Origin: Thermincola carboxydiphila
Lineage (GTDB): Bacteria > Bacillota > Thermincolia > Thermincolales > UBA2595
DNA: 64,000 bases
Direction: 5' to 3'
NCBI GenBank assembly: GCA_016841045.1
Contig: JAENZX010000020.1
Coordinates: 1-64,000 of the forward strand
Positions 1 to 64,000 of the stretch are shown piece by piece. The position numbers and the translations under genes are program-made. Below the pieces are notes generated by a model. That model was not told where the DNA came from and did not search any database. It saw only the letters and a program-made list of their open reading frames with translations. The first letter of the stretch is position 1. Each line of letters opens with the position of its first letter.

Positions 1-224
1 AGTTCATCAAGGCTGACGGTGGTCTAGGTCGTCTGGTATGGATGCCTAAGGCTCTCAAAGAGTCCCTCCGTACAATCCTAGAAGAAAGAGCTGAGGAAGA
101 TGGTCTTGGTAAGGACTTTGTAGATAAGATTGCCGACGAAACCGTTGGTGTTACCGGTGATGAAATCCTGCCGTTCCTGGAGGAAAAAGGTCATCCGGCT
201 CTTACCATGGATCCACTTATGTAA
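1..224 (+). CDS. acsB: Acetyl-CoA synthase (CODH/ACS beta subunit), C-terminal end
   Basis: Only the last 73 or so codons are in the window; the frame is already open at base 3 and ends with TAA at 222-224. Acetyl-CoA synthase joins CO, a corrinoid-bound methyl group and CoA at a nickel-iron A-cluster in the cytoplasm. The visible C-terminus (…TGDEILPFLEEKGHPALTM) is the conserved tail seen in bacterial AcsB proteins; the A-cluster cysteines lie upstream, outside the window. The assignment is strengthened by acsC, acsD and acsE following on the same strand. Confidence 0.9.
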   Translation, partial: FIKADGGLGRLVWMPKALKESLRTILEERAEEDGLGKDFVDKIADETVGVTGDEILPFLEEKGHPALTMDPLM

Positions 225-251
225 TATATAATTGTCTAGTAATTAGATCTT

Positions 252-287
252 GGTTGATGCGGTCGTCTTTTGACGGCTGCATCAATC
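252..287 (+). other. Intercistronic hairpin between acsB and acsC
   Basis: Bases 252-267 pair with 272-287 around a TTTT loop, giving about 16 pairs with three G-T wobbles. No uridine tract follows, only a mixed AT-rich stretch. It is more likely an mRNA processing or stability hairpin, or a leaky terminator that sets the acsB to acsC ratio, than a full stop. Confidence 0.55.
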
Positions 288-336
288 AAATTTATACTAA
301 AAAAAGACAATACATAAAAAGAAAGGAGATTGGAGA

Positions 337-1665
337 ATGGGTTTAACAGGTTTAGAGATTTTCAAACAACTACCCAAAAAGAATTGTAAAGAATGTGGTC
401 AGCCGACTTGCTTGGCATTTGCTATGCAGCTGGCTGCAGGTAAGGCTAGCCTTGATGCTTGTCCTTACGTAAGCGATGCTGCTCGTGAGGCACTGGATTC
501 TGCTTCCGCTCCGCCAATTGCCTTAATTAAGATTGGTGCCGGAGAAAAGGCTCTGGAACTCGGTAACGAAACAGTACTTTTCCGTCATGAAAAGAGGTTT
601 GAACATCCTACTGCTGTAACTATTCAGGTTAGTGATAACGAGGATGTAAAAGCTAAAGTTGAAAAGATTAACAAGCTGGTATTTGAACTGGTAGGTCAGA
701 TTCATCAGGTAAGTATGGTTGCTGTTGCCAACGATTCAGGGGATGCTTCTAAGTTTGCTGATGCTGTTAAAACTGCTCAGGAAAACACTGCTTATCCTCT
801 GCTGCTTATCTCCAGTGATGTTGCAGCTATTGAAGCTGCTCTCGAAGTTGCAGGTGCTAACAAACCTGTAGTTTATGCAGCTGACGAAAACAATTACGAG
901 GCAATGGTTAATGCAGCTAAGAAGTACGATGCTCCTCTCGTAGTTAAAGGTAATGACCTTGAGAGCCTTGCTGCCCTGGTAGAAAAAGTTGCTGCCCTGG
1001 GTTACAAGAACCTGATTCTCGATTCAGGTGCGCGTGAAACTTCAAAAGTTCTCCAGGATCAGACACAAATCAGGAGACAGGCTCTTAAACTGTTCCGTCC
1101 ATTCGGTTATCCGACCATTGCATTTGCTAACAATGCTGACCCAATTGTTGAGTCACTAAATGCAAGTGCTTTTACAGCTAAGTATGCTGGTATCGTTGTT
1201 GTTAACAGCGCAGAGCCACAGCATATTCTCCCAATCTTAACTCTGCGTCTTAATGTTTACACTGATCCGCAGAAGCCGATTGCTGTTGAATCTAAGGTTT
1301 ATGAAATTCTCAATCCTGGTCCAGATGCACCGGTACTCATTACAACTAACTTCTCACTTAGCTACTTCTGCGTAGCCGGTGATACTGAGGGTGCACGTCA
1401 GCCTGCTTACATAGTTACTGTTGATACAGACGGTATCTCCGTACTCACAGCTTGGGCTGCTGGTAAATTTACACCTGAAACTATCGCTGACACAGTTAAG
1501 AATCTCGGCGTAATGGATAAGGTTAATCACAAAAAGATTATTATCCCTGGTGGAGTTGCCGTATTAAGCGGTAAAACTGCTGAACTTACCGGTCTTGAAG
1601 TAATTGTTGGCCCTGGTGAGTCTGCTGGTCTGCCTTCTTTCTTCAAGAAGCAGTGGAATCAATAA
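337..1665 (+). CDS. acsC: Corrinoid iron-sulfur protein large (gamma) subunit
   Basis: AcsC carries a [4Fe-4S] cluster and, with AcsD, binds the corrinoid that ferries the methyl group from methyl-THF to acetyl-CoA synthase. The 442 aa length fits the family. The N-terminal cluster motif is visible at about residues 17-42 (NCKECGQPTC followed by a Cys-Pro), then a TIM-barrel-like middle and a C-terminal corrinoid-binding part with a glycine-rich end (PGGVAVLSGK, GPGESAGLPSFF). ATG at 337 sits behind AAAGGAGA. It is separated from acsB by a hairpin and from acsD by 118 bp. Confidence 0.96.
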   Translation: MGLTGLEIFKQLPKKNCKECGQPTCLAFAMQLAAGKASLDACPYVSDAAREALDSASAPPIALIKIGAGEKALELGNETVLFRHEKRFEHPTAVTIQVSDNEDVKAKVEKINKLVFELVGQIHQVSMVAVANDSGDASKFADAVKTAQENTAYPLLLISSDVAAIEAALEVAGANKPVVYAADENNYEAMVNAAKKYDAPLVVKGNDLESLAALVEKVAALGYKNLILDSGARETSKVLQDQTQIRRQALKLFRPFGYPTIAFANNADPIVESLNASAFTAKYAGIVVVNSAEPQHILPILTLRLNVYTDPQKPIAVESKVYEILNPGPDAPVLITTNFSLSYFCVAGDTEGARQPAYIVTVDTDGISVLTAWAAGKFTPETIADTVKNLGVMDKVNHKKIIIPGGVAVLSGKTAELTGLEVIVGPGESAGLPSFFKKQWNQ

Positions 1666-1783
1666 TCCTGTTTTAGACGGATTGACTATAGTAAAAACCA
1701 CCATAAGTATTTGAAAAAAATCTTTTATCTTAAATAGAGGATTAAAATAAAATACTTAGAATAAATGAAAGGAGCGGAAGAAA

Positions 1784-2713
1784 TTGGCTGTTAATATAAT
1801 TAAGGAAAGATGGACCAGCAAAGTTGCTGAATCAACCTTAGGTCCTGACGGTTTAAAAATCGGAGGGGAATCCACTCTTCCCTTTATGCACTTTGAAGGT
1901 GAGATGCCCAACCGTCCTGTTACTGCGTTGGAAGTATTTGATATGGAACCTGCAGATTGGCCTGAAATGTTGAAAGCGCCTTATGCTGATGTTCTTGGTG
2001 ATCCTGTTGCATGGGCTAAGAAAGTTGTTGATTTAGGTGCTGACATGGTGGCTCTGCGGCTTATGAGCGCACATCCAGACTGGAAAAACGCCAGCGCTGA
2101 AGAAGTTGCTAAAACTGCTAAGGCAGTTGCGGATGCAATCAGTGTTCCTCTGATTGTAATCGGTTGCGGCGTAGAGGAGAAAGACGGCGAAATCCTACCC
2201 GTTGTTGCTGAAGCTCTAGAAGGTAAGAAGGCTCTTATCGGTTGCGTTACCCAGGCTAACTACAAGTCCATTACCGCTGCTGCTAACGGTTACGGACACA
2301 ACCTGATTGCTTCCACACCGCTGGATATTAACCTTTGCAAGCAGTTGAACATCCTTATCAGCGAAATGGGTCTTCCTCTTGACAGGATTGCTTTTGACCC
2401 GCTGGTTGGTGCTCTTGGATACGGTATTGAGTATGCTTACTCCATCATGGAGCGTGCTCGTTTAGGTGCTCTTACTGGTGACAAAACCCTTGCTACTCCT
2501 GTAGTATGCTTTGTTGGTCAGGAAGCATGGAAAGCTAAAGAAGCTAAAGATCCTGATGTTCCTGAGTGGGGTCCGCAGGATGAGCGTGCAATTCTTTGGG
2601 AAACCACCACTGCTACTACATTTGCTATTGCAGGTGGTACCATCTTTATCTTACGTCACCCTGAATCAAACAAGAGGTTTAAGGCATTTATTGACGAATC
2701 AATGAAAGCCTAA
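1784..2713 (+). CDS. acsD: Corrinoid iron-sulfur protein small (delta) subunit
   Basis: Partner of AcsC in the corrinoid iron-sulfur protein; a TIM-barrel subunit that helps bind the cobamide. The 309 aa product begins at a TTG (AAGGAGCGG lies about 7 bases upstream), and no ATG is available nearby in frame. Recognisable blocks are the N-terminal PFMHFEGEMPNRP, the central VIGCGVEEKDGE and the C-terminal PEWGPQDERAILWE. It lies between acsC and acsE, the usual order in acetogens, although the small activator gene found between acsC and acsD in Moorella is absent here. Confidence 0.96.
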   Translation: MAVNIIKERWTSKVAESTLGPDGLKIGGESTLPFMHFEGEMPNRPVTALEVFDMEPADWPEMLKAPYADVLGDPVAWAKKVVDLGADMVALRLMSAHPDWKNASAEEVAKTAKAVADAISVPLIVIGCGVEEKDGEILPVVAEALEGKKALIGCVTQANYKSITAAANGYGHNLIASTPLDINLCKQLNILISEMGLPLDRIAFDPLVGALGYGIEYAYSIMERARLGALTGDKTLATPVVCFVGQEAWKAKEAKDPDVPEWGPQDERAILWETTTATTFAIAGGTIFILRHPESNKRFKAFIDESMKA

Positions 2714-2769
2714 TTAATAACAATAAGTTTATAAATAATTTAAATTGTTTAAGGAGGTTAGTTAAGTTA

Positions 2770-3567
2770 ATGTTTGAGATTATAGGTGAAAGAATTAATG
2801 GTCTCTTCATTGATATCCGTGAGGCTATCAAGAATAAAGATCCGAAGCCCCTTCAGGATTGGGCAGTTAAGCAGGCAGAAGCCGGGGCTTATTGGCTTGA
2901 TGTAAACACCGGACCTGTGGCTAGTAAGGAAGAGCAAGCTGAGATTATGGCTTGGATGGTAAAAGTAACCCAGGAAGCAGCAGATCTTCCCTGCTGTATT
3001 GATACCACTAACTGGATGGCAATGGAAGAGGGCCTCAAGGTACATAAGGGTAAGGCAATGATTAACTCCACCACTGCTGAGCAGGCTAAAATGGATGCAC
3101 TTTTCCCAATGGCCGCTAACTATGGTGCAGCTATTGTTGCCCTGACCATGAATGAAAAAGGTGTTCCCAAGAGCGCCGAAGACCGTAGTGCACTTGCAAT
3201 GGAATTATTGGCAAATGCTGACGCTTACGGAATTTCACCTATTGACCTTTATATTGACCCGCTGGTACTTCCCTGTAACGTAGCACAGGAGCACGGACCG
3301 GAAGTTCTTGAGGCTATCCGTCAGATTAAGCTTCTGTCAAACCCGGCTCCTAAGACAACCTGCGGCTTGAGCAACATTTCCCAGAAGTGCCCCAACCGTC
3401 CGCTCATTAACAGGACTATGCTGGCAATGGCTATGGTTTGCGGTATGGATTCCGCCGTTATGGATGCCTGTGATGATGAATTGGTTGACGTGGCTGCTAC
3501 TGCAAGTATCATTCTCAACCAGTCGATTTATTGCGATTCCTACGCTAAAATCTTCAGACAGAGATAG
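2770..3567 (+). CDS. acsE: Methyltetrahydrofolate:corrinoid iron-sulfur protein methyltransferase
   Basis: Transfers the methyl group of 5-methyl-THF to the Co(I) centre of the AcsCD corrinoid protein. At 265 aa it matches the usual length of about 262 aa. The pterin-binding TIM barrel is marked by IIGERING at the start, YWLDVNTGP around residue 40, CIDTTNW around residue 77, and CGLSNISQ with an Asn in the pterin pocket around residue 199. ATG follows AAGGAGGT. A perfect hairpin lies between its stop and the next gene. Confidence 0.97.
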   Translation: MFEIIGERINGLFIDIREAIKNKDPKPLQDWAVKQAEAGAYWLDVNTGPVASKEEQAEIMAWMVKVTQEAADLPCCIDTTNWMAMEEGLKVHKGKAMINSTTAEQAKMDALFPMAANYGAAIVALTMNEKGVPKSAEDRSALAMELLANADAYGISPIDLYIDPLVLPCNVAQEHGPEVLEAIRQIKLLSNPAPKTTCGLSNISQKCPNRPLINRTMLAMAMVCGMDSAVMDACDDELVDVAATASIILNQSIYCDSYAKIFRQR

Positions 3568-3624
3568 TTTGGTAAGTAACCAGACAGGATTTGCCAGATA
3601 ACCGATATGTATTTTATTTTTGGA

Positions 3625-3650
3625 GGAGAGCTTCCCTTTGGAAGCTCTCC
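3625..3650 (+). other. Perfect 11-bp hairpin between acsE and the HdrA-like gene
   Basis: GGAGAGCTTCC at 3625-3635 and GGAAGCTCTCC at 3640-3650 are exact reverse complements with a CTTT loop. There is no T-run after it, so it is unlikely to be an efficient intrinsic terminator. It may protect the upstream acs message or lower expression of the downstream hdr-met genes. Confidence 0.6.
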
Positions 3651-3681
3651 AACTTAACTTCTCTTGGCGGGAGGATTCTCC

Positions 3682-5364
3682 ATGAAAATGAATAAGCGGA
3701 TTGGAGTCTTTTTCTGTACCTGTCAGGGCAAGGTTACAGAAAAGGTTGACTATGGTTTAGTTACTTCAGAGATTAGAAAGTTACCCCAAGTTGAGTACAT
3801 AGGAGAAAGCTCTGATTTATGTTGTCAAACTGAGAGAGAACTTATTTGTCGAAAAATTGCTGAAAAAAAACTTAATCGGATTGTAATTGTTGGTTGTGTA
3901 AAACCTAAGCAGGAACGACAATTCAAGGAATTAATGAAAGAAGCGGGTGCAAACCCGCATTTGCTGTTTCTAGGGGACATTCTCGAAGAATGTTGTAATG
4001 TGCATGAAAAAGGAGCACTGTGTACTTTTAAGGCTCTTGAAATGACGAAAATGGCGGTTGCCCGGGCGGACAAGCTGGAGGAAGTACATTATGATAAAAT
4101 TCCTGTTAACCGAACGGTTCTGGTGATTGGGGGTGGGTTAGCTGGAATCGAGACCGCCTTGGAGTCAGCTGCCAGGGGATTTAAAGTTATTCTAATTGAA
4201 AAAGAGGACAAGCTGGGAGGAAGGTTATCAAGGGTAAATACCATTTTTGGTACTGACCGTATACCTGCTTTTCTTCTTGAAGATAAAATTGCTGCAGTCA
4301 CCTTATGTTCCAATATTGAGGTATGGACTACGACTCGATTGATTGATTTAGATGGTAATATTGGTGACTTTACTGCATGGTTGGATACAAATGGGATAGT
4401 AACGAACATAAATGTTGGTGCTCTGGTAATTGCAACAGGTGTTCAAACTGTTTTCTGCCCAGTTAAATATGGCTTGAGTATTTCTGGAAATATTATTGGG
4501 CTGATGAACTTTGAAAGAATGTTGGCTGAGGGAAAGGATTTTAATTACAAAAGGATTTCAATGGTAGTTGGAAAGAATACTGAAGCTTATGCCCTTCCAT
4601 TTGTGATTGCAGTAAAGAATGCCGTTTTAATTCGAAAAAAGTTCGATGCTGCTGTTAATCTGTTTTATACTAATATGAAGGTCAGCGGAGACAACTGGGA
4701 GAAGTTGTACAGCGAAGCTAGGGGGTTAGGGGTTCACTTTTTCAAGTTTGAAGATGAGCTTGAGATTAGTTTGAGCCAGGGAGAAATAGCTATAAGCTAC
4801 GAAGACCCCTTTATTCAAGGGAAAATACCTGGAAGCTATAAAATTGTTTCAGATTACATAGTCTTTCCTGAAGAATTGGTGCCAGCAGAAGAAACCGAAC
4901 AATTAACCAGCATTTTAAAGATTGAAATAGCGCCATCATCTTTTATGAGTGTTGATAATGTTCATATATTAAATGAAAGTACCTCCAGGGATGGGATATA
5001 CCTCGTTGGCAGTTGTCAGTATCCCGGATTTGTTAATGAGATAGAAATGTCTGCCAAGATAGTGGCTCAGGATATTTCGCGCAGGTTAAATGCTGATATA
5101 GTGGAAGTTGAACTGACACAGCCGTATGTCGATGCAGCAAAGTGTGTAGTGTGTCTGACTTGTTACAGGTGTTGCCCGCATGGAGCAATAACAATTGAAC
5201 ATGGAGAACATTATAAGAATTTATACAGGTCTGCCGCACGGATGAATCCTCTGGCCTGTAGAAGATGCGGCATATGTGCTGCGGAATGCCCGGGAAAGGC
5301 CATTCAGATGCCGGATTACACTGATGACCAGATTCTTGCCCAACTTGAAGCCATGGAGGTATAG
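3682..5364 (+). CDS. HdrA-like FAD/iron-sulfur oxidoreductase
   Basis: An HdrA-type electron-transfer flavoprotein, here likely feeding a methylene-THF reductase complex. The start is taken as ATG 3682 because GGGAGG lies 7 bases before it; the longer TTG at 3664 would bury that site. The 560 aa protein has an N-terminal Cys-rich part (FCTCQG, DLCCQ, VGCVKP), an FAD dinucleotide-binding motif (VIGGGLAGIETALE) near residue 150, and two C-terminal 4Fe-4S ferredoxin motifs (CVVCLTCYRCCP and CRRCGICAAECP). It overlaps nothing but is only 2 bases from mvhD. HdrB and HdrC, the usual partners, are not in the window. Confidence 0.88.
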   Translation: MKMNKRIGVFFCTCQGKVTEKVDYGLVTSEIRKLPQVEYIGESSDLCCQTERELICRKIAEKKLNRIVIVGCVKPKQERQFKELMKEAGANPHLLFLGDILEECCNVHEKGALCTFKALEMTKMAVARADKLEEVHYDKIPVNRTVLVIGGGLAGIETALESAARGFKVILIEKEDKLGGRLSRVNTIFGTDRIPAFLLEDKIAAVTLCSNIEVWTTTRLIDLDGNIGDFTAWLDTNGIVTNINVGALVIATGVQTVFCPVKYGLSISGNIIGLMNFERMLAEGKDFNYKRISMVVGKNTEAYALPFVIAVKNAVLIRKKFDAAVNLFYTNMKVSGDNWEKLYSEARGLGVHFFKFEDELEISLSQGEIAISYEDPFIQGKIPGSYKIVSDYIVFPEELVPAEETEQLTSILKIEIAPSSFMSVDNVHILNESTSRDGIYLVGSCQYPGFVNEIEMSAKIVAQDISRRLNADIVEVELTQPYVDAAKCVVCLTCYRCCPHGAITIEHGEHYKNLYRSAARMNPLACRRCGICAAECPGKAIQMPDYTDDQILAQLEAMEV

Positions 5365-5366
5365 CT

Positions 5367-5783
5367 ATGAATCACAATTATCAGCCAAAAATAGTTGTTT
5401 TTACATGTGAAAACTCCGGCTGGCTCGCGTTAAAGCACGCTTCTGCGTTGGGACTTCTAATTCCGGAGAGGGTTGAGTTTATTAAACTTCCATGCTCGGG
5501 AAAGGTGGATTTGCTGTACCTGCTAAAGGCCCTCGAAAAAGTTGATGGCACACTCGTTATAGCTTGTCAGAAGGAAAATTGTAAATTTCTTAAGGGTAAC
5601 CTCAGAGCTGAACAAAGAGTTAATCGGGCCGGAAAGCTTTTGAAGGAGATAGGTTTGGAGGAAGAGCGGGTAAGGATTGTCTACCTAGCTGCTAACATGG
5701 AACATAAGTTTGCTGAAACCGTTCAAAATTTCTACGATAAAATTCGTGAGTTGGGACCAAATCGCGGGAAGGTGATGAAATGA
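5367..5783 (+). CDS. mvhD: MvhD-type [2Fe-2S] electron-transfer subunit
   Basis: Small iron-sulfur protein of the MvhD/FrhD delta family, which passes electrons between a hydrogenase or dehydrogenase and HdrA. The 138 aa product has the family signature LPCSGKVDLLYLLKALE near residue 42 and ACQKENCKFLKGN near residue 68; together with the Cys in FTCENSGW this gives four cysteines for one [2Fe-2S] cluster. It starts 2 bases after the HdrA-like gene and overlaps metV by 4 bases (ATGA), so translation is coupled. In Moorella a matching gene is part of the HdrCBA-MvhD-MetVF complex. Confidence 0.88.
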   Translation: MNHNYQPKIVVFTCENSGWLALKHASALGLLIPERVEFIKLPCSGKVDLLYLLKALEKVDGTLVIACQKENCKFLKGNLRAEQRVNRAGKLLKEIGLEEERVRIVYLAANMEHKFAETVQNFYDKIRELGPNRGKVMK

Positions 5784-6460
5784 TTATCGCAGAGAGGAAA
5801 CCTATTGATGAAATTCTAAAATTCCTGAATAAGCATCAAAAGGTGTTGGTGCTTGGCTGTGGTGGATGTGTGACTGTTTGTTTGGCCGGAGGGGAAACAG
5901 AAACCGGTATTTTGCATTCCCAGTTAACAATGGCACGTAACAAAGAAGGCAGACCTCTGGACGTTATTGAGAAGACTGTTGAAAGACAATGCGACTTTGA
6001 ATATCTTGCCGGTGTACGTCATTTGGTTAAAGAAGTGGATGCAGTCCTATCACTCGCATGTGGAATAGGGATACAGACGTGTGCCGAAGCTTTTCCTGAA
6101 AAGCTGGTTTGGCCGGGAGTTAATACGAAGTTTCTTGGTGTAAATCTTAATGTTGGTGAGTGGGCGGAGAGATGCCAGGCCTGTGGTCACTGTGTTTTAG
6201 ATAAAACCGGTGGAATATGTCCAGTCGCCCGCTGCTCTAAAAGTATTTTCAACGGTCCCTGTGGCGGCTCCCAGGGCGGTAAGTGTGAGGTTTCTCCTGA
6301 TACCGACTGTGCCTGGGCCCTAATATATGACCGCCTGTCCCGTTTGGGTGAGGTCGATTCTTTGCGTGAAATAATGCCCGTTAAGGACTGGTCTTTTAGC
6401 AGAGATGGTGGTCCAAGAAAACTGGTAAGGGAGGATTTAGAACTTGAAAGCGGACAGTAA
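5780..6460 (+). CDS. metV: MetV-type methylene-THF reductase small subunit
   Basis: MetV is the iron-sulfur/zinc-type partner of acetogen MetF. The 226 aa protein shows the features of the methylene-THF reductase C-terminal family: VLGCGGCVTVC near residue 27, SLACGIGIQTC near residue 90, and a cysteine-rich region CQACGHC…CPVARCSKSIFNGPCGG around residues 133-168. It starts in the ATGA overlap with mvhD and overlaps metF by 17 bases. Position and motifs both point to MetV; the cofactor content is inferred from the family. Confidence 0.88.
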   Translation: MIIAERKPIDEILKFLNKHQKVLVLGCGGCVTVCLAGGETETGILHSQLTMARNKEGRPLDVIEKTVERQCDFEYLAGVRHLVKEVDAVLSLACGIGIQTCAEAFPEKLVWPGVNTKFLGVNLNVGEWAERCQACGHCVLDKTGGICPVARCSKSIFNGPCGGSQGGKCEVSPDTDCAWALIYDRLSRLGEVDSLREIMPVKDWSFSRDGGPRKLVREDLELESGQ

Positions 6461-7361
6461 TCTTGAACGTATGTTAGAAAGTGGGAGTTTTACCGTTACA
6501 GGTGAGATCGGACCGCCCAAAAGCTGCAATGGGGATGTAGTGCGGCATCATGCTAAAATGCTTAAAGGATGTTGTGAGTCTTTTAATCTCACTGATAATC
6601 AGACGGCAATTGTGCGTCTGTCAAGTATTGCTGCCGGCAAGATTTTGCTGGAAGAAGGCTGTGAGCCTAATATCCAGATAGTATGCCGGGACCGCAACAG
6701 AATAGCTATTCAGAGTGATGTTCTAGGTGCGGCTGCCTTAGGAATCAAAAATATCCTATGTCTTTCCGGTGACCACCAAAAGTTCGGTAACCACCCCACC
6801 TCCAAAAACGTTTATGATATTGACTCCATTCAGCTCATCAAAATCCTGGACGGTATGCGTAATGGTTATTTTGCCAATGGGGAAGAAATGAGGGATGAGC
6901 CGCCAAAGATACTTATTGGCTGTGCTGCCAACCCATTTGCTGATCCCTTTGAATTTCGTGTTACCAGACTGGAGAAAAAGGCCGATGCCGGTGCGGATTT
7001 CTGCCAGACCCAATGTGTTCTGGACCTGGAAAGGTTTGAACGATGGATGGAAATGGTAAGAGCCAGAGGATTGCATAAGAGAATTAAAATCCTGGCTGGA
7101 ATAACTCCCCTCAAGTCTGCAAAAGTAGCCAAGTATATGAATAATAATGTTGCCGGAATGATGGTTTCGGAAGAGTATATCAATAGGTTGGAACATGCCG
7201 ATGATCCCAAAGCTGAGGGAATTAATATAGCTGTGGAACAGATTCAGCACCTTAAAAATATTGAAGGTTTGGCTGGTGTTCATATCATGGCAATAGCTTG
7301 GGAGGAAATAATACCTGAGATATGTAAACGGGCAGGTCTTAATCCCAGACCTCAAGCATGA
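6444..7361 (+). CDS. metF: 5,10-methylenetetrahydrofolate reductase
   Basis: Reduces 5,10-methylene-THF to 5-methyl-THF, the substrate of AcsE, using a bound flavin. The 305 aa product begins at TTG 6444 behind AAGGGAGG, inside the end of metV. Family blocks are GEIGPPK (residue 21 on), the active-site region SFNLTDNQ, LCLSGDHQKFG, and ADFCQTQCVLD. Overlap at both ends (metV, and ATGA with the next gene) makes this a tightly coupled set, consistent with a MetVF complex that takes electrons through HdrA and MvhD. Confidence 0.93.
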   Translation: MKADSNLERMLESGSFTVTGEIGPPKSCNGDVVRHHAKMLKGCCESFNLTDNQTAIVRLSSIAAGKILLEEGCEPNIQIVCRDRNRIAIQSDVLGAAALGIKNILCLSGDHQKFGNHPTSKNVYDIDSIQLIKILDGMRNGYFANGEEMRDEPPKILIGCAANPFADPFEFRVTRLEKKADAGADFCQTQCVLDLERFERWMEMVRARGLHKRIKILAGITPLKSAKVAKYMNNNVAGMMVSEEYINRLEHADDPKAEGINIAVEQIQHLKNIEGLAGVHIMAIAWEEIIPEICKRAGLNPRPQA

Positions 7362-8440
7362 AAGATTTCATATCTTTAGTGGAGGGGAGCAAATTGCATA
7401 AAGGAAAAGTTCTCGTGATTGGTGGCGGAGCTTCCGGAATAGCTGCTGCCCTAGAAGCGGCTGCTAACCAGTTTCATGTTTATCTGATCGAAAAAAATGC
7501 GGGTTTAGGTGGTTGGGCCTTTAACTACTGCTGTAAAGCAACTAATAAATGTGCCAAGTGTTCGGCTTGCCTCATACCCCAGGCAAAGCTTCAGGTTGAA
7601 AAAAACCCGCTGATTACAATACTTTGTAATTCTACGATAGAAGGGTTCACAGGCAGTGCCCCGGATTATAAGGTTAAAATAAAGGATAATTCCGGTACAG
7701 TTACAGAAATTGAAGTTGGAGCAATAATAGTTACTATTGGCTTTAAACCTTTTGATGTTTCCAGAAAAGGGGAATTTGCGTACGACCGGGAGAAAAATGT
7801 AATCACCGGGCTTGAACTCGAAAAGGCTATTAGGGAAAAAGGTTCGGTTGAAGCTGCATTTGGCAAGTTGAGCAGCATAGGTTTTATTCAGTGTGTGGGA
7901 AGTCGTGATATGGCTGAAGGTAACAATTACTGTTCTAAAGTATGCTGCATGTATACCTCAAAATTGGCCAGAATGATTCGGGCTGAAGCCCCCGACCTTG
8001 AATTGGTAATATTTTATATGGATTTACAGACCTTTGGTCAAGGTTTTAAAGAGTTTATTGAGTCAGCCAGGGAAGATGACAAGATACAGTTTATCAGAGG
8101 CATTCCCGCGAAAATTTTCGGTTTTCCTTACGACCGCTTGACAGTACGTTATGCAAACTCTTTAACGGGAGAAGCAATAGAAGATAAGTTTGATCTAATT
8201 GTGCTGTCTTCTGCCATTACTCCGGCAGAAGACAGCAGCAGGATTTCGAGATTGCTAAATATAGACATTGATGAACACGGTTTCTTTAAAACCGGCGTGC
8301 TGGATCCTGTAGAGACGAAGCAGCCTGGGATTTTTGTTGCAGGTGCCTGCCAGTCACCAAAGGATATTCCCGGCAGTATAGAACAAGCAAAAACAGCAGT
8401 AAGCTCTGCCGTTAAATATTTGACAGCAGTAGATCAATAA
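7358..8440 (+). CDS. Second HdrA-like FAD/iron-sulfur protein
   Basis: A shorter HdrA-type flavoprotein of 360 aa. It has an FAD motif VIGGGASGIAAALEAA near residue 22, GGWAFNYCC followed by CAKCSACLIP (iron-sulfur ligands), and the HdrA block FIQCVGSRD…NYCSKVCCMYTSK near residue 174. The C-terminal ferredoxin domains of long HdrA are missing. ATG 7358 overlaps the metF stop; an alternative TTG at 7394 follows a better ribosome site (GGAGGGG), so the true start is uncertain. Last gene of the operon before a strong terminator. Having two HdrA-like genes around mvhD-metVF is unusual. Confidence 0.86.
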   Translation: MKDFISLVEGSKLHKGKVLVIGGGASGIAAALEAAANQFHVYLIEKNAGLGGWAFNYCCKATNKCAKCSACLIPQAKLQVEKNPLITILCNSTIEGFTGSAPDYKVKIKDNSGTVTEIEVGAIIVTIGFKPFDVSRKGEFAYDREKNVITGLELEKAIREKGSVEAAFGKLSSIGFIQCVGSRDMAEGNNYCSKVCCMYTSKLARMIRAEAPDLELVIFYMDLQTFGQGFKEFIESAREDDKIQFIRGIPAKIFGFPYDRLTVRYANSLTGEAIEDKFDLIVLSSAITPAEDSSRISRLLNIDIDEHGFFKTGVLDPVETKQPGIFVAGACQSPKDIPGSIEQAKTAVSSAVKYLTAVDQ

Positions 8441-8459
8441 CAGTGATTTAGATACTTAA

Positions 8460-8492
8460 AACGCCGCTTATGCTAAAGGCATAAGCGGCGTT
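8460..8492 (+). terminator. Terminator of the acs-hdr-met operon
   Basis: A perfect 14-bp stem (8460-8473 with 8479-8492) around a 5-base loop, followed by an AT-rich stretch with short T runs. It lies 20 bases after the last gene of the operon and faces the minus-strand gene at 8536-8739, so it may serve both directions. Confidence 0.85.
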
Positions 8493-8535
8493 ACATTTTA
8501 TGTCATTGTCTTTTCTGTGTCGCTTCATTTTCTAT

Positions 8536-8739
8536 TTAGTTTTCCATACCATAACCCGGCAAACTCTCCAAATCGTCGGGATTATCGTTTTTTACCATGG
8601 TTTCTCCATTGCCATACTGCTTTATGGTGGCATCGTCAGGGTTGTCCAGGGCAACAAAGGCATTATCAAAAGGTTCGTTTTGGGCATAAACAGCGGTAGC
8701 TTTGGGGTGACGCTTGTCAGTCAAATTTTTTTTGGCCAT
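8536..8739 (-). CDS. Small protein of unknown function
   Basis: A 67 aa protein starting MAKKNLTDKRHP. This start is chosen because AAGGAGGAG lies just upstream on the minus strand; a longer frame with 7 extra residues lacks such a site. It is hydrophilic and acidic, with repeated Asn-Pro-Asp-Asp motifs (LDNPDDATIK, KNDNPDDLES), and has no membrane segment or cysteines. I do not recognise a family. It stands alone between the acs terminator and pduL. Confidence 0.7.
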   Translation of the reverse strand: MAKKNLTDKRHPKATAVYAQNEPFDNAFVALDNPDDATIKQYGNGETMVKNDNPDDLESLPGYGMEN

Positions 8740-8781
8740 AATTGATCTCCTCCTTAGCATAATTGATTTCGTCTTAGAAAA

Positions 8782-9459
8782 TTAAGATATAAGAATTTTT
8801 CCTATAATCCTTACACAACTGCCGTCATCAATAACTGCGGCATTAGCTTCGTCTGTATCCATATGCATTTCTGTTATAAAATTGTTATCGACTCTCACCA
8901 GCACCCCATTAAATATAAGGTCACGCTCTCCGTCGACAAGGACCTGAACCCGGTCCCCGTCAGTTAAACCTAGGGTTGAGGCGTCCTTGGGATGCATGTG
9001 GATGTGAGTAGCAGCAAGGATAACACCTTCACGCAGGGTAACGGCTCCAGAGGGGCCAACAAGGACTATTCCGGGACTTCCTGCTATATCACCTGAATCT
9101 CTAACAGGTGGATCTATCCCAAGGTGATACCCGTCAGTGCCGGAAATTTCTACCTGAGTTTTTGAGCGCAGCGGGCCAAGGATACGAACTTCTTCAATAA
9201 CACCTTTTGGACCGACAATGGTCAGGGTTTCTTTTGCAGCAAACTGACCGGGTTGGGCCAGATCACGATAAGGACTGATTTCAAACCCTGATCCGTAGGT
9301 CAGATCAAGGTGTTCACGGGAAATGTGTATATGTCGTCCCGAGATCCTCACCGGTATTTCGCTGTATCCTGATATTACCGGTTCAACGGCGGGAAGTGCT
9401 TCCTCCATTGGACGCGGAGCGCTCTGCTCAGACCAGCAGCTATAATCAACGTCAGTCAT
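8782..9459 (-). CDS. pduL: PduL-type phosphate acyltransferase (phosphotransacetylase)
   Basis: PduL exchanges CoA and phosphate on acyl groups (acetyl-CoA to acetyl phosphate), using zinc in a double beta-barrel fold. The start ATG 9459 follows AAGGGGGG; a 20-residue longer frame has no good site. The 225 aa product has the two zinc-binding His motifs, RHIHISREHLD near residue 42 and ATHIHMHPKDA near residue 150, and the C-terminal EMHMDTDEANAA. In some acetogens PduL replaces the classical Pta, so here it probably links acetyl-CoA from the Acs enzymes to acetate and ATP formation. The role is inferred from family and setting. Confidence 0.88.
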   Translation of the reverse strand: MTDVDYSCWSEQSAPRPMEEALPAVEPVISGYSEIPVRISGRHIHISREHLDLTYGSGFEISPYRDLAQPGQFAAKETLTIVGPKGVIEEVRILGPLRSKTQVEISGTDGYHLGIDPPVRDSGDIAGSPGIVLVGPSGAVTLREGVILAATHIHMHPKDASTLGLTDGDRVQVLVDGERDLIFNGVLVRVDNNFITEMHMDTDEANAAVIDDGSCVRIIGKILIS

Positions 9460-9546
9460 GCTCTGCCCCCCTTTGAAAAAATTTTTGTGATTATGTTCTA
9501 TTTTGCCCATTCTAAGCATATATATTTAATTTAAAAAATTTTCACT

Positions 9547-9574
9547 TTGAAAACGATAAATCAACTGTTATAAT
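9547..9574 (+). promoter_or_regulatory. Sigma-A type promoter for the ACT-domain/UPF0210 pair
   Basis: TTGAAA at 9547-9552 and a consensus TATAAT at 9569-9574, spaced 16 bp, about 50 bases before the GTG start at 9624. Confidence 0.7.
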
Positions 9575-9623
9575 GGTAATATTATTATCCAAAAGAAATT
9601 TTTCACTAAAGGAGCTGGAGTTC

Positions 9624-9932
9624 GTGACTCAAAAGATTATTTCCAAGGAAGATGAAAGCGGCAATAAGGTAATCATTACAGTTCTTGGTCAGGATAAAGT
9701 TGGTATCATTTCCGGTATTTCTTCCATTCTTGCTGAAAATGGTGTGAATATCCTTGATATCAGCCAGACTATTCTTCAGGATATTTTTACAATGGTAATG
9801 CTGTGTGATATTTCAAAGTCCAGCGTTCAATTCGGGGCACTAAAGGCCGGTCTTGAGGGCAAGGGTGAGGAACTTGGTGTTCAGATTCAAATCCAGCATG
9901 AAGATGTTTTCAAATTTATGCATAGAATATAA
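9624..9932 (+). CDS. ACT-domain regulatory protein (UPF0237 family)
   Basis: A 102 aa protein consisting of one ACT domain, a small ligand-sensing fold. GTG 9624 is chosen because AAGGAGCTGG lies before it and because a promoter -10 box overlaps the longer frame. The core reads VIITVLGQDKVGIISGISSILAENGVNILDIS, then DIFTMVMLCDIS, as in the UPF0237 family. It precedes a UPF0210 gene by 51 bp, a pairing common in Firmicutes, suggesting a shared role that is still not known. Confidence 0.88.
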   Translation: MTQKIISKEDESGNKVIITVLGQDKVGIISGISSILAENGVNILDISQTILQDIFTMVMLCDISKSSVQFGALKAGLEGKGEELGVQIQIQHEDVFKFMHRI

Positions 9933-9983
9933 CATCTTTATGCCTAGAAATTTAGCACTGCAGGTAGAAGGGAGATATTAATT

Positions 9984-11342
9984 TTGCTTAGTGTTCAGGA
10001 AATTATGGAAACTATTCGCATGGTTCAGCATGAAAATCTGGATATCCGGACAATAACTATGGGTATCAGTTTAAGAGATTGCTGCCACAGCGATTATCGG
10101 GTAGCAGGACAACAAATTTATGATAAAATTACTAAGGTGGCAGCAAACCTTGTACGTACAGGAGAAGATATAGAGAAGGAGTATGGGATACCAATTGTAA
10201 ATAAGCGTATCTCAGTAACACCCATCTCAGTAATTGCGGAAAGCAGTAAAACTGATAACTTTGTTCACTTTGCTGAGGTAATGGACAAGGCTGCAGCTGA
10301 GGTCGGTGTTAACTTTATCGGAGGTTTTTCAGCCCTGGTACATAAAGGGTTTACCAGCGGGGATATCAGGCTGATAAGATCTATTCCGCAGGCTTTGGCA
10401 GTTACTGAAAGGGTGTGCTCATCAGTAAATGTGGCCACAACTAAAGCCGGAATAAATATGGATGCTGTTTACCAAATGGGCAGGATTATAAAGGAAGCGG
10501 CTGAACTTACGGCCGATCGTGATGGATTGGGCTGTGCCAAGCTGGTGGTTTTTGCTAATGTACCTGAAGATAACCCATTCATGGCAGGAGCTTTTCATGG
10601 CGTTGGTGAGCCAGAATGTGTTATAAACGTTGGAGTAAGCGGCCCTGGTGTAGTAAAAAATACTGTAGATAAAGTAAAAGATGCTGATTTTGGCACTTTA
10701 GCAGAGATGATAAAAAGGACTGCTTTTAAGATTACCCGGATGGGGGAACTGGTAGGCAGGGCAGCATCTCAAAAACTAGGGGTTCCTTTCGGTATAGTTG
10801 ACTTATCACTTGCACCTACTCCTGCTATAGGAGACAGTGTAGCTGATATTCTCGAAGGCATGGGGCTGGAACGTTGTGGTACACATGGCACTACTGCGGC
10901 CCTGGCACTATTAAATGATGCTGTTAAAAAAGGTGGGGCTATGGCTTCATCTTATGTTGGAGGCTTAAGCGGAGCATTCATTCCCGTCAGCGAGGATGCC
11001 GGGATGATAAGAGCTGTAGAAGAAGGCGCTCTTTCTCTTGAAAAGTTAGAAGCTATGACGTGTGTATGCTCAGTAGGTCTTGACATGATTGCTGTTCCCG
11101 GTGATACTTCAGCTGAAACCATTGCAGCTATTATTGCTGATGAAGCTGCTATAGGAGTGGTTAACCAAAAGACTACTGCTGTTAGGATTATACCTGCCCC
11201 CGGCAAAAGAGAAGGTGATTATGTGGAATTTGGCGGTCTACTTGGTCATGCGCCTGTAATGCAGGTAAACAAATACAGTTCTAACGAATTTGTCAAACGG
11301 GGTGGCCGTATACCGGCCCCTATTCAGAGTCTTAGAAACTAG
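9984..11342 (+). CDS. UPF0210 (DUF711) family protein
   Basis: A 452 aa member of the UPF0210/DUF711 family, which has a fold related to pyruvate formate-lyase but no established reaction. TTG 9984 follows AAGGGAGAT. Family blocks include [13 protein letters not shown] near residue 20, [14 protein letters not shown] near residue 114, and [27 protein letters not shown] near residue 270. It is cotranscribed with the ACT-domain gene and ends at a clear terminator. Confidence 0.9.
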
Positions 11343-11356
11343 TAATTTTGTATAAT

Positions 11357-11397
11357 CAAACTGCCTTGGGACATTTAGCCCAAGGCAGTTTGGTTTT
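11357..11397 (+). terminator. Terminator after the UPF0210 gene
   Basis: A perfect 14-bp stem (11357-11370 with 11379-11392) with an 8-base loop, followed by GTTTTA. It lies 15 bases after the UPF0210 stop codon. Confidence 0.8.
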
Positions 11398-11563
11398 ATA
11401 TGAGTTGATAAACCAGTAATTACCGGTGTCTAATTTATAAAATTTAGAAGGATTTCTATAGGATATGTCGAAAAGTACAGTACATAAGTTAAACTGAATT
11501 TTTCTGCCAAATAACCACTTAAACTTAGTATAAGACGCAGCAATATTTGTGGGAGGGATTAAA

Positions 11564-12223
11564 ATGGAGAAACTTAGGATTATGGTGTGCGACAGTCACG
11601 AAGTGGTACGTCTGGGGATTAGTTTCATTTTTAAGTGTACGGAAGATATTGAAGTTGTTGCAGAAGCAGGAAGCTGCAGAGAAGTTGTTCAGAAAGCTGA
11701 TGAATGTCGATTAGATGTTGTTATCATGGATGCACGCCTTGCTGATGAATGTTCCATTAACACATGCAAGGTATTAAAGGAAAAGTATCCACAAATAAAA
11801 GTCGTCATGCTTGTTTCACCAACCGATGAAGATAGCATTTTCAATGCTATAACAGCAGGGGCCGACGGTCTGCTGCCAAAACAGATAAAAAGCGAGGAGC
11901 TTACTAAAGCTGTCAGAATGGTTATTGAGGGTAAGTCTATGTTAGATCCGTCCATTACCACCAGAGTTATGGACACGGTAAAAAAAGGTTTTTTTAACCA
12001 GGAAAGAAAAGAAGCCATCCTTAACCCCCAGGAAAGAAGGATCCTGGGACTAATTGCCGAAGGCAAAACCAATAAAGAAATAGCTCAGAAACTGATGTTA
12101 AGCAATAACACTATCAAGAATTACGTGAGCGCAATCTTAAGTAAGCTAAATTTCAGCAATAGGGCTGAAGCTGCCGCGTATGCTGTAAGAAATAACCTGG
12201 GCCAGCATAGAGCAGCAAACTGA
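11564..12223 (+). CDS. NarL/FixJ-type response regulator
   Basis: A two-component DNA-binding regulator of 219 aa. ATG 11564 is preceded by GGGAGG; the longer GTG frame would contain that site. Receiver domain at residues 1-120 with the acidic pair near the start (VCDSHEVVR), the phospho-acceptor Asp in VVIMDARLADE near residue 53, and a Lys in LPKQIKSEEL near residue 106. A LuxR-type helix-turn-helix follows (LNPQERRILGLIAEGKTNKEIAQKL) near residues 150-210. No histidine kinase is next to it. It lies just upstream of the cytochrome cluster and may control it, which is an inference from position. Confidence 0.92.
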   Translation: MEKLRIMVCDSHEVVRLGISFIFKCTEDIEVVAEAGSCREVVQKADECRLDVVIMDARLADECSINTCKVLKEKYPQIKVVMLVSPTDEDSIFNAITAGADGLLPKQIKSEELTKAVRMVIEGKSMLDPSITTRVMDTVKKGFFNQERKEAILNPQERRILGLIAEGKTNKEIAQKLMLSNNTIKNYVSAILSKLNFSNRAEAAAYAVRNNLGQHRAAN

Positions 12224-12242
12224 AAATTTCTATTGTATGAAG

Positions 12243-12270
12243 AGAGGCAGGGATACCTGCCTCTTTTGTT
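12243..12270 (+). terminator. Terminator after the response regulator
   Basis: A 9-bp stem (AGAGGCAGG at 12243-12251 with CCTGCCTCT at 12256-12264), a GATA loop and a TTTTGTT tail, 20 bases after the stop codon. Confidence 0.75.
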
Positions 12271-12557
12271 ATATTGCGGCTGGGGCTTAGATCCAGTGGC
12301 ATAACATGTATCCCACCCACGACTTTCCATGTACTTTTGGACATGTCCATTCCTACCTTCGTAAAAGTACGTTCGTGTATAAATTAAAGGGTATTTCTTA
12401 TAGAACGATTCTGTGACTTTCGGCACATGTTTTGGTTTCGGAGTTATGATAACATGTTCATGAACGGAAAGACTCCAAGGGCTTCGCTATAATACAAGGA
12501 TACATAGTCAGGTAAATATTTTGACTGATCTTAGCCCAAAGCCTGGGAGGTACCGTG
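12271..12557 (+). promoter_or_regulatory. Leader and probable promoter of the cytochrome cluster
   Basis: About 290 bases without a convincing gene. TATAAT at 12488-12493 is a perfect -10 box, without a strong -35 at the right distance. Just upstream, GTTCATGAAC (12456-12465) is a 10-base palindrome, and ACATGTT occurs twice (near 12425 and 12452). Such sites would suit an activator-dependent promoter. The assignment rests only on these patterns. Confidence 0.4.
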
Positions 12558-13793
12558 ATGAATATAAAAGATCTGCTTAGCGATAGAAAGAAAATACTAA
12601 AATTCACAATCTTGACCATAGGGGTTCTTGCAGTAATGTTTCTATTAGCAGTAGGAATAACCTATGGTACTTCTTTTCCTAAGTTTTGTGCAAGTTGTCA
12701 CATAATGAAACCTGAGTTTGCGACATGGCAGGCATCTTCCCATAGTCAGGTTAATTGTACGGTTTGTCACGTTGACCCTGGGCTTACAAATGCCCTCAAG
12801 CATAAAGTTGTTGCCACAAAAGAACTGTACCTTTATGCAACTAAAACTTATGAACTACCTATCCATATGACGGAAACCATACCAGACAGCAGGTGTTTAC
12901 AGTGCCATTCTCTCAAGAGAAAGATATCTGCTTCGTCAAGTGACTTGTATATACCCCACCAAACGCATTATGATAAGAAAATTGCCTGTGTGAAGTGTCA
13001 CCAGGGTGTGGCCCACGGGAAAGTAGCTTCCAGAGGAATGACAATGGGTGGCGACTTTAATTCATGGGATCGTTCTGCAGGTCAAAAAGTAATGACCAAA
13101 GATTTCATGATTCCCAAGATGGACCTATGTATGGACTGCCATGGCAGGCGGGGAGTTACAGTAGCTTGTGAAGCCTGCCATACCAGTAGTGTTAAGCCGG
13201 ATTCTCATAGGCAGAATCCCTTTAAGCTTAATCACGGGATAGATGCTAAAAAGAACATCAAGTACTGTGATACCTGCCACGCCTACATCAAAGCTCCGGG
13301 CGTGACTTCAAAGGATCTTCCCGAGGAAGAAGACCCGGTAGAAAAATACCTCAATAGCTTTCAGACAGGTGCAGATTCTGACTACACAGATTATGCCAGA
13401 ACCAACGAATACTGTGTGGACTGCCACAAGAAGCGGCCTGTCACTCATAGTGAAACCTGGCCTTTTGAACACGGTAAAGCAGTTGAAAAGAATGAACAGC
13501 GATGTTTGGTTTGTCACAGTCCCAGGTCAGATGTAAAAGGTACAACAAATCAGGGGGCATGTTCGTCTTGTCATCCCAGTATCCATAAAACTCCGTGGCG
13601 GATATCGCATCCATTCCCAGTTCCTGAAAAGTTAGGACTTTTGGAGCCAAAGTGCTTCCAGTGTCATATAAAAGATATCTGTACAAGTTGTCATGGTACC
13701 AAAAGGACTCCTGCAAAGCTTCCTAAAGCAAAGGTTACGATAACGGCAGGGGCGCAGGGGCAAATAATACCAACTCCAGGTCGCACCAACTGA
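12558..13793 (+). CDS. Membrane-anchored dodecaheme c-type cytochrome (NapC/NirT-like N-terminus)
   Basis: A 411 aa multiheme cytochrome with 12 CxxCH haem-binding motifs, the first at about residues 44-48 (CASCH) and the last at about 375-379 (CTSCH). One transmembrane helix at residues 16-38 (a hydrophobic run ending in VGITYG) anchors it, with the haems outside. The arrangement resembles NapC/CymA quinol dehydrogenases extended by extra haems, so it probably takes electrons from menaquinol and passes them to the cell exterior. ATG 12558 sits 7 bases after GGGAGG, a better fit than the GTG one codon earlier. It is the first gene of a cluster with two secreted cytochromes. Confidence 0.92.
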   Translation: MNIKDLLSDRKKILKFTILTIGVLAVMFLLAVGITYGTSFPKFCASCHIMKPEFATWQASSHSQVNCTVCHVDPGLTNALKHKVVATKELYLYATKTYELPIHMTETIPDSRCLQCHSLKRKISASSSDLYIPHQTHYDKKIACVKCHQGVAHGKVASRGMTMGGDFNSWDRSAGQKVMTKDFMIPKMDLCMDCHGRRGVTVACEACHTSSVKPDSHRQNPFKLNHGIDAKKNIKYCDTCHAYIKAPGVTSKDLPEEEDPVEKYLNSFQTGADSDYTDYARTNEYCVDCHKKRPVTHSETWPFEHGKAVEKNEQRCLVCHSPRSDVKGTTNQGACSSCHPSIHKTPWRISHPFPVPEKLGLLEPKCFQCHIKDICTSCHGTKRTPAKLPKAKVTITAGAQGQIIPTPGRTN

Positions 13794-13794
13794 A

Positions 13795-13850
13795 CGAAGT
13801 CAAAACGAAGTTAAAAACGAAGCTAAAAACGAGCCAAAAACGAAGCAAAA
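13795..13850 (+). repeat. Five tandem imperfect 11-12 base repeats before the TPR gene
   Basis: The unit AAAAACGAAGC recurs about five times with small changes (ACGAAGTC, AACGAAGTT, AACGAAGCT, AACGAGCC, AACGAAGC) and runs directly into the ribosome site AAAAAGGAGG. It starts at the stop codon of the dodecaheme gene. The purine-rich array may act as a ribosome standby site or simply be slippage-derived sequence. Confidence 0.65.
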
Positions 13851-13864
13851 AGGAGGAACAATTC

Positions 13865-14515
13865 ATGAGTACCCTCACACCTAACATCCGTTCTGAGGAG
13901 AAAAACTTCACGATTTTACAGGCAATTGCCATAATACTGCTTTCAGCAGCGGTATTTATTGGAGCGGGTTTTCTTGTAGGAAAGACATTCTTTTGGAAGT
14001 CGGTAAACGATACCCGTGTTGACCAGCAGTTATCATTTTATCAGGCCAAGGTAGATGCCGAACCAAAAGTGCCGGAAAACAGGGTGAACCTCGGGTACAC
14101 CTATTTTCTAAAAGGCAAAAATGAAGAAGCATTACGTCAGTTCAAGGTTGCTGCTGATCTTGACCCTAAATATGCTTCGGCTTATTACAATATGGGTACT
14201 GTGTACCAGGAAGAAAAGAAATATGACGAAGCCCTTGAGGCATTTTCAAAAGCGGCAAAGCTGGCTCCGCGTGATTATAAAAACTTTCTGATGATGGGTG
14301 TTGTCTATAACGCCCAAGGTAACTATAAGGACGCCATTACTGCTTTAAACAGGGCTAATGAAGAAAATCCGGGTTCATCTGATGTTATATATCAAATAGG
14401 CATAGCTGCAGAGAAAACCGGCGACAAAGAAGGGGCAAAAGAACTATATAAAACCGCTCTCGAGTTTGATCCAAAATACCAGGATGCCAAGGACGCACTG
14501 GCAAGACTTAAGTAA
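13865..14515 (+). CDS. Membrane-anchored TPR-repeat protein
   Basis: A 216 aa protein with an N-terminal transmembrane helix at residues 18-42 (a hydrophobic run AIAIILLSAAVFIGAGFLVG) and at least three or four tetratricopeptide repeats from about residue 72 on (NLGYTYFLKGKNEEALRQF; YYNMGTVYQEEKKYDEALEAF; MMGVVYNAQGNYKDAITAL; YQIGIAAEKTGDKEGAKELY). The repeats are predicted to lie outside the membrane and to mediate protein contacts. ATG 13865 follows AAGGAGG. Placed between cytochrome genes, it is likely an assembly or scaffolding factor for the electron-transfer complex. Confidence 0.88.
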   Translation: MSTLTPNIRSEEKNFTILQAIAIILLSAAVFIGAGFLVGKTFFWKSVNDTRVDQQLSFYQAKVDAEPKVPENRVNLGYTYFLKGKNEEALRQFKVAADLDPKYASAYYNMGTVYQEEKKYDEALEAFSKAAKLAPRDYKNFLMMGVVYNAQGNYKDAITALNRANEENPGSSDVIYQIGIAAEKTGDKEGAKELYKTALEFDPKYQDAKDALARLK

Positions 14516-14632
14516 CCTGAACTTAAATTACAGTAGTAATCACACCAACAATTACACCATATAAAGAAACGGAACGTAGTTAAGCAGAAACTATATTAAG
14601 TGAGGTGAACTGGCTTCTATAGCCAGAAAACT

Positions 14633-15643
14633 ATGACAGAAATTGCTCAGAAAAGACCGTTCTCCATCAAAAGAAAATATGTCTACTGGGTTATTCAGTT
14701 AATGTTTGTGATTGCACTTACTGGGTTCCTATACAGCTATTTCACAAATAAGAACGTTTTCCAGGGTGTGCAGAACTTCGCCGCAACCCCAACAGGTGAG
14801 CCGACCTTTGTGAAACTCATCTACGGGAAGTTCGGTGGAGGAGAGTTTGAAAAGCCGATGGCTGTTACGGTTGCCAATGAAAGAATCTATGTTTCTGATA
14901 CTAATAAAAAGAGAATTCAGATTTTTGACCTTGAGGGTAATCCTATCAAGACTTTCGGTGAATGGGGCAGCAAACCCGGGCAATTCCAGTTTCCATATGG
15001 AGTTGCAGGTGACAGCAACGGTAATATTTTTGTTGCTGACCTCTACAACAATTCAGTTTCCAAATTTGATAAAGACGGTAAGTACCTTGGACTGTTCGCC
15101 GAAAAGCAGGCTTCGGAAAAGGTGCTCGTGGCCCCTGCAGGATTGGCTGTAAAAGAAGAGAGAGTTTATGTAACTGATGTGGAACTGAATGTCGTAAAGG
15201 TATTTGATTTGAATGGTAATCTGGTTAAACAGATTGGCAGCAAGGGCGTTAAGCCGGGACAGTTTAATGCCCCTAACGCAGTAGCTGTTGATGGTGAAGG
15301 TAAAATTTATGTAACTGACACTGGTAACCAGAGGGTTCAGGTTTTTGATAAAAACGGCAAGTTCCTTAAAATAATTAACGGTTCAGTTGATGGTAACGGA
15401 CAGTCAGTTTTTGTTAATCCAAGGGGTATTTCGGTAGATGACAATGGTAATGTATTTGTGGTCAGCAACCTGACCCACCGTTTCTATGTATTTGACAAAG
15501 ATGGCAAACAGAAGGCTGCAATCGGTGGATATGGCGAAGGTGAAAAACAGTTCTCACTTCCTAACGGGCTCTTTGTTGATGAAAGAGGCAGGGTTTATAT
15601 TACTGATACCATGAACCAGAGAGTAGCTGTATTCCAGTCATAA
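14633..15643 (+). CDS. Membrane-anchored NHL-repeat beta-propeller protein
   Basis: A 336 aa protein with an N-terminal transmembrane helix at residues 16-36 (YWVIQLMFVIALTGFLYSYF) followed by a beta-propeller of about six NHL repeats. The repeats are easy to see: GEFEKPMAVTV…RIYVSDTNKKRIQIFD, GQFQFPYGVAGD, GQFNAPNAVAVD, and QFSLPNGLFVDERGRVYITD. There are no haem motifs. In the cluster it probably serves as an extracytoplasmic binding or docking platform for the cytochromes. The function is inferred from the fold and neighbours. Confidence 0.9.
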   Translation: MTEIAQKRPFSIKRKYVYWVIQLMFVIALTGFLYSYFTNKNVFQGVQNFAATPTGEPTFVKLIYGKFGGGEFEKPMAVTVANERIYVSDTNKKRIQIFDLEGNPIKTFGEWGSKPGQFQFPYGVAGDSNGNIFVADLYNNSVSKFDKDGKYLGLFAEKQASEKVLVAPAGLAVKEERVYVTDVELNVVKVFDLNGNLVKQIGSKGVKPGQFNAPNAVAVDGEGKIYVTDTGNQRVQVFDKNGKFLKIINGSVDGNGQSVFVNPRGISVDDNGNVFVVSNLTHRFYVFDKDGKQKAAIGGYGEGEKQFSLPNGLFVDERGRVYITDTMNQRVAVFQS

Positions 15644-15646
15644 AGA

Positions 15647-15690
15647 GTTATCTACAAAAAAGAGTTATCAACAAATAAGAGTTTCAACAA
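15647..15690 (+). repeat. Three imperfect direct repeats downstream of the NHL gene
   Basis: AAGAGTTATCTACAAA, AAGAGTTATCAACAAA and TAAGAGTTTCAACAAA follow one another, starting right at the NHL stop codon. Their position mirrors the tandem repeats after the dodecaheme gene. No function is evident. Confidence 0.5.
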
Positions 15691-15836
15691 AAAAGGGGTC
15701 GCGGCAAAACAACTAAGGTTTCAAGTGGAAAATGCCACTTAAACATTCGCCCTAATCCGCTGTGAAGGGAGGTGAGATAGTGAAAAGCATGGTGAAATAC
15801 TTTAATAAGACCAGACAAATTAAAGGAGGAAACAAA

Positions 15837-17312
15837 GTGAAAAAGTTCAGCTTAGTAATGGCTTTAGCCATGGCTATTATGCTGACTATCGGGGTAAGTG
15901 CAGCTCTCGCAGCTCCTGGAGATTATCAACCCGGTACTCAGACTACCAGCGATAAGTATACTACTACTCTCGATTCTACAATGGGTAATTCAGATTCTAC
16001 TTCTTATGGTCTAAGGAACGGTCTGAGCAACGCCAACCAGACTGGAACAGGCGAAGAAGTAAATGACGGCTCAACTGCCGGCGATGTTATCAAGAACGTA
16101 ACAGGTCAGAGAACTCACGGAGAGTATCAGAATGATACCAACTCCTGTGCTTCCTGCCACCAGACTCACACCGCTTCCGGTAAAAATTTATTGTTCAAAA
16201 ACGGAACTTATAACACATGTACTGCATGTCATGACGGTACACTCGGTTTTTACAATGTATTTCAGGGCTCCAATGCTGGTACCTTTGGTGGTAACCCTGA
16301 CAAGGCAGTAGGCAACGCTTCAGTTCACATGGCAACCGGTGTTATGACTGTTGCAGCCGCTCCTGGTGGTAACAGAACCAGTACAGATTCCAATACCTGG
16401 GGTAAAGAATTTAACTGCGCAAGCTGCCACAGCCCGCACGGTTCCTATAGTGACAGGTTACTTCACTACAACCCCAACGGTGTTGGTAATACCGCTCCTA
16501 CCGACGCTACCGGTAATCCAACCGGTGGTAAGAAGATTGTAAACGCTACTATAGCTTATGATTCCGCAACTGGCAAGTACACTGCAGTAGATGCTTCCGG
16601 TAATACTGTTGCAGGTCCGTTCCTCTATGGTTACACTTATGGTAAGCCTAAGCTTTACTGGTCTCAGATTCGCGTAAAAGATGCTACAGGTGTCTTCACT
16701 CACAAGTACAGCGCTTCCGAGTCCTGGAACGATGTTCTTAAAGTTAACTATCGTGGTGGATACTTCACAGATCCTGACGGCGTTCTCGCAGGCAAAACTG
16801 CTGCTGATATCCAGATGGACGTAGCACCTGCAACTGTTGTTAAGATGAATGCAGCTCAAATCGGTACCACCCCGAACAACGTTGCTATTACTTCAGTTAC
16901 CAGCTACAAGTCAGGGGTAAGCGGATTCTGTGCAGCTTGCCATACTGACTACAATTCTACCAGTGCTCAATCAGAATCAGGTACCTTCAGTAAGGCATTC
17001 CGTCACAAGATTGTACAGGGTCTGAAGACTGGTATGATCGGTGAAGAAAAACTTGTTAACGGAGTTGCAACTCCTAACCAGACCATGGTTTGTCTGTCCT
17101 GCCATTATGCACACGGTACTGACAAGTCAACTATGTTAGACGCTCGTGATACCGCAGTAACCGCTCCTGATGTTAACGCTTCTTCAGCTCTTAAGCGTTA
17201 CACCAATATGGCTGTTTGCTGGAAGTGTCATACCGACTCCAAAGCTGAGCAGCTGAAGAACAACGACTCACTCTGGAACCAGAAGGACGCTGGAACAGCT
17301 CCTATTAACTAA
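15837..17312 (+). CDS. Secreted hexaheme c-type cytochrome
   Basis: A 491 aa exported cytochrome with six CxxCH motifs: CASCHQTH near residue 104, CTACH, CASCHSPHG, CAACH, CLSCHYAHG and CWKCH near residue 461. The start is GTG 15837, chosen because AAAGGAGG precedes it and the protein then begins with a textbook signal peptide (Lys-Lys, a hydrophobic core, cleavage after ALA). A longer frame from 15762 adds 25 residues before the signal peptide and is unlikely. Haem pairs separated by a long Ser/Thr/Gly-rich stretch (residues 200-350) suggest a surface-exposed protein. Probable partner of the membrane cytochrome in extracellular electron transfer. Confidence 0.9.
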   Translation: MKKFSLVMALAMAIMLTIGVSAALAAPGDYQPGTQTTSDKYTTTLDSTMGNSDSTSYGLRNGLSNANQTGTGEEVNDGSTAGDVIKNVTGQRTHGEYQNDTNSCASCHQTHTASGKNLLFKNGTYNTCTACHDGTLGFYNVFQGSNAGTFGGNPDKAVGNASVHMATGVMTVAAAPGGNRTSTDSNTWGKEFNCASCHSPHGSYSDRLLHYNPNGVGNTAPTDATGNPTGGKKIVNATIAYDSATGKYTAVDASGNTVAGPFLYGYTYGKPKLYWSQIRVKDATGVFTHKYSASESWNDVLKVNYRGGYFTDPDGVLAGKTAADIQMDVAPATVVKMNAAQIGTTPNNVAITSVTSYKSGVSGFCAACHTDYNSTSAQSESGTFSKAFRHKIVQGLKTGMIGEEKLVNGVATPNQTMVCLSCHYAHGTDKSTMLDARDTAVTAPDVNASSALKRYTNMAVCWKCHTDSKAEQLKNNDSLWNQKDAGTAPIN

Positions 17313-17373
17313 TTAAAAAGTAAGTCCAAGTAATAACACGTATACCAGACGTTTTAATAAGGTATTCAAGGGA

Positions 17374-17400
17374 TAGGGGGGCATTCGCCCCCTCTTTTTT
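17374..17400 (+). terminator. Terminator after the hexaheme cytochrome
   Basis: GGGGGC (17377-17382) pairs with GCCCCC (17387-17392) around an ATTC loop, followed by TCTTTTTT. It separates the first four cluster genes from the decaheme gene. Confidence 0.8.
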
Positions 17401-17571
17401 CTGTTATTTTGTTTTCGTTAGGCCGCATATAAAATAAAAAATTATAAATTTACTTATCACCTGTTAGTAAACTAATACTTTTCTTAAAAGTATGTTTCAT
17501 ATTAGTGGCATTAGCTTCCAGTAAGACAAAAGACATTTTTAAGGAAAATTATAAAGGATTTTCCAAATGGA

Positions 17572-17589
17572 ATGTCGAAGTTTGTCGAA
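17572..17589 (+). promoter_or_regulatory. Two adjacent Spo0A-box-like sequences upstream of the decaheme gene
   Basis: ATGTCGAA (17572-17579) and TTGTCGAA (17582-17589) lie 10 bp apart, one helical turn. The second matches the Spo0A box TTGTCGAA exactly. They fall between the hexaheme terminator and the likely start at 17620. The match is short and could be chance. The rest of 17401-17571 holds only a small AT hairpin (17475-17493). Confidence 0.3.
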
Positions 17590-17619
17590 AATGTTAAATC
17601 TTTATCTTGGGGGGAGCTT

Positions 17620-19404
17620 ATGTCTAACTATAGCAATTTAGTCGAATTAAAATCCAAGGTCTCCGGATTCTTATTGTTTTTACTTATCAGTATAACATTG
17701 TTTTTGTTGGTTTCTCCTGCAGTTAGAGCTGACACTTTAGGCCCCGCAATAACAAAAAAATTTCCAGCTGATGGTGCTGTCTTCAATTACACAAGAATTA
17801 ACCTATCGGTAACAGCTTATGATCAAGACTATGTTGATATGGCTTCAGTCGTACTCACTATTGACGGAGTCAGAGTTTATCCTATTCTTCAGTTTGCACC
17901 TATAGACGAGTCAACAGATGATTATACAACTCTGTACATAGATCATTGGACTACATTTTCAGATGGAAATCACAACGTTAATCTTACTGTTAAGGATATG
18001 GCCGGTAATTATACTTCAAAGTCATGGTCGTTCACGGTTGGCGAGGCAGCACGAGTCACCTCTTTCAGCCCTGCCAATGGTACAACGTTAGATACACAGG
18101 TGCCCGTAATAACGGTAAATGTTACTCCAGCAGCAGGGATAGATGTTTCTTCTATAGTAATGAGTCTTAATAATGCACCTGTAAGCCCGGCGTATGACCC
18201 CTTTGCCGGAACAATCACTTACATACCTTCCGGAAAATTAGCTAATGAAACATGGTATAATGTCTATTTGAGCATGAAGGATAAGTCAGGTAACACACTT
18301 TCTGCAGCCTGGAATTTTTATATAAACACTTATCAGGATATGACATATCTGGTGGATGATACAGCCTGTCAGAAATGCCACGATCGTACGACTCATCCGA
18401 TGAGCAGCTGCGGGAAATGTCACGGGCTAAACAGAAACCTTGACAAACCTGACTTCCCTCTTGATGACTGCTACAGCTGTCACTTTGATTCAACAGCTTA
18501 CCCGAATGTATACCATACTGAGGGTATTCCGGTAGATAACGCGCCTGACCATCCGGTTCAAATTACATATAGCTGTACAGAATGCCATACAAAAACGTGG
18601 GGCGGGACAATAATTCCATCCGCTCACCAGATTTCCGTTCTGGGGGAACAGCATGCTGCTCAGACCACAGGCTGTACGCCCTGCCACAGTACCAGCCTGA
18701 CGCGGGAGCACCAGACCAGGACTGATTCACTGGGAAGCGAATTTAACTGTTATACCTGTCATAATAATCCTGAGACCAAGGTACAGAGTGCCATCATAAA
18801 TAAAGATGGCAGTTGTACAGCATGTCACGGTACAGGAGGGCAGCACCCAGAACATAACAACGGGCTTGACTCATACTGCCAGACATGCCATTCGGCTACA
18901 ATTCTTTCTGACCAGCAGTACCACGGCAAAAACAGCTGTAGTACCTGCCACGAAAACAAGAGCAACGCGGTTGTAAATTACGCCTTTACACAAAAGGATA
19001 CCAGTTGTTTTGCCTGTCATGATGAGGGGCATAATGTTAATTTTGTCAGGAAAGTGCCGTCCGACTTACCGCTTTATCCTGGCTATAACTGGTCAATCCC
19101 TCAGAATGCAACTATTTGGGGTGGTGAGCCGTGGATGCCAACGGTGTTCAATTCCATTGGCTCGAAGCTGGTAATTTCCAACCGGCGGACAGATGTCACA
19201 GGTACACAGATTTTTGATTGGTATACTCAAAATCTTGAAGCCAACGGATGGGAGAAATTATCCGGTCCTGAGGAGGGTAGTAATTACTTTACTATGGATT
19301 ATAAAAAAGGAAGCAGGCTGTTAACTGTCATAGTATCAGCCGGAGCCTCCCATGAGCCCACGGCAGCTTACGTGGGGTATCGGATAGAATTGTTGTATAA
19401 ATAA
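17620..19404 (+). CDS. Secreted decaheme c-type cytochrome with Ig-like domains
   Basis: A 594 aa exported protein. ATG 17620 follows GGGGGGAG and starts a signal peptide with a hydrophobic run near residues 14-31 and probable cleavage after AVRA; the longer frame from 17572 has no good ribosome site. Residues 35-240 form two Ig-like or cadherin-like beta domains (SVVLTIDGVRVYP; SFSPANGTTLDTQVPVITV). Ten CxxCH motifs follow between about residues 250 and 467. The last 130 residues form a haem-free domain (FDWYTQNLEANGWEKLSG…YFTMDYKKGS) of unknown role. The beta domains suggest cell-wall or mineral contact at the surface. It may be transcribed separately from the preceding genes. Confidence 0.9.
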   Translation: MSNYSNLVELKSKVSGFLLFLLISITLFLLVSPAVRADTLGPAITKKFPADGAVFNYTRINLSVTAYDQDYVDMASVVLTIDGVRVYPILQFAPIDESTDDYTTLYIDHWTTFSDGNHNVNLTVKDMAGNYTSKSWSFTVGEAARVTSFSPANGTTLDTQVPVITVNVTPAAGIDVSSIVMSLNNAPVSPAYDPFAGTITYIPSGKLANETWYNVYLSMKDKSGNTLSAAWNFYINTYQDMTYLVDDTACQKCHDRTTHPMSSCGKCHGLNRNLDKPDFPLDDCYSCHFDSTAYPNVYHTEGIPVDNAPDHPVQITYSCTECHTKTWGGTIIPSAHQISVLGEQHAAQTTGCTPCHSTSLTREHQTRTDSLGSEFNCYTCHNNPETKVQSAIINKDGSCTACHGTGGQHPEHNNGLDSYCQTCHSATILSDQQYHGKNSCSTCHENKSNAVVNYAFTQKDTSCFACHDEGHNVNFVRKVPSDLPLYPGYNWSIPQNATIWGGEPWMPTVFNSIGSKLVISNRRTDVTGTQIFDWYTQNLEANGWEKLSGPEEGSNYFTMDYKKGSRLLTVIVSAGASHEPTAAYVGYRIELLYK

Positions 19405-19510
19405 GCCGGTTTTCCCTCATTTTTATAGTCTCTATGAAGGGTTTTAGAAGTAGATGTAGAATGGATATTTAAGTTTGTTATATCCTTATAAGTTGAGATG
19501 AGGGATACCA

Positions 19511-19816
19511 ATGAATAATAGAACAAAAATGGTCCTTCTTGTTTTGACGGTAATTTTCGGACTTGGCTTTGCCTTTTACGGTTTTTTAATGACTGAATCA
19601 GCCAATCCTGAAACAGCAGTTCGGAAGTACGTGTTTTTGCAGCGGCATCCTATAGATGCTCTGAAAATTCAGGTTGCTAAAACCGGTATGTATAATAAAC
19701 GCAACAGTGAGCAGTATTTTGTGGAAGGATACTTCCACAAGGGGAAAGAGATAAAGTTTTTTTACTTACGGCTAAATAGCAGAGGCTGGTTTGTTAGTTC
19801 TGTAGAAGGACCTTAA
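19511..19816 (+). CDS. Small membrane-anchored protein of unknown function
   Basis: A 101 aa protein with one N-terminal transmembrane segment or uncleaved signal (residues 8-28, LVLTVIFGLGFAFYGFLM) and a basic, beta-strand-like domain outside. ATG 19511 follows GATGAGGGAT. It lies 106 bp after the decaheme cytochrome and ahead of a strong terminator, so it may belong to that unit. I recognise no family. Confidence 0.7.
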   Translation: MNNRTKMVLLVLTVIFGLGFAFYGFLMTESANPETAVRKYVFLQRHPIDALKIQVAKTGMYNKRNSEQYFVEGYFHKGKEIKFFYLRLNSRGWFVSSVEGP

Positions 19817-19852
19817 AACTAAATTAGGTTTCACTTATAACACTAAACTAGC

Positions 19853-19884
19853 AAAAAAACTTCCGAATTTTCGGGAGTTTTTTT
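19853..19884 (+). terminator. Terminator at the end of the cytochrome region
   Basis: A 14-bp stem (19853-19866 with 19871-19884, one G-T wobble) with an ATTT loop; the seven A-T pairs at its base provide the T-run TTTTTTT. It could work in both directions. Confidence 0.85.
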
Positions 19885-20021
19885 GTACTTGGTTACAATT
19901 ATGGGGTGACTAAACCTAATACATCAACATTTTTTGGGCAGGAGTTGAATATAAAGAAACTGTATATAAAATGTGTGTTTATTTGTGCTATAATGGGTAA
20001 ATTAATTATTGTATTGCGGGG

Positions 20022-20333
20022 GTGATTATACTGGGTAATGATAATCAGGAGGAGAAAAATATCCTTGCCCGTAAGATTGATGAACTTGGCGTAGTTATGG
20101 AGAAGATGAAGCTGGCCGAATATGTTGAACTTTTAAACCGACCGTCCAGATTATTCTACATAAATTTCTTCGCTGGTGTTGCCAGGGGATTTGGAATGGC
20201 AGTTGGTTTTGCAATATTGGGCGCTGTATTAATCTACACTCTTCAAAGACTACAGGTTTTAAATCTTCCCGTAATAGGAGGGCTTATAGCTGAAATAGTA
20301 AGAATTGTACAAACTAACCTTAGACTTCAGTGA
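20022..20333 (+). CDS. DUF5665 family membrane protein
   Basis: A 103 aa protein with an N-terminal amphipathic part (KMKLAEYVELLNRPSRLFYINFFAG) and one hydrophobic segment at about residues 58-76 (GMAVGFAILGAVLIYTLQRL). The block before the helix matches the DUF5665 family, which has no known function. A -10 box TATAAT lies at 19989-19994. The GTG start at 20022 is tight against its GGGGG ribosome site, so CTG at 20031 is also possible. Confidence 0.75.
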   Translation: MIILGNDNQEEKNILARKIDELGVVMEKMKLAEYVELLNRPSRLFYINFFAGVARGFGMAVGFAILGAVLIYTLQRLQVLNLPVIGGLIAEIVRIVQTNLRLQ

Positions 20334-20346
20334 CAGGAGGAAAACT

Positions 20347-20871
20347 ATGACCAAGGATGTTATAGAGGCTATATTGGGGCGTAGAAGCGTGCGGGCTTTT
20401 AAAAACGACCCAGTTCCCAGAGCAACTATAGGCAGGCTTATTGATGCAGCAAGGTGGGCGCCGACTGCCGGAAACCTGGAGTCGTGGGAGTTTTATGTTG
20501 TTTACAACGACAAGAAAAAGCAGGAACTGGCAGGTGCGGCATTAAATCAGAAATTCCTAAGTGCTGCACCGGTGGTTATTGTAGTATGTACATTACCTGA
20601 AATAAGCGCTTCCAAGTACAAGGAAAGAGGCCGTAAGCTGTATGCTATTCAAGAATCGGCTGCAGCTGTCCAAAATATCCTATTGGCCGCAGAAGGATAT
20701 GGTCTTGGCACATGCTGGGTCGGTGCTTTTGAAGAGAATTTGGTTATGGAAGCCCTTGATTTAAAACAGGGCGTAATTCCTGTAGCTATCATACCGGTTG
20801 GCTATGCCGCTGAAGAAAACCGGCCCCCGGCTCGCCGTCCGGTTGAAGAAATCGTACACGTAATTGACTAG
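20347..20871 (+). CDS. Nitroreductase-family FMN oxidoreductase
   Basis: A 174 aa nitroreductase-fold flavoprotein. ATG 20347 lies 7 bases after CAGGAGG; a longer frame would run into the previous gene. FMN-binding features include RRSVRAFKNDPVP near residue 10, the AAARWAPTAGNLESWEFYVV block near residue 32, and GLGTCWVGAF near residue 126. Natural substrate is unknown; members reduce quinones, nitro compounds or flavins. It follows the DUF5665 gene by 13 bp, so the two are probably cotranscribed. Confidence 0.88.
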   Translation: MTKDVIEAILGRRSVRAFKNDPVPRATIGRLIDAARWAPTAGNLESWEFYVVYNDKKKQELAGAALNQKFLSAAPVVIVVCTLPEISASKYKERGRKLYAIQESAAAVQNILLAAEGYGLGTCWVGAFEENLVMEALDLKQGVIPVAIIPVGYAAEENRPPARRPVEEIVHVID

Positions 20872-20890
20872 CTCAAGGAGGTAGTAACAG

Positions 20891-21631
20891 ATGGACAAGC
20901 AGCTACAGCAAAAATTCAGGCAGCAGTTATTAAAGGAAAAAGGCGAACTGGAAACACTTATAAACCATATGGAAAACCAGGGCCAGGATGTTACGTTACA
21001 GGATTCTGTAAGTGAATTGTCAGCGTATGATAACCATCCTGCCGATTTGGGTAGTGAGACCTTTGAAAGAAGTAAGGATCTTGCTTTAAGACAGGATATG
21101 GAGCAGCAGCTTGATGCTGTCAATGATGCCCTGAGCAGGATGGAGGAGGGGACTTACGGTTCCTGCAAGTCTTGTGGACGTGAGATACCCGCTGAACGTT
21201 TGGAAGCAATTCCATCTACAACAATGTGTATTGACTGTAAGAAATCGGAGGAGGCACTTCCTGACCGGCACATCCGACCCATTGAAGAGGATGTTATTTC
21301 ACCTCCCTTTGGAGGGTTTATGCACGATACGTCAGAAAAGGAGCTGGGTGATGCCGAGGATGAAATTATGTTTGACGGTGAGGATACCTGGCAGGCTGTG
21401 GCACGTTTTGGAACATCAGAAACTCCGCAGGATATCAGCGTCAATGGTATAACTGATTTTGATCACATGTATGTTGATGCTGACGAAAACGTGGGTACTG
21501 TTGAACGGGTTGAGCAAATACCGTATGAAAAAAATGTTGACGGTATGATTTATCAGGATTTCGATGGAGAAGATGACGAAACTATTCACAGCCGTGAGAA
21601 GAAGGGGACGCAGAAGAATTCTCATCTATAG
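20891..21631 (+). CDS. DksA/TraR-type zinc-finger protein (YteA family)
   Basis: A 246 aa protein with a coiled-coil N-terminus, the block PADLGSETFERSKDLALR near residue 52, and a four-Cys zinc finger (SCKSCGREIPAERLE…CIDCK) near residues 96-118. These match the YteA family of DksA-like proteins found in spore formers. The C-terminal half is very acidic (EDEIMFDGEDTW, DFDGEDDE). DksA relatives bind RNA polymerase, but YteA proteins have no defined role. ATG follows AAGGAGGT. Confidence 0.87.
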   Translation: MDKQLQQKFRQQLLKEKGELETLINHMENQGQDVTLQDSVSELSAYDNHPADLGSETFERSKDLALRQDMEQQLDAVNDALSRMEEGTYGSCKSCGREIPAERLEAIPSTTMCIDCKKSEEALPDRHIRPIEEDVISPPFGGFMHDTSEKELGDAEDEIMFDGEDTWQAVARFGTSETPQDISVNGITDFDHMYVDADENVGTVERVEQIPYEKNVDGMIYQDFDGEDDETIHSREKKGTQKNSHL

Positions 21632-21639
21632 CCAGCACT

Positions 21640-21860
21640 GACGTGATACCTGTTGTCCTTCGCTCCATGCGCCGGTTTTGACGAAACTAACAGCCATTCC
21701 GCCTAGGGTGGGCACGGGTCCCCGCCAATTCGGTGTCCTACCTCAATGGCGGCGGAAGCCCTCCTAGCTTCCGCCCTTACACCCAGGCCGGGCGGAATGG
21801 CAGTAAGTTTCGTTACCAAAACCGGCGCTAATTATGACTCCGGACAACAGGTATCACGTC
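21640..21860. repeat. Nested palindromic structured element, copy 1
   Basis: About 220 bases that fold on themselves. Outer arm: 19 exact pairs (21640-21658 with 21842-21860). Second arm: GCGCCGGTTTTG (21669-21680) with 21817-21828, then ACGAAACT (21681-21688) with 21806-21813, then GCCATTCCGCC (21693-21703) with 21791-21801. Two inner hairpins: CCGCCA/TGGCGG (21722-21752) and CGGAAGC/GCTTCCG (21753-21773). A second copy at 33650-33867 keeps the same arms with compensating changes. It codes for no convincing protein. The downstream 150 bases (21861-22015) hold nothing I recognise. Confidence 0.85.
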
Positions 21861-22026
21861 TATCCTGGGCAATAGTGCGAATAGAGTGAAAGAAGAAAGA
21901 AACCAATGTGGCCTCCGCTGGAATGGGTGAGACTTGGTACTTTTAGTGTCTTAGTCACGCGTATTGCCCTTTGCGAGTACGCTCCAGTAAATGATTCATT
22001 TGGGCGACGACTGTTTATAAAAGAGA

Positions 22027-22054
22027 AAAGACCTTCGAATTAACGAAGGTCTTT
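22027..22054 (-). terminator. Hairpin, probable terminator for leftward transcription
   Basis: AAAGACCTTCG (22027-22037) pairs perfectly with 22044-22054. Read on the minus strand the stem is followed by TTTTCTCTTTT, a good terminator tail; on the plus strand the tail is weak. It would end a leftward transcript through the structured region at 22063-22271. Confidence 0.5.
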
Positions 22055-22062
22055 AAAATAAT

Positions 22063-22271
22063 AGGATTGTTGGCTGGGCGGTGTATCCAGCATACCTGTT
22101 AACTATCTTCCGATAGCGTGTCGGGAACCATTTCCGATCCTCAACAATCCTTTTCTAAACTATGTTATCTTTAATGTTAACGAAGGTCAATTATCCATAA
22201 AACGAGGAAAACTCATCTTTCGATGAGTCCCTCAAACCGTTACCACCTTTTTAGGTGAGGCCCATAAAGGC
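22063..22271. other. Structured intergenic region, possible non-coding RNA
   Basis: AGGATTGTTG (22063-22072) pairs exactly with CAACAATCCT (22142-22151), enclosing three small hairpins: GCTGG/CCAGC, CTATC/GATAG and TCGG/CCGA. A second set follows: ACTCATC/GATGAGT (22211-22228) inside GAGG/CCTC, CACCT/AGGTG (22244-22257) and GCC/GGC (22260-22271). TTAACGAAGGTC occurs twice (22040-22051 and 22177-22188), the first inside the hairpin at 22027-22054, so alternative pairing is possible. Strand and class are unknown; I could not match it to a riboswitch family. The following AT-rich stretch to 22493 holds no convincing gene. Confidence 0.4.
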
Positions 22272-22493
22272 TAATCCGTACTTTGTAACTTAATTTTATA
22301 GTTATTTCCTATTTTTGTCAAGATGACTTTTCACTTATAATTTCTCCATTTTCATATATTTTTAAAAGTTCTTTTAAAACATTATTTTCTTCTATTAAAG
22401 CTTTATTGTTTTCATCGAGAAATGTATTTAAGTCTTTGAGTGCAATAAATTCCTGATAAATTGATTTCACAAAAAATACTTTCTGGATAATAA

Positions 22494-22662
22494 AATACTT
22501 GGAAGGCAAATGGTCTTTGGACTCATCAAAAAGGAGGATTTTACCACGACGGTCGATTTGCCAAGCTAATTGACGTGGTTAATCACTATAACAAGCATTT
22601 TTCGTTAAATTTAACAAATCAGGAGAAAAATGATTTAGTGGAATTTCTCAAATCTTTATAGT
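22494..22662 (+). pseudogene. C-terminal remnant of a di-haem cytochrome/peroxidase-type protein
   Basis: Between a stop at 22491 and TAG at 22660-22662 the frame reads KANGLWTHQKGGFYHDGRFA, then KLIDVVNHYNKHFSLNLTNQ, then EKNDLVEFLKSL. This is the familiar C-terminus of di-haem cytochrome c peroxidase-like proteins (GLW…HDGRFATL…VVxHYN…LTxxEKxDLVxFLxSL). No start codon or CxxCH motif remains and the upstream sequence is AT-rich and unrelated, so it is a truncated remnant. A hairpin at 22682-22709 follows it. Confidence 0.7.
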
Positions 22663-22681
22663 TTCGAGCCCGGAAAAGGAG

Positions 22682-22709
22682 AGGACGCATCACTTGGTGA
22701 CTGCGTCCT
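22682..22709 (+). other. Hairpin after the cytochrome remnant
   Basis: AGGACGCATCAC (22682-22693) pairs with GTGA-C-TGCGTCCT (22697-22709) with one bulged base. No strong T-run follows. It may be the old terminator of the broken gene. Confidence 0.45.
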
Positions 22710-22829
22710 TCCATATAAAAGAAAATAACTATTACGGTAAGATTTATTCTTATTTTGAGTAATATATAACTATTTCTGAGTATTATATAACTATGATTAA
22801 ACAAGTATCTGCAAAGGGGAAGATGAACA

Positions 22830-23657
22830 ATGTACCTGCTAATGGTGGGAATCAATTGTCACAATGCTCCGGCGGGAGTACGGGAGAAAATGGCCCGGGA
22901 AGGGAAAGATCTGCAGGAGTTTATGACGAGAGTAAATCAGGTTGATAAGCTTGCTGGAAGCATTATTTTACCAACATCATTAGGGGTAGAAATTTATACA
23001 TCAACCAGGGAGCTGCCTGAGGCCGAACAGAACATCAGGGAATTTCTGTCTGAAAGGTATGACCTAGACGGTTCGCTGCTTAAGGAGTACGTGTATGTTT
23101 ATACTTTAAATGACTGCATCCGTCATTTATTCAGGGTCATTGGAGGCTTGGAAGGTAAATTTGCAGATGCTGCGCAGGCTCTTAAGCAGGCCAGGGAATC
23201 CTACCGGGTGGCCTGTGAAAATGAGGCCGCCAACAATGTTTTGTGTACCCTGTTTGAAAAAGTAGTTGAATCTGTGGAAAAAGTACTGATGGAAACCGGT
23301 ATAGGGAATAAAGACCAAATTGAGGACGGCATTGAACAGGAAATGAACGGCTTTTTCAAATGGTTGAATTCCGGGTTTGTCGTCCCGACCGTTAGGGCTT
23401 TGAATAAAAAAGGGCAGGAAATCCGTGAAAAGGAACTGGCAAAAGCATTAAACCGGCTGGATAGTTTGTCGGGTGAAGAAAAAGAAATAGTTGCGTCTTT
23501 GGCGGAAGACCTTGTCTCCAAATTATTGAATGAGCCGGTAAAGACGTTAAAAGCTGTATCTGAGACTGGACAAGGGCATTTATATACTACAATTCTGCGC
23601 AACCTGTTTTGCATTAAGGCAGGTCCCGATAATCCGATAAACTTGAATAGAGAATAA
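22830..23657 (+). CDS. Glutamyl-tRNA-reductase-like protein lacking the catalytic Cys and NADPH domain
   Basis: A 275 aa protein built from the N-terminal and C-terminal parts of glutamyl-tRNA reductase (HemA, usually about 420 aa). The N-terminus VGINCHNAPAGVREKM and residues 47-56 (LPTSLGVEIY) align with the HemA motif LPTCNRxEIY, but Ser50 replaces the catalytic Cys and Leu-Gly replaces Asn-Arg. Residues 104-160 match the segment HLFRV…TGIG, and then the sequence jumps straight to the dimerisation region (FFKWLNSGFVVPTVRALNKKG…SKLLNEPVKTLKA), so the Rossmann NADPH domain is missing. It cannot be an active reductase of the known type. ATG 22830 follows AAAGGGGAAG. It precedes lspA. Confidence 0.82.
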   Translation: MYLLMVGINCHNAPAGVREKMAREGKDLQEFMTRVNQVDKLAGSIILPTSLGVEIYTSTRELPEAEQNIREFLSERYDLDGSLLKEYVYVYTLNDCIRHLFRVIGGLEGKFADAAQALKQARESYRVACENEAANNVLCTLFEKVVESVEKVLMETGIGNKDQIEDGIEQEMNGFFKWLNSGFVVPTVRALNKKGQEIREKELAKALNRLDSLSGEEKEIVASLAEDLVSKLLNEPVKTLKAVSETGQGHLYTTILRNLFCIKAGPDNPINLNRE

Positions 23658-23712
23658 CGGTATGTTAAAATTAAGCAATGATTTTAATGATTAGACGATC
23701 GGGGGAGTGAGT

Positions 23713-24183
23713 TTGCGCTTTGTCTTGCTGGCTCTTGGCTGGCTTGCCCTTGACCAGTGGTCCAAGTGGCTTGTCATGGAAAAGATGGCTCTTGATGAGT
23801 CAATCCCAATAATAGAAGGAATTTTTCACCTGACTTATGTTAGAAACCCGGGGGCTGCTTTTGGGATGTTGGCTTACAGAACGACATTTTTTATAGTAGT
23901 CACCTTAGTAATAATTGCCGGAATAGCTTTTTATTTCACCCGTATTTCGGACGATAAGCTGCTCTTAAAGACCGGATTGGCACTGCAGGTTAGCGGTGCT
24001 GTAGGAAATCTCATTGATAGGGTAAGGTTCGGACATGTGGTGGATTTTTTTGATTTTCGTGTATGGCCGGTTTTTAATGTGGCAGATATAGGAATATGCA
24101 TAGGTGTAGGTATACTGATTCTGGAAATGTTTAGGACTGAGCTGAAATCGGGACAGGAAGATGAAGAGAAGCCCGTGACCTGA
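23713..24183 (+). CDS. lspA: Prolipoprotein signal peptidase (signal peptidase II)
   Basis: Integral membrane aspartyl protease that removes the signal peptide of lipid-modified prolipoproteins. The 156 aa product has four hydrophobic segments and the family blocks DQWSKWLV near residue 15, NPGAAFG near residue 48, and the catalytic aspartates in GAVGNLIDRVRFGHVVDFFDF and FNVADIGI (residues 97-135). TTG 23713 is preferred to the GTG two codons earlier because GGGGGAG lies 5 bases before it. Eighteen bases before rluD. Confidence 0.95.
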   Translation: MRFVLLALGWLALDQWSKWLVMEKMALDESIPIIEGIFHLTYVRNPGAAFGMLAYRTTFFIVVTLVIIAGIAFYFTRISDDKLLLKTGLALQVSGAVGNLIDRVRFGHVVDFFDFRVWPVFNVADIGICIGVGILILEMFRTELKSGQEDEEKPVT

Positions 24184-24201
24184 GGTAAGAAGGGATAACA
24201 G

Positions 24202-25179
24202 ATGAAAACAATAGAACAAAATTTAAAAGATCAAGAGCAAATGTTAACGGAGCTGACGGAACAGGATGTAACAGAACATATTGTCTCGCTGGAAGAAGCA
24301 GGTACCAGAATTGATGTTTTTGTTACAAGTATTGATGACCAACTAACCAGAGCAAGGGTTCAGAAGCTTGTTGAGCAAGGGGAAATTACTGTCAACGGTT
24401 TACCGGTTAAGTCCAACTACAAGATTAAAGAGGGAGATTCTATATTAATTCAGCAGCCTGAACCGGAGATTCTTGAGGTTAAGGCGGAAGATATTTCCCT
24501 TGATATTGTATATGAGGACAGGGACCTGTTGGTGATAAACAAGCCACAGGGGATGGTTGTCCATCCGGCTGCAGGGAACTATTCAGGAACACTTGTTAAT
24601 GCTCTTTTATATCACTGTGATGATTTATCAGGAATAAACGGTGTAATCAGACCTGGTATAGTCCATCGTATAGATAAAGACACTTCCGGGCTTTTGGTAG
24701 TTGCTAAAAATGATAAAGCTCATTTAAACCTGGCCGAACAGATTAAGGAACACTTGGCTTCCCGCAAATATATTGCTCTCGTTCACGGCGTAATTCAGGA
24801 ATCCAAAGGGAAAGTAGATGCACCAATCGCACGGGACCCGCGCGAACGGAAAAGAATGGCGGTTGTAACTAAAAACTCTAAATCTGCTGTGACCAGATAT
24901 GTTGTATTGGAAAGATTCTCAGAGTATACTTTGGTCGAATGTGCACTGGAGACAGGAAGGACTCATCAGATTAGGGTACATATGGCTTATATCGGGCATC
25001 CGGTGGCTGGAGATCCTTTATACGGTCCGAGAAAGAATCCACTGAATCTCAGTGGACAGGCTCTACACGCATTTCTGCTAGAGTTTAAGCACCCCTCTAC
25101 AGGTGAGCAGATGAAGTTTAAAGCTGATTTACCGCAGTACTACCAAGACCTTCTGGTGGAACTCAGAAATAACGTTTAG
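24202..25179 (+). CDS. rluD: RluD-type ribosomal pseudouridine synthase
   Basis: Converts uridines of large-subunit rRNA to pseudouridine. The 325 aa protein has an N-terminal S4 RNA-binding domain (TRIDVFVTSIDDQLTRARVQKL…GEITVNG) at residues 33-75 and the catalytic motif HRIDKDTSGLLVVAK near residue 155 with the active-site Asp. C-terminal GRTHQIRVHMAYIGHPVAGDPLYG is typical of RluA/RluD proteins. The lspA-rluD order is common in Firmicutes. Confidence 0.93.
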   Translation: MKTIEQNLKDQEQMLTELTEQDVTEHIVSLEEAGTRIDVFVTSIDDQLTRARVQKLVEQGEITVNGLPVKSNYKIKEGDSILIQQPEPEILEVKAEDISLDIVYEDRDLLVINKPQGMVVHPAAGNYSGTLVNALLYHCDDLSGINGVIRPGIVHRIDKDTSGLLVVAKNDKAHLNLAEQIKEHLASRKYIALVHGVIQESKGKVDAPIARDPRERKRMAVVTKNSKSAVTRYVVLERFSEYTLVECALETGRTHQIRVHMAYIGHPVAGDPLYGPRKNPLNLSGQALHAFLLEFKHPSTGEQMKFKADLPQYYQDLLVELRNNV

Positions 25180-25210
25180 ATTAAGAAGCTGCTTATTTAC
25201 TCTAAATATG

Positions 25211-25240
25211 TTGAACATATGTTATTACAGATAGTATAAT
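25211..25240 (+). promoter_or_regulatory. Sigma-A type promoter
   Basis: TTGAAC (25211-25216) and TATAAT (25235-25240) spaced 18 bp, about 60 bases upstream of the stalk-domain gene. Confidence 0.65.
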
Positions 25241-25300
25241 AGTCTTAATGGTAATTCCTGCCGTTTATTATTGGTATATCCTACTCAAACAGGATAGCGG

Positions 25301-26209
25301 GTGAGGAGATTGTTAAAAAAATTTTTTGTTTTTTTATTTAGTATATTGATGTTTTCAGGCTATATCATTCCTGTTTATGCTGTTGGAGACCCTTACGAGT
25401 ACTGTAACAAGGTTGTAATGACTGTGGGCAGTAAAACAGCTTATGTTAATGGTAAGCCCAAGGTTATGAAAGCTGCTCCCTACATTGAATCTGGCAGGGT
25501 GATTGTGCCTCTAAGAGATGCAGCCGAATTTTTGGATGCTTCAGTGACGTGGGACGGTTTCATGAATGGCAGGACTGACGTTGAGGCGGAAGACGGTATG
25601 ATAGTCGAATTTCAGGCCGGTGATAAGAGGTGTTATTACGGTAACCTTAGCCAGAGGAAAGATACACATGCCAATGCCGGTTGGGTTATGCAAGTAATGG
25701 ACAAGGCTCCTGTTATTAAAAAGGACAATTTAATGTATGTACCTATAAGGTATTTGGTAGAAGGATTAGGAGCATCATTAAGTTATGATGAAAAGACAAA
25801 GACTGTCGTCATTAAAAGAATTGATACCTATGGCTGGAGAGAATATACAGAAGTTTACACCGGTACTAAAATAAAGTATCCGTACGACTGGTTTGTTGAG
25901 TCAGAAGCGTTCAGTCTAGATATTTACAAAAACGGTACTGAATTTATATTCACATATGAAGACAGATATCCTATTGAGGTTATAAGCTCTAATAGGAGAG
26001 AACTGTTAAGACAGGGATGGAAGGTCTACAGAGAAACGTCGACAAAAATTACCCTAACTAAAAAGTACTATGACCAGCAGCTGACAAAAATTATTTCTAC
26101 ACGCAAGTTAAAGGGTGGCTCACTGGTATATAAGGTAAATACCAATTCGGAGGCTTCGGAGTGGAATCTTCTTATAATTGATAAAATTATACCGGGAACA
26201 GGTATTTAA
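25301..26209 (+). CDS. Secreted protein with copper-amine-oxidase-N-like (stalk) domain
   Basis: A 302 aa exported protein. Residues 1-28 form a signal peptide (Arg/Lys start, hydrophobic core, cleavage near VYAVG). Two halves of the copper amine oxidase N-terminal domain follow: YVNGKPKVMKAAPYIESGRV with VPLRDAAEFLDASVTWD, and NLMYVPIRYLVEGLGASLSYD. Such stalk domains are common on Firmicute surface proteins and do not imply oxidase activity. The C-terminal 120 residues are beta-rich and unrecognised. GTG 25301 is the assumed start; the site before it is weak. Confidence 0.82.
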   Translation: MRRLLKKFFVFLFSILMFSGYIIPVYAVGDPYEYCNKVVMTVGSKTAYVNGKPKVMKAAPYIESGRVIVPLRDAAEFLDASVTWDGFMNGRTDVEAEDGMIVEFQAGDKRCYYGNLSQRKDTHANAGWVMQVMDKAPVIKKDNLMYVPIRYLVEGLGASLSYDEKTKTVVIKRIDTYGWREYTEVYTGTKIKYPYDWFVESEAFSLDIYKNGTEFIFTYEDRYPIEVISSNRRELLRQGWKVYRETSTKITLTKKYYDQQLTKIISTRKLKGGSLVYKVNTNSEASEWNLLIIDKIIPGTGI

Positions 26210-26211
26210 AG

Positions 26212-26916
<705 letters not shown>

Positions 26917-26928
26917 AACCCTTTAAAT

Positions 26929-27006
26929 GGTCCCGTGAGGCCGTAAGGGCAGGTAGACTGTATTTGTCTTTACCTCCTTACCGGCCTTGCTGGTAAGGAT
27001 TTTTTA
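26929..27006 (+). promoter_or_regulatory. PyrR-binding leader and attenuator between pyrR and pyrB
   Basis: GGTCCCGTGAGGCCGTAAGG at 26929-26948 is a second PyrR-loop-like sequence. The terminator is CCTTACC (26976-26982) with GGTAAGG (26992-26998) plus an inner GC pair, followed by ATTTTTTAT. This places a second UMP-responsive switch before the biosynthetic genes, as in Bacillus. Confidence 0.85.
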
Positions 27007-27026
27007 TATTAAAGGAGGTAACTGCT

Positions 27027-27968
27027 GTGGGCCTAAACCGTAAAGATTTGTTGGGCATCAGGGACCTGAGTGTTGAAGAAATCAGGCTGATACTTGATAC
27101 AGCCGAACCCATGAAAGAGATTATCGGACGGGAGATTAAGAAGGTTCCTACGTTAAGGGGAAAAGTCGTGATAAATCTCTTTTATGAGCCCAGCACCAGA
27201 ACAAGGACATCATTCGAGCTTGCAGGGAAATACATGAGTGCTGACACCATTAATATCAGTACATCAACAAGCAGTGTAGTAAAAGGAGAAACCCTGAAAG
27301 ATACTGCCAAAACCCTGGAGGTGATGGGTGCTGATGTGGTGATAATAAGGCACTCTGCAACTGGAGCGCCAAATATTTTAAGTAAATATATATCGGCTTC
27401 AGTTATTAATGCCGGGGACGGTTTTCATGAACACCCAACCCAGGCTTTGCTGGATATGTATACTATCAAAGAGAAAATAGGAGGCTTTGAAGGACTTAAG
27501 GTAGCCATTGTGGGAGATGTCCTTCACAGCAGGGTGGCGAGGTCAAATATTTTGGGACTCACCAAAATGGGTGCTGATGTCCGGGTAATAGGGCCTGCAA
27601 CACTGATACCGCCTGAAATTGAAAAATTAGGGGTGTCCCCCTTTACCTGTATAGAAGATGGATTGCGTGATGCGGATGTGGTGATGGTTCTGCGTATGCA
27701 GCTGGAGAGACAGCAGAAAGGCTTATTCCCTACAATCAGGGAATATGCAAGGCTGTATGGCGTGACCACAGATCGGTTAAAACTTGCTCGTCCCGATGCA
27801 CTGGTCATGCATCCCGGCCCCATGAACAGGGGAGTAGAAATATCACCGGAAGTAGCTGACGGGGTACAGTCGGTTATTAATGAGCAGGTAACAAACGGGG
27901 TCGCGGTAAGAATGGCAATCCTTTATCTGCTGACGGGAGGAGGTAACCCCCATGAAACTATTAATTAA
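27027..27968 (+). CDS. pyrB: Aspartate carbamoyltransferase catalytic subunit
   Basis: Joins carbamoyl phosphate and aspartate to make carbamoyl aspartate, the first committed step of pyrimidine synthesis. The 313 aa chain has the carbamoyl phosphate motif [10 protein letters not shown] near residue 54, the [12 protein letters not shown] motif near residue 135 and [11 protein letters not shown] near residue 218. No regulatory pyrI follows, as usual in Gram-positive bacteria. GTG 27027 follows AAAGGAGGT. Its end overlaps pyrC by 17 bases. Confidence 0.97.
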
Positions 27969-29244
27969 AGGCGGGCGTGTGATTGACCCCGCAAATAATT
28001 TCTCCGATGTTGCTGACATTCTTGTAGAGGACCGAAAGATTATAGCTAGCGGGTTGGATCTTAAGGCCACTGAGGAAGCTGAAATTATTGATGCAAGCGG
28101 TAAACTAGTAGTGCCGGGGTTTATTGATATGCATGTCCATCTGCGGGAACCAGGGCTTGAAGCCAAGGAAACAATAGCGACAGGAACAAGGGCTGCCGCG
28201 ATGGGAGGCTTTACAGGAGTAGCCTGTATGCCAAATACAAAACCTGTTATAGATAATCAGGCGCTGGTTGAGTTTATTAAATGCAGAGCCGCCTCGGAGG
28301 GAGTAGTAAATGTTTTCCCCATTGGAGCTATTACCAAAGGTTCTGACGGTAACGAACTAGCTGAAATAGGGGATATGAAAATGGCCGGTGCGGCTGCCAT
28401 TTCCGATGACGGCCATCCTGTAATGAATGCCCAGCTCATGAGACTGGCTATGCAGTATGCAAGTATGTTTGATATGACAGTAATCTCTCACTGCGAAGAT
28501 ACAAATCTTGTTGCTGATGGAGTTATGAATGAAGGATATTTCTCTACAATTTTTGGCCTTAAAGGTATCAGCAGGCTGGCTGAAGAGGTTATGGTGGCGA
28601 GGGAAATTATGTTGGCTGAGCTGACCGGTGCTAAAGTACACATTGCCCATATCAGTACTGCCGGATCTGTAGAACTGGTTCGCCAGGCTAAAAGAAAAGG
28701 GCTTAAAGTAACAGCAGAAGCAGCACCGCATCACTTTAGCCTGACTGATGAAGCAGTAGGGTCATATGACACCAATACCAAGGTGAACCCACCGCTTAGG
28801 GGAGAAGATGATGTGAAAGCCGTTAAAGATGGTTTAAGAGATGGCACTATAGATGTGATTGCCACCGACCATGCTCCCCATACCCAGGAAGAAAAAGATG
28901 TGGAATACAACTATGCCCCATTTGGCATGGTTGGGCTAGAAACAGCAGTAGGCCTGGCCTTTAAGGAACTGGTTATTCCAGGCATTCTCAGTGTTGAGGA
29001 ACTTGTGCAGAAAATGAGTGTTAATCCAGCCCTGATTCTGGGTCTCGACAAGGGGCATCTCACGCCGGGAAGTGATGCTGATATTACAATTATTGACCCT
29101 AACCTTAAAGAGATAGTTGATGTAAAGAAATTTGCCTCAAAAGCAAAGAACTCACCGTATGACGGATGGGAACTCAAAGGACTGCCTGTAGCAACTATAG
29201 TTGGCGGCAAAGTTGTGATGTACAACAGGGCACTTATTGGCTAA
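27952..29244 (+). CDS. pyrC: Dihydroorotase
   Basis: Zinc amidohydrolase that cyclises carbamoyl aspartate to dihydroorotate. The 430 aa length is that of type I dihydroorotases. Metal ligands are seen in [10 protein letters not shown] near residue 58, SHCEDTNL near residue 178, [11 protein letters not shown] near residue 231, and [12 protein letters not shown] near residue 305. It starts inside the end of pyrB behind GGAGGAGG, so the two are translationally coupled. Confidence 0.96.
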
Positions 29245-29273
29245 ATTGACAAAAAACCTGTGGAGGGATGCAA

Positions 29274-30356
29274 ATGAAAGCAGTACTCGTTCTCGAGGAC
29301 GGCACGGTTTTCGAAGGAACAGGATTCGGAGCACACGCAGAAAATTTCGGTGAAGTGGTATTCAATACGAGTATGACAGGGTATCAGGAAATTCTGACTG
29401 ACCCGTCATACTGCGGGCAGATTGTTACAATGACTTATCCGCTGATAGGTAATTACGGCATAAACCCCGAGGATATGGAGTCCAGAAAACCTTTTGGGTT
29501 GGGATTTGTAGTTAGAGAGTTTTGTGAAATCCCCAGTAATTGGAGGTCTGAGAAGACCCTTAACCAGTATCTCAAGGAAAACGGCATCCCTGGTATTGCC
29601 GGGATTGATACAAGGGCCCTTACACGGAGACTGAGAAATTACGGAACTATGGGCGGAGTTATTGCTACAGGGGATAAATTTGATATAGAGGACATGAAAA
29701 AAAGGGTTATCGGACACCCAGATCTTTCGGGTACGGATCACGTTATGAGAGTTACCATAGATAAAAGCTATACCCTCCACAATGACGGATACCGGGTTGT
29801 GCTGATGGATTTCGGAGCTAAGGACAATATAGCCAGATCACTGCACCAACTCGGCTGTGAAGTGGTTGTTGTACCAGCCACTACAACATCACAGGAAGTA
29901 CTGGCCTTAAACCCTGGTGGTATTATGCTGTCAAATGGTCCTGGAGACCCCGAAAATGTAGAATTTGCCATAAATTCAGTAAAAGAACTATTCGGTAAAA
30001 AACCTATGTTTGGAATCTGCCTCGGCCATCAGATTATCGGTCTGGCTCTGGGTGGCACAACGTACAAACTTAAGTTCGGACACAGGGGAGCAAACCACCC
30101 GGTAAAGGACCTTGCTACAGGCAAAGTCCATATTACTTCTCAAAACCATGGGTATGCTGTTGATGCAGAATCCATTCCTAAAGACGAAGTGGCGGTGTCT
30201 CATATTAACTTAAATGACGGTACGGTTGAAGGATTGAGGCATCTGCACCTGCCGATATTCTCGGTACAGTACCATCCTGAGGCCGCTCCCGGTCCATGGG
30301 ATTCAGACTACTTGTTCAGCCAGTTTATAGACCTTATTAAGCAGGAGAGGAGGTAA
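29274..30356 (+). CDS. carA: Carbamoyl-phosphate synthase small (glutaminase) chain
   Basis: Supplies ammonia from glutamine to CarB. ATG 29274 is preferred to the ATG two codons earlier because GGAGGG lies 6 bases before it. The 360 aa protein has the N-terminal CPSase domain ([13 protein letters not shown]) and a class I glutaminase domain with the catalytic Cys in [12 protein letters not shown] near residue 246 and His-Glu in [13 protein letters not shown] near residue 330. Confidence 0.97.
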
Positions 30357-30361
30357 TATAT

Positions 30362-33300
30362 ATGCCAATCAAAGAAGGACTAAAGAAAGTAATGGTTATC
30401 GGTTCAGGTCCTATCATTATCGGACAGGCAGCGGAGTTTGACTATGCCGGTACCCAGGCCTGCCGCGCTCTCAGGGAAGAGGGCCTAGAGGTTGTATTGG
30501 TCAACAGCAACCCGGCGACTATTATGACAGATACAAATATTGCCGATAAGGTATATATTGAACCCCTTACACCCGACTTTGTTGCACGTATTATCCGGAA
30601 GGAAAAACCCGATGGTTTACTGCCTACTCTGGGCGGTCAGGTCGGACTTAATATTGCGGTGGCTCTTGCGGAACAGGGGATCTTGGAGGAAGAGGGAGTT
30701 GCCCTTCTGGGAACACCGCTGTCAACAATAAAAAAGGCTGAGGACAGGGAAATGTTCAAGGCCATGATGGAAGAGATAGAGGAACCAATTCCACCGAGTG
30801 TTATCGTTGAAGATATTGATAGTGCTCTCGCCTTTGCTGAAGAAACCGGTTACCCGGTAATTGTTCGCCCTGCCTACACCCTTGGTGGAACAGGTGGAGG
30901 TATTGCCAGCAGCATTGACGAGCTCAGGGCTATAGCCACCAAAGGTTTAAAGCTAAGTATGATTGGCCAGTGCCTGATTGAGAAAAGTGTGGCCGGCTGG
31001 AAGGAAGTAGAGTACGAGGTTGTCAGAGACAGCAACGACAACTGTATTACAATTTGTAACATGGAGAATATCGATGCTGTGGGGGTTCATACAGGAGACA
31101 GCATAGTTGTGGCTCCCTCCCAGACACTGGCAGACAAGGAATATCAGATGCTGCGGTCAGCATCGCTGAAGATAATCAGGGCTCTTGGTATAGAGGGAGG
31201 ATGTAATGTACAGTTTGCCCTTCATCCTGAAAGCTTTGAATATATAGTAATCGAGGTAAACCCAAGGGTATCCCGTTCGTCAGCTCTGGCATCAAAAGCA
31301 ACGGGCTTTCCTATCGCTAAGGTTGCTTCTAAAATTGCCATTGGCCTTACCCTTGATGAAATAAAGAATGCCGTAACGGGTAAGACTTATGCGGCCTTTG
31401 AACCTGCCCTAGATTATGTGGTTGTGAAAATCCCACGCTGGCCCTTCGATAAATTCGCTCTCGCCGACAGGATGTTGGGTACTCAGATGAAGGCTACAGG
31501 AGAGGTAATGGCCATTGACCGTACTTTTGAGTCGGCTCTAATGAAGGCTATCCGCTCGCTGGAGATTGGTCTTTACGGTCTCCGCCTCAAGGGCTCGGAG
31601 AATTTATCTCAGGCAGAACTGGAAGAAAAGCTCAGGTCAGCAGATGATGAGCGAATGTTTATTGTGGGAGAGGCTCTCCACCGTGGCATGTCAATTGAGC
31701 AACTGCATGAACTGACTATGATAGATATCTGGTTCCTGGTGAAGATTAAAAATATCGTTGACTTCGAGATTGAAATAATTAATGGCGTTAAGCAAAACGG
31801 CTCTGCCTACTTTACACGGGATGTTATGACCAGGGCAAAACTACTGGGTATACCTGATGTGTATATGGCTCAACTAACCGGACTAACCGAAACTGAGATC
31901 AGGGATATCAGAATGAGTTTTGATTTAAAGCCTGTCTATAAGATGGTTGATACCTGTGCTGCTGAGTTTGAGGCTGTTACACCTTACTATTATTCGGCAT
32001 ACGAAAAAGAAAATGAAGCCATCAGGACTGAAAAGAGGAAAGCTGTTGTACTTGGCTCAGGACCAATTCGTATCGGGCAGGGAATTGAATTTGACTACTG
32101 CTCTGTTCACTCAGTCTGGTCTCTGAGAGATGAAGGAATAGAAACTATTATCATTAACAACAACCCCGAAACTGTAAGTACTGACTTTGATACTTCTGAC
32201 AGGCTTTACTTCGAACCACTTATCCCTGAAGATGTATTGAATATCATTGAGATTGAGCAGCCGGAGGGAGTAGTGGTCCAGTTTGGAGGGCAGACCGCCA
32301 TAAACCTTGCTGAACCATTAGCCAAGGCAGGAATCAAAATTCTTGGTACAGCAGTCGAAGACATCGATATGGCTGAAGACCGTGATAAATTTGACCACCT
32401 GCTTTTGGAACTGGGCATCCCCAAACCGCCGGGCAGGACTGCCACATCTGTTGAAGGTGCGCAGAAGATTGCCGATGAGATTGGATTCCCGGTGCTGGTT
32501 CGCCCGTCATATGTTCTTGGAGGTCGGGCTATGGAGATTGTATATAACCAAAATGAATTGGTAGACTACATGACCTCTGCTGTAAAGGCATCTTCCGAAC
32601 ATCCGGTACTTGTCGATAAGTACCTGATAGGTAAGGAAGTTGAGGTTGATGCCATCTCAGATGGGGAAGATGTCCTTATACCTGGTATCATGGAGCATAT
32701 CGAAAGAGCGGGAGTTCACTCCGGTGACAGTACCGCAGTTTACCCTGCCCAAAGCTTAAGTTCGAGGCAGATTAAGGACCTGGTTGACTATACTACGAGA
32801 CTTGCCCGTGCTCTGCACGTGAAAGGTCTTATCAATATCCAGTACGTACTCCATGAAAACCAGCTTTACGTACTGGAGGTAAACCCGCGGTCCAGCCGTA
32901 CAGTACCTTACCTCAGTAAGATTACCGGTGTACCCATGGTTAACGTGGCAACCAAGATGATTTTGGGCCACAAACTAAAAGATCTCGGCTACAAGAGCGG
33001 TTTGCATCCGACGCCTGACTTTATAGCTGTAAAAGCGCCTGTATTCTCCTTTTCTAAACTGCTGGAAGTAGATACTTCCCTTGGTCCGGAGATGAAATCT
33101 ACAGGTGAAGTAATGGGTGTTGACAGCGATCTCTCCAAGGCCATGTACAAGGCGCTGGTTGCTGCAGGGTTTGATATTCCCACAAAAGGTACTATTCTTG
33201 CTACGATTGCTGACAAAGATAAGGATGAAGTAATACCTATTCTTAGAGGCTTCGTGGACTTGGGCTTCAAGCTGGTAGCTACCTGCGGTACTGCTAAAAC

Positions 33301-33586
33301 CATCGCCGCAGCAGGACTGCCGGTGGAGAAGGTAAACAAAGTAAATGAAGGTTCACCGAATATCATCGACCTTATCAAAGCAGGAAAGATTGACTTGGTA
33401 ATAAATACACTTACCAAGGGCAAAGCGCCTGAGCGTGACGGCTTCCGTATCAGGAGGACTGCGGTGGAGCACGCAGTACCGTGTCTCACCTCACTGGATA
33501 CAACCGCGGTGATATTGGATGTACTGAAATCCCTTGTAAAGGGGCAGGATTTCATGATGAAGCCGCTTCAGGAATATTTGAGCTAA
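30362..33586 (+). CDS. carB: Carbamoyl-phosphate synthase large chain
   Basis: Makes carbamoyl phosphate from bicarbonate, ammonia and two ATP. The 1074 aa chain shows the two homologous ATP-grasp halves (each starting with a glycine-rich block: [19 protein letters not shown] near residue 12 and [19 protein letters not shown] near residue 560) and a C-terminal MGS-like allosteric domain ([18 protein letters not shown] near residue 960). It starts 6 bases after carA behind GGAGGTAA. A hairpin begins at its stop codon. Confidence 0.98.
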
Positions 33587-33611
33587 GTGGGGAGAAATCC
33601 CCACTTTCCCT
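33585..33611 (+). terminator. Hairpin at the carB stop codon, probable terminator
   Basis: AAGTGGGGA (33585-33593, overlapping the TAA stop) pairs exactly with TCCCCACTT (33598-33606) around GAAA. The tail TCCCTTATCTT is only moderately T-rich, so termination may be partial. Confidence 0.6.
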
Positions 33612-33649
33612 TATCTTAGTGATTTGCCAGCCAAAAGAAGTCCTGTTTG

Positions 33650-33867
33650 GCGTAATACTGTTGTACACGTCTCCATGCGTGGCTTTTGACGAAACTAACA
33701 GCCATTCCGCCTAGGGTGAGCACGGGAACCTGCCAATTCGGCGTCCTGCCTCAATGGCAGGTGGAGGCCGTCCTAGCCTCCACCCTTACATCTACGGCGG
33801 GCGGAATGGCAGTAAGTTTCGTTACAAAAACCCACGCCAATTCCGACTTAGCACAACAGTATTACGC
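33650..33867. repeat. Nested palindromic structured element, copy 2
   Basis: Same architecture as 21640-21860. Outer arm GCGTAATACTGTTGT (33650-33664) with 33853-33867; second arm GCGTGG…TTTTG (33677-33688) with 33825-33837; ACGAAACT (33689-33696) with 33815-33822; GCCATTCCGCC (33701-33711) with 33800-33810; inner hairpins CCTGCCA/TGGCAGG (33729-33761) and GGTGGAGGC/GCCTCCACC (33760-33784). Changes relative to copy 1 occur in pairs that keep the helices. A 71-codon open frame runs through it but is explained by the palindrome. Confidence 0.85.
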
Positions 33868-34167
33868 TAACCTATTAGCGTTTTGGGCTAAACATACATA
33901 AAGGGAGTTTAAACAAGGAAGCCTCCCCACTTAGCATGCAGGACGCGCGCTTGAGTGTAATTTGAGTGGAGAATTGTTGCGCTGCGAGTTTGATTCGGTA
34001 AGTTGACAAACGATGGTGACACAATGAAAACCTCCGCAAATGTCTAAACTCTCTAAGGCAAGCGAAAATGAGCTTAAAAACCGGGATTTCTTTAGAACTT
34101 ATCACATAATCCAGGGAAGCCGGTTGATGAGGCCCCAATTTACCGCAAAATATTGAGCGGGCGCCCG

Positions 34168-34297
34168 GGCGTGGGTTTAAGCAGGTTTGTGAACTTGGAC
34201 CTAGGCGGGCGGAATGGCAGTAAGTTTCGTTACCAAAACCCACGCCAATTCCGACTTAGCACAACAGTATTACGCTAACCTTTAGCGTTTTGGGCTA
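34168..34297. repeat. Rearranged third copy of the structured element (3' half)
   Basis: Bases 34204-34297 repeat 33796-33891 almost exactly (one substitution and a 2-base gap over about 95 bases), covering the right half of the element plus its flank. The left half is missing, but GGCGTGGGTTT at 34168-34178 pairs exactly with AAACCCACGCC at 34236-34246, so one arm has a new partner. The 33892-34167 stretch between copies holds no gene that I recognise. Confidence 0.75.
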
Positions 34298-34348
34298 AAT
34301 GAATGACTAACACCAAAACATACATAGAGTAAGGCTGAACAGACGACG

Positions 34349-34816
34349 GTGAAAAAATTAAAACCAGGGGATGAGAAAGTGAAGATTAATTTTACCAAAA
34401 AGGAGTATAAGGCTCTCCTTACTGTTCTTTATATTTCGGATTGGGTAATGCATAGTCATGACACCGAACTAGATCCGGAGACACAAAAGTACAAGGATTT
34501 AGAGCAGAAAATATTGTCTTTTGCAAAAGATTTTGGAATGGATGACTGTGTTGAAAGGGATGCAAAATTGGGTGGGTTTTTTCATACACGTAATTTTGAA
34601 GATGAAGTAATGAAGTTTATTGAGCGATATGATGATAATTCTTTTTGGGATGAGTTGGCAGATAGGTTGGCTGACAGGGATTTTCTCAGAAAATACGGAG
34701 AAGAAGCTATTTTAAAAATGACTCCAGAAGAAAGATTTCAGAAGTATTGCGATTTTGAAGATAAATACAATGAAGAATTTGAAGAAAATGGCCTTGAAAA
34801 TATAAGAATAGATTAG
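34349..34816 (+). CDS. Conserved-looking acidic protein of unknown function
   Basis: A 155 aa soluble, strongly charged protein (INFTKKEYKALLTVLYISDWVMHSH; FWDELADRLADRDFLRKYG). Probably mostly helical, with no membrane segment. GTG 34349 has a weak site; GTG 34379 (VKINFTKKEY) is an alternative start that would match where similar hypothetical proteins seem to begin. It lies between carB and pyrK, downstream of the repeat copies, and is an intruder in the pyr operon. The 3' end overlaps the convergent gene by 4 bases. Confidence 0.65.
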   Translation: MKKLKPGDEKVKINFTKKEYKALLTVLYISDWVMHSHDTELDPETQKYKDLEQKILSFAKDFGMDDCVERDAKLGGFFHTRNFEDEVMKFIERYDDNSFWDELADRLADRDFLRKYGEEAILKMTPEERFQKYCDFEDKYNEEFEENGLENIRID

Positions 34817-35274
34817 TAGTTGGGAATTTTGTCTCTTTTACTTGTAAACTGCCTGTTAACTGTTACTGAACCATGGAAATCTCCGTAGATGTTCAGTTTC
34901 CGGTCATCGGGGTATAATATTGTTAGTGTCCCGTTCCATATACCGGGTTGGGTTTGGGCAGCCGTAAGAATTGTACGGCACACGTATACAGTCTCGTTTA
35001 TGGTAGAGTTATATGCAATTGTATTGGTGAAATTGGTTTTGATTGTTCTGTATTCACCGCTAATCCGGGTTTCGATGCGGATAGGGGAATTGGAGCTTAT
35101 TGTATAACTGTTTACCTTGTTTTTTTTATCTCGTGTCTGTATTATGCTGTAAAAGGCTCCTATGGGGGCATTATTATAAATGGACAGGTTAAGCCAAATC
35201 TTGGCTTTTGTTCCAGAGTTGTTATCGATGCTGCCTTTTACAATGCCGTCAGGTGAAAGAAGAGTATGTTTCAT
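34813..35274 (-). CDS. Beta-rich protein of unknown function
   Basis: A 153 aa protein with many Ser, Thr and Asn residues (SIDNNSGTKAKIWLNLSIYNN; NSPIRIETRISGEYRTIKTN). Alternating polar and hydrophobic residues suggest a beta-sandwich. No signal peptide or cysteine pattern except one Cys. ATG 35274 follows AAGAGGAGG on the minus strand, a strong site. It is oriented against the pyr genes on both sides, so pyrK-pyrD-pyrF-pyrE need their own promoter. Confidence 0.68.
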   Translation of the reverse strand: MKHTLLSPDGIVKGSIDNNSGTKAKIWLNLSIYNNAPIGAFYSIIQTRDKKNKVNSYTISSNSPIRIETRISGEYRTIKTNFTNTIAYNSTINETVYVCRTILTAAQTQPGIWNGTLTILYPDDRKLNIYGDFHGSVTVNRQFTSKRDKIPNY

Positions 35275-35288
35275 AATAAAGCCTCCTC

Positions 35289-35316
35289 TTAATGCATACT
35301 ATGGAAGGCTTATAAA
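35289..35316 (+). promoter_or_regulatory. Possible promoter of the pyrK-pyrE half-operon
   Basis: TTAATG (35289-35294) and TATAAA (35311-35316) with a 16-bp spacer, in the only gap between the minus-strand gene and pyrK. No PyrR loop or terminator is evident here. The match is modest. Confidence 0.35.
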
Positions 35317-35403
35317 GGATGTTACATAAATAGGGTGTTTACCGTAAAAATAGTTAGAACCCAAATTGCGTTTAAAGCACCCATCAAATAAGAGGTGACA
35401 TAA

Positions 35404-36204
35404 ATGTCTTTTTCGGGATTAAGCAAAGTTATATCTAATGAGAAAACCGGTCCGCAGCAGTTTCTTATAGTCCTGCATTCACCGGAATTAACTAAACAGG
35501 CAAAACCGGGACAATTTGTACATGTGCGGGTTAACGGGTTATCAGACCCTCTGTTGAGGAGACCTATAAGCCTGCATGAAATTGATTATGCATCCGGAAA
35601 TGTAAGTCTTCTTTACCAGGTAGTTGGAAAGGGGACTGAGCTTTTGTCTGGAGTCCCAGCAGGGGCTGAGGTAGATGTAATGGGGCCTTTGGGAAATGGG
35701 TTTTGGATTCCGGAAGGTGTTAAAAGAGTGCTTGTCGTCGGCGGGGGAATTGGAAATGCTCCGCTGCTGCCTTTGGTTAAGGAGCTTAAGGATAGGGGAG
35801 TTGAACAGACTGTTCTTCTTGGCGGCCGGACAGTGGACTATGTGGCCGGCCTTGAGGGATTTAAGTCAGTTGGGGTTACGGTTGAGACTGCTACTGATGA
35901 CGGCAGCTTGGGAAGGAAGGGTTTTGTTACGCAGCTGGCGGAAGATATCTTTACATTGGATAAGCCTGATTACTTCTTTGCCTGCGGACCTGAGCCTATG
36001 TTGAAGCAGCTGATAATCACTGCCGATAAATACGGTATCAGCGGGCAGGTATCCTTGGAAGAACGTATGGGGTGTGCGGTTGGAGCCTGCCTGGCTTGTG
36101 TTTGTAAAATTAAAGTAAAAACAGATGAAGCCGGCTGGGATTATAAAAAGGTATGTGTTGACGGTCCTGTATTTGAGGCAAGTGAGGTGGTTTTCGATGT
36201 CTAA
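35404..36204 (+). CDS. pyrK: Dihydroorotate dehydrogenase B electron-transfer subunit
   Basis: FAD and [2Fe-2S] subunit that lets PyrD (class 1B) use NAD+. The 266 aa protein has the flavin-binding block [14 protein letters not shown] near residue 44, a nucleotide-binding [12 protein letters not shown] near residue 116, and the cluster motif [12 protein letters not shown] near residue 222 with a fourth Cys in [11 protein letters not shown] follows AAGAGGTGA. Its stop overlaps the pyrD start by 8 bases. Confidence 0.95.
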
Positions 36205-37108
36205 TCTTGAAATAAATCTTGGCGGCCTTAAAATGAAAAATCCCGTAACTACTGCATCCGGGACTTTCGGTTTCGGGCCTGAATACGCACCATATATTGA
36301 TTTGAATCAATTGGGGGCCATTGTAGTCAAAGGGACTACTCTGGAACCGCGTAAAGGTAATGCCACACCGCGGATAGCTGAAACTCCTTCGGGTATTTTA
36401 AACTGCATCGGTTTACAAAATCCTGGGGTAGATTACTTTATTGAGAAAAGCCTGCCGTATCTCAAAGAATACGATACCCCTGTAATAGTAAATATCTCAG
36501 GCAACTCAGTGGAGGACTATGCTGAGATTACCCGCAGGTTATCCCAAGCAGACGGTGTAGGAGCTCTGGAAGTGAATATATCGTGTCCCAATGTCAAACA
36601 GGGAGGTATGGTTTTTGGCACAAGCTGTACAGCTGCCGCTGATGTAATCAGGGTGGTCAGGGAATATACAACTCTTCCTCTAATAGCCAAGCTGTCGCCT
36701 AATGTAACTAACATCGTCGAAATTGCCCAGGCTGTGGTAGAGGCAGGTGCAGATGCACTGGCCCTCATCAATACACTCCTGGGGATGACAATTGACATCC
36801 ATAAAAGAAAACCTGTTCTTGGTAATATTATGGGAGGGCTTTCGGGGCCAGCCATAAGGCCGGTGGCTGTAAGGATGGTTTGGCAGGTAGCCCAGGCAGT
36901 TGACAAGCCTATCTTGGGCATGGGTGGTATTATGAACGCTGATGATGCAATAGAATTTATTCTCGCCGGTGCAACTGCTGTTGCTGTTGGTACAGCAAAT
37001 TTTGTGAATCCCAGGGCTACTATGGATGTTTTGGAAGGAATCAAACAGTACATGGAGAAATATGGTGTTAATGATATAAATGATTTAGTAGGAGCAGCCT
37101 GGAAATAG
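36197..37108 (+). CDS. pyrD: Dihydroorotate dehydrogenase B catalytic subunit
   Basis: FMN enzyme oxidising dihydroorotate to orotate. ATG 36197 ([16 protein letters not shown]) follows GAGGTGG by 6 bases and gives 303 aa, the family length; a frame from 36125 would overlap pyrK by 80 bases. The class 1B active-site Cys is in [11 protein letters not shown] near residue 131. FMN-binding GTASGTFG-like block [10 protein letters not shown] near residue 18 and [14 protein letters not shown] near residue 241. Confidence 0.96.
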
Positions 37109-37226
37109 TTCGTTCACGGCACCATTGAATTAACTGATCACAGAAGTACTATTTTTGGGTTAGGGCGCAGATAAAAATCAGGAGTACACAGAGGATATAA
37201 TAAAAGGAACAATGGAGGTATGCTAT

Positions 37227-37958
37227 TTGTTATCAGCTAAAGATCGTCTGATTATTGCACTGGATGTAGACACAACTGAAGAAGCCCTGTCACTGGTAGA
37301 AAAGCTGCAAGATTATGTTGGTGTATTTAAAGTTGGTATGCAGCTATATAATAGTGAGGGACCCGAAATTCTTAAAAAGATTCATAGCCTCGGTGGTAAA
37401 ATATTTCTTGATCTTAAACTGCATGATATCCCCAATACTGTTGGGCAGGCCGCATCGGTGCTGACCCGCCATGGGGTATTTATGTATAATGTACATACGG
37501 CGGGCGGTTCAGAGATGATGAAAAAGGCCAGAGAATCAGCTGATAAGGTTTCTGGGCAGAATGGTTCCATTAGACCGCTGGTAATTGGAGTTACTGTTCT
37601 AACCAGTATCAATCAATCAATTTTGGAGAACGAAATGGGCGTTTCCCGTTCTGTTGAGGAACAGGTTGTTAGCTGGGCCAGGCTCGCAAAAGAATCAGGT
37701 CTTGACGGTGTTGTTGCTTCGCCAAAAGAAATCCGCGCTATCAGGGAAGCCTGCGGTGAGGAATTTGTTATTATTACACCCGGAGTCCGCCCTGAATGGG
37801 CAGCGGCTAATGACCAAAAACGTGTCATGACCCCCAGGGAAGCTATTGCTTCAGGAGCCAGTTATCTGGTAGTCGGTCGCCCTATAACAGCGGCAGCAGA
37901 CCCTGTGGATGCAGCCAAAAGAATAGTAAGTGAAATGGAGGAAGGTTTAAAATGTTAA
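37227..37958 (+). CDS. pyrF: Orotidine 5'-phosphate decarboxylase
   Basis: Last step to UMP. The catalytic Lys-Asp array is visible in [15 protein letters not shown] near residue 57, and the C-terminal phosphate site in [12 protein letters not shown] near residue 213. TTG 37227 is favoured because GGAGGT (37214-37219) lies 7 bases before it; the upstream ATG 37212 overlaps that same site. This gives 243 aa, normal for type I enzymes. It overlaps pyrE by 7 bases. Confidence 0.94.
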
Positions 37959-38527
37959 CACATGATGAAGCAATCGAAATTTTTATCAAGGCAAATGCCT
38001 TGTTGACCGGTCATTTCCGTCTGACTTCAGGCAGGCACAGCGCCAAGTATATGCAGTGTGCTCAGGTACTGCAGTATCCCCAGTACGCTTCAGTACTCTG
38101 TGATTCCCTGGCTGAGAAATTTAAAGGGACACAAATAGACTTGGTAGTTGGTCCTGCTATGGGTGGAATTATTGTAGCTTATGAAGTTGGCAGGGCTCTT
38201 GGGGTGAAAACTTTCTTCACTGAGCGTGAGAATGGTGCAATGGCTTTAAGAAGGGGATTTACTATTAATCCGGGCGAAAAAGTTCTTGTTGTTGAAGATG
38301 TTGTTACCACTGGAGGTTCGGTTAAAGAAGTTATCGATGTAGTACGCGAGAAGGGCGGCGAAGTTGTTGGGGTAGGTGTCCTGGTGGACCGCAGTGCCGG
38401 TAAAGCTGACTTTGGTGTCCCAACCCAGTCAATAGTGCAGCTGGAAATTGAGTCGTACGACCCTGAAGAATGCCCCTTATGCAAAGAGGGAATTCCTGTA
38501 GTTAAACCGGGCAGCAGGCAGGTATAA
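37952..38527 (+). CDS. pyrE: Orotate phosphoribosyltransferase
   Basis: Attaches orotate to PRPP to form OMP. The 191 aa protein has the PRPP motif [17 protein letters not shown] near residue 110 and a flexible catalytic loop [17 protein letters not shown] near residue 88. ATG 37952 follows GAGGAAGG inside the end of pyrF. Last gene of the pyr set. Confidence 0.95.
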
Positions 38528-38567
38528 ATTCTCTAACAGGAGATGACTGACCTTATGTGGAGGAATG

Positions 38568-40076
38568 ATGGCTGATACGGGGTTGACACGCGGTAAAAAA
38601 ATAATTCTTATCGTGATTGACTCTTTAATACCTGAAATGTTAAGGACATGCCTGAGTTCAGGTTCCATTCCCGGAATAGGATTCTTAAGCAGCAAAGGAC
38701 AGCTTTGCTTTGACTGTGTATCTGTCTTTCCTACTATGACTCCTGTTGCAACAGCTTCTATTGCAACAGGGGTTTTTCCTGACCGTCACCAGATACCGGG
38801 TTTCATCTGGTATCATAGGGGAGAAAAAAGAATAATTAACTATGGCGCAACTCCCCTGGCAATATTTAAGACAGGTTTCAAGAATGTCCTAAAAGACCTG
38901 CTGTATAACTTAAACGGTCAGCACCTCAACCGCGAAACCAGGACTGTTCATGAAATTCTGGAAGCTAACGGTTTTAGCTCTGCCAGTATTAATTTTTATA
39001 TATTTAGGGGGCTTTATAGTTTTAGAGTCAGGCTCCCATTTTGGGCACGGCTGCTGTCAGGTTTATGGAACAGCCCGAAAGTAATGGGACCTTCGATATC
39101 AGTTGTGGGACAAATAGTTCCTCCCGACTTTGCCCACAAAGGTGCCTTGAAAAAGTTTGAAGGTTTCTTGCGAAGGTTCGGAGTTAATGATGAGTTTGCC
39201 GGGACAACTGCTTACCACCTGATAAAACAGGGAAAGCAGCCTGACTTTACAGTCGTATACCTTCCGGACCTGGATAGCTATGCCCACCGACACCACATTA
39301 AAGATACAGCTCCCGCTATAATAAGGGCTGATCGACAGGTACAGAAGATTCTAAACGCCTTTGGTTCATGGCAGGAGGCTCTTGAAAATAATATTTTTAT
39401 TTTAATAGGTGACCACTCCCAAAGTTTGATTGGCAAGGAGCACGACAGCATTATAAAACTTTCACGTCTGCTGTCTGGCTTCAGCCAGCTTGGGCTGGGT
39501 AAAATCAACAACGGTCAGTATCAGTTGGCTGTGTGTCCAAATGAACGTATGGCCCACATTTATCTGTTAAAGGATATAGACAGGCTGAAACCTGAAGTGC
39601 TTAAGATACTGGCTGCCGATCCCCGGATTGACCAGATAATCTGGAAAGAAATATATGGCGGGAAAGATTTGTATAATGTTACTAGAGGTGGATGTATAGG
39701 TCGGTTGACCTTTTCCAGAGGTGGGTCCTTCTATGACCCTTACGGATTGATGTGGGATTTTGAAGGGGACCTGGGTGCAGTAAACGCCGGGCTTGAGGGT
39801 AAACGGCTTATTTACGGTCAGTACCCCGATGCATTCAATCTAATTGCCTCACTAATGTCCGCAGTTCACTGTGGGGATATTGTTATAACTGCTCACCCCG
39901 GCTTTGAATTCGGCGGTGAAGCGGCCCCGGTTCACCCTGGACGGGGCAGCCACGGATCTTTCCATCGGGATGACATTTGTGTCCCGCTTATAACCGCAGG
40001 TGGGGAAAAGTTCGGGCCAAACCCCCGTATAGTGGATATAGTACCGTATATTCTGAATAACTTTGGATTACGCTAA
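38568..40076 (+). CDS. Alkaline-phosphatase-fold phosphodiesterase/nucleotide pyrophosphatase-like protein
   Basis: A 502 aa metal-dependent hydrolase of the type I phosphodiesterase superfamily. The metal and nucleophile region is visible as LIVIDSLIPEML near residue 13 and FPTMTPVATASIATGVFPDRHQIPG near residue 53, with further metal ligands in DLDSYAHRHH near residue 227, LIGDHSQ near residue 280, and HPGRGSHGSFHRDD near residue 460. No signal peptide is seen, so it is probably cytoplasmic. Substrate unknown. Forty bases after pyrE, so it may be cotranscribed. Confidence 0.82.
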   Translation: MADTGLTRGKKIILIVIDSLIPEMLRTCLSSGSIPGIGFLSSKGQLCFDCVSVFPTMTPVATASIATGVFPDRHQIPGFIWYHRGEKRIINYGATPLAIFKTGFKNVLKDLLYNLNGQHLNRETRTVHEILEANGFSSASINFYIFRGLYSFRVRLPFWARLLSGLWNSPKVMGPSISVVGQIVPPDFAHKGALKKFEGFLRRFGVNDEFAGTTAYHLIKQGKQPDFTVVYLPDLDSYAHRHHIKDTAPAIIRADRQVQKILNAFGSWQEALENNIFILIGDHSQSLIGKEHDSIIKLSRLLSGFSQLGLGKINNGQYQLAVCPNERMAHIYLLKDIDRLKPEVLKILAADPRIDQIIWKEIYGGKDLYNVTRGGCIGRLTFSRGGSFYDPYGLMWDFEGDLGAVNAGLEGKRLIYGQYPDAFNLIASLMSAVHCGDIVITAHPGFEFGGEAAPVHPGRGSHGSFHRDDICVPLITAGGEKFGPNPRIVDIVPYILNNFGLR

Positions 40077-40125
40077 GAGACATATTCTAAACCCCAGATT
40101 AACGATTTAGGGTTCAAGTATAGTC

Positions 40126-40282
40126 AACAAACCCTTCCCAAGAAGAAAGAGGGGATGGTATTTTTCCTAAGCGGCGAGTCTGCCATCCGCTCGTCGGAGA
40201 GCGTAAGCGATCCGGTAACGAGCTGAGGTGTTGCCGCCGTGTGGAAAAGTCCCATCCCCTCATGCCTAAGCAAGGGTTTGTT
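40126..40282. repeat. Second type of nested palindromic structured element
   Basis: AACAAACCCTT (40126-40136) pairs exactly with 40272-40282; GAGGGGATGG (40149-40158) with 40252-40261; TTTTCC (40162-40167) with 40243-40248; CGGCG (40172-40176) with 40235-40239; inner GCTCGT (40189-40194) with 40218-40223 and CGGA (40195-40198) with TCCG (40211-40214). The sequence differs from the 21640/33650 family but the plan is the same. It lies between convergent genes and may terminate both, though it lacks T-runs. Confidence 0.75.
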
Positions 40283-40301
40283 TGCTTAAAACCCTTGATA
40301 A

Positions 40302-42053
40302 TCAATCAGGGGTTTTTGGCTCAACCATAATTGTATTCTGATTATCATATATCACCATACCCGGTTTAGCCCCTCGGGGCTTACGGACATGCTTTCTGAG
40401 GGCATAGTCAACCGGAACCTTAGACGAATTGCGAGCTTTGGAAAAAAAGGCAGCTATTTGGGCAGCTGTTTCAATTGTTTTATCAGGTATGGGCCTGCCT
40501 CCGGGGTTTTTGACAACCACGTGACTGCCTGGAATATCTTTTACGTGAAACCACAGGTCTTCCTGGTCTGCAAGTTTCATAGTCAGGTAATCATTCTGCC
40601 TGTTATTTCTTCCCACCAGAATTGTAAATCCTTCAGCGGATACAAATTTTAATGGAACCGGCTCCGATACAGGGGTTGGTTTTTTTGTTCCTTTTGCAGC
40701 CTGCTCAGGTTTTAGATAACTCTCTTTGACCAGCTCAGCCTTTATTTCGTCAAGTTCACTAAATTGTTCAGCCTGCTCAAGAGCTGTCAGCACAGATTCA
40801 AGGTACTGCAGTTCCTTGTTCAAGTCTTGAAGATAATTCTGTGATACTTCTTTACTATGTCGGGACTTGGTATATTTCTTAAAATACTGCTGGGCGTTTT
40901 CAGCAGGTGTCAGTCTTGTATCCAGTGGTATAGTAACTGTCTTTTGTCCTGGGTCGTAGTAATTTACCACCTCGATAGCTTTGGCACCTTTCTCAAGCTG
41001 AAAAATGTTTGCTGTCACTAACTCGCCCAAAATTTTGAGGGTATCAGCATCTTCGGCCTTTTTCAGGGTATCTTCATGGATGCTGATTTTCTTTTTGCAT
41101 TTTTTTATTTCATCTGCAACCGTCTTTAGCAGCGCACCGGCTGCACGGGCGAATTTTTCCTGATATTCTCTGGTCGAATAGTACTCTTCGAGCACATCAC
41201 TCATTGTACCGTTTCTGTATACGGCATTAGGAAACTGAGTAAGCCCCAGGGCCGAATAGGCTGCGGGACGTTTTCCCTCGTAACAGATAGATGGATGAAA
41301 AGTACCTGTCAGTGCACTGCTTCGAATTTCATCAAAGACTGCCCAGAGAATACATAAGTCCAGTTCGCCTATAAACTCTACAGTGGCAGTGGGCTCAAGG
41401 CCAGCTCTTATTACAATCTCACGGCAGGTTTGGGGGCTTAACCCCTCAAATTTTGAAAGGATAATTTTTTGGAGTGGTTGTTCACTGTCAGGGTCCCATA
41501 TGGCATTTCGGAACTGATCTTCTGTTACTTCCAGCGGGTTCATCTTTCCTGATTCAGGAGGGCAAACGTACTGCCTGCCGGGCAGTATTTCCCTATGCCG
41601 ACTCGTGGCGTAGGAGAAACGGTTTATACCGTCGAGAATTACATTGCTTGATGTTTCGGTTAAAACAATATTGCTGTGTTTTCCCATTACTTCACAAATC
41701 AGGTTTTTTCCGGACAGCATCCCCAACTCATCAACTGCTTCAAACTTTATGTACAGTACCCGTTCCAGTCCAGGCTGTTCAATTCCTGCTATTTTCCCAC
41801 CCTCCAGGTGCTTCCTGAGTACCATACAGAAGATGGGAGGGGTAAGGGGATTCTCCCTGACAGTTGATGTAAGATGCACCCTGGCATCTCTGGGGTCAGC
41901 GGAAATCAGAAGTCGGTGTTTGGTCCTGTCTCTATGTATGATAAGGACAACTTCGGCAGGCAGGGGCTGGTATATTTTTTCAACCCGACCACCGATTAGG
42001 GTATTATTAAGTTCATGTTTTATGGCGGACATAACCAGACCATCAAATGACAT
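40302..42053 (-). CDS. rqcH: Ribosome quality-control protein RqcH (NFACT family)
   Basis: Binds stalled 50S subunits and adds C-terminal alanine tails to nascent chains; formerly called fibronectin-binding protein A. The 583 aa protein has the NFACT-N domain (LIGGRVEKIYQP near residue 18; LRKHLEGGKI), a long coiled coil at about residues 290-440 and a C-terminal NFACT-R domain with NDYLTMKLADQEDLWFHVKDIPGSHVVVK. ATG 42053 follows ACGGAGGT on the minus strand. Confidence 0.94.
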   Translation of the reverse strand: MSFDGLVMSAIKHELNNTLIGGRVEKIYQPLPAEVVLIIHRDRTKHRLLISADPRDARVHLTSTVRENPLTPPIFCMVLRKHLEGGKIAGIEQPGLERVLYIKFEAVDELGMLSGKNLICEVMGKHSNIVLTETSSNVILDGINRFSYATSRHREILPGRQYVCPPESGKMNPLEVTEDQFRNAIWDPDSEQPLQKIILSKFEGLSPQTCREIVIRAGLEPTATVEFIGELDLCILWAVFDEIRSSALTGTFHPSICYEGKRPAAYSALGLTQFPNAVYRNGTMSDVLEEYYSTREYQEKFARAAGALLKTVADEIKKCKKKISIHEDTLKKAEDADTLKILGELVTANIFQLEKGAKAIEVVNYYDPGQKTVTIPLDTRLTPAENAQQYFKKYTKSRHSKEVSQNYLQDLNKELQYLESVLTALEQAEQFSELDEIKAELVKESYLKPEQAAKGTKKPTPVSEPVPLKFVSAEGFTILVGRNNRQNDYLTMKLADQEDLWFHVKDIPGSHVVVKNPGGRPIPDKTIETAAQIAAFFSKARNSSKVPVDYALRKHVRKPRGAKPGMVIYDNQNTIMVEPKTPD

Positions 42054-42091
42054 AATTCAACCTCCGTTATCCCCCAGACCTATTCACAGAC

Positions 42092-42637
42092 CTATTCATT
42101 ATCAATTTTAAAAAATCTGCTTATATCTTCTGAAGGAATCGCGATCCAGTAAATACCAGGATTTATTACAAGGGATTTAAATCCACCCTGTAAAACAAAC
42201 TTCAATATGGTTGCTATATCGCAGATTATATATGAGCCACTACGCAAACGTGATTTAAAATTTTCGAAAGAAGTAAATGCTATCAGATCTTCACCTTCAC
42301 CTAAAGGATGTTTTTGTGTTATAGGTTCTACTGTCACTGGCTCATCAGATTTGTTTTCATTCTGTTCAGATACATTGTTCCTAATGGGTATGAGCAGATA
42401 TTTACCGGGTAGAGCTTGATAAAATTCTATTCTGTGCTTTTCTCTTTCTGCTTCGAGGTCGGCAGAGTTGCTATCCTCGGGGTGACTTAGAGAGCCTTCT
42501 TCAAAATTGATATTAAAGTCAGAGCCAAAGCTACCTTCGTCGCTGTTACCGCCTTCATCTTTTAAACCTAACATAAGCATGATAATGTCTTCTAAAGTGG
42601 AGTTTTGTTCCAATAATTTGGCATAGTCCTCACTCAT
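42092..42637 (-). CDS. SseB-domain-like protein
   Basis: A 181 aa acidic protein. Start MSEDYAKLLEQ is preferred because AAAGGGGA precedes it; seven further residues are possible. The second half resembles the SseB N-terminal domain (LPGKYLLIPI, IAFTSFENFKSRL, VLQGGFKSLVINPGIYWIAIPSEDI), found in proteins of unclear role. The first half is low-complexity and rich in Asp, Glu and Ser. It lies between menG and rqcH on the same strand. Confidence 0.7.
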   Translation of the reverse strand: MSEDYAKLLEQNSTLEDIIMLMLGLKDEGGNSDEGSFGSDFNINFEEGSLSHPEDSNSADLEAEREKHRIEFYQALPGKYLLIPIRNNVSEQNENKSDEPVTVEPITQKHPLGEGEDLIAFTSFENFKSRLRSGSYIICDIATILKFVLQGGFKSLVINPGIYWIAIPSEDISRFFKIDNE

Positions 42638-42664
42638 ACGAGTTCCCCTTTCTCCCAAAAAGCT

Positions 42665-43390
42665 TTATGTATCTTTTCTTCCCTCTACAACCGCTACTGC
42701 TCCTCCGGCAAGGTTGTGATAAACGGTATCAATCAATCCTGCTTCGGCGAAAATGCGGGTAAGTTCCCACTGGGGAGGGAAAACCTTGGCTGAATTATGG
42801 AGATACTGGTAGGCTCCCTTATTCCCGGCGGTAAGCTTACCCATCGCCGGTATGATCTTTTCAAAGAAAAGCCAGTAGATCTGCTTGAAGACAGGTGCGG
42901 TTGGCTGTCCCATATCTATGGAAACAACTTTGCCACCTGGTTTGACCACCCTGGTCATTTCTTTTACAGCAGTTAAAATATCAGGTACATTTCTTAAACC
43001 CCAACCTACTGTTGCGCAATCAAAGGTATTATCCTCAAAAGGGAGTTCCATAGCATTCCCCTGAATAAATGTAATGTTATCCTTGAATTTAAAGCCCTTA
43101 ATGTTTTCTTTGGCTATAGCTAGCATGTTTTCTGAGAAGTCCAGGCCGGTTACTCTTCCATTAGGGCCCACGGACAAAGCCTGCTCCATAGAGAGCATTC
43201 CGGTTCCGCAGCACACATCAAGACCTGACCCGCCTGGTTTGAGGCCGCTCCGCCTAACTGTAAATTTGCGCCAGGACTTGTCCAATCCAAAGCTCATAAG
43301 GGTGTTCATAATATCATATCGCCGGGCAATTGAATTAAACATGTCCCGTACGAATTTTTCCTTGTTTTCTTTGCTAGGCAGATCAGCCAA
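42665..43390 (-). CDS. menG: Demethylmenaquinone methyltransferase
   Basis: SAM-dependent methyltransferase of the UbiE/MenG family that makes menaquinone, the quinone expected to feed the multiheme cytochromes. The 241 aa product has NSIARRYDIMNTLMSFGLDKSWRK near residue 19, the SAM motif LDVCCGTGM near residue 57, and the family block AGGAVAVVEGRK at the end. TTG 43390 follows GGGAGGAT on the minus strand. Confidence 0.93.
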   Translation of the reverse strand: MADLPSKENKEKFVRDMFNSIARRYDIMNTLMSFGLDKSWRKFTVRRSGLKPGGSGLDVCCGTGMLSMEQALSVGPNGRVTGLDFSENMLAIAKENIKGFKFKDNITFIQGNAMELPFEDNTFDCATVGWGLRNVPDILTAVKEMTRVVKPGGKVVSIDMGQPTAPVFKQIYWLFFEKIIPAMGKLTAGNKGAYQYLHNSAKVFPPQWELTRIFAEAGLIDTVYHNLAGGAVAVVEGRKDT

Positions 43391-43498
43391 TTTTTTATCC
43401 TCCCGATAGTTAGCTCTAATAGCTGTTAAATTACCATTTTAGTATAACACTGCCTGTAATGCCAGTCAATTAAGGGAGTAGGCAGTAGATAATTGAGA

Positions 43499-43535
43499 AT
43501 TGAGAATGGACAATTGACAATTGTCCATTCTCAAT
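43499..43535. repeat. Perfect 18-bp palindrome with flanking short repeats
   Basis: ATTGAGAATGGACAATTG (43499-43516) and its exact reverse complement (43518-43535) with a 1-base centre, flanked by further copies of AATTGAGAAT and AATTGTCAATT. The surrounding 43391-43755 gap otherwise holds a -10-like TATAAT at 43661-43666 and a small hairpin AATGCG/CGCATT at 43677-43694 before dapF. This ATTGAGAATTGACAATT type of repeat is scattered in many genomes. Confidence 0.7.
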
Positions 43536-43755
43536 TGTCAATTTGCACAACTCACCACTATCCGCTAATATATTGTATACACGCCGCGGCAGCCTTGCAA
43601 TTCACTAATAGTTGTAATAAGATAAATAATTAGATGCAGACTTTGTATTTATTTAGTTGTTATAATGCGTGTTTTTAATGCGGTTTAACGCATTTTCGTT
43701 TTTGTTTTAATGAACTAAATATCGGCGTTTGCTGTTTTAAAAGGGGGTGGAATAA

Positions 43756-44592
43756 ATGGAGTTTACTAAAATGCAAGGATTAGGCAATGATTTCATACTG
43801 GTGGATGCTTTTAATGAAAATATTACCGGCGTTGACTTCGCTCAGTTAGCCTTAAAGCTGTGTGACAGGCATTTCGGGATTGGGGCCGACGGACTGGTCT
43901 TTATTCTTCCTTCAGATACTGCTGATGTCCGTATGCGGATTTTTAACTCTGACGGCAGTGAAGCTGAGATGTGCGGTAATGTTACCAGATGTTTTGCAAG
44001 GTTGGTATACGACCGGGGAATCGTCAGAAAATCTGTTATAAGGGTTGAGACCCTTGCCGGGATAATTGTTCCTGAACTCATTTTTGAAGATGATAAAGTG
44101 GTTTCAGTTAAGGTAGACATGGGCGAGCCCCGGCTGGAGAGGAACCTGATTCCCATGGAGGGTTCTTCGGGACAGGTAGTTAATGAACCGCTTTCTGTTG
44201 ATGGGGATACATATAATGTAACCTGCGTTTCTATGGGTAACCCCCATTGTATAATATTTGTCCCTGACGTAAAAACTTTTCCTGTTACAGAAATCGGTCC
44301 CCAAATTGAGGCACACTCGAAGTTCCCTAGGAAGACCAATGTTGAATTTATCCAAATTCTCAATAGGAATGAAGTTAACATGAGGGTTTGGGAGAGGGGT
44401 GCAGCAGAGACACTTGCCTGCGGTACGGGAGCCTGTGCCGTCGGTGTGTCCTGTGTGCTAAATAATCTCACAGAGAGAAACATTACTGTTCATCTTCCGG
44501 GAGGCGATCTCATTATTGAATGGGCTGATAATAACCATGTCTACATGACAGGTCCGGGAGAGTATGTGTTTACCGGAAAAGTGGATATTTAG
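43756..44592 (+). CDS. dapF: Diaminopimelate epimerase
   Basis: Converts LL- to meso-diaminopimelate for lysine and cell wall. Both catalytic cysteines are present: [12 protein letters not shown] near residue 73 and [11 protein letters not shown] near residue 220. N-terminal MQGLGNDF and the 278 aa length fit the family. ATG follows AAAGGGGGTGG. It precedes dapL, giving the DapL-DapF route from tetrahydrodipicolinate in two steps. Confidence 0.97.
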
Positions 44593-44653
44593 TGGTTAGT
44601 GGAAACTACTCACTTCCCACTACCCACTACTCACTATTTAAGGAGGTTTAAAA

Positions 44654-45826
44654 GTGGAAGAAGCAAAAAGGATAAAACAGTTACCCCCATATTTGTTTGC
44701 ACGTATTGAAAAGAAGATTGAAAAAGCCAAAGCAGAGGGTGTTGATGTAATAAGCCTTGGTATTGGCGACCCTGACCGTCCGACCCCCGATCACATCATT
44801 GATAAGCTGTGTGAGCAGGCTCATAACCCAGTAAACCACCAGTATCCGTCTTCGGTAGGTATGCTGTCTTTTCGCCAGGCTGTTGCCACATACTATCAAA
44901 ATAGGTTTGGGGTTGAGCTTGACCCTAAGTCTGAAGTGGTTTCACTGATAGGTTCTAAAGAGGGTATTGCCCATATCTCCTTCTGTTACCTCGATCCGGG
45001 TGATGTTGCCCTTATCCCTGACCCTGGATATCCGGTGTATGGTATTGGGGCGATGCTCTGTGGTGCAGAGCCTTATACAATGCCGCTTAAGGTTGAAAAC
45101 GGCTTTTTGCCCGACTTGGATGCTATCCCCGCGGATGTAGCCAGAAGGGCTAAACTGATGTTCGTAAACTATCCCAACAACCCTACAGGGGCAATTGCCA
45201 ACGATGATTTCTACAAGAAGCTTATTGCCTTTGCCAAAGAATATAATATTATCGTTTGTCATGATGCAGCATACCAGGACATTGCCTTTGACGGGTATCG
45301 CCCGCCAAGCTTCCTTGAATATCCGGGAGCCAAAGAAGTGGGTATCGAATTTGGTTCCTGCTCCAAACCCTACAATATGACAGGCTGGCGTATTGCCTGG
45401 GCGGCAGGTAACCCAAGAGTTATTGAGGCTCTTGGCCGTATCAAGTCCAATATCGATTCTGGTGTGTTCCAGGCAGTTCAATATGCTGGAGCAGCTGCAA
45501 TAACCGGACCTCAGGAATGCACTGTGGAAATCAGTAAGGTTTATAAAGAAAGAGCTCAGGTAATTGTTGACGCTTTAAACAGCTTGGGTTGGAACATTAA
45601 GCCACCTAAAGCAACGATTTATCTTTGGGTTCCTGTTCCCAAAGGCTATACTTCTATGACTTTTGCAGAACACGTATTTGAAAAGACAGGAGTTGTAATA
45701 ACTCCAGGTAACGGTTACGGCGAGTATGGTGAAGGATACTTCCGTATAGCCCTGACCGTTGAAAAAGAACGTGCCCAGGAAGCTGTCAACAGAATCAAAG
45801 AGAAGGTTGGCAAAGTAGAATTTTAA
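44654..45826 (+). CDS. dapL: LL-diaminopimelate aminotransferase
   Basis: PLP enzyme that turns tetrahydrodipicolinate directly into LL-diaminopimelate. The 390 aa class I/II aminotransferase has [16 protein letters not shown] near residue 35, NYPNNPTGA near residue 174, and the PLP Lys in [20 protein letters not shown] near residue 234. GTG 44654 follows AAGGAGGT. The 44593-44640 gap before it is a low-complexity stretch of CACTAC-like repeats. Confidence 0.95.
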
Positions 45827-45841
45827 TGTAAGAGATGATAA

Positions 45842-45886
45842 AAAGGTACTGTCCCAAAAATTGCTTTTGGGATAGTACCTTTTTTA
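45842..45886 (+). terminator. Terminator after dapL
   Basis: AAAGGTACT-G-TCCCAAAA (about 45842-45860) pairs with TTTTGGGA-T-AGTACCTTT (from 45865), leaving TTTTT. A long stem with one mismatch, 15 bases after the stop codon. Confidence 0.85.
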
Positions 45887-45932
45887 TATTCTAATGAGCT
45901 TAGGCAATAAACCGGGAGCACCAAAAGTTCAC

Positions 45933-46271
45933 TCATTGTTTCAAGTCAGACTCGATAGCTTCGTTTATAGTCTTAAATATTTTTGAAATCATGCTATTGA
46001 ATTCGTTTCCGGCCGTGAAGTATCTGTTCACTTCAGGAAACACTAAAATACTCTTGATTTCTTCGTTTAATTTCAATATTTTAGGTTCCAGCTCCTTTTG
46101 CCCGGGTTTATAATGCAGTAATAATTCTTGTTGCTTATTATTTATTTCTTCTACTTTTTTCTTTAAACCAGGATTCTTATTTATTAAAGAATGAGCCTGT
46201 TTTAATTCAATATACTTTGTGGTTTTTGTTATAGCAGCCGCGAGCTCTTTCACTTTATCATTTATGTTCAT
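45933..46271 (-). CDS. YlbF/YmcA family protein
   Basis: A 112 aa all-helical protein (VKELAAAITKTTKYIELKQAHSLI; NPGLKKKVEEINNKQQELL). Length and pattern match the YlbF/YmcA family, whose members in Bacillus form complexes with YaaT that affect sporulation and RNase Y. Here the role is only inferred from the family. ATG 46271 on the minus strand. Confidence 0.75.
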   Translation of the reverse strand: MNINDKVKELAAAITKTTKYIELKQAHSLINKNPGLKKKVEEINNKQQELLLHYKPGQKELEPKILKLNEEIKSILVFPEVNRYFTAGNEFNSMISKIFKTINEAIESDLKQ

Positions 46272-46302
46272 GTAATGTCTCCTTCAAATTAATACTAGTT
46301 AT

Positions 46303-46608
46303 TTAAAAAAAGGGGAAGAAGAAGGGGAAGATAAAGGGAAAGAAACGACGCCTAAAGAAAAACGGAAATAAAAATGGTGAGAAAAACGGACCTCCAGCAA
46401 ACGCTCCTGCGAAGGCACCAGATCCATGAGGATTTCCATCAAGGTGTGATCCATACATATCATACGGCATGGGGCATCCATTACTGTACATGTCTGTCAT
46501 TTCGGGCATCATACCTGCTTCGTACATGTAATTCATTGGAGCCATTTCCATTGGCATCATGTAATTATAATTATAGTTACAGGTTACCTGCGGTTTTTTT
46601 CTAGCCAC
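46303..46608 (-). CDS. Low-complexity Met/Tyr/Phe-rich protein, possible spore coat protein
   Basis: A 101 aa protein with a short basic start (MARKKPQ), a middle rich in Asn, Tyr and Met (CNYNYNYMMPMEMAPMNYMY) and a Gly-Ala stretch, then a C-terminus of almost only Phe, Pro and Arg (FFSPFLFPFFFRRRFFPFIF). GTG 46608 follows AAGGAGGT on the minus strand, so it is a real gene. Composition resembles small coat or exosporium proteins; no homologue is claimed. Confidence 0.65.
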   Translation of the reverse strand: MARKKPQVTCNYNYNYMMPMEMAPMNYMYEAGMMPEMTDMYSNGCPMPYDMYGSHLDGNPHGSGAFAGAFAGGPFFSPFLFPFFFRRRFFPFIFPFFFPFF

Positions 46609-46883
46609 TTTGAAGACCTCCTTTTTGTTATTTCAATAGTATATATACGTGATTGATAGTTAGAAGGTTACTAATTATGAGAATTATGTAAAATAAATAT
46701 TAAGGTTTAGGCGAAAAATTGATAATCTTTACAGGAAGAATGAACATAATAATTATGTACTTGAGTTAAAAGTTTCGTAATCGCTAAGAAGCAGCAAAGT
46801 CTTTGGCTTGCTGCTTTTATTTTTGAATATAAAAAGGTTAGGTAATAAAGATAGGGGAAAAATAACGACTGGAGGCGAGTAAT

Positions 46884-47792
46884 ATGCAGGTCATTAATAA
46901 ACCGGGATATTTACGTTTAGAAAAAGACAAGCTGAATAAAAAGGTAAAAGAAGCCAAAAAATTCCTAACCGAATGCAATTTATGTCCACATGATTGTAGA
47001 GTCAACAGAAAAGAAGCACTGGGGTTTTGCCGAGCTTCTGACAAGGTTATAATATCCAGTTATGGTCCTCATTTTGGTGAAGAATCACCTTTGGTTGGCA
47101 AAAACGGGTCAGGAACAATATTTTTTGGTTACTGTAATATGCGGTGTGTTTTTTGTCAAAATTGTGAGCTGAGTTTTGGTGGGGAGGGAAAAGCTGCATC
47201 CAATGAAGAATTGGCTGAAATCATGCTTACTCTCCAAAACCATTATAGTTGTCACAACATAAATTTGGTTTCGCCTACTCACTTTGTTCCAAATATTATG
47301 GAGGCACTGTCATTAGCAGCAGAAAAAGGATTAAACTTGCCTTTGGTTTATAATTGTGGCGGTTATGAGAATATGGAAACCCTAAGTTTATTGGACGGGG
47401 TAATTGATATATATATGCCTGATTTTAAATATCACTTTGTTGAAAGAGGAGAAAAGTATTCCAAAGTAAAAGACTATCCACAAAAGGTAAAACAGGCGTT
47501 AAAGGAGATGGATCGTCAGGTAGGAGGACTAAAAACCGACGAACGGGGAATTGCTTACAAGGGATTAATTATTAGGCACTTAATGTTGCCGGGAGGTCTT
47601 GAGGATACTAAAGAGATACTAAAATTTATTAAAGAACAATTATCTTCTGACTGTTTGGTTAATCTAATGGATCAATATTATCCTGCTCATCAGGCTTTTG
47701 AATTTAAAGAAATTTCAAAACGGTTAACATCAGGGGAATATAAAGAAGCATTACTTTTTGCAAAAGACTTGGGTTTAAGATTAGCGCAATAA
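46884..47792 (+). CDS. Radical SAM protein, pyruvate formate-lyase-activase-like
   Basis: A 302 aa radical SAM enzyme with an N-terminal Cys motif (CNLCPHDCRVNR near residue 31, FCRA) and the SAM-cluster motif GYCNMRCVFCQNCELSF near residue 86. The layout matches the PflA-like group without an identified substrate. ATG 46884 follows ACTGGAGGCGAG. No glycyl-radical enzyme is adjacent. The 46609-46883 gap holds nothing else I recognise. Confidence 0.83.
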   Translation: MQVINKPGYLRLEKDKLNKKVKEAKKFLTECNLCPHDCRVNRKEALGFCRASDKVIISSYGPHFGEESPLVGKNGSGTIFFGYCNMRCVFCQNCELSFGGEGKAASNEELAEIMLTLQNHYSCHNINLVSPTHFVPNIMEALSLAAEKGLNLPLVYNCGGYENMETLSLLDGVIDIYMPDFKYHFVERGEKYSKVKDYPQKVKQALKEMDRQVGGLKTDERGIAYKGLIIRHLMLPGGLEDTKEILKFIKEQLSSDCLVNLMDQYYPAHQAFEFKEISKRLTSGEYKEALLFAKDLGLRLAQ

Positions 47793-47800
47793 CAAGGTCA

Positions 47801-48100
47801 TTAATTTGATAAGCTTTTTGTGTTTCTGGTTGAAGGGTCGGAAGGTTCATGTCTGGGAGCACTGACAATTGTAAGGCTGTTTAGGATTAGGGAATTTTCA
47901 GTTGTTTTGTTGCCCTCTGTAACCTTTTTGGTAAGTTCCAAGCGTGGGATGAAGACTGAAAACTCTTGAGGTACCGGCAAATTAGTTTTTCGCGTCATTT
48001 TAACTTTTATGCCAAAAATATTAATTTCAGCTTCATCAATATTGGCTTCTACTTGATCTTCCAGTCTAAATATATTTTTTAATTTAGAAATTATTTTCAC
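47801..48100 (-). CDS. Small protein of unknown function
   Basis: A 99 aa basic protein (MKIISKLKNIFRLEDQVEAN; INIFGIKVKMTRKTNLPVP) with an amphipathic start and a Ser/Thr-rich tail. GTG 48100 follows AAAGGGGC on the minus strand. No family recognised. It ends 8 bases from the convergent radical SAM gene. Confidence 0.6.
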   Translation of the reverse strand: MKIISKLKNIFRLEDQVEANIDEAEINIFGIKVKMTRKTNLPVPQEFSVFIPRLELTKKVTEGNKTTENSLILNSLTIVSAPRHEPSDPSTRNTKSLSN

Positions 48101-48325
48101 ACCAGGCAGCCCCTTTGCTAAATAATATCTGGGGTAAAAAAGTATTCCGTTAAATATTATGTAAATAAGTTAACAGAAGTTACGATATTTTTAAGAAAAA
48201 TACCATGACTGAAGAGTGAATAACTGTATACTATCCAAGCAACGAGGGAACTATAAGCAGGCATTGAATTATTAGTAATTCATAAAAACAGCGGCCAAAA
48301 GGTCGCCTATTTTTTGGGGGCTAAT

Positions 48326-48532
48326 ATGACTGTTGGTTCTAAGGTAAAACAGGCGGTATCCAACTTAAAAGGGATAAAAAGTACTCTGGAAGTTTACACT
48401 TTACAAACCGGGGATGAAGAAACTTCGTCTGCCTATAAAGAAGCATTAGTTGTTATTAATGAAGTACTGAATGATTTGGAAAAGAGGGTTCAAACCCTGG
48501 AATTAGAAGAACCACAGTTTAAGGGTTTATAA
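48326..48532 (+). CDS. DUF1657 family protein
   Basis: A 68 aa helical protein (MTVGSKVKQAVSNLKGIKSTLEVYTLQT…LNDLEKRVQTLELEEPQFKG) matching DUF1657. ATG 48326 follows TTGGGGGC; a frame four residues longer is unlikely. DUF1657 genes accompany spoVA2mob-type operons. First gene of the cluster that continues with DUF421, spoVAC, spoVAD and spoVAEb. Confidence 0.88.
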   Translation: MTVGSKVKQAVSNLKGIKSTLEVYTLQTGDEETSSAYKEALVVINEVLNDLEKRVQTLELEEPQFKGL

Positions 48533-48546
48533 GGGAGGGGAGCACG

Positions 48547-49404
48547 ATGAAGGAGTGGATAGATGTTTTAATTAGATCTGCATCCTTGTTTTTTTTAACT
48601 TTACTTTTGGTAAGGATTTTGGGAAAACGGCAGCCGTCAAGAATGACCCCCTTTAACTTTGTCAATTACATGGTAATAGCTATAATAGCGGCACTAATTT
48701 CGGTAAATTTAATTAATCCTGTCTGGGGGTCAATCGCTCTGGGGGTTTGGGTTATACTGCCTGTAACGCTTGATTATCTGGCTTTAAAAAGTAAATGGAT
48801 TCATGACCTGGTTAACGGAAAACCAACTATTCTGGTTAAAGACGGAAAGGTAATGGAAGAAAACTTAATTCAGGTTAAGTGTACGGGTGAAGAACTTTTA
48901 AGAGAACTGCGTTCAAAGAATGCATTCAATCTGGCTGATGTTGAATTTGCAGTTATGGAAACTACAGGCGATATAAATGTTATGATGAAGTCGGATAAAA
49001 AACCGGTAACTCCTTTCGATTTGGGTCGCAAAGTATCTCCCCGGCCCGAACCCCAAACGGTAATTTTGGACGGAAATATACTTAATGAACCACTTTCAAA
49101 TCTCGGTCTTAACCAGGAATGGTTAAAGGTTCAGTTAGAAAACATGGGAGTAACCCCGGATAACGTATTTATTGGACAAGTTGACGGTTCAGGTGATCTG
49201 TATATTGATCTTTTTGACGATGCCTTACAGGTCCCCCAGCCTAAAGTGAAAGAACTTGTCTTTGCCAATCTTGAAAAATGCCAGGCTGACCTAATGAGTT
49301 TTGCTTTGGACACAAAAGACCCCAAAATTAAAAATATGTATCTGCAGAATGCTAATAAGATTGAACAGATAACAGTGAAACTTGAACCATTCCTGTTAAG
49401 ATGA
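48547..49404 (+). CDS. DUF421 (YetF-like) membrane protein with a DUF1657-like C-terminus
   Basis: A 285 aa protein with two or three N-terminal transmembrane helices (residues 9-80) and the soluble DUF421 domain (VNGKPTILVKDGKVMEENL…RSKNAFNLADVEFAVMETTGDI). Unlike the paralogue at 51300-51986 it has about 55 extra residues (KVKELVFANLEKCQADLMSFALDTKDPKIKNMY…) that resemble DUF1657, so it seems to be a fusion. DUF421 proteins of such clusters influence spore heat resistance in Bacillus. ATG follows GGGAGGGGAG. Confidence 0.87.
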   Translation: MKEWIDVLIRSASLFFLTLLLVRILGKRQPSRMTPFNFVNYMVIAIIAALISVNLINPVWGSIALGVWVILPVTLDYLALKSKWIHDLVNGKPTILVKDGKVMEENLIQVKCTGEELLRELRSKNAFNLADVEFAVMETTGDINVMMKSDKKPVTPFDLGRKVSPRPEPQTVILDGNILNEPLSNLGLNQEWLKVQLENMGVTPDNVFIGQVDGSGDLYIDLFDDALQVPQPKVKELVFANLEKCQADLMSFALDTKDPKIKNMYLQNANKIEQITVKLEPFLLR

Positions 49405-49417
49405 GGTGATTAACAAA

Positions 49418-49897
49418 ATGTCCAACAAGAAAATAAAAAAGCTTACACCAACACAGCAGGAGTATAAAAAGTTTGCCAAAGACAGGGTGCCCAAACGTCC
49501 GGTACTGTTAAATTCCATCAGGGCATTCATTGCCGGAGGTATTATTTGTACCATTGGACAGGGATTACAGTGGATGTTTATGACTTATTTTGGCTTTACT
49601 GAAATAACCGCAGGTAACCCTACGGTAGCGGTATTAATAATAATATCTGTCTTACTTACCGGGTTTGGGGTCTATGATCATATTGCCCAGTGGGCAGGTG
49701 CGGGAACTGCGGTTCCTGTCACCGGATTTGCCAACACTGTAGCTTCGGCGGCCATTGAACACCGTACCGAGGGTTATGTACTGGGTGTTGGCGGAAATAT
49801 GTTTAAACTCGCTGGTTCTGTAATTGCATACGGAGTCTTTTCAGCTTTTGTTGTTGCTCTGATTAAGATTACGATTAAAGCGCTGGGGGGTATATAA
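49418..49897 (+). CDS. spoVAC: Stage V sporulation protein AC
   Basis: Membrane component of the SpoVA channel that moves dipicolinic acid into the forespore and out on germination. The 159 aa product has hydrophobic helices near residues 27-55, 62-82 and 130-155 and family blocks RPVLLNSIRAFIAGGIICTIGQ and GAGTAVPVTGFANTVASAAIEHR. ATG 49418 follows GAGGTGAT; GTG 49406 overlaps that site. Its TAA shares bases with the spoVAD ATG. Confidence 0.94.
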   Translation: MSNKKIKKLTPTQQEYKKFAKDRVPKRPVLLNSIRAFIAGGIICTIGQGLQWMFMTYFGFTEITAGNPTVAVLIIISVLLTGFGVYDHIAQWAGAGTAVPVTGFANTVASAAIEHRTEGYVLGVGGNMFKLAGSVIAYGVFSAFVVALIKITIKALGGI

Positions 49898-50898
49898 TGC
49901 TAAAGGGTCATCAAACGTGGGTATTCGATACAAAACCGGTTATTCGTGCCTCAGCGGCAGTAGGTGGTCCCTTTGAAGCAAAAGGTGCTCTCGCCGACGA
50001 TTTCGATATCCTTCATGAGGATGTATGGCTGGGACAGGACAGTTTCGAAAAAGCCGAGAAAAAGATGCTGGAACAGGCCTGTGAAAAAGCAATTGATAAA
50101 GCAGGGATGAAAAAAGAGGATGTTCAGTTTTTTCTTAGCGGTGACCTGATGAATCAGATAATTTCCAGCAGCTTCGCAGCACGTACTCTGGGAAGGCCTT
50201 ATTTAGGTCTGTTTGGTGCCTGTTCCAGTTCAATGGAAGGGCTGGCGCTTGCGGCTTTAATAGTTAACAGTAAAGCAGCTGAAAATGCCTTGGCAGCAGC
50301 ATCGAGCCATAATGTAGCGGCAGAAAAACAATTTAGGTATCCTACTGAATACGGTTCTCAGAAACCACCAACAGCTCAGTGGACCGTAACCGGAGCCGGT
50401 GCCGCGCTGGTATCTCAAAAAGGTGAGGGGCCGAGGGTTACGTCTGCAACCATCGGAAGAGTCATAGACATGGGGCTGTCTGACCCTTTTAACATGGGGG
50501 CTGCGATGGCTCCTGCTGCTGTTGATACTATTCAGACACATTTGCGGGATCTAAACAGAGATCCGAATTACTATGATCTGATTGCTACAGGAGATTTGGG
50601 TAGCATAGGACATGAAATCACAGGCGATTTATTAGATAAGCATGGTATTAAAATACCTCCCGAAATTTTTACTGATTGCGGTATTTTAATTTATAAAAAA
50701 GAGCAGCCTGTACTAGCAGGGGGAAGTGGCTGCGGCTGCTCTGCTACAGTGGCATACGGACATTTTCTTAACCGGATGCGAAAAGGGGAACTAAAAAGAT
50801 TACTGATTGTTGCAACCGGAGCTTTGATGTCCCCGATATCCTATCAGCAAAAAGAGACTATACCTTGTATAGCCCATGCTGTCTCTATAGAAATGTAA
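49897..50898 (+). CDS. spoVAD: Stage V sporulation protein AD
   Basis: Dipicolinic-acid-binding soluble component of the SpoVA complex, with a thiolase/ketosynthase-like fold. The 333 aa chain has LKGHQTWVFDTKPVI at the start, GLFGACSSSMEGLALAA near residue 106, and GGSGCGCSATVAYGHFLNRM near residue 275. ATG 49897 overlaps the spoVAC stop. Confidence 0.95.
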   Translation: MLKGHQTWVFDTKPVIRASAAVGGPFEAKGALADDFDILHEDVWLGQDSFEKAEKKMLEQACEKAIDKAGMKKEDVQFFLSGDLMNQIISSSFAARTLGRPYLGLFGACSSSMEGLALAALIVNSKAAENALAAASSHNVAAEKQFRYPTEYGSQKPPTAQWTVTGAGAALVSQKGEGPRVTSATIGRVIDMGLSDPFNMGAAMAPAAVDTIQTHLRDLNRDPNYYDLIATGDLGSIGHEITGDLLDKHGIKIPPEIFTDCGILIYKKEQPVLAGGSGCGCSATVAYGHFLNRMRKGELKRLLIVATGALMSPISYQQKETIPCIAHAVSIEM

Positions 50899-50915
50899 AA
50901 GGTGGGTGTAAAGAA

Positions 50916-51269
50916 TTGGAAAAATTTATCTGGGCATTTATTGTAGGTGGCGGTATTTGTGTTATAGGACAACTGATGTTTGATGTATTAAGGCTCACTC
51001 CAGCCCATACCATGAGTACACTGGTAGTAGTAGGAGCTATTCTCGGTGGACTGGATCTCTATGAGCCATTGGTAAAGTTTGCGGGTGCCGGAGCTTCAGT
51101 ACCGATAAGCAGCTTCGGTAATTCGCTAGTTCAGGGAGCTTTAACAGAATCAGAAAAAACTGGTGTTGTCGGAGTACTTACAGGAATTTTTGAAGTAACC
51201 AGCGCTGGTGTTTCTGCAGCGATTATTTTTGGATTTTTAGGATCATTAATTTTTAAGCCTAAAGGATAA
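50916..51269 (+). CDS. spoVAE: Stage V sporulation protein AE (AEb type)
   Basis: Third SpoVA channel component in this cluster, 117 aa with three or four hydrophobic segments and the blocks FIVGGGICVIGQLMFD near residue 7, GAGASVPISSFGNSLVQGAL near residue 56, and a C-terminal hydrophobic helix. TTG 50916 follows AAAGGTGGG. A frame from 50865 would overlap spoVAD and adds an unlikely N-terminus. Confidence 0.9.
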   Translation: MEKFIWAFIVGGGICVIGQLMFDVLRLTPAHTMSTLVVVGAILGGLDLYEPLVKFAGAGASVPISSFGNSLVQGALTESEKTGVVGVLTGIFEVTSAGVSAAIIFGFLGSLIFKPKG

Positions 51270-51276
51270 AATTTAG

Positions 51277-51300
51277 ACCCACCAATTTTGGTGGGTTCTT
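51277..51300. terminator. Bidirectional terminator between spoVAE and the DUF421 paralogue
   Basis: ACCCACCA (51277-51284) pairs with TGGTGGGT (51289-51296) around ATTT. It sits between two convergent stop codons; the reverse direction also has a T-rich tail. Confidence 0.7.
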
Positions 51301-51986
51301 TAGGGAGCATTTTTATATTTATCAACATATAAATTACCTGATGAATCCAGGGTGCCGATAAATACTTCTTTAATATCTGTTATACCCTGCTTATTTAATT
51401 CATTAAACAGCCAATTTCGGTTAAGTTTGCATCTTTCAAGGTTTTTCTGAATTACTTCACCTTCAAGTATAAGTGCTGTAGAGAGTCCTTTATACTCTGT
51501 TGGAATATTCAGGTCGTTAGGGGTAACAGGTAATTGTTGAGATTTTTTTAATACTGAAAGATTACCGTTAGTTTCAAGGATGGCAAATTCTACGTCTGCT
51601 AAATCAAAGGCGCCTTTTAGTCTTAACTGTTCTAATAATTCTTTAGTTTTATATCGCATTTTAGCCATGTTGTTTTCAAGTATTTTACCATTTCTTACAA
51701 CTAGTACCGGATCGCCGTCAATTAGTTTACTTAACATACGGGATTTTAGAGTTACAAATTGCAAAATAAAAGCTAAACTCATCCATGAAGCCAGGCCAAG
51801 CAGTTGTAAACCCAGGTTTTTGTTAAAATCAATGATATCTGCAGCAATGGAACCGACTGTTATACCAATAACGTAGTCAAAAAAAGTCAATTGACTAACC
51901 TGTTGTTTACCCAGAATCCGGGTGAAAATTAAGAGGGTAAAGAAAGCCACCACTGATCTTAGAATAATTTGTACAGCTTCATTCAT
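51300..51986 (-). CDS. DUF421 (YetF-like) membrane protein
   Basis: A 228 aa paralogue of the 48547-49404 gene, without the C-terminal extension. Three N-terminal transmembrane helices (IILRSVVAFFTLLIFTRILG; YVIGITVGSIAADII; LGLASWMSLAFILQFV) and the DUF421 domain (LIDGDPVLVVRNGKILENNM, LKGAFDLADVEFAILETNG). ATG 51986 on the minus strand follows GGAAGTGAT. Convergent with the spoVA genes and followed upstream by DUF1657, a mirror arrangement. Confidence 0.87.
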   Translation of the reverse strand: MNEAVQIILRSVVAFFTLLIFTRILGKQQVSQLTFFDYVIGITVGSIAADIIDFNKNLGLQLLGLASWMSLAFILQFVTLKSRMLSKLIDGDPVLVVRNGKILENNMAKMRYKTKELLEQLRLKGAFDLADVEFAILETNGNLSVLKKSQQLPVTPNDLNIPTEYKGLSTALILEGEVIQKNLERCKLNRNWLFNELNKQGITDIKEVFIGTLDSSGNLYVDKYKNAP

Positions 51987-52079
51987 ACTTATCACTTCCG
52001 TAGTTTGATTCTTGTTTTAAGTATGAAAATAAAAGCCCATGCCTTTTAGCAGGAGCTTTTATTTCTAGGGAATTAGTAA

Positions 52080-52301
52080 CTATGGCTTTTTCTGTGGATC
52101 CATTTTAAATTGAGGTTCCTGCTGCTCAATGTAATTTACGCGGCCTTTTAGGGAGGTACAGATAGTGCTAACCTGACCGCTCAAATCATTAAACATTTGC
52201 TGGGCATTTTTATCTTGAGTTTCAAGAGCAAAAGTTTTTAGGTTGGCTGCAGCTCCTTCAAGGCTGGCTAGAGTTTGATGCATTTTGTCACCGACAGTCA
52301 A
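52080..52301 (-). CDS. DUF1657 family protein
   Basis: A 73 aa helical protein (MTVGDKMHQTLASLEGAAAN; FALETQDKNAQQMFNDL; YIEQQEPQFKMDPQKKP) of the DUF1657 family, paralogous to 48326-48532. TTG 52301 on the minus strand follows AAGGAGGA. Precedes the DUF421 paralogue by about 90 bases. Confidence 0.87.
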   Translation of the reverse strand: MTVGDKMHQTLASLEGAAANLKTFALETQDKNAQQMFNDLSGQVSTICTSLKGRVNYIEQQEPQFKMDPQKKP

Positions 52302-52400
52302 AATAGAAGTCCTCCTTATAAATTTAAATTTTTGGAACCAGCATTAGTATATCCGTAATCAGAATGAGTAATGCTGGAAAATATAACAGACTAATACTTT

Positions 52401-52979
52401 TTAGTTTGGAGTTGCAACAATCAAAATTTCATTATATAAAATTTTTTTAAACTTTTTTTTAATCATCGGGCTAAAATTCTCTTGTTCAAATAGTGACATA
52501 TATTGTTTTTCGTTTCTTATAAAATTTCCATTATCAAAGATTTTCATAAAACTGTTATTAAGTGACTGAAATTCACAGTAGTAGGGTTCAAGGACAACTA
52601 CTTTTCCGTTAGGCTTTAGTACTCTATGAAATTCCTGAATATAAGGAACTAACTCCTCTGTCGAAATATGATGAAGTACTGCTATTATTACAATATAATT
52701 CAAAGAATTTGATGCTATTGACAGGTGTTTATCTTCCAAAACCATAAATTTGTAATCGGGATACTGTTTTCTCGCATATTTCACTCTAACAGGGTTGATA
52801 TCCACTCCCAGATAACTAGAAGGTTCGAACATTAGACTGTTAGAACCTGTACCAGACCCAAAATCTAATACAATTTTATTTTTGAAGTCAAATTGAGAAG
52901 TCAGGATGTTATGAATATATAACTTGGAAAACCACTTGGGTCTCACCAAATAACTATAGAGTGAGGGAGATAATTCCAA
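52401..52979 (-). CDS. Class I SAM-dependent methyltransferase
   Basis: A 192 aa methyltransferase with the SAM motif VLDFGSGTGSNSLMF near residue 37, the acidic residue in YLGVDINPVRV and the post-motif IIAVLHHISTEELVPYIQEFHRVLKPNGKVVVLEP near residue 98. Substrate unknown. TTG start follows GAGGAGGTG on the minus strand. Its AT-rich codon use differs somewhat from the neighbouring housekeeping genes. Confidence 0.82.
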   Translation of the reverse strand: MELSPSLYSYLVRPKWFSKLYIHNILTSQFDFKNKIVLDFGSGTGSNSLMFEPSSYLGVDINPVRVKYARKQYPDYKFMVLEDKHLSIASNSLNYIVIIAVLHHISTEELVPYIQEFHRVLKPNGKVVVLEPYYCEFQSLNNSFMKIFDNGNFIRNEKQYMSLFEQENFSPMIKKKFKKILYNEILIVATPN

Positions 52980-53132
52980 AGTAGTGACACCTCCTCAGAT
53001 TAACAATTTAATACTAAGATACCCATAAACGTTACCTTACATAGGGGTAAAATAATGTATATCGTGATTTTTTTTGCTAATTGGAGGAATTCTGTAATAT
53101 AGGTAGAACTATACTTTTTGTGGCTGAAAAGG

Positions 53133-53159
53133 TTGATTTTCACAGAAACGGCGTATAAT
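53133..53159 (+). promoter_or_regulatory. Possible promoter of the yicC-metK block
   Basis: TATAAT at 53154-53159 with TTGATT at 53133-53138; the spacer is a short 15 bp. Fifty-five bases upstream of the yicC ATG. Confidence 0.45.
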
Positions 53160-53213
53160 ATTGTGAAACAGAGACCTAACGTCAAATGTAAAACTTATGA
53201 GGTGGACATAATA

Positions 53214-54092
53214 ATGATTAAAAGCATGACAGGATATGGCAGAGGTGAAAACCAGCATGAAAGCAAGTCCTTCACTGTAGAGATAAGATCTGTTAATCAC
53301 CGGTTCGGTGAAGTTGTAATCAGGCTTCCAAAGTATTATATTGCCCTGGAGGATAGAATCAGAAAACTTATTTTGGGGCGTGTTTCCAGGGGAAGACTGG
53401 ATGTTTTTATTACTGTAGACGATTCGGGAAGTGAGAATAAGTCGATTCGGGTTGACAAAGGGCTTGCCATGGCGTATTATAATGCATTGGAGGAATTAAG
53501 GGAAACCATTGGAATTGAAGGAAAACCTAGCCTAATTGACATTTCCAGGTTTTCTGACGTTATTCGCCTTGAAGAAGTCCAGGAGGATATCGAAAAGCTT
53601 TGGCCTTTCTTTAAAACGGCAGTTAGTGATGCCCTTGGCCAGTTGATAGATATGAGGACAACCGAAGGACTCAGATTGAGAGAGGATCTTCTCAAAAGAG
53701 TTGGCAGGCTGGAGGAGTACACTTCGGCCATTGGCGAACGAGCACCTCTGGTGGTAAATGAATACAAAGAAAAACTTAAAACGAGGATAAACGAGCTTCT
53801 AACAGATGTAGAAATAGATGAAACCCGCCTGATTGTGGAGACAGCAGTTTTTGCTGATCGAAGCAGCATTACTGAAGAGCTTGTTAGGCTCCGGAGTCAT
53901 TTTAAGGAATTAAGAGCCACCATGGATATGGAAGAGTCTGTCGGCCGCAAGCTTGACTTCCTTGTCCAGGAATTAAACCGGGAGTTTAACACAATCGGTT
54001 CAAAAGCCAACGATCTTGAAATTTCGTCCACTGTAATTAAAGCAAAAAGTGAAGTGGAGAAAATTAGGGAACAGGTTCAAAATATAGAATAA
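53214..54092 (+). CDS. yicC: YicC/YloC family endoribonuclease
   Basis: The 292 aa protein begins MIKSMTGYGRGE, the hallmark of the YicC/YloC family; ATG 53214 follows GAGGTGGAC and a longer frame would include the promoter. The C-terminal block GRKLDFLVQELNREFNTIGSKANDLEISSTVIKAKSEVEKIREQVQNIE is the conserved DUF1732 part. Members act as endoribonucleases. It heads the conserved yicC-remA-gmk-rpoZ-coaBC order of Firmicutes. Confidence 0.95.
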   Translation: MIKSMTGYGRGENQHESKSFTVEIRSVNHRFGEVVIRLPKYYIALEDRIRKLILGRVSRGRLDVFITVDDSGSENKSIRVDKGLAMAYYNALEELRETIGIEGKPSLIDISRFSDVIRLEEVQEDIEKLWPFFKTAVSDALGQLIDMRTTEGLRLREDLLKRVGRLEEYTSAIGERAPLVVNEYKEKLKTRINELLTDVEIDETRLIVETAVFADRSSITEELVRLRSHFKELRATMDMEESVGRKLDFLVQELNREFNTIGSKANDLEISSTVIKAKSEVEKIREQVQNIE

Positions 54093-54191
54093 AATTATAG
54101 TATATTTGAAAATACTCTAGTAAAAGGTCTTTTACCAGACCCACTAGGTTTGGAGAATAAATCGGTTACCTAAAAAGAGGAGGTTTCATTA

Positions 54192-54467
54192 ATGGATATT
54201 AAACTGATAAATATTGGATTTGGCAATATTGTTTCTGCTAACAGAATTATTGCCATTGTCAGCCCTGAATCTGCCCCTATTAAAAGGATTATTTCCGAGG
54301 CGAGAGACCGGGGAATGCTGATTGATGCCACTTATGGCCGCAGAACCAGGGCGGTTATAATTACTGACAGTGACCATATTATTTTATCGGCAGTTCAACC
54401 AGAGACTGTGGCTCACCGTCTGGCAACGAAAGATAATTCCCAGGATCGTGACGAAGTTTCCGAATAA
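54192..54467 (+). CDS. remA: RemA/DUF370 family extracellular matrix regulator
   Basis: A 91 aa DNA-binding protein ([20 protein letters not shown]…[33 protein letters not shown]), family DUF370/RemA. In Bacillus RemA activates biofilm matrix and osmoprotection genes. ATG follows GAGGAGGT. It sits directly before gmk, as in other Firmicutes. Confidence 0.94.
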
Positions 54468-54493
54468 ATAAAAAGATATAAGGGAGTTGTGGC

Positions 54494-55129
54494 ATGAGCG
54501 TAACGGGGTCACTGATTGTTATCTCAGGACCGTCCGGGACAGGAAAGGGTACAATTTGTAAATCCTTGTTTCAACGGCGGCCTGATATGTTTTATTCAGT
54601 TTCTGCCACTACCAGACCACCTAGAGCGGGAGAAGTTGATGGGATTCATTACCATTTTCTGGGGAAACAGTTGTTTGCGGAAATGGTTGAACGGGATGAA
54701 TTCCTGGAGTGGGCGGAAGTCTACGACAATATGTATGGTACGCCTAAAATACCTGTTACAGAAGCATTGCAAAAGGGAAGGGATGTACTGCTTGAAATTG
54801 ATGTGCAGGGTGCCCTGAAAGTAAAAAGCAAGGCACCGTGGGGAGTATATATTTTTATTGTGCCGCCCTCCCTTCAGATTCTAAGATCAAGAATAGTTAG
54901 CCGTGGTACTGATTCGATGGAAGTAATTGATAAAAGAATGGCCAAGGCTCTTGGTGAATTGGCGCATCTACATGAATATAATTATGTTATAATTAATGAT
55001 GTCCTCGAAGATGCGGTAAGCAAGGTAGAGAGCATTATCAATGCCGAAAAGTGCCGATCACACAGATACCAACTTTTTGGTAATGCTGATGTTAATCAGC
55101 CACTAGTGACAGAGAACGTACCTGAATAA
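54494..55129 (+). CDS. gmk: Guanylate kinase
   Basis: Phosphorylates GMP to GDP. The 211 aa protein has the P-loop ISGPSGTGKGTI near residue 11, the GMP-binding block SVSATTRPPRAGEVDGIHYHFL near residue 36 and LLEIDVQGALKVK near residue 96. ATG follows AAGGGAGT. Confidence 0.97.
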   Translation: MSVTGSLIVISGPSGTGKGTICKSLFQRRPDMFYSVSATTRPPRAGEVDGIHYHFLGKQLFAEMVERDEFLEWAEVYDNMYGTPKIPVTEALQKGRDVLLEIDVQGALKVKSKAPWGVYIFIVPPSLQILRSRIVSRGTDSMEVIDKRMAKALGELAHLHEYNYVIINDVLEDAVSKVESIINAEKCRSHRYQLFGNADVNQPLVTENVPE

Positions 55130-55160
55130 ATTTCAGGAATACTTATTAAGGGGGTTTATT

Positions 55161-55367
55161 ATGAAGCAACCTTCTTTGGATGCTTTAATGAGCCATGTCG
55201 ACAGTAAATATACGCTGGTAGTTGCTGCAGCCAAAAGAGCTAGGGAACTAACCGAAGGTTCAGAGCAGCTTGTTGATTCTGATTCATACAAACCGGTTTC
55301 AATCGCCCTGCATGAGATTTCCGAAAACAAAATTAATTATGAACGAACAAAAACCGGTATCAAGTAA
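55161..55367 (+). CDS. rpoZ: RNA polymerase omega subunit
   Basis: A 68 aa subunit aiding RNA polymerase assembly. The conserved motif YTLVVAAAKRARELTEG is at residues 15-31 and SIALHEISENKINYE near the end. ATG follows AAGGGGGT. Directly between gmk and coaBC as in many Firmicutes. Confidence 0.94.
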   Translation: MKQPSLDALMSHVDSKYTLVVAAAKRARELTEGSEQLVDSDSYKPVSIALHEISENKINYERTKTGIK

Positions 55368-55393
55368 TATCCGGATGAAGTGGTGATAGGTAA

Positions 55394-56587
55394 ATGCTGA
55401 CTAACAAATGTATAATTGTAGGGATCACGGGTGGGATTGCCGCTTATAAAATACCTGATCTGGTTAGCAAATTAGTTAAGGCTGGGGCCGATGTGCATGT
55501 TATCATGACTGAGTCGGCCACTCATTTTATTACACCGCTGACCCTCCGGACCATTTCCCGTAACCCTGTTACCACACAGATGTTTGAAACTTCCGGACCG
55601 TGGGATGTCCGTCACATATCTCTTGCTGACAGAGCAGATCTCATTGTGGTAACACCTGCAACGGCGAACATCATAGGTAAGGTTCGCGGCGGGTTAGCTG
55701 ATGACATTCTCTCCACTACCATAATGGCCTCACAGGCTCCTGTCATATTTGCTCCTGCAATGAATGTACATATGTATGAAAACTCTATTGTACAGGATAA
55801 CATAAGAAGTCTCAAAGCCTACGGCTATCATTTTATCGAGCCAGATTCGGGAAGACTTGCATGTGGATATGAAGGCAAAGGCAGGCTGCCCGATGTAGAA
55901 GTTATTTATGATAATATTGCAAGCTTTTTTAGCACATCCCAAGACTTGACAGATAGGACGTTTCTTATCACTGCCGGACCGACCAGGGAATTCATAGACC
56001 CGATAAGGTTTATTACGAACAGGAGTACCGGCAAAATGGGGTATGCTCTTGCCAGTGCTGCAAAGCAGAGGGGAGCCCGGGTTATTTTAGTTTCAGGCCC
56101 GGTTAACATTCCTGTACCCGATGGAGTCACTTTCATACCTGTTCAATCTGCTGGCGAAATGTTTCAGGCAGTCAAGGAAAATTACCAAAGTGCAGATGTA
56201 ATTATCAAAACTGCCGCTGTGGCAGATTATACTCCCAAGAGTACTTCAAAAACTAAGCTAAAAAAGGGAGATGATGGCCTGACCCTGGAACTTGACAGGA
56301 CTCAGGATATACTGCGATACCTTGGTGAAAATAAAGAAGACAGGGTTTTGGTTGGCTTCGCTGCCGAAACCGATAACTTAATTGAAAATGCGCAAAAGAA
56401 GATACAAAATAAAAATCTTGATTTAATAGTTGCAAATGATGTTACAGTTCCTGGGGCAGGATTTGGAGCTGACACTAACATTGTGAAGTTTCTATACCGG
56501 GATGGGCATATTGAAGAAATGGACAAGATGTCTAAGGGAGATGTCGCCCACTGTATTTTGGATAGGGTTATTAACCTAAATAGATAA
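55394..56587 (+). CDS. coaBC: Bifunctional phosphopantothenoylcysteine decarboxylase/synthase
   Basis: Two steps of CoA synthesis. The CoaC flavoprotein half (residues 1-180) shows GITGGIAAYKIPDLV, the active-site PAMNVHMYENSIVQDN and the substrate Cys in LACGYEGKGRLPD; the CoaB half shows ITAGPTREFIDPIRFITNRSTGKMGYALA near residue 192 and KTAAVADYTPK. ATG follows AAGTGGTGA. 397 aa is the standard length. Confidence 0.96.
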   Translation: MLTNKCIIVGITGGIAAYKIPDLVSKLVKAGADVHVIMTESATHFITPLTLRTISRNPVTTQMFETSGPWDVRHISLADRADLIVVTPATANIIGKVRGGLADDILSTTIMASQAPVIFAPAMNVHMYENSIVQDNIRSLKAYGYHFIEPDSGRLACGYEGKGRLPDVEVIYDNIASFFSTSQDLTDRTFLITAGPTREFIDPIRFITNRSTGKMGYALASAAKQRGARVILVSGPVNIPVPDGVTFIPVQSAGEMFQAVKENYQSADVIIKTAAVADYTPKSTSKTKLKKGDDGLTLELDRTQDILRYLGENKEDRVLVGFAAETDNLIENAQKKIQNKNLDLIVANDVTVPGAGFGADTNIVKFLYRDGHIEEMDKMSKGDVAHCILDRVINLNR

Positions 56588-56609
56588 CTAATTTAGAGGG
56601 GGTATTAGA

Positions 56610-57797
56610 TTGGCGAGAAGACTCTTTACGTCAGAATCAGTAACAGAAGGTCATCCTGATAAGATTTCGGATCAGATTTCAGATGCGGTGCTTGATGCAA
56701 TTATCGAGCAGGACCCCATGGCTCGGGTTGCCTGTGAAACTGCTGTAACTACAGGTCTGGTTTTGGTTATGGGAGAAATTACTACCCAATGTTATGTAGA
56801 TATACCCAAAATTGTCAGGGAAACTATTAAAGAGATTGGTTATACCAGGGCAAAGTTTGGCTTTGACAGTGAGACCTGTGCTGTTATAACTTCCATTGAT
56901 GAACAGTCTCCTGATATTGCGATGGGTGTGGACAAGGCCTTAGAAGCTAAAACCGGAGAAATGTCAGATGCCCAGATTGAAGCAATTGGTGCAGGTGATC
57001 AGGGAATGATGTTTGGCTATGCTTCCAACGAAACCGCTGAGCTGATGCCTCTTCCCATCTCTCTTGCTCATAAGCTGAGTAAAAAGCTTACTGATGTACG
57101 TAAATCCGGCGAATTGGACTATTTAAGACCTGATGGAAAGAGCCAGGTAACTGTTGAATATGAAGATGAAAAACCTATCAGGGTGGATGCTGTTGTTATA
57201 TCAACCCAGCATGCAGATATCCCTATTGAAACTATAAGAAAAGACATTGTTGAAAAAGTTATAAGACCCATTGTTCCGCAGGAATTAATGGATGATAACA
57301 CCAAAATATTTGTTAACCCCACTGGCCGATTTGTAATTGGGGGCCCGCAGGGAGACTCCGGACTTACCGGTCGTAAGATTATTGTTGATACCTATGGTGG
57401 AATGGCACGTCACGGTGGAGGTGCCTTCTCAGGAAAGGATCCCACGAAGGTTGACCGTTCAGCTGCCTATGCAGCCAGGTATGTTGCCAAGAATATTGTA
57501 GCTGCAGGATTAGCAGACCGCTGCGAGGTTCAGCTGGCATATGCCATTGGTGTAGCAAGGCCGGTATCCATATTAGTGGAAACCTTTGGAACTGGTAAGA
57601 TCAGTGAAGAAAAACTGGTTGAGCTGGTACAAAAACATTTTGACCTCCGTCCAGCCGGTATTATAAAGGAGCTTGACCTTAGAAGACCTATTTACAGGCA
57701 GATTGCCGCTTATGGTCATTTAGGCCGAACCGACTTGGATCTTCCGTGGGAGAAAACCGATAAGGCAGCAGCCTTAAAGGCAGATGCAGGGTTATAA
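56610..57797 (+). CDS. metK: S-adenosylmethionine synthetase
   Basis: Makes SAM from methionine and ATP. The 395 aa protein has [24 protein letters not shown] at the start, [12 protein letters not shown] near residue 126 and [23 protein letters not shown] near residue 269. TTG 56610 follows AGAGGGGGT. Last gene of the conserved block before the accessory region. Confidence 0.98.
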
Positions 57798-57821
57798 AAT
57801 TTAAATAGTTATGTGAATTAT

Positions 57822-57852
57822 AAGAGGTGTCAAATGAGGCACCTCTTTTATC
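57822..57852 (+). terminator. Terminator after metK
   Basis: AAGAGGTG (57822-57829) pairs with CACCTCTT (57840-57847), loop of ten bases, followed by TTATCTTTG. Confidence 0.7.
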
Positions 57853-57869
57853 TTTGTAGGGATTTTAAC

Positions 57870-58010
57870 AAAGCCGCGGATGGCGCGGATGAACACGGAT
57901 GACGAAGCATAGAGGTATGACACGGATAAACAGATAAAAAAACCGAGTGGGGAGGGGACTTGGGGTCGGAAAAGATGGAACCACAGAGTTCACAGAGGAC
58001 ACAGAGAAAA
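57870..58010. repeat. Degenerate short-repeat sequence downstream of metK
   Basis: Two kinds of short dispersed repeats that recur in many bacterial genomes: GCGGATGGCGCGGATGAACACGGATGA (split here as GCGGAT units near 57874-57903) and CACAGAG units at about 57982, 57992 and 58001. No gene is visible. It marks the boundary between the housekeeping block and the accessory island. Confidence 0.55.
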
Positions 58011-58070
58011 GATTTGGTGGGATTCATTTTTGGTGAGATAAAAGGAATGAAGAAAAAAGGGAAAGCGGAC

Positions 58071-58122
58071 TTGTCGAAGATTGTCGGAATTTTTGTCAAG
58101 GGAAATGGTGTTTATTGTCGAA
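58071..58122 (+). promoter_or_regulatory. Cluster of Spo0A-box-like sequences
   Basis: TTGTCGAA at 58071-58078 and again at 58115-58122, with TTGTCGGA (58081-58088) and TTGTCAAG (58093-58100) between them. Two exact and two near matches to the Spo0A box within 52 bases is more than expected, but no nearby gene clearly uses them. The 58011-58384 stretch has no convincing gene. Confidence 0.3.
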
Positions 58123-58384
58123 AGGTAACAATTGGACTAATATCTGGAAGTAAAAGCAATCATCGTAGTGGGTTCTGCTGTAATACTAGATTGGGCTGTG
58201 CGTGGATGTGGATAATGTCTATTAGGCGAAGTTGGATAGAGTTTGATGTTTTTTTGCGGAAAGTGGATTGATTAAATTCAAAGAACTGGAGGAAAAAACA
58301 AAGTAATGCAACACCGCTTGTATCGACCATTAAAACCGTGTCCCGTATGGGCAGAGCGAAGACTAAATGCGCTCACAGATGTAA

Positions 58385-58483
58385 CCTACCAGTAAAGACA
58401 AAGATGAAGAAGCAGCACTTTCTGAAATAATTGACCATATATCTTATGCATGGCTAAATGAATATCATCCTTCTGATGAATAA
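58385..58483 (+). pseudogene. Possible coding remnant before the defence genes
   Basis: After an in-frame stop, 32 codons read PTSKDKDEEAALSEIIDHIS and then YAWLNEYHPSDE before TAA. Composition looks protein-like, but there is no start codon with a ribosome site and the upstream part is missing. Likely the 3' end of a lost gene; family unknown. Confidence 0.3.
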
Positions 58484-58535
58484 ATTCGATGTTATACATC
58501 TGCAAATAGGATTTGGGTAGAGAAAGGAGAGAACA

Positions 58536-60548
58536 ATGTACATTTCGAGAATTCAAATTAAGAATTTTAGGTGTTTTCAGGATGTTGAGATAGAGTTTAG
58601 TGAAGGGCTAAATGTAATTATTGGTGAAAACAATTGCGGCAAAACAACTATATTGAAAGCTCTTCAGTGCTTTTTCAAAGGCTCAAATACAAGTAGCGCT
58701 CTGGGGATTGACGATTTTAATAAGGGCATTACTATCGGAGAAAAGCCTCCAGAGATAACATTTGTATTAACAATTCAATCTTCAAAGCACGAGAAAGCAC
58801 AAGATAAGGCAGTTGTAGCTAGCTGGTTGACAAAACTGGTTTCACCATGGGAAGCTACTTTGACATATAAATTCTTTTTACCAGAAGCTGACCAGAAGAG
58901 ATATGCAGCAGATATCAGGTGCATACAGGATGATGACGACCGGAACAGTAAAAAATGGGCTGTTCTGGAGAGGCATCTGAAAAAATATACACCGAGAATC
59001 TATGGCGGAAATTATGTAAGTAAGAACCGAGCAGACCATGAGTATTTAGATAAGTTCCATTGTGAAGTACTCGATGCACTCCGAGATGTAGAGAGTAAAA
59101 TGTTCACAGGGCGAAATGCTCTCCTCAAGCAAGTTTTAAACTTTTTTGTTGATTCGGATTTGATTGAAAAGGAAGAAACTGAAAGGGAAACGCTACAAGT
59201 ACAGCGTAATCAGACGTTTGAGTCAACATCAAGTAGTCTTGTTGCTAATATGATTGAACGTGTATCTGTTAGCAAAATCTTTGAACTTGCAGAGAAGACG
59301 GGTGCTGCTGTTGGTGGACAACCTACATTAGGTGGGCAACTTGATGAGAGTGATGTACTTTCTGTTCTGAAGTTAATGATCAAAAAGGAAACAGGTATTG
59401 AAGTACCTATCGTGAATAACGGTATGGGGTACAACAACCTAATCTACATATCATTGTTACTCTCGAAGTTTAAAATGCTAGTATCCTCTGAAATGGGTGA
59501 AAACGCGAAAGTATTTCCTATGCTCTTAATTGAGGAGCCTGAAGCTCATCTTCATCCGGCATTGCAATATAGCTTTCTGCGTTTTTTGAAAGATGAAATG
59601 GATAAGCAAGAAATAAGTCGTCAAATTTTCATAACTACACATTCGACACACATAACGGCTGCAGTAGGATTAGACCCTATTATTTGTATGAATATTAATG
59701 CACTCGGGAACGTGGTGCCAGCTTATCCAGGTAAAGTATTCTCCGACACAGCCGATGAACAAGCTTCAAAGAAATATATCGCCAGATATCTGGATGCAAC
59801 AAAGTCTACTATGCTATTTTCAAAGGCTGTATTGTTCGGGGAAGGGCTTGCAGAACAAATTCTTTTACCGATTTTAGCTGAGTACGATGGTAGAAGTCTT
59901 GACAGGAGTCACGTATCAATGGTTCGAGTTGATGCCTTAACATTCAAACATTTTATCAAGATCTTTGGATCAGGTATTCAAGAGGATCGAAAAAAGTATG
60001 CTGTAAGTAGAAGAGTTGCCTGCATTGTTGATAGTGACCCGTCAAGAATATTACATGAAGCTCCTGCTGGGAAGGAAAGAAGATGGAAAAAATGTTATCC
60101 GTTCGAGCTTGATGTAGAGCCAGAATTATTTGAATATAAAGGAGTTTCTGGTGCAGTAACTAACTTACTGGCTTCGGTGCAAGGTTGTGATAATGTGAAA
60201 GTTTATTATAATAGTACGGGTAAAGGAAAGACATTCGAGTACGATTTGGCTTTCGAGAATAGTGAATCTGGTTTAATTTTCGATGGAGCATTTGAGATAA
60301 CTGACTTTGATGGTCTTGATAGCTCAACATGGGAGGCTGAAGAGAAAGAGAAGGCAAAAAAGGCAGCGTCCTACTTATCCTATGTTGAAGAAGGAAAGGG
60401 GGAACCAGCATTCAATCTTGCTGAAAAGTTAAAGGAGAACCTAAAAGCCCAACCTCGGCTGGTCTTTAATCTACCAACACATATTAAAGACGCTTTAAAG
60501 TGGGTTTGCTACGATACAGAAGAGGGGGAAGTGTGCGATGCACAATGA
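58536..60548 (+). CDS. gajA: GajA-like OLD-family ATPase with TOPRIM nuclease domain
   Basis: A 670 aa protein of the overcoming-lysogenisation-defect family. N-terminal ABC ATPase with Walker A GENNCGKTT at residues 30-38, Walker B and signature region LLIEEPEAHLHPALQ near residue 330 and a His switch TTHSTHITAA near residue 367; C-terminal TOPRIM domain with LFGEGLAEQILLP near residue 432 and ACIVDSDPSR near residue 496. Followed at once by a UvrD helicase, this is the layout of the Gabija anti-phage system, in which GajA is a sequence-specific nicking nuclease held in check by nucleotides. It is about 90 residues longer than the first described GajA. ATG follows AAAGGAGAG. Confidence 0.83.
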   Translation: MYISRIQIKNFRCFQDVEIEFSEGLNVIIGENNCGKTTILKALQCFFKGSNTSSALGIDDFNKGITIGEKPPEITFVLTIQSSKHEKAQDKAVVASWLTKLVSPWEATLTYKFFLPEADQKRYAADIRCIQDDDDRNSKKWAVLERHLKKYTPRIYGGNYVSKNRADHEYLDKFHCEVLDALRDVESKMFTGRNALLKQVLNFFVDSDLIEKEETERETLQVQRNQTFESTSSSLVANMIERVSVSKIFELAEKTGAAVGGQPTLGGQLDESDVLSVLKLMIKKETGIEVPIVNNGMGYNNLIYISLLLSKFKMLVSSEMGENAKVFPMLLIEEPEAHLHPALQYSFLRFLKDEMDKQEISRQIFITTHSTHITAAVGLDPIICMNINALGNVVPAYPGKVFSDTADEQASKKYIARYLDATKSTMLFSKAVLFGEGLAEQILLPILAEYDGRSLDRSHVSMVRVDALTFKHFIKIFGSGIQEDRKKYAVSRRVACIVDSDPSRILHEAPAGKERRWKKCYPFELDVEPELFEYKGVSGAVTNLLASVQGCDNVKVYYNSTGKGKTFEYDLAFENSESGLIFDGAFEITDFDGLDSSTWEAEEKEKAKKAASYLSYVEEGKGEPAFNLAEKLKENLKAQPRLVFNLPTHIKDALKWVCYDTEEGEVCDAQ

Positions 60549-62322
60549 AGAAATTGAAATTATCACTTCTGACCATCTGTTGTCGGATGTCGATCACCCT
60601 TTTAAAGTGTTCGCAGGCCCAGGAGCAGGAAAGACATTTTGGCTGATTAACAATATTAAAAATATACTTAAGAATTCAACAAGATTGTTCTCTGCTTCAA
60701 AGATTTCTTGCATAACATATACAAATGTTGCGGTTGAAGAAATTCAAACACGACTTGATATGACAGGGGATCGTGTTGAAGTTTCTACAATTCACAGTTT
60801 CTTATACAATTGTTTGGTCAAGCCATATGTTAATCTCCTTAAATATGAGGATGGAAGTTACCTTGTAAATATAGAGCAACTAGATGGACATGATGATCAT
60901 ATACCGAGTGTAGGTAGAATATTAGGCAATAAGCAGATGAGTGCAACTGTTTTGAAGAATAGAATCGATAATAAGGAATTACAAGGTGTATTGTCATCGC
61001 TTGATTGGTATCTAAATGGAGATGACTTAATTCTACAACCTCGAAATGATTGGCAAAGAAAAAAGTATAAAAAATTAACAACTGCAGGTTTCTTTAATGC
61101 TTACAAAGCCATGTTTTGGGACGATGGTACCATCCATCACGAAGATGTATTATTCTTTTCGTATGAGATATTAAAAAACTTTCCATTGATACGTGAATTT
61201 ATAGCCGCAAAATATCCATACATCCTTATTGATGAATTTCAAGATACTCACCCAGTCCAAACAAAGATATTAAAGTGGATATCGGAAGCAGAAGCTATTA
61301 TTGGAGTAATTGGAGATCCGGCACAATCAATTTTTAAATTTCAAGGAGCTTCAAGGGCTGACTTTCTTGGTTTCAAGCTGCCAGGGCAGAAGAACTATGC
61401 GATAAAGTATAATAGAAGGAGCACCAGGAACATTGTTAATATTCTAAATCATATCAGAGGAACGGATGAAGTTGTTCAGGAATGCTATAGAGAAATAGAT
61501 GGAAGCGAAGTTTATATTATTGTTAATAAAAGTGTCGAAGGAATAATTGAGAAGTTTAATTCAGAAAGAGCACGTTTGGGGATGACCGGGGATAGCTGCA
61601 TTGTTACTCGTCGAAATGATGCTGTTGTAAAGCTAAAGAATTGTGCTGGTAATTGTAAAATGTCTATTTGGAGTGACTTTTCAGAAGCTGATAGTAAACG
61701 ACAACGGTTTATTGAAGTCATTTTATCAGCACAAGAATATACAGATAATTCGATGCATGAAACGGCAGTTAAACAAGTTATGAAGGTATTTAAGACGGAC
61801 AAGGAGGGGGCACTAAAAGATCCATTTACAGCGTGTTCTTTTGAAATTGATAATCTATCCAAAAGAAGTATGGCGGTTTCATTGTTGGAATACTTAATAA
61901 GTAATAGGGACGAGAATATAACAAAGAATGTTCTTGCATTCTACAATGATTTAATCGGCTTCTTTAACGGAATCGGAGTTACCCTAAAAAGGGTCGCTGC
62001 TGGAGGCTTTAAGACGTTTGCACAGGCTGCCAATGTGAACGACTTGGTTCTCGGCCTAAAACTTGGAGAAGAAAAGCATAGCAACATTCGTACTATTCAT
62101 AAGTCAAAGGGAGCTGAATTTCAATCGGTCCTTGTATATTTTGCGGACAATAAAGATATTCAGCATTTGCTCAACCCTGATGTTAAGAACGATGAGGATG
62201 ATTGCAGATTATATTACGTGGCACTGAGCCGTGCTGAAGATTATTTATGTATCGCCACAGACGAACTATCTCAAGAAATAATTGATGCTTTAGCGAAACT
62301 GAAGGTGAAATTGATAGGCTAA
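60538..62322 (+). CDS. gajB: GajB-like UvrD/Rep-family helicase
   Basis: A 594 aa superfamily 1 helicase. Motifs in order: Walker A FAGPGAGKTF at residues 25-34, Ia TYTNVAVEEI near residue 61, II ILIDEFQDTHPVQ near residue 229, III GDPAQSIFKFQG near residue 259, IV KYNRRSTRNI near residue 285, V TIHKSKGAEFQSVL near residue 520, VI YYVALSRAEDYL near residue 559. It overlaps the GajA-like gene by 11 bases. In Gabija, GajB senses DNA ends or depletes nucleotides and activates GajA; the role here is inferred. Confidence 0.83.
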   Translation: MHNEEIEIITSDHLLSDVDHPFKVFAGPGAGKTFWLINNIKNILKNSTRLFSASKISCITYTNVAVEEIQTRLDMTGDRVEVSTIHSFLYNCLVKPYVNLLKYEDGSYLVNIEQLDGHDDHIPSVGRILGNKQMSATVLKNRIDNKELQGVLSSLDWYLNGDDLILQPRNDWQRKKYKKLTTAGFFNAYKAMFWDDGTIHHEDVLFFSYEILKNFPLIREFIAAKYPYILIDEFQDTHPVQTKILKWISEAEAIIGVIGDPAQSIFKFQGASRADFLGFKLPGQKNYAIKYNRRSTRNIVNILNHIRGTDEVVQECYREIDGSEVYIIVNKSVEGIIEKFNSERARLGMTGDSCIVTRRNDAVVKLKNCAGNCKMSIWSDFSEADSKRQRFIEVILSAQEYTDNSMHETAVKQVMKVFKTDKEGALKDPFTACSFEIDNLSKRSMAVSLLEYLISNRDENITKNVLAFYNDLIGFFNGIGVTLKRVAAGGFKTFAQAANVNDLVLGLKLGEEKHSNIRTIHKSKGAEFQSVLVYFADNKDIQHLLNPDVKNDEDDCRLYYVALSRAEDYLCIATDELSQEIIDALAKLKVKLIG

Positions 62323-62531
62323 TTAAAAACGCATGGATATGAAAACTTAAGTTTAATAGATAACATAACATTTATAAAGTACGAATTATCCATATATTTG
62401 GGGGACTGAACTTCGCACAAGGCTAATTAGGCGAAGTTAAGGAAGACCAACGTACTAATTTTGCAAATTATACAAAAATTGATAAGCATTGATACTATCG
62501 GCGGGAAATTCTCAAGAAGGAGGAAGTAGCT
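62323..62531 (+). other. Intergenic gap after gajB with a small hairpin
   Basis: AACTTCGC (62409-62416) pairs with GCGAAGTT (62431-62438) around a 14-base loop. The 13-mer ATTAGGCGAAGTT at 62426-62438 also occurs at 58221-58233, upstream of gajA. No T-run follows the hairpin. Confidence 0.4.
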
Positions 62532-63308
62532 ATGAATGGTTTTGGTACAGTTGAGGCATATAGAAATTTTAAAATGGGTACAGAAATTGATATTGCTGGC
62601 ATATTTCTTTACGACGGCATTAAAGATCTTGAAAGAATAGTAGTTTTTGCTTATGAAAGTGAAGCATTCTCCTTTTTGTATCATATAGCAGTAGGCATTG
62701 AACGATTACAAAAAGTTTTATTAGTTATGCTAGAAGAAATAACCGAAGAGAACGTTAGAAATTTTGAAGATAGCCTACATACACATAACCATCAACAGCT
62801 TCATGATAGAATAAAAACTAAGTGTGATATTAAACTATCTCCAAGAGAATATGGTTTTTTACACGTTCTTAGTACTTTTTATATTCATTGCAGATATAAT
62901 CGATATCTGTTAAGGGGGGATTATGGAGCAGATAAAAACTTACTATGTAAATTTATCGATGCTCACTTTAGTTCTGATGATATAGAAAGACACTTTTTGA
63001 CGAACGACATCATGAACACTCCACAGTTGAAAGAATTCTTTGGAAGGATCATAGGATCAATTGCACGAAAATATTACTCTGCAATAAAGGAGCAAGCATA
63101 TAAGCAGAATCTATATACATATGAACTTAGATCTGATTCTCCTGCAGAGAAAATATTCCTTACTGACTTTAGAAAAGATTCCCTACATGAGCAAAACTTT
63201 AATGAACAAGTTTCTTTAAAGGAACTCCTCATATATTTAATTAATACGCAGGATAGAAATGCCTTTATGAGGTTTATTAAAGAAATTGAACCGTGGAATT
63301 TGACATAG
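62532..63308 (+). CDS. Accessory protein of unknown function next to the Gabija-like pair
   Basis: A 258 aa, mostly helical, soluble protein. The first 150 residues (YHIAVGIERLQKVLLVMLEE, HTHNHQQLHDRIKTK, LHVLSTFYIHCRYNRYLLRG) have the feel of a HEPN-type helical bundle, with a His-rich turn and an Arg-Tyr-Asn-Arg segment, but a clear RxxxxH nuclease motif is not certain. ATG 62532 follows AAGGAGGAAG. It overlaps the next gene by 16 bases. AT-rich like the Gabija genes, so probably acquired with them. Confidence 0.6.
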   Translation: MNGFGTVEAYRNFKMGTEIDIAGIFLYDGIKDLERIVVFAYESEAFSFLYHIAVGIERLQKVLLVMLEEITEENVRNFEDSLHTHNHQQLHDRIKTKCDIKLSPREYGFLHVLSTFYIHCRYNRYLLRGDYGADKNLLCKFIDAHFSSDDIERHFLTNDIMNTPQLKEFFGRIIGSIARKYYSAIKEQAYKQNLYTYELRSDSPAEKIFLTDFRKDSLHEQNFNEQVSLKELLIYLINTQDRNAFMRFIKEIEPWNLT

Positions 63309-63724
63309 CTCTAATGAATGAATACATTAAAGAACTATGTAAGGGGCATATTCCTCAAAAATTGGTTGATGAAGTAGAATTTCTGTATGGGGAATTAACG
63401 TCAGCAAAAGACCGACTTAAAATGATTGATTTAGTAGGTAATACAAATATATTATTTGATTACGCAGAAATAATGGAGTGTTACGATTTGATGAAGTCAT
63501 TAGTTACTGGTAAATGTGAATGTTTAGAATTTGCAAAGATATTTCCAAATAAGCTAGATAATTTAGATGATGACGATATTCACGAAATATTAAAAGAAAT
63601 ACCGGAGTGGTGTGCTAATTTGCTTAGTCAAGAAACGTTAGACAGTAGTGAGAAAGAGCGGTTTGTTAAATCAGTTGAAAAATTACTGGAAGAATTCAAA
63701 GGTTTTTGTGCTATTGAAGATTAA
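63293..63724 (+). CDS. Small acidic helical protein, partner of the preceding gene
   Basis: A 143 aa acidic protein (LMNEYIKELCKGHIPQKLVDEVE; ILKEIPEWCANLLSQETLDSSEKE) of helical character, no membrane segment. It begins at GTG 63293 inside the end of the preceding gene, or at ATG 63314, with weak ribosome sites in both cases, so it probably depends on translational coupling. Two-gene overlap and matching charge suggest a complex with its neighbour. No family recognised. Confidence 0.55.
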   Translation: MEFDIALMNEYIKELCKGHIPQKLVDEVEFLYGELTSAKDRLKMIDLVGNTNILFDYAEIMECYDLMKSLVTGKCECLEFAKIFPNKLDNLDDDDIHEILKEIPEWCANLLSQETLDSSEKERFVKSVEKLLEEFKGFCAIED

Positions 63725-64000
63725 CTAAGTATAATTTCAAATCAAAACGTCAGTTACATAATATGCTAAAAATTCTTATATTTAGAAATTGTTAAAAACT
63801 GCTAAAGGATAATAAGGTGGCTTACACATTAACTGTTATTATTTTTCACAATATTTTGTATAGCCTATGTTGTAAGCCGACTACCATTGCGAGATATAAA
63901 CAGTGCGTCAGTGCTCACAGCCTTCGTGGTACGGAGCGAAAGGCATAGTAGTAATGACTGCTTAATTGCTGGTGTCATATAAACTTTGCGTCCTTTATTA
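63725..64000 (+). other. Gap at the right edge of the window
   Basis: About 275 bases, AT-rich at first and more mixed from 63860. I see no gene, tRNA or clear hairpin. Sequence continues beyond the window. Confidence 0.5.

Follow-up and report, generated by a model that had tools for sequence, protein, structure and literature searches.

What are the two long nested palindromes that lie in the window analysed here, a stretch of 64,000 nucleotides? A first-pass annotation had described them as a structured element with conserved loops, which fits either a functional RNA or a protein-bound hairpin, and covariation among many copies of the element's tip, hereafter called the head, supported this description. 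We consider it likely that the palindromes are copies of a mobile nested-palindrome repeat and that this repeat has a TwoAYGGAY-like identity. The feature is real and widespread: a known RNA motif in a divergent form that belongs to a mobile repeat. With these data a class of nested palindromes dispersed in genomes is connected to TwoAYGGAY, a named RNA without function since 2010.

Copies in the window and their fold

Both full copies (Table 1), with the arms and loops quoted for them earlier, match the sequence as written. They share 83% identity across 217-230 nt and fold far below dinucleotide shuffles (copy 1: -134.9 kcal/mol, z -12.5; copy 2: -109.1 kcal/mol, z -8.6). Overlooked so far were the two half copies listed in Table 1 and a third full copy at positions 67350-67569 of the contig, 3.4 kb outside the window, which is 94% identical to copy 1. 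The upstream neighbour of copy 1 encodes a DksA/TraR zinc finger and that of copy 2 is carB (name assigned from the gene's own sequence); relative to both genes, the TwoAYGGAY-like strand runs antisense.

The earlier statement that both sides of a helix change where the copies differ does not hold generally. When copy 1 is set against copy 2, nine Watson-Crick pairs have become a different Watson-Crick pair through changes on both sides, versus about 30 paired-position comparisons that changed on one side only, a list which includes some alternative pairings.

Table 1. Positions of the palindromic copies in the window and of the parts of their fold
Feature	Position	Strand	Basis or remark
Full nested palindrome, copy 1	21640..21860	- (strand of TwoAYGGAY-like head)	sequence, repeat comparison, fold, head model
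Outer arm, left half, copy 1	21642..21658	.	pairs with 21842-21858
Core helix, left half GCCATTCCGCC	21693..21703	.	sequence, fold
T-shaped head, copy 1	21719..21777	-	model R1 match, 71.1 bits
Head hairpin 1, copy 1	21722..21752	-	loop GGA (minus-strand UAGGACA); tandem G-A internal loop UUGA/GAAU
Head hairpin 2, copy 1	21753..21773	-	loop GGA (minus-strand UAGGAGG)
Core helix, right half GGCGGAATGGC	21791..21801	.	sequence, fold
Outer arm, right half, copy 1	21842..21858	.	pairs with 21642-21658
Full nested palindrome, copy 2, 3' of carB	33651..33866	-	sequence, repeat comparison, fold
T-shaped head, copy 2	33727..33787	-	model R1 match, 65.4 bits
Half copy, different own-genome subfamily (L130, L132, L142 type)	33989..34057	.	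82-86% identity; in spacer 3' of copy 2
Truncated copy, right arm (3' half) only	34199..34274	-	97% identity to copy 2 right arm, ~100 nt

The head as a relative of TwoAYGGAY RNA

An Rfam scan of the window found no known family at the element. The earlier view that no named family matches nevertheless did not hold. The element tip, two hairpins in a T shape, is a divergent relative of TwoAYGGAY RNA (RF01731), which in the window would be read on the minus strand. TwoAYGGAY RNA was described as a structured RNA without an assigned function (Weinberg et al. 2010, PMC2864571). Two Lachnospiraceae loci of the same element type match RF01731, scoring 117.5 and 109.9 bits; the matching strand is the reverse of that read in the first-pass annotation. 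Outside the Lachnospiraceae, in the genome of the window and in other Bacillota, scores are 32-42.7 bits, at or just under the curated gathering cut-off of 43 bits; this applies to other subfamilies of the same genome (L140, 40.6; L011, 40.5; L010, 32.0 bits) and to a Thermincola locus (L017, 42.0 bits). The window copies gave no match to RF01731 at E<=5 and did not reach the gathering score, and because this cut-off was tested and missed we call them relatives and not members.

The RF01731 matches cover the same two-hairpin region as our head model R1, a covariance model of the element tip. Common to both are the adjacent hairpin pair closed by a common or long outer stem (seen in the folds and in the head model), the GGA-bearing loops and a tandem G-A in one stem, which nearly all heads show as UUGA/GAAU or CUGA/GAAU; PMC4333381 pointed out this internal loop for TwoAYGGAY. 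The window copies differ from TwoAYGGAY in their loops (UAGGAC, UAGGAG or CAGGAC), which keep GGA but not AYGGAY, and in being missed by the Rfam model, whereas relatives elsewhere score at or just under its cut-off. L010 and L011 of the same genome carry AYGGAC or AYGGAU in both loops. In the open-licence papers searched, no link of TwoAYGGAY to dispersed, mobile nested palindromes was found.

Searched with R1 (E<=0.05 for counts per genome), the genome of the window contains 19 head matches, with arms of several unrelated sequence families; weak matches to the element within this genome cover the tip only, that is, two side-by-side hairpins. Three species of a sister genus, here called Thermincola, have 10, 22 (G007) and 7 matches, a Syntrophomonadaceae genome 31 and a Lachnospira genome (G044) 72. 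Altogether the head was found by R1 in 52 of 394 sampled good-quality genomes of the phylum, often in many copies, so that TwoAYGGAY-like heads are extended to many genomes below the Rfam threshold. An exact-pattern search detected it in an Omnitrophota genome as well. The head was not found in viral contigs, and blastn with the element gave no match to phage and plasmid records. Metagenome contigs of a single Lachnospiraceae genome (CAMAHO; L025, L029, L031, L038, L042) end inside or beside the element, and copy numbers from short-read genomes are for this reason probably underestimates. The elements are 220-420 nt long and nested, with extremely long, near-perfect arms.

Dispersal, inversion and nesting

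Copies of the element are dispersed, vary in occupancy between genomes and are in some cases inverted at their site, none of which had been foreseen. The L161 site is occupied in G007 and empty in its Thermincola sister species G004 and G008. In another genus, copies at the same site have opposite orientations in different species (L219 vs L229; L225 vs L228 and L234); element similarity does not separate inversion across the arms from re-insertion. Because of the empty site and the same-site inversion we regard the copies as dispersed mobile palindromes and not as fixed RNA genes, and with occupancy and orientation varying between sister species TwoAYGGAY should be studied as a repeat rather than as a single RNA gene. 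The comparison of genomes with and without the element, which the first-pass annotation had proposed as a search for target-site duplications, thus delivered an empty site but no clear duplication; the flanks are too diverged, and the palindrome often continues into the bases adjoining its ends.

Multicopy, non-coding, with inverted-repeat ends and with a site found both occupied and empty, the element resembles MITE-like repeats such as ERIC, bcr1 and REPINs, with which it shares being short, palindromic, mostly intergenic and insertion-polymorphic. It differs from these in its nested structure of 220-420 nt, in a conserved T-shaped head that occurs Bacillota-wide and in an Omnitrophota genome, in having no Y1/RAYT partner and in carrying the same head on unrelated arms. 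The element would be a non-autonomous, MITE-like palindrome of the Bacillota whose copies may be spread by an enzyme acting in trans.

No autonomous parent or transposase was found with Thermincola outer arms at a spacing of 0.6-2.5 kb among 17 arm-bearing loci. That the outer arms bound a complete insertion sequence was also considered and rejected, as only short palindromes were found. A Y1/RAYT transposase was dismissed as the driver, Y1 being absent from three head-bearing genomes (G043-G045). The Y1 match in the genome of the window (145 bits) was judged to be an IS200-type transposase from its score and size, and a RAYT locus of the Lachnospiraceae (L049), also set aside, is without the outer-arm motifs of the element.

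Small palindromes are inserted in the two head loops of L151, and hairpin 2 of L039 carries a larger one; palindromic insertions in head-hairpin loops were seen in L176 and L177 as well. This suggests that hairpin tips are insertion targets, and nesting may have grown partly by such insertions. The Thermincola outer arm also occurs as an empty shell and as the shell of a core that is quite different. This second nested core begins with TATGAGTCTAAGCTGC, contains GTCCCCGAACTCGATGGCTCA and was seen within the same Thermincola outer arms at L198, L200, L202, L203, L208, L209 and L210; neither L198 nor L202 had an Rfam match. In G004, three loci with similar genes and the same upstream position carry the second core (L203), the shell only (L205) and a degenerate head (L207).

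Conservation of heads and arms and the possible function of the head

The excess of compensatory changes in further copies, for which the first-pass annotation had recommended to look, is present in the heads. In 78 distinct heads all 18 pairs show two-sided changes, with 213 two-sided cells observed versus 66.7 in shuffles and a covariation score of 0.401 versus 0.02-0.06 for slid structures; fitting this alignment to the model favours structure, but the seed alignment shows the same direction. GGA is found in the loop of hairpin 1 in 78/78 heads and in that of hairpin 2 in 73/78, the model itself favouring GGA, and the two GGAs are 21-27 nt apart in 71 of 72 heads.

Heads are also conserved in place. 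Seven same-site comparisons in two genera gave 4 differences in 420 head positions, 50 in 1256 arm positions and 1222 in 10473 flank positions, i.e. rates of 1% in heads versus 12% in flanks. Since several of these comparisons share a genome and the loci were found via the head model, which favours conserved heads, this conservation is only indicative and may reflect either constraint or replacement by other copies. Constraint is favoured by L150/L172/L152, where a locus-specific head is retained in three species, and replacement by L144/L174 and L157/L171, which are different subfamilies at the same site. Unless the copies are homogenised, a purely selfish repeat would not need conservation this strong.

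It could be that the copies are RNA genes adopted by the host, functioning as an sRNA or UTR element (e.g. a CsrA sponge) under host selection, with mobility being incidental. The barely changing heads, the locus-specific head of L150/L172/L152 and the near-invariant GGA loops at fixed spacing agree with this explanation. We nevertheless hold it to be rather unlikely, as orientation at one site differs between species and subfamilies are exchanged at the same site. Moreover, the head strand was antisense to both flanks at 24 loci and sense at 11 (loci with callable genes, crude open-frame calls), and no promoter-like site was detected on either window copy. The orientation flips, the antisense tendency and the missing promoter count against a cis-acting RNA. 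Given this antisense tendency and the lack of a promoter-like site on the window copies, transcription of the head strand is putative.

For the mobile palindrome, the arms tell a similar story over long divergence and a different one at single sites. Among non-orthologous copies, two-sided changes make up a growing share across divergence bins (0%, 10%, 9%, 20%, 27% and 34%), far above the expectation for independent mutation, which we estimate at a few percent. Same-site copies in sister species, on the other hand, show 39 one-sided versus 1 two-sided Watson-Crick arm change. The claim of selection on structure, raised in the first-pass annotation, stands for the head and for the arms over long divergence; in same-site arms of sister species, changes are almost only one-sided. 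At matched divergence orthologous sites are deficient in two-sided changes, which with few independent sites is suggestive but not proven. An unmatched contrast of orthologs and paralogs (p 0.0004) was discarded, being confounded by divergence and only suggestive once binned.

Palindromes are subject to arm-to-arm correction by template switching, and the two-sided changes could in principle stem from such correction of one arm from the other instead of from selection on pairing. Several double changes between L144 and L174 at the same site would agree with this. We consider it improbable, however, as one-step conversion predicts a roughly constant share of double changes, whereas the observed share climbs with divergence as in stepwise compensation, and as single changes prevail so strongly in same-site copies.

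On the head strand the same-site one-sided arm changes comprise 15 leading to G-U, 8 to A-C and 16 others, and neither strand clearly favours G-U. The arm mismatches of all elements (77 A-C, 56 G-U, 254 other) were likewise not decisive as a strand test. This little preference for G-U, together with the near-perfect arms of extreme length and an orientation that makes no difference at a site, would suit an element acting at the DNA level, in which an extruded DNA hairpin is the functional form (a substrate of transposition or the target of a chromosomal protein) and its reading as TwoAYGGAY RNA comes second. Within the core helices of the head, however, minus-strand G-U pairs slightly exceed A-C (18 versus 7, with a model bias present), and GGA hairpin loops suit an RNA-binding protein well. 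A DNA-level function is in our opinion rather unlikely.

For the head of the mobile repeat, binding of CsrA to the GGA loops is our best guess at a function, and a tentative one. TwoAYGGAY has been proposed as a CsrA-binding RNA (PMC4333381). In a transcript of the head strand, a CsrA dimer could bind to the two GGA loops, which are spaced by 21-27 nt, and this might titrate CsrA or mark the transcript, as in the published idea on TwoAYGGAY (PMC4333381). The head resembles CsrA-sequestering RNAs of the CsrB/CsrC/RsmY type in presenting GGA hairpin loops at a spacing that a dimer can bridge. It differs from them in being a dispersed repeat for which no promoter was found and which offers only two candidate sites per copy. 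CsrA is encoded in 51 of 53 head-bearing genomes versus 241 of 346 others (Fisher p 5e-6; at genus level p 4e-4). As flagellin is present in 53 of 53 head-bearing genomes, this link is weak and inseparable from motility or ancestry; within flagellin-positive genomes the CsrA difference is small (p about 0.02, split counted by eye). Strains with many and with few copies coexist within one genus, which makes the CsrA idea testable. A wider reading, that TwoAYGGAY is the tip of widespread self-nesting mobile palindromes with a CsrA-binding head, a selfish repeat displaying sites for a global regulator that the host genome conserves, flips and swaps in place, appears unlikely to us.

Two further structures were noted in the window. 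A Skipping-rope RNA (RF02924, 60.1 bits) lies at 22065-22149 on the minus strand; on the same strand it is flanked by a promoter-like site (22190-22162) and a terminator-like hairpin (22054-22027). A near-perfect inverted repeat with arms of 26 nt and a gap of 1 nt is located at 43491-43543.
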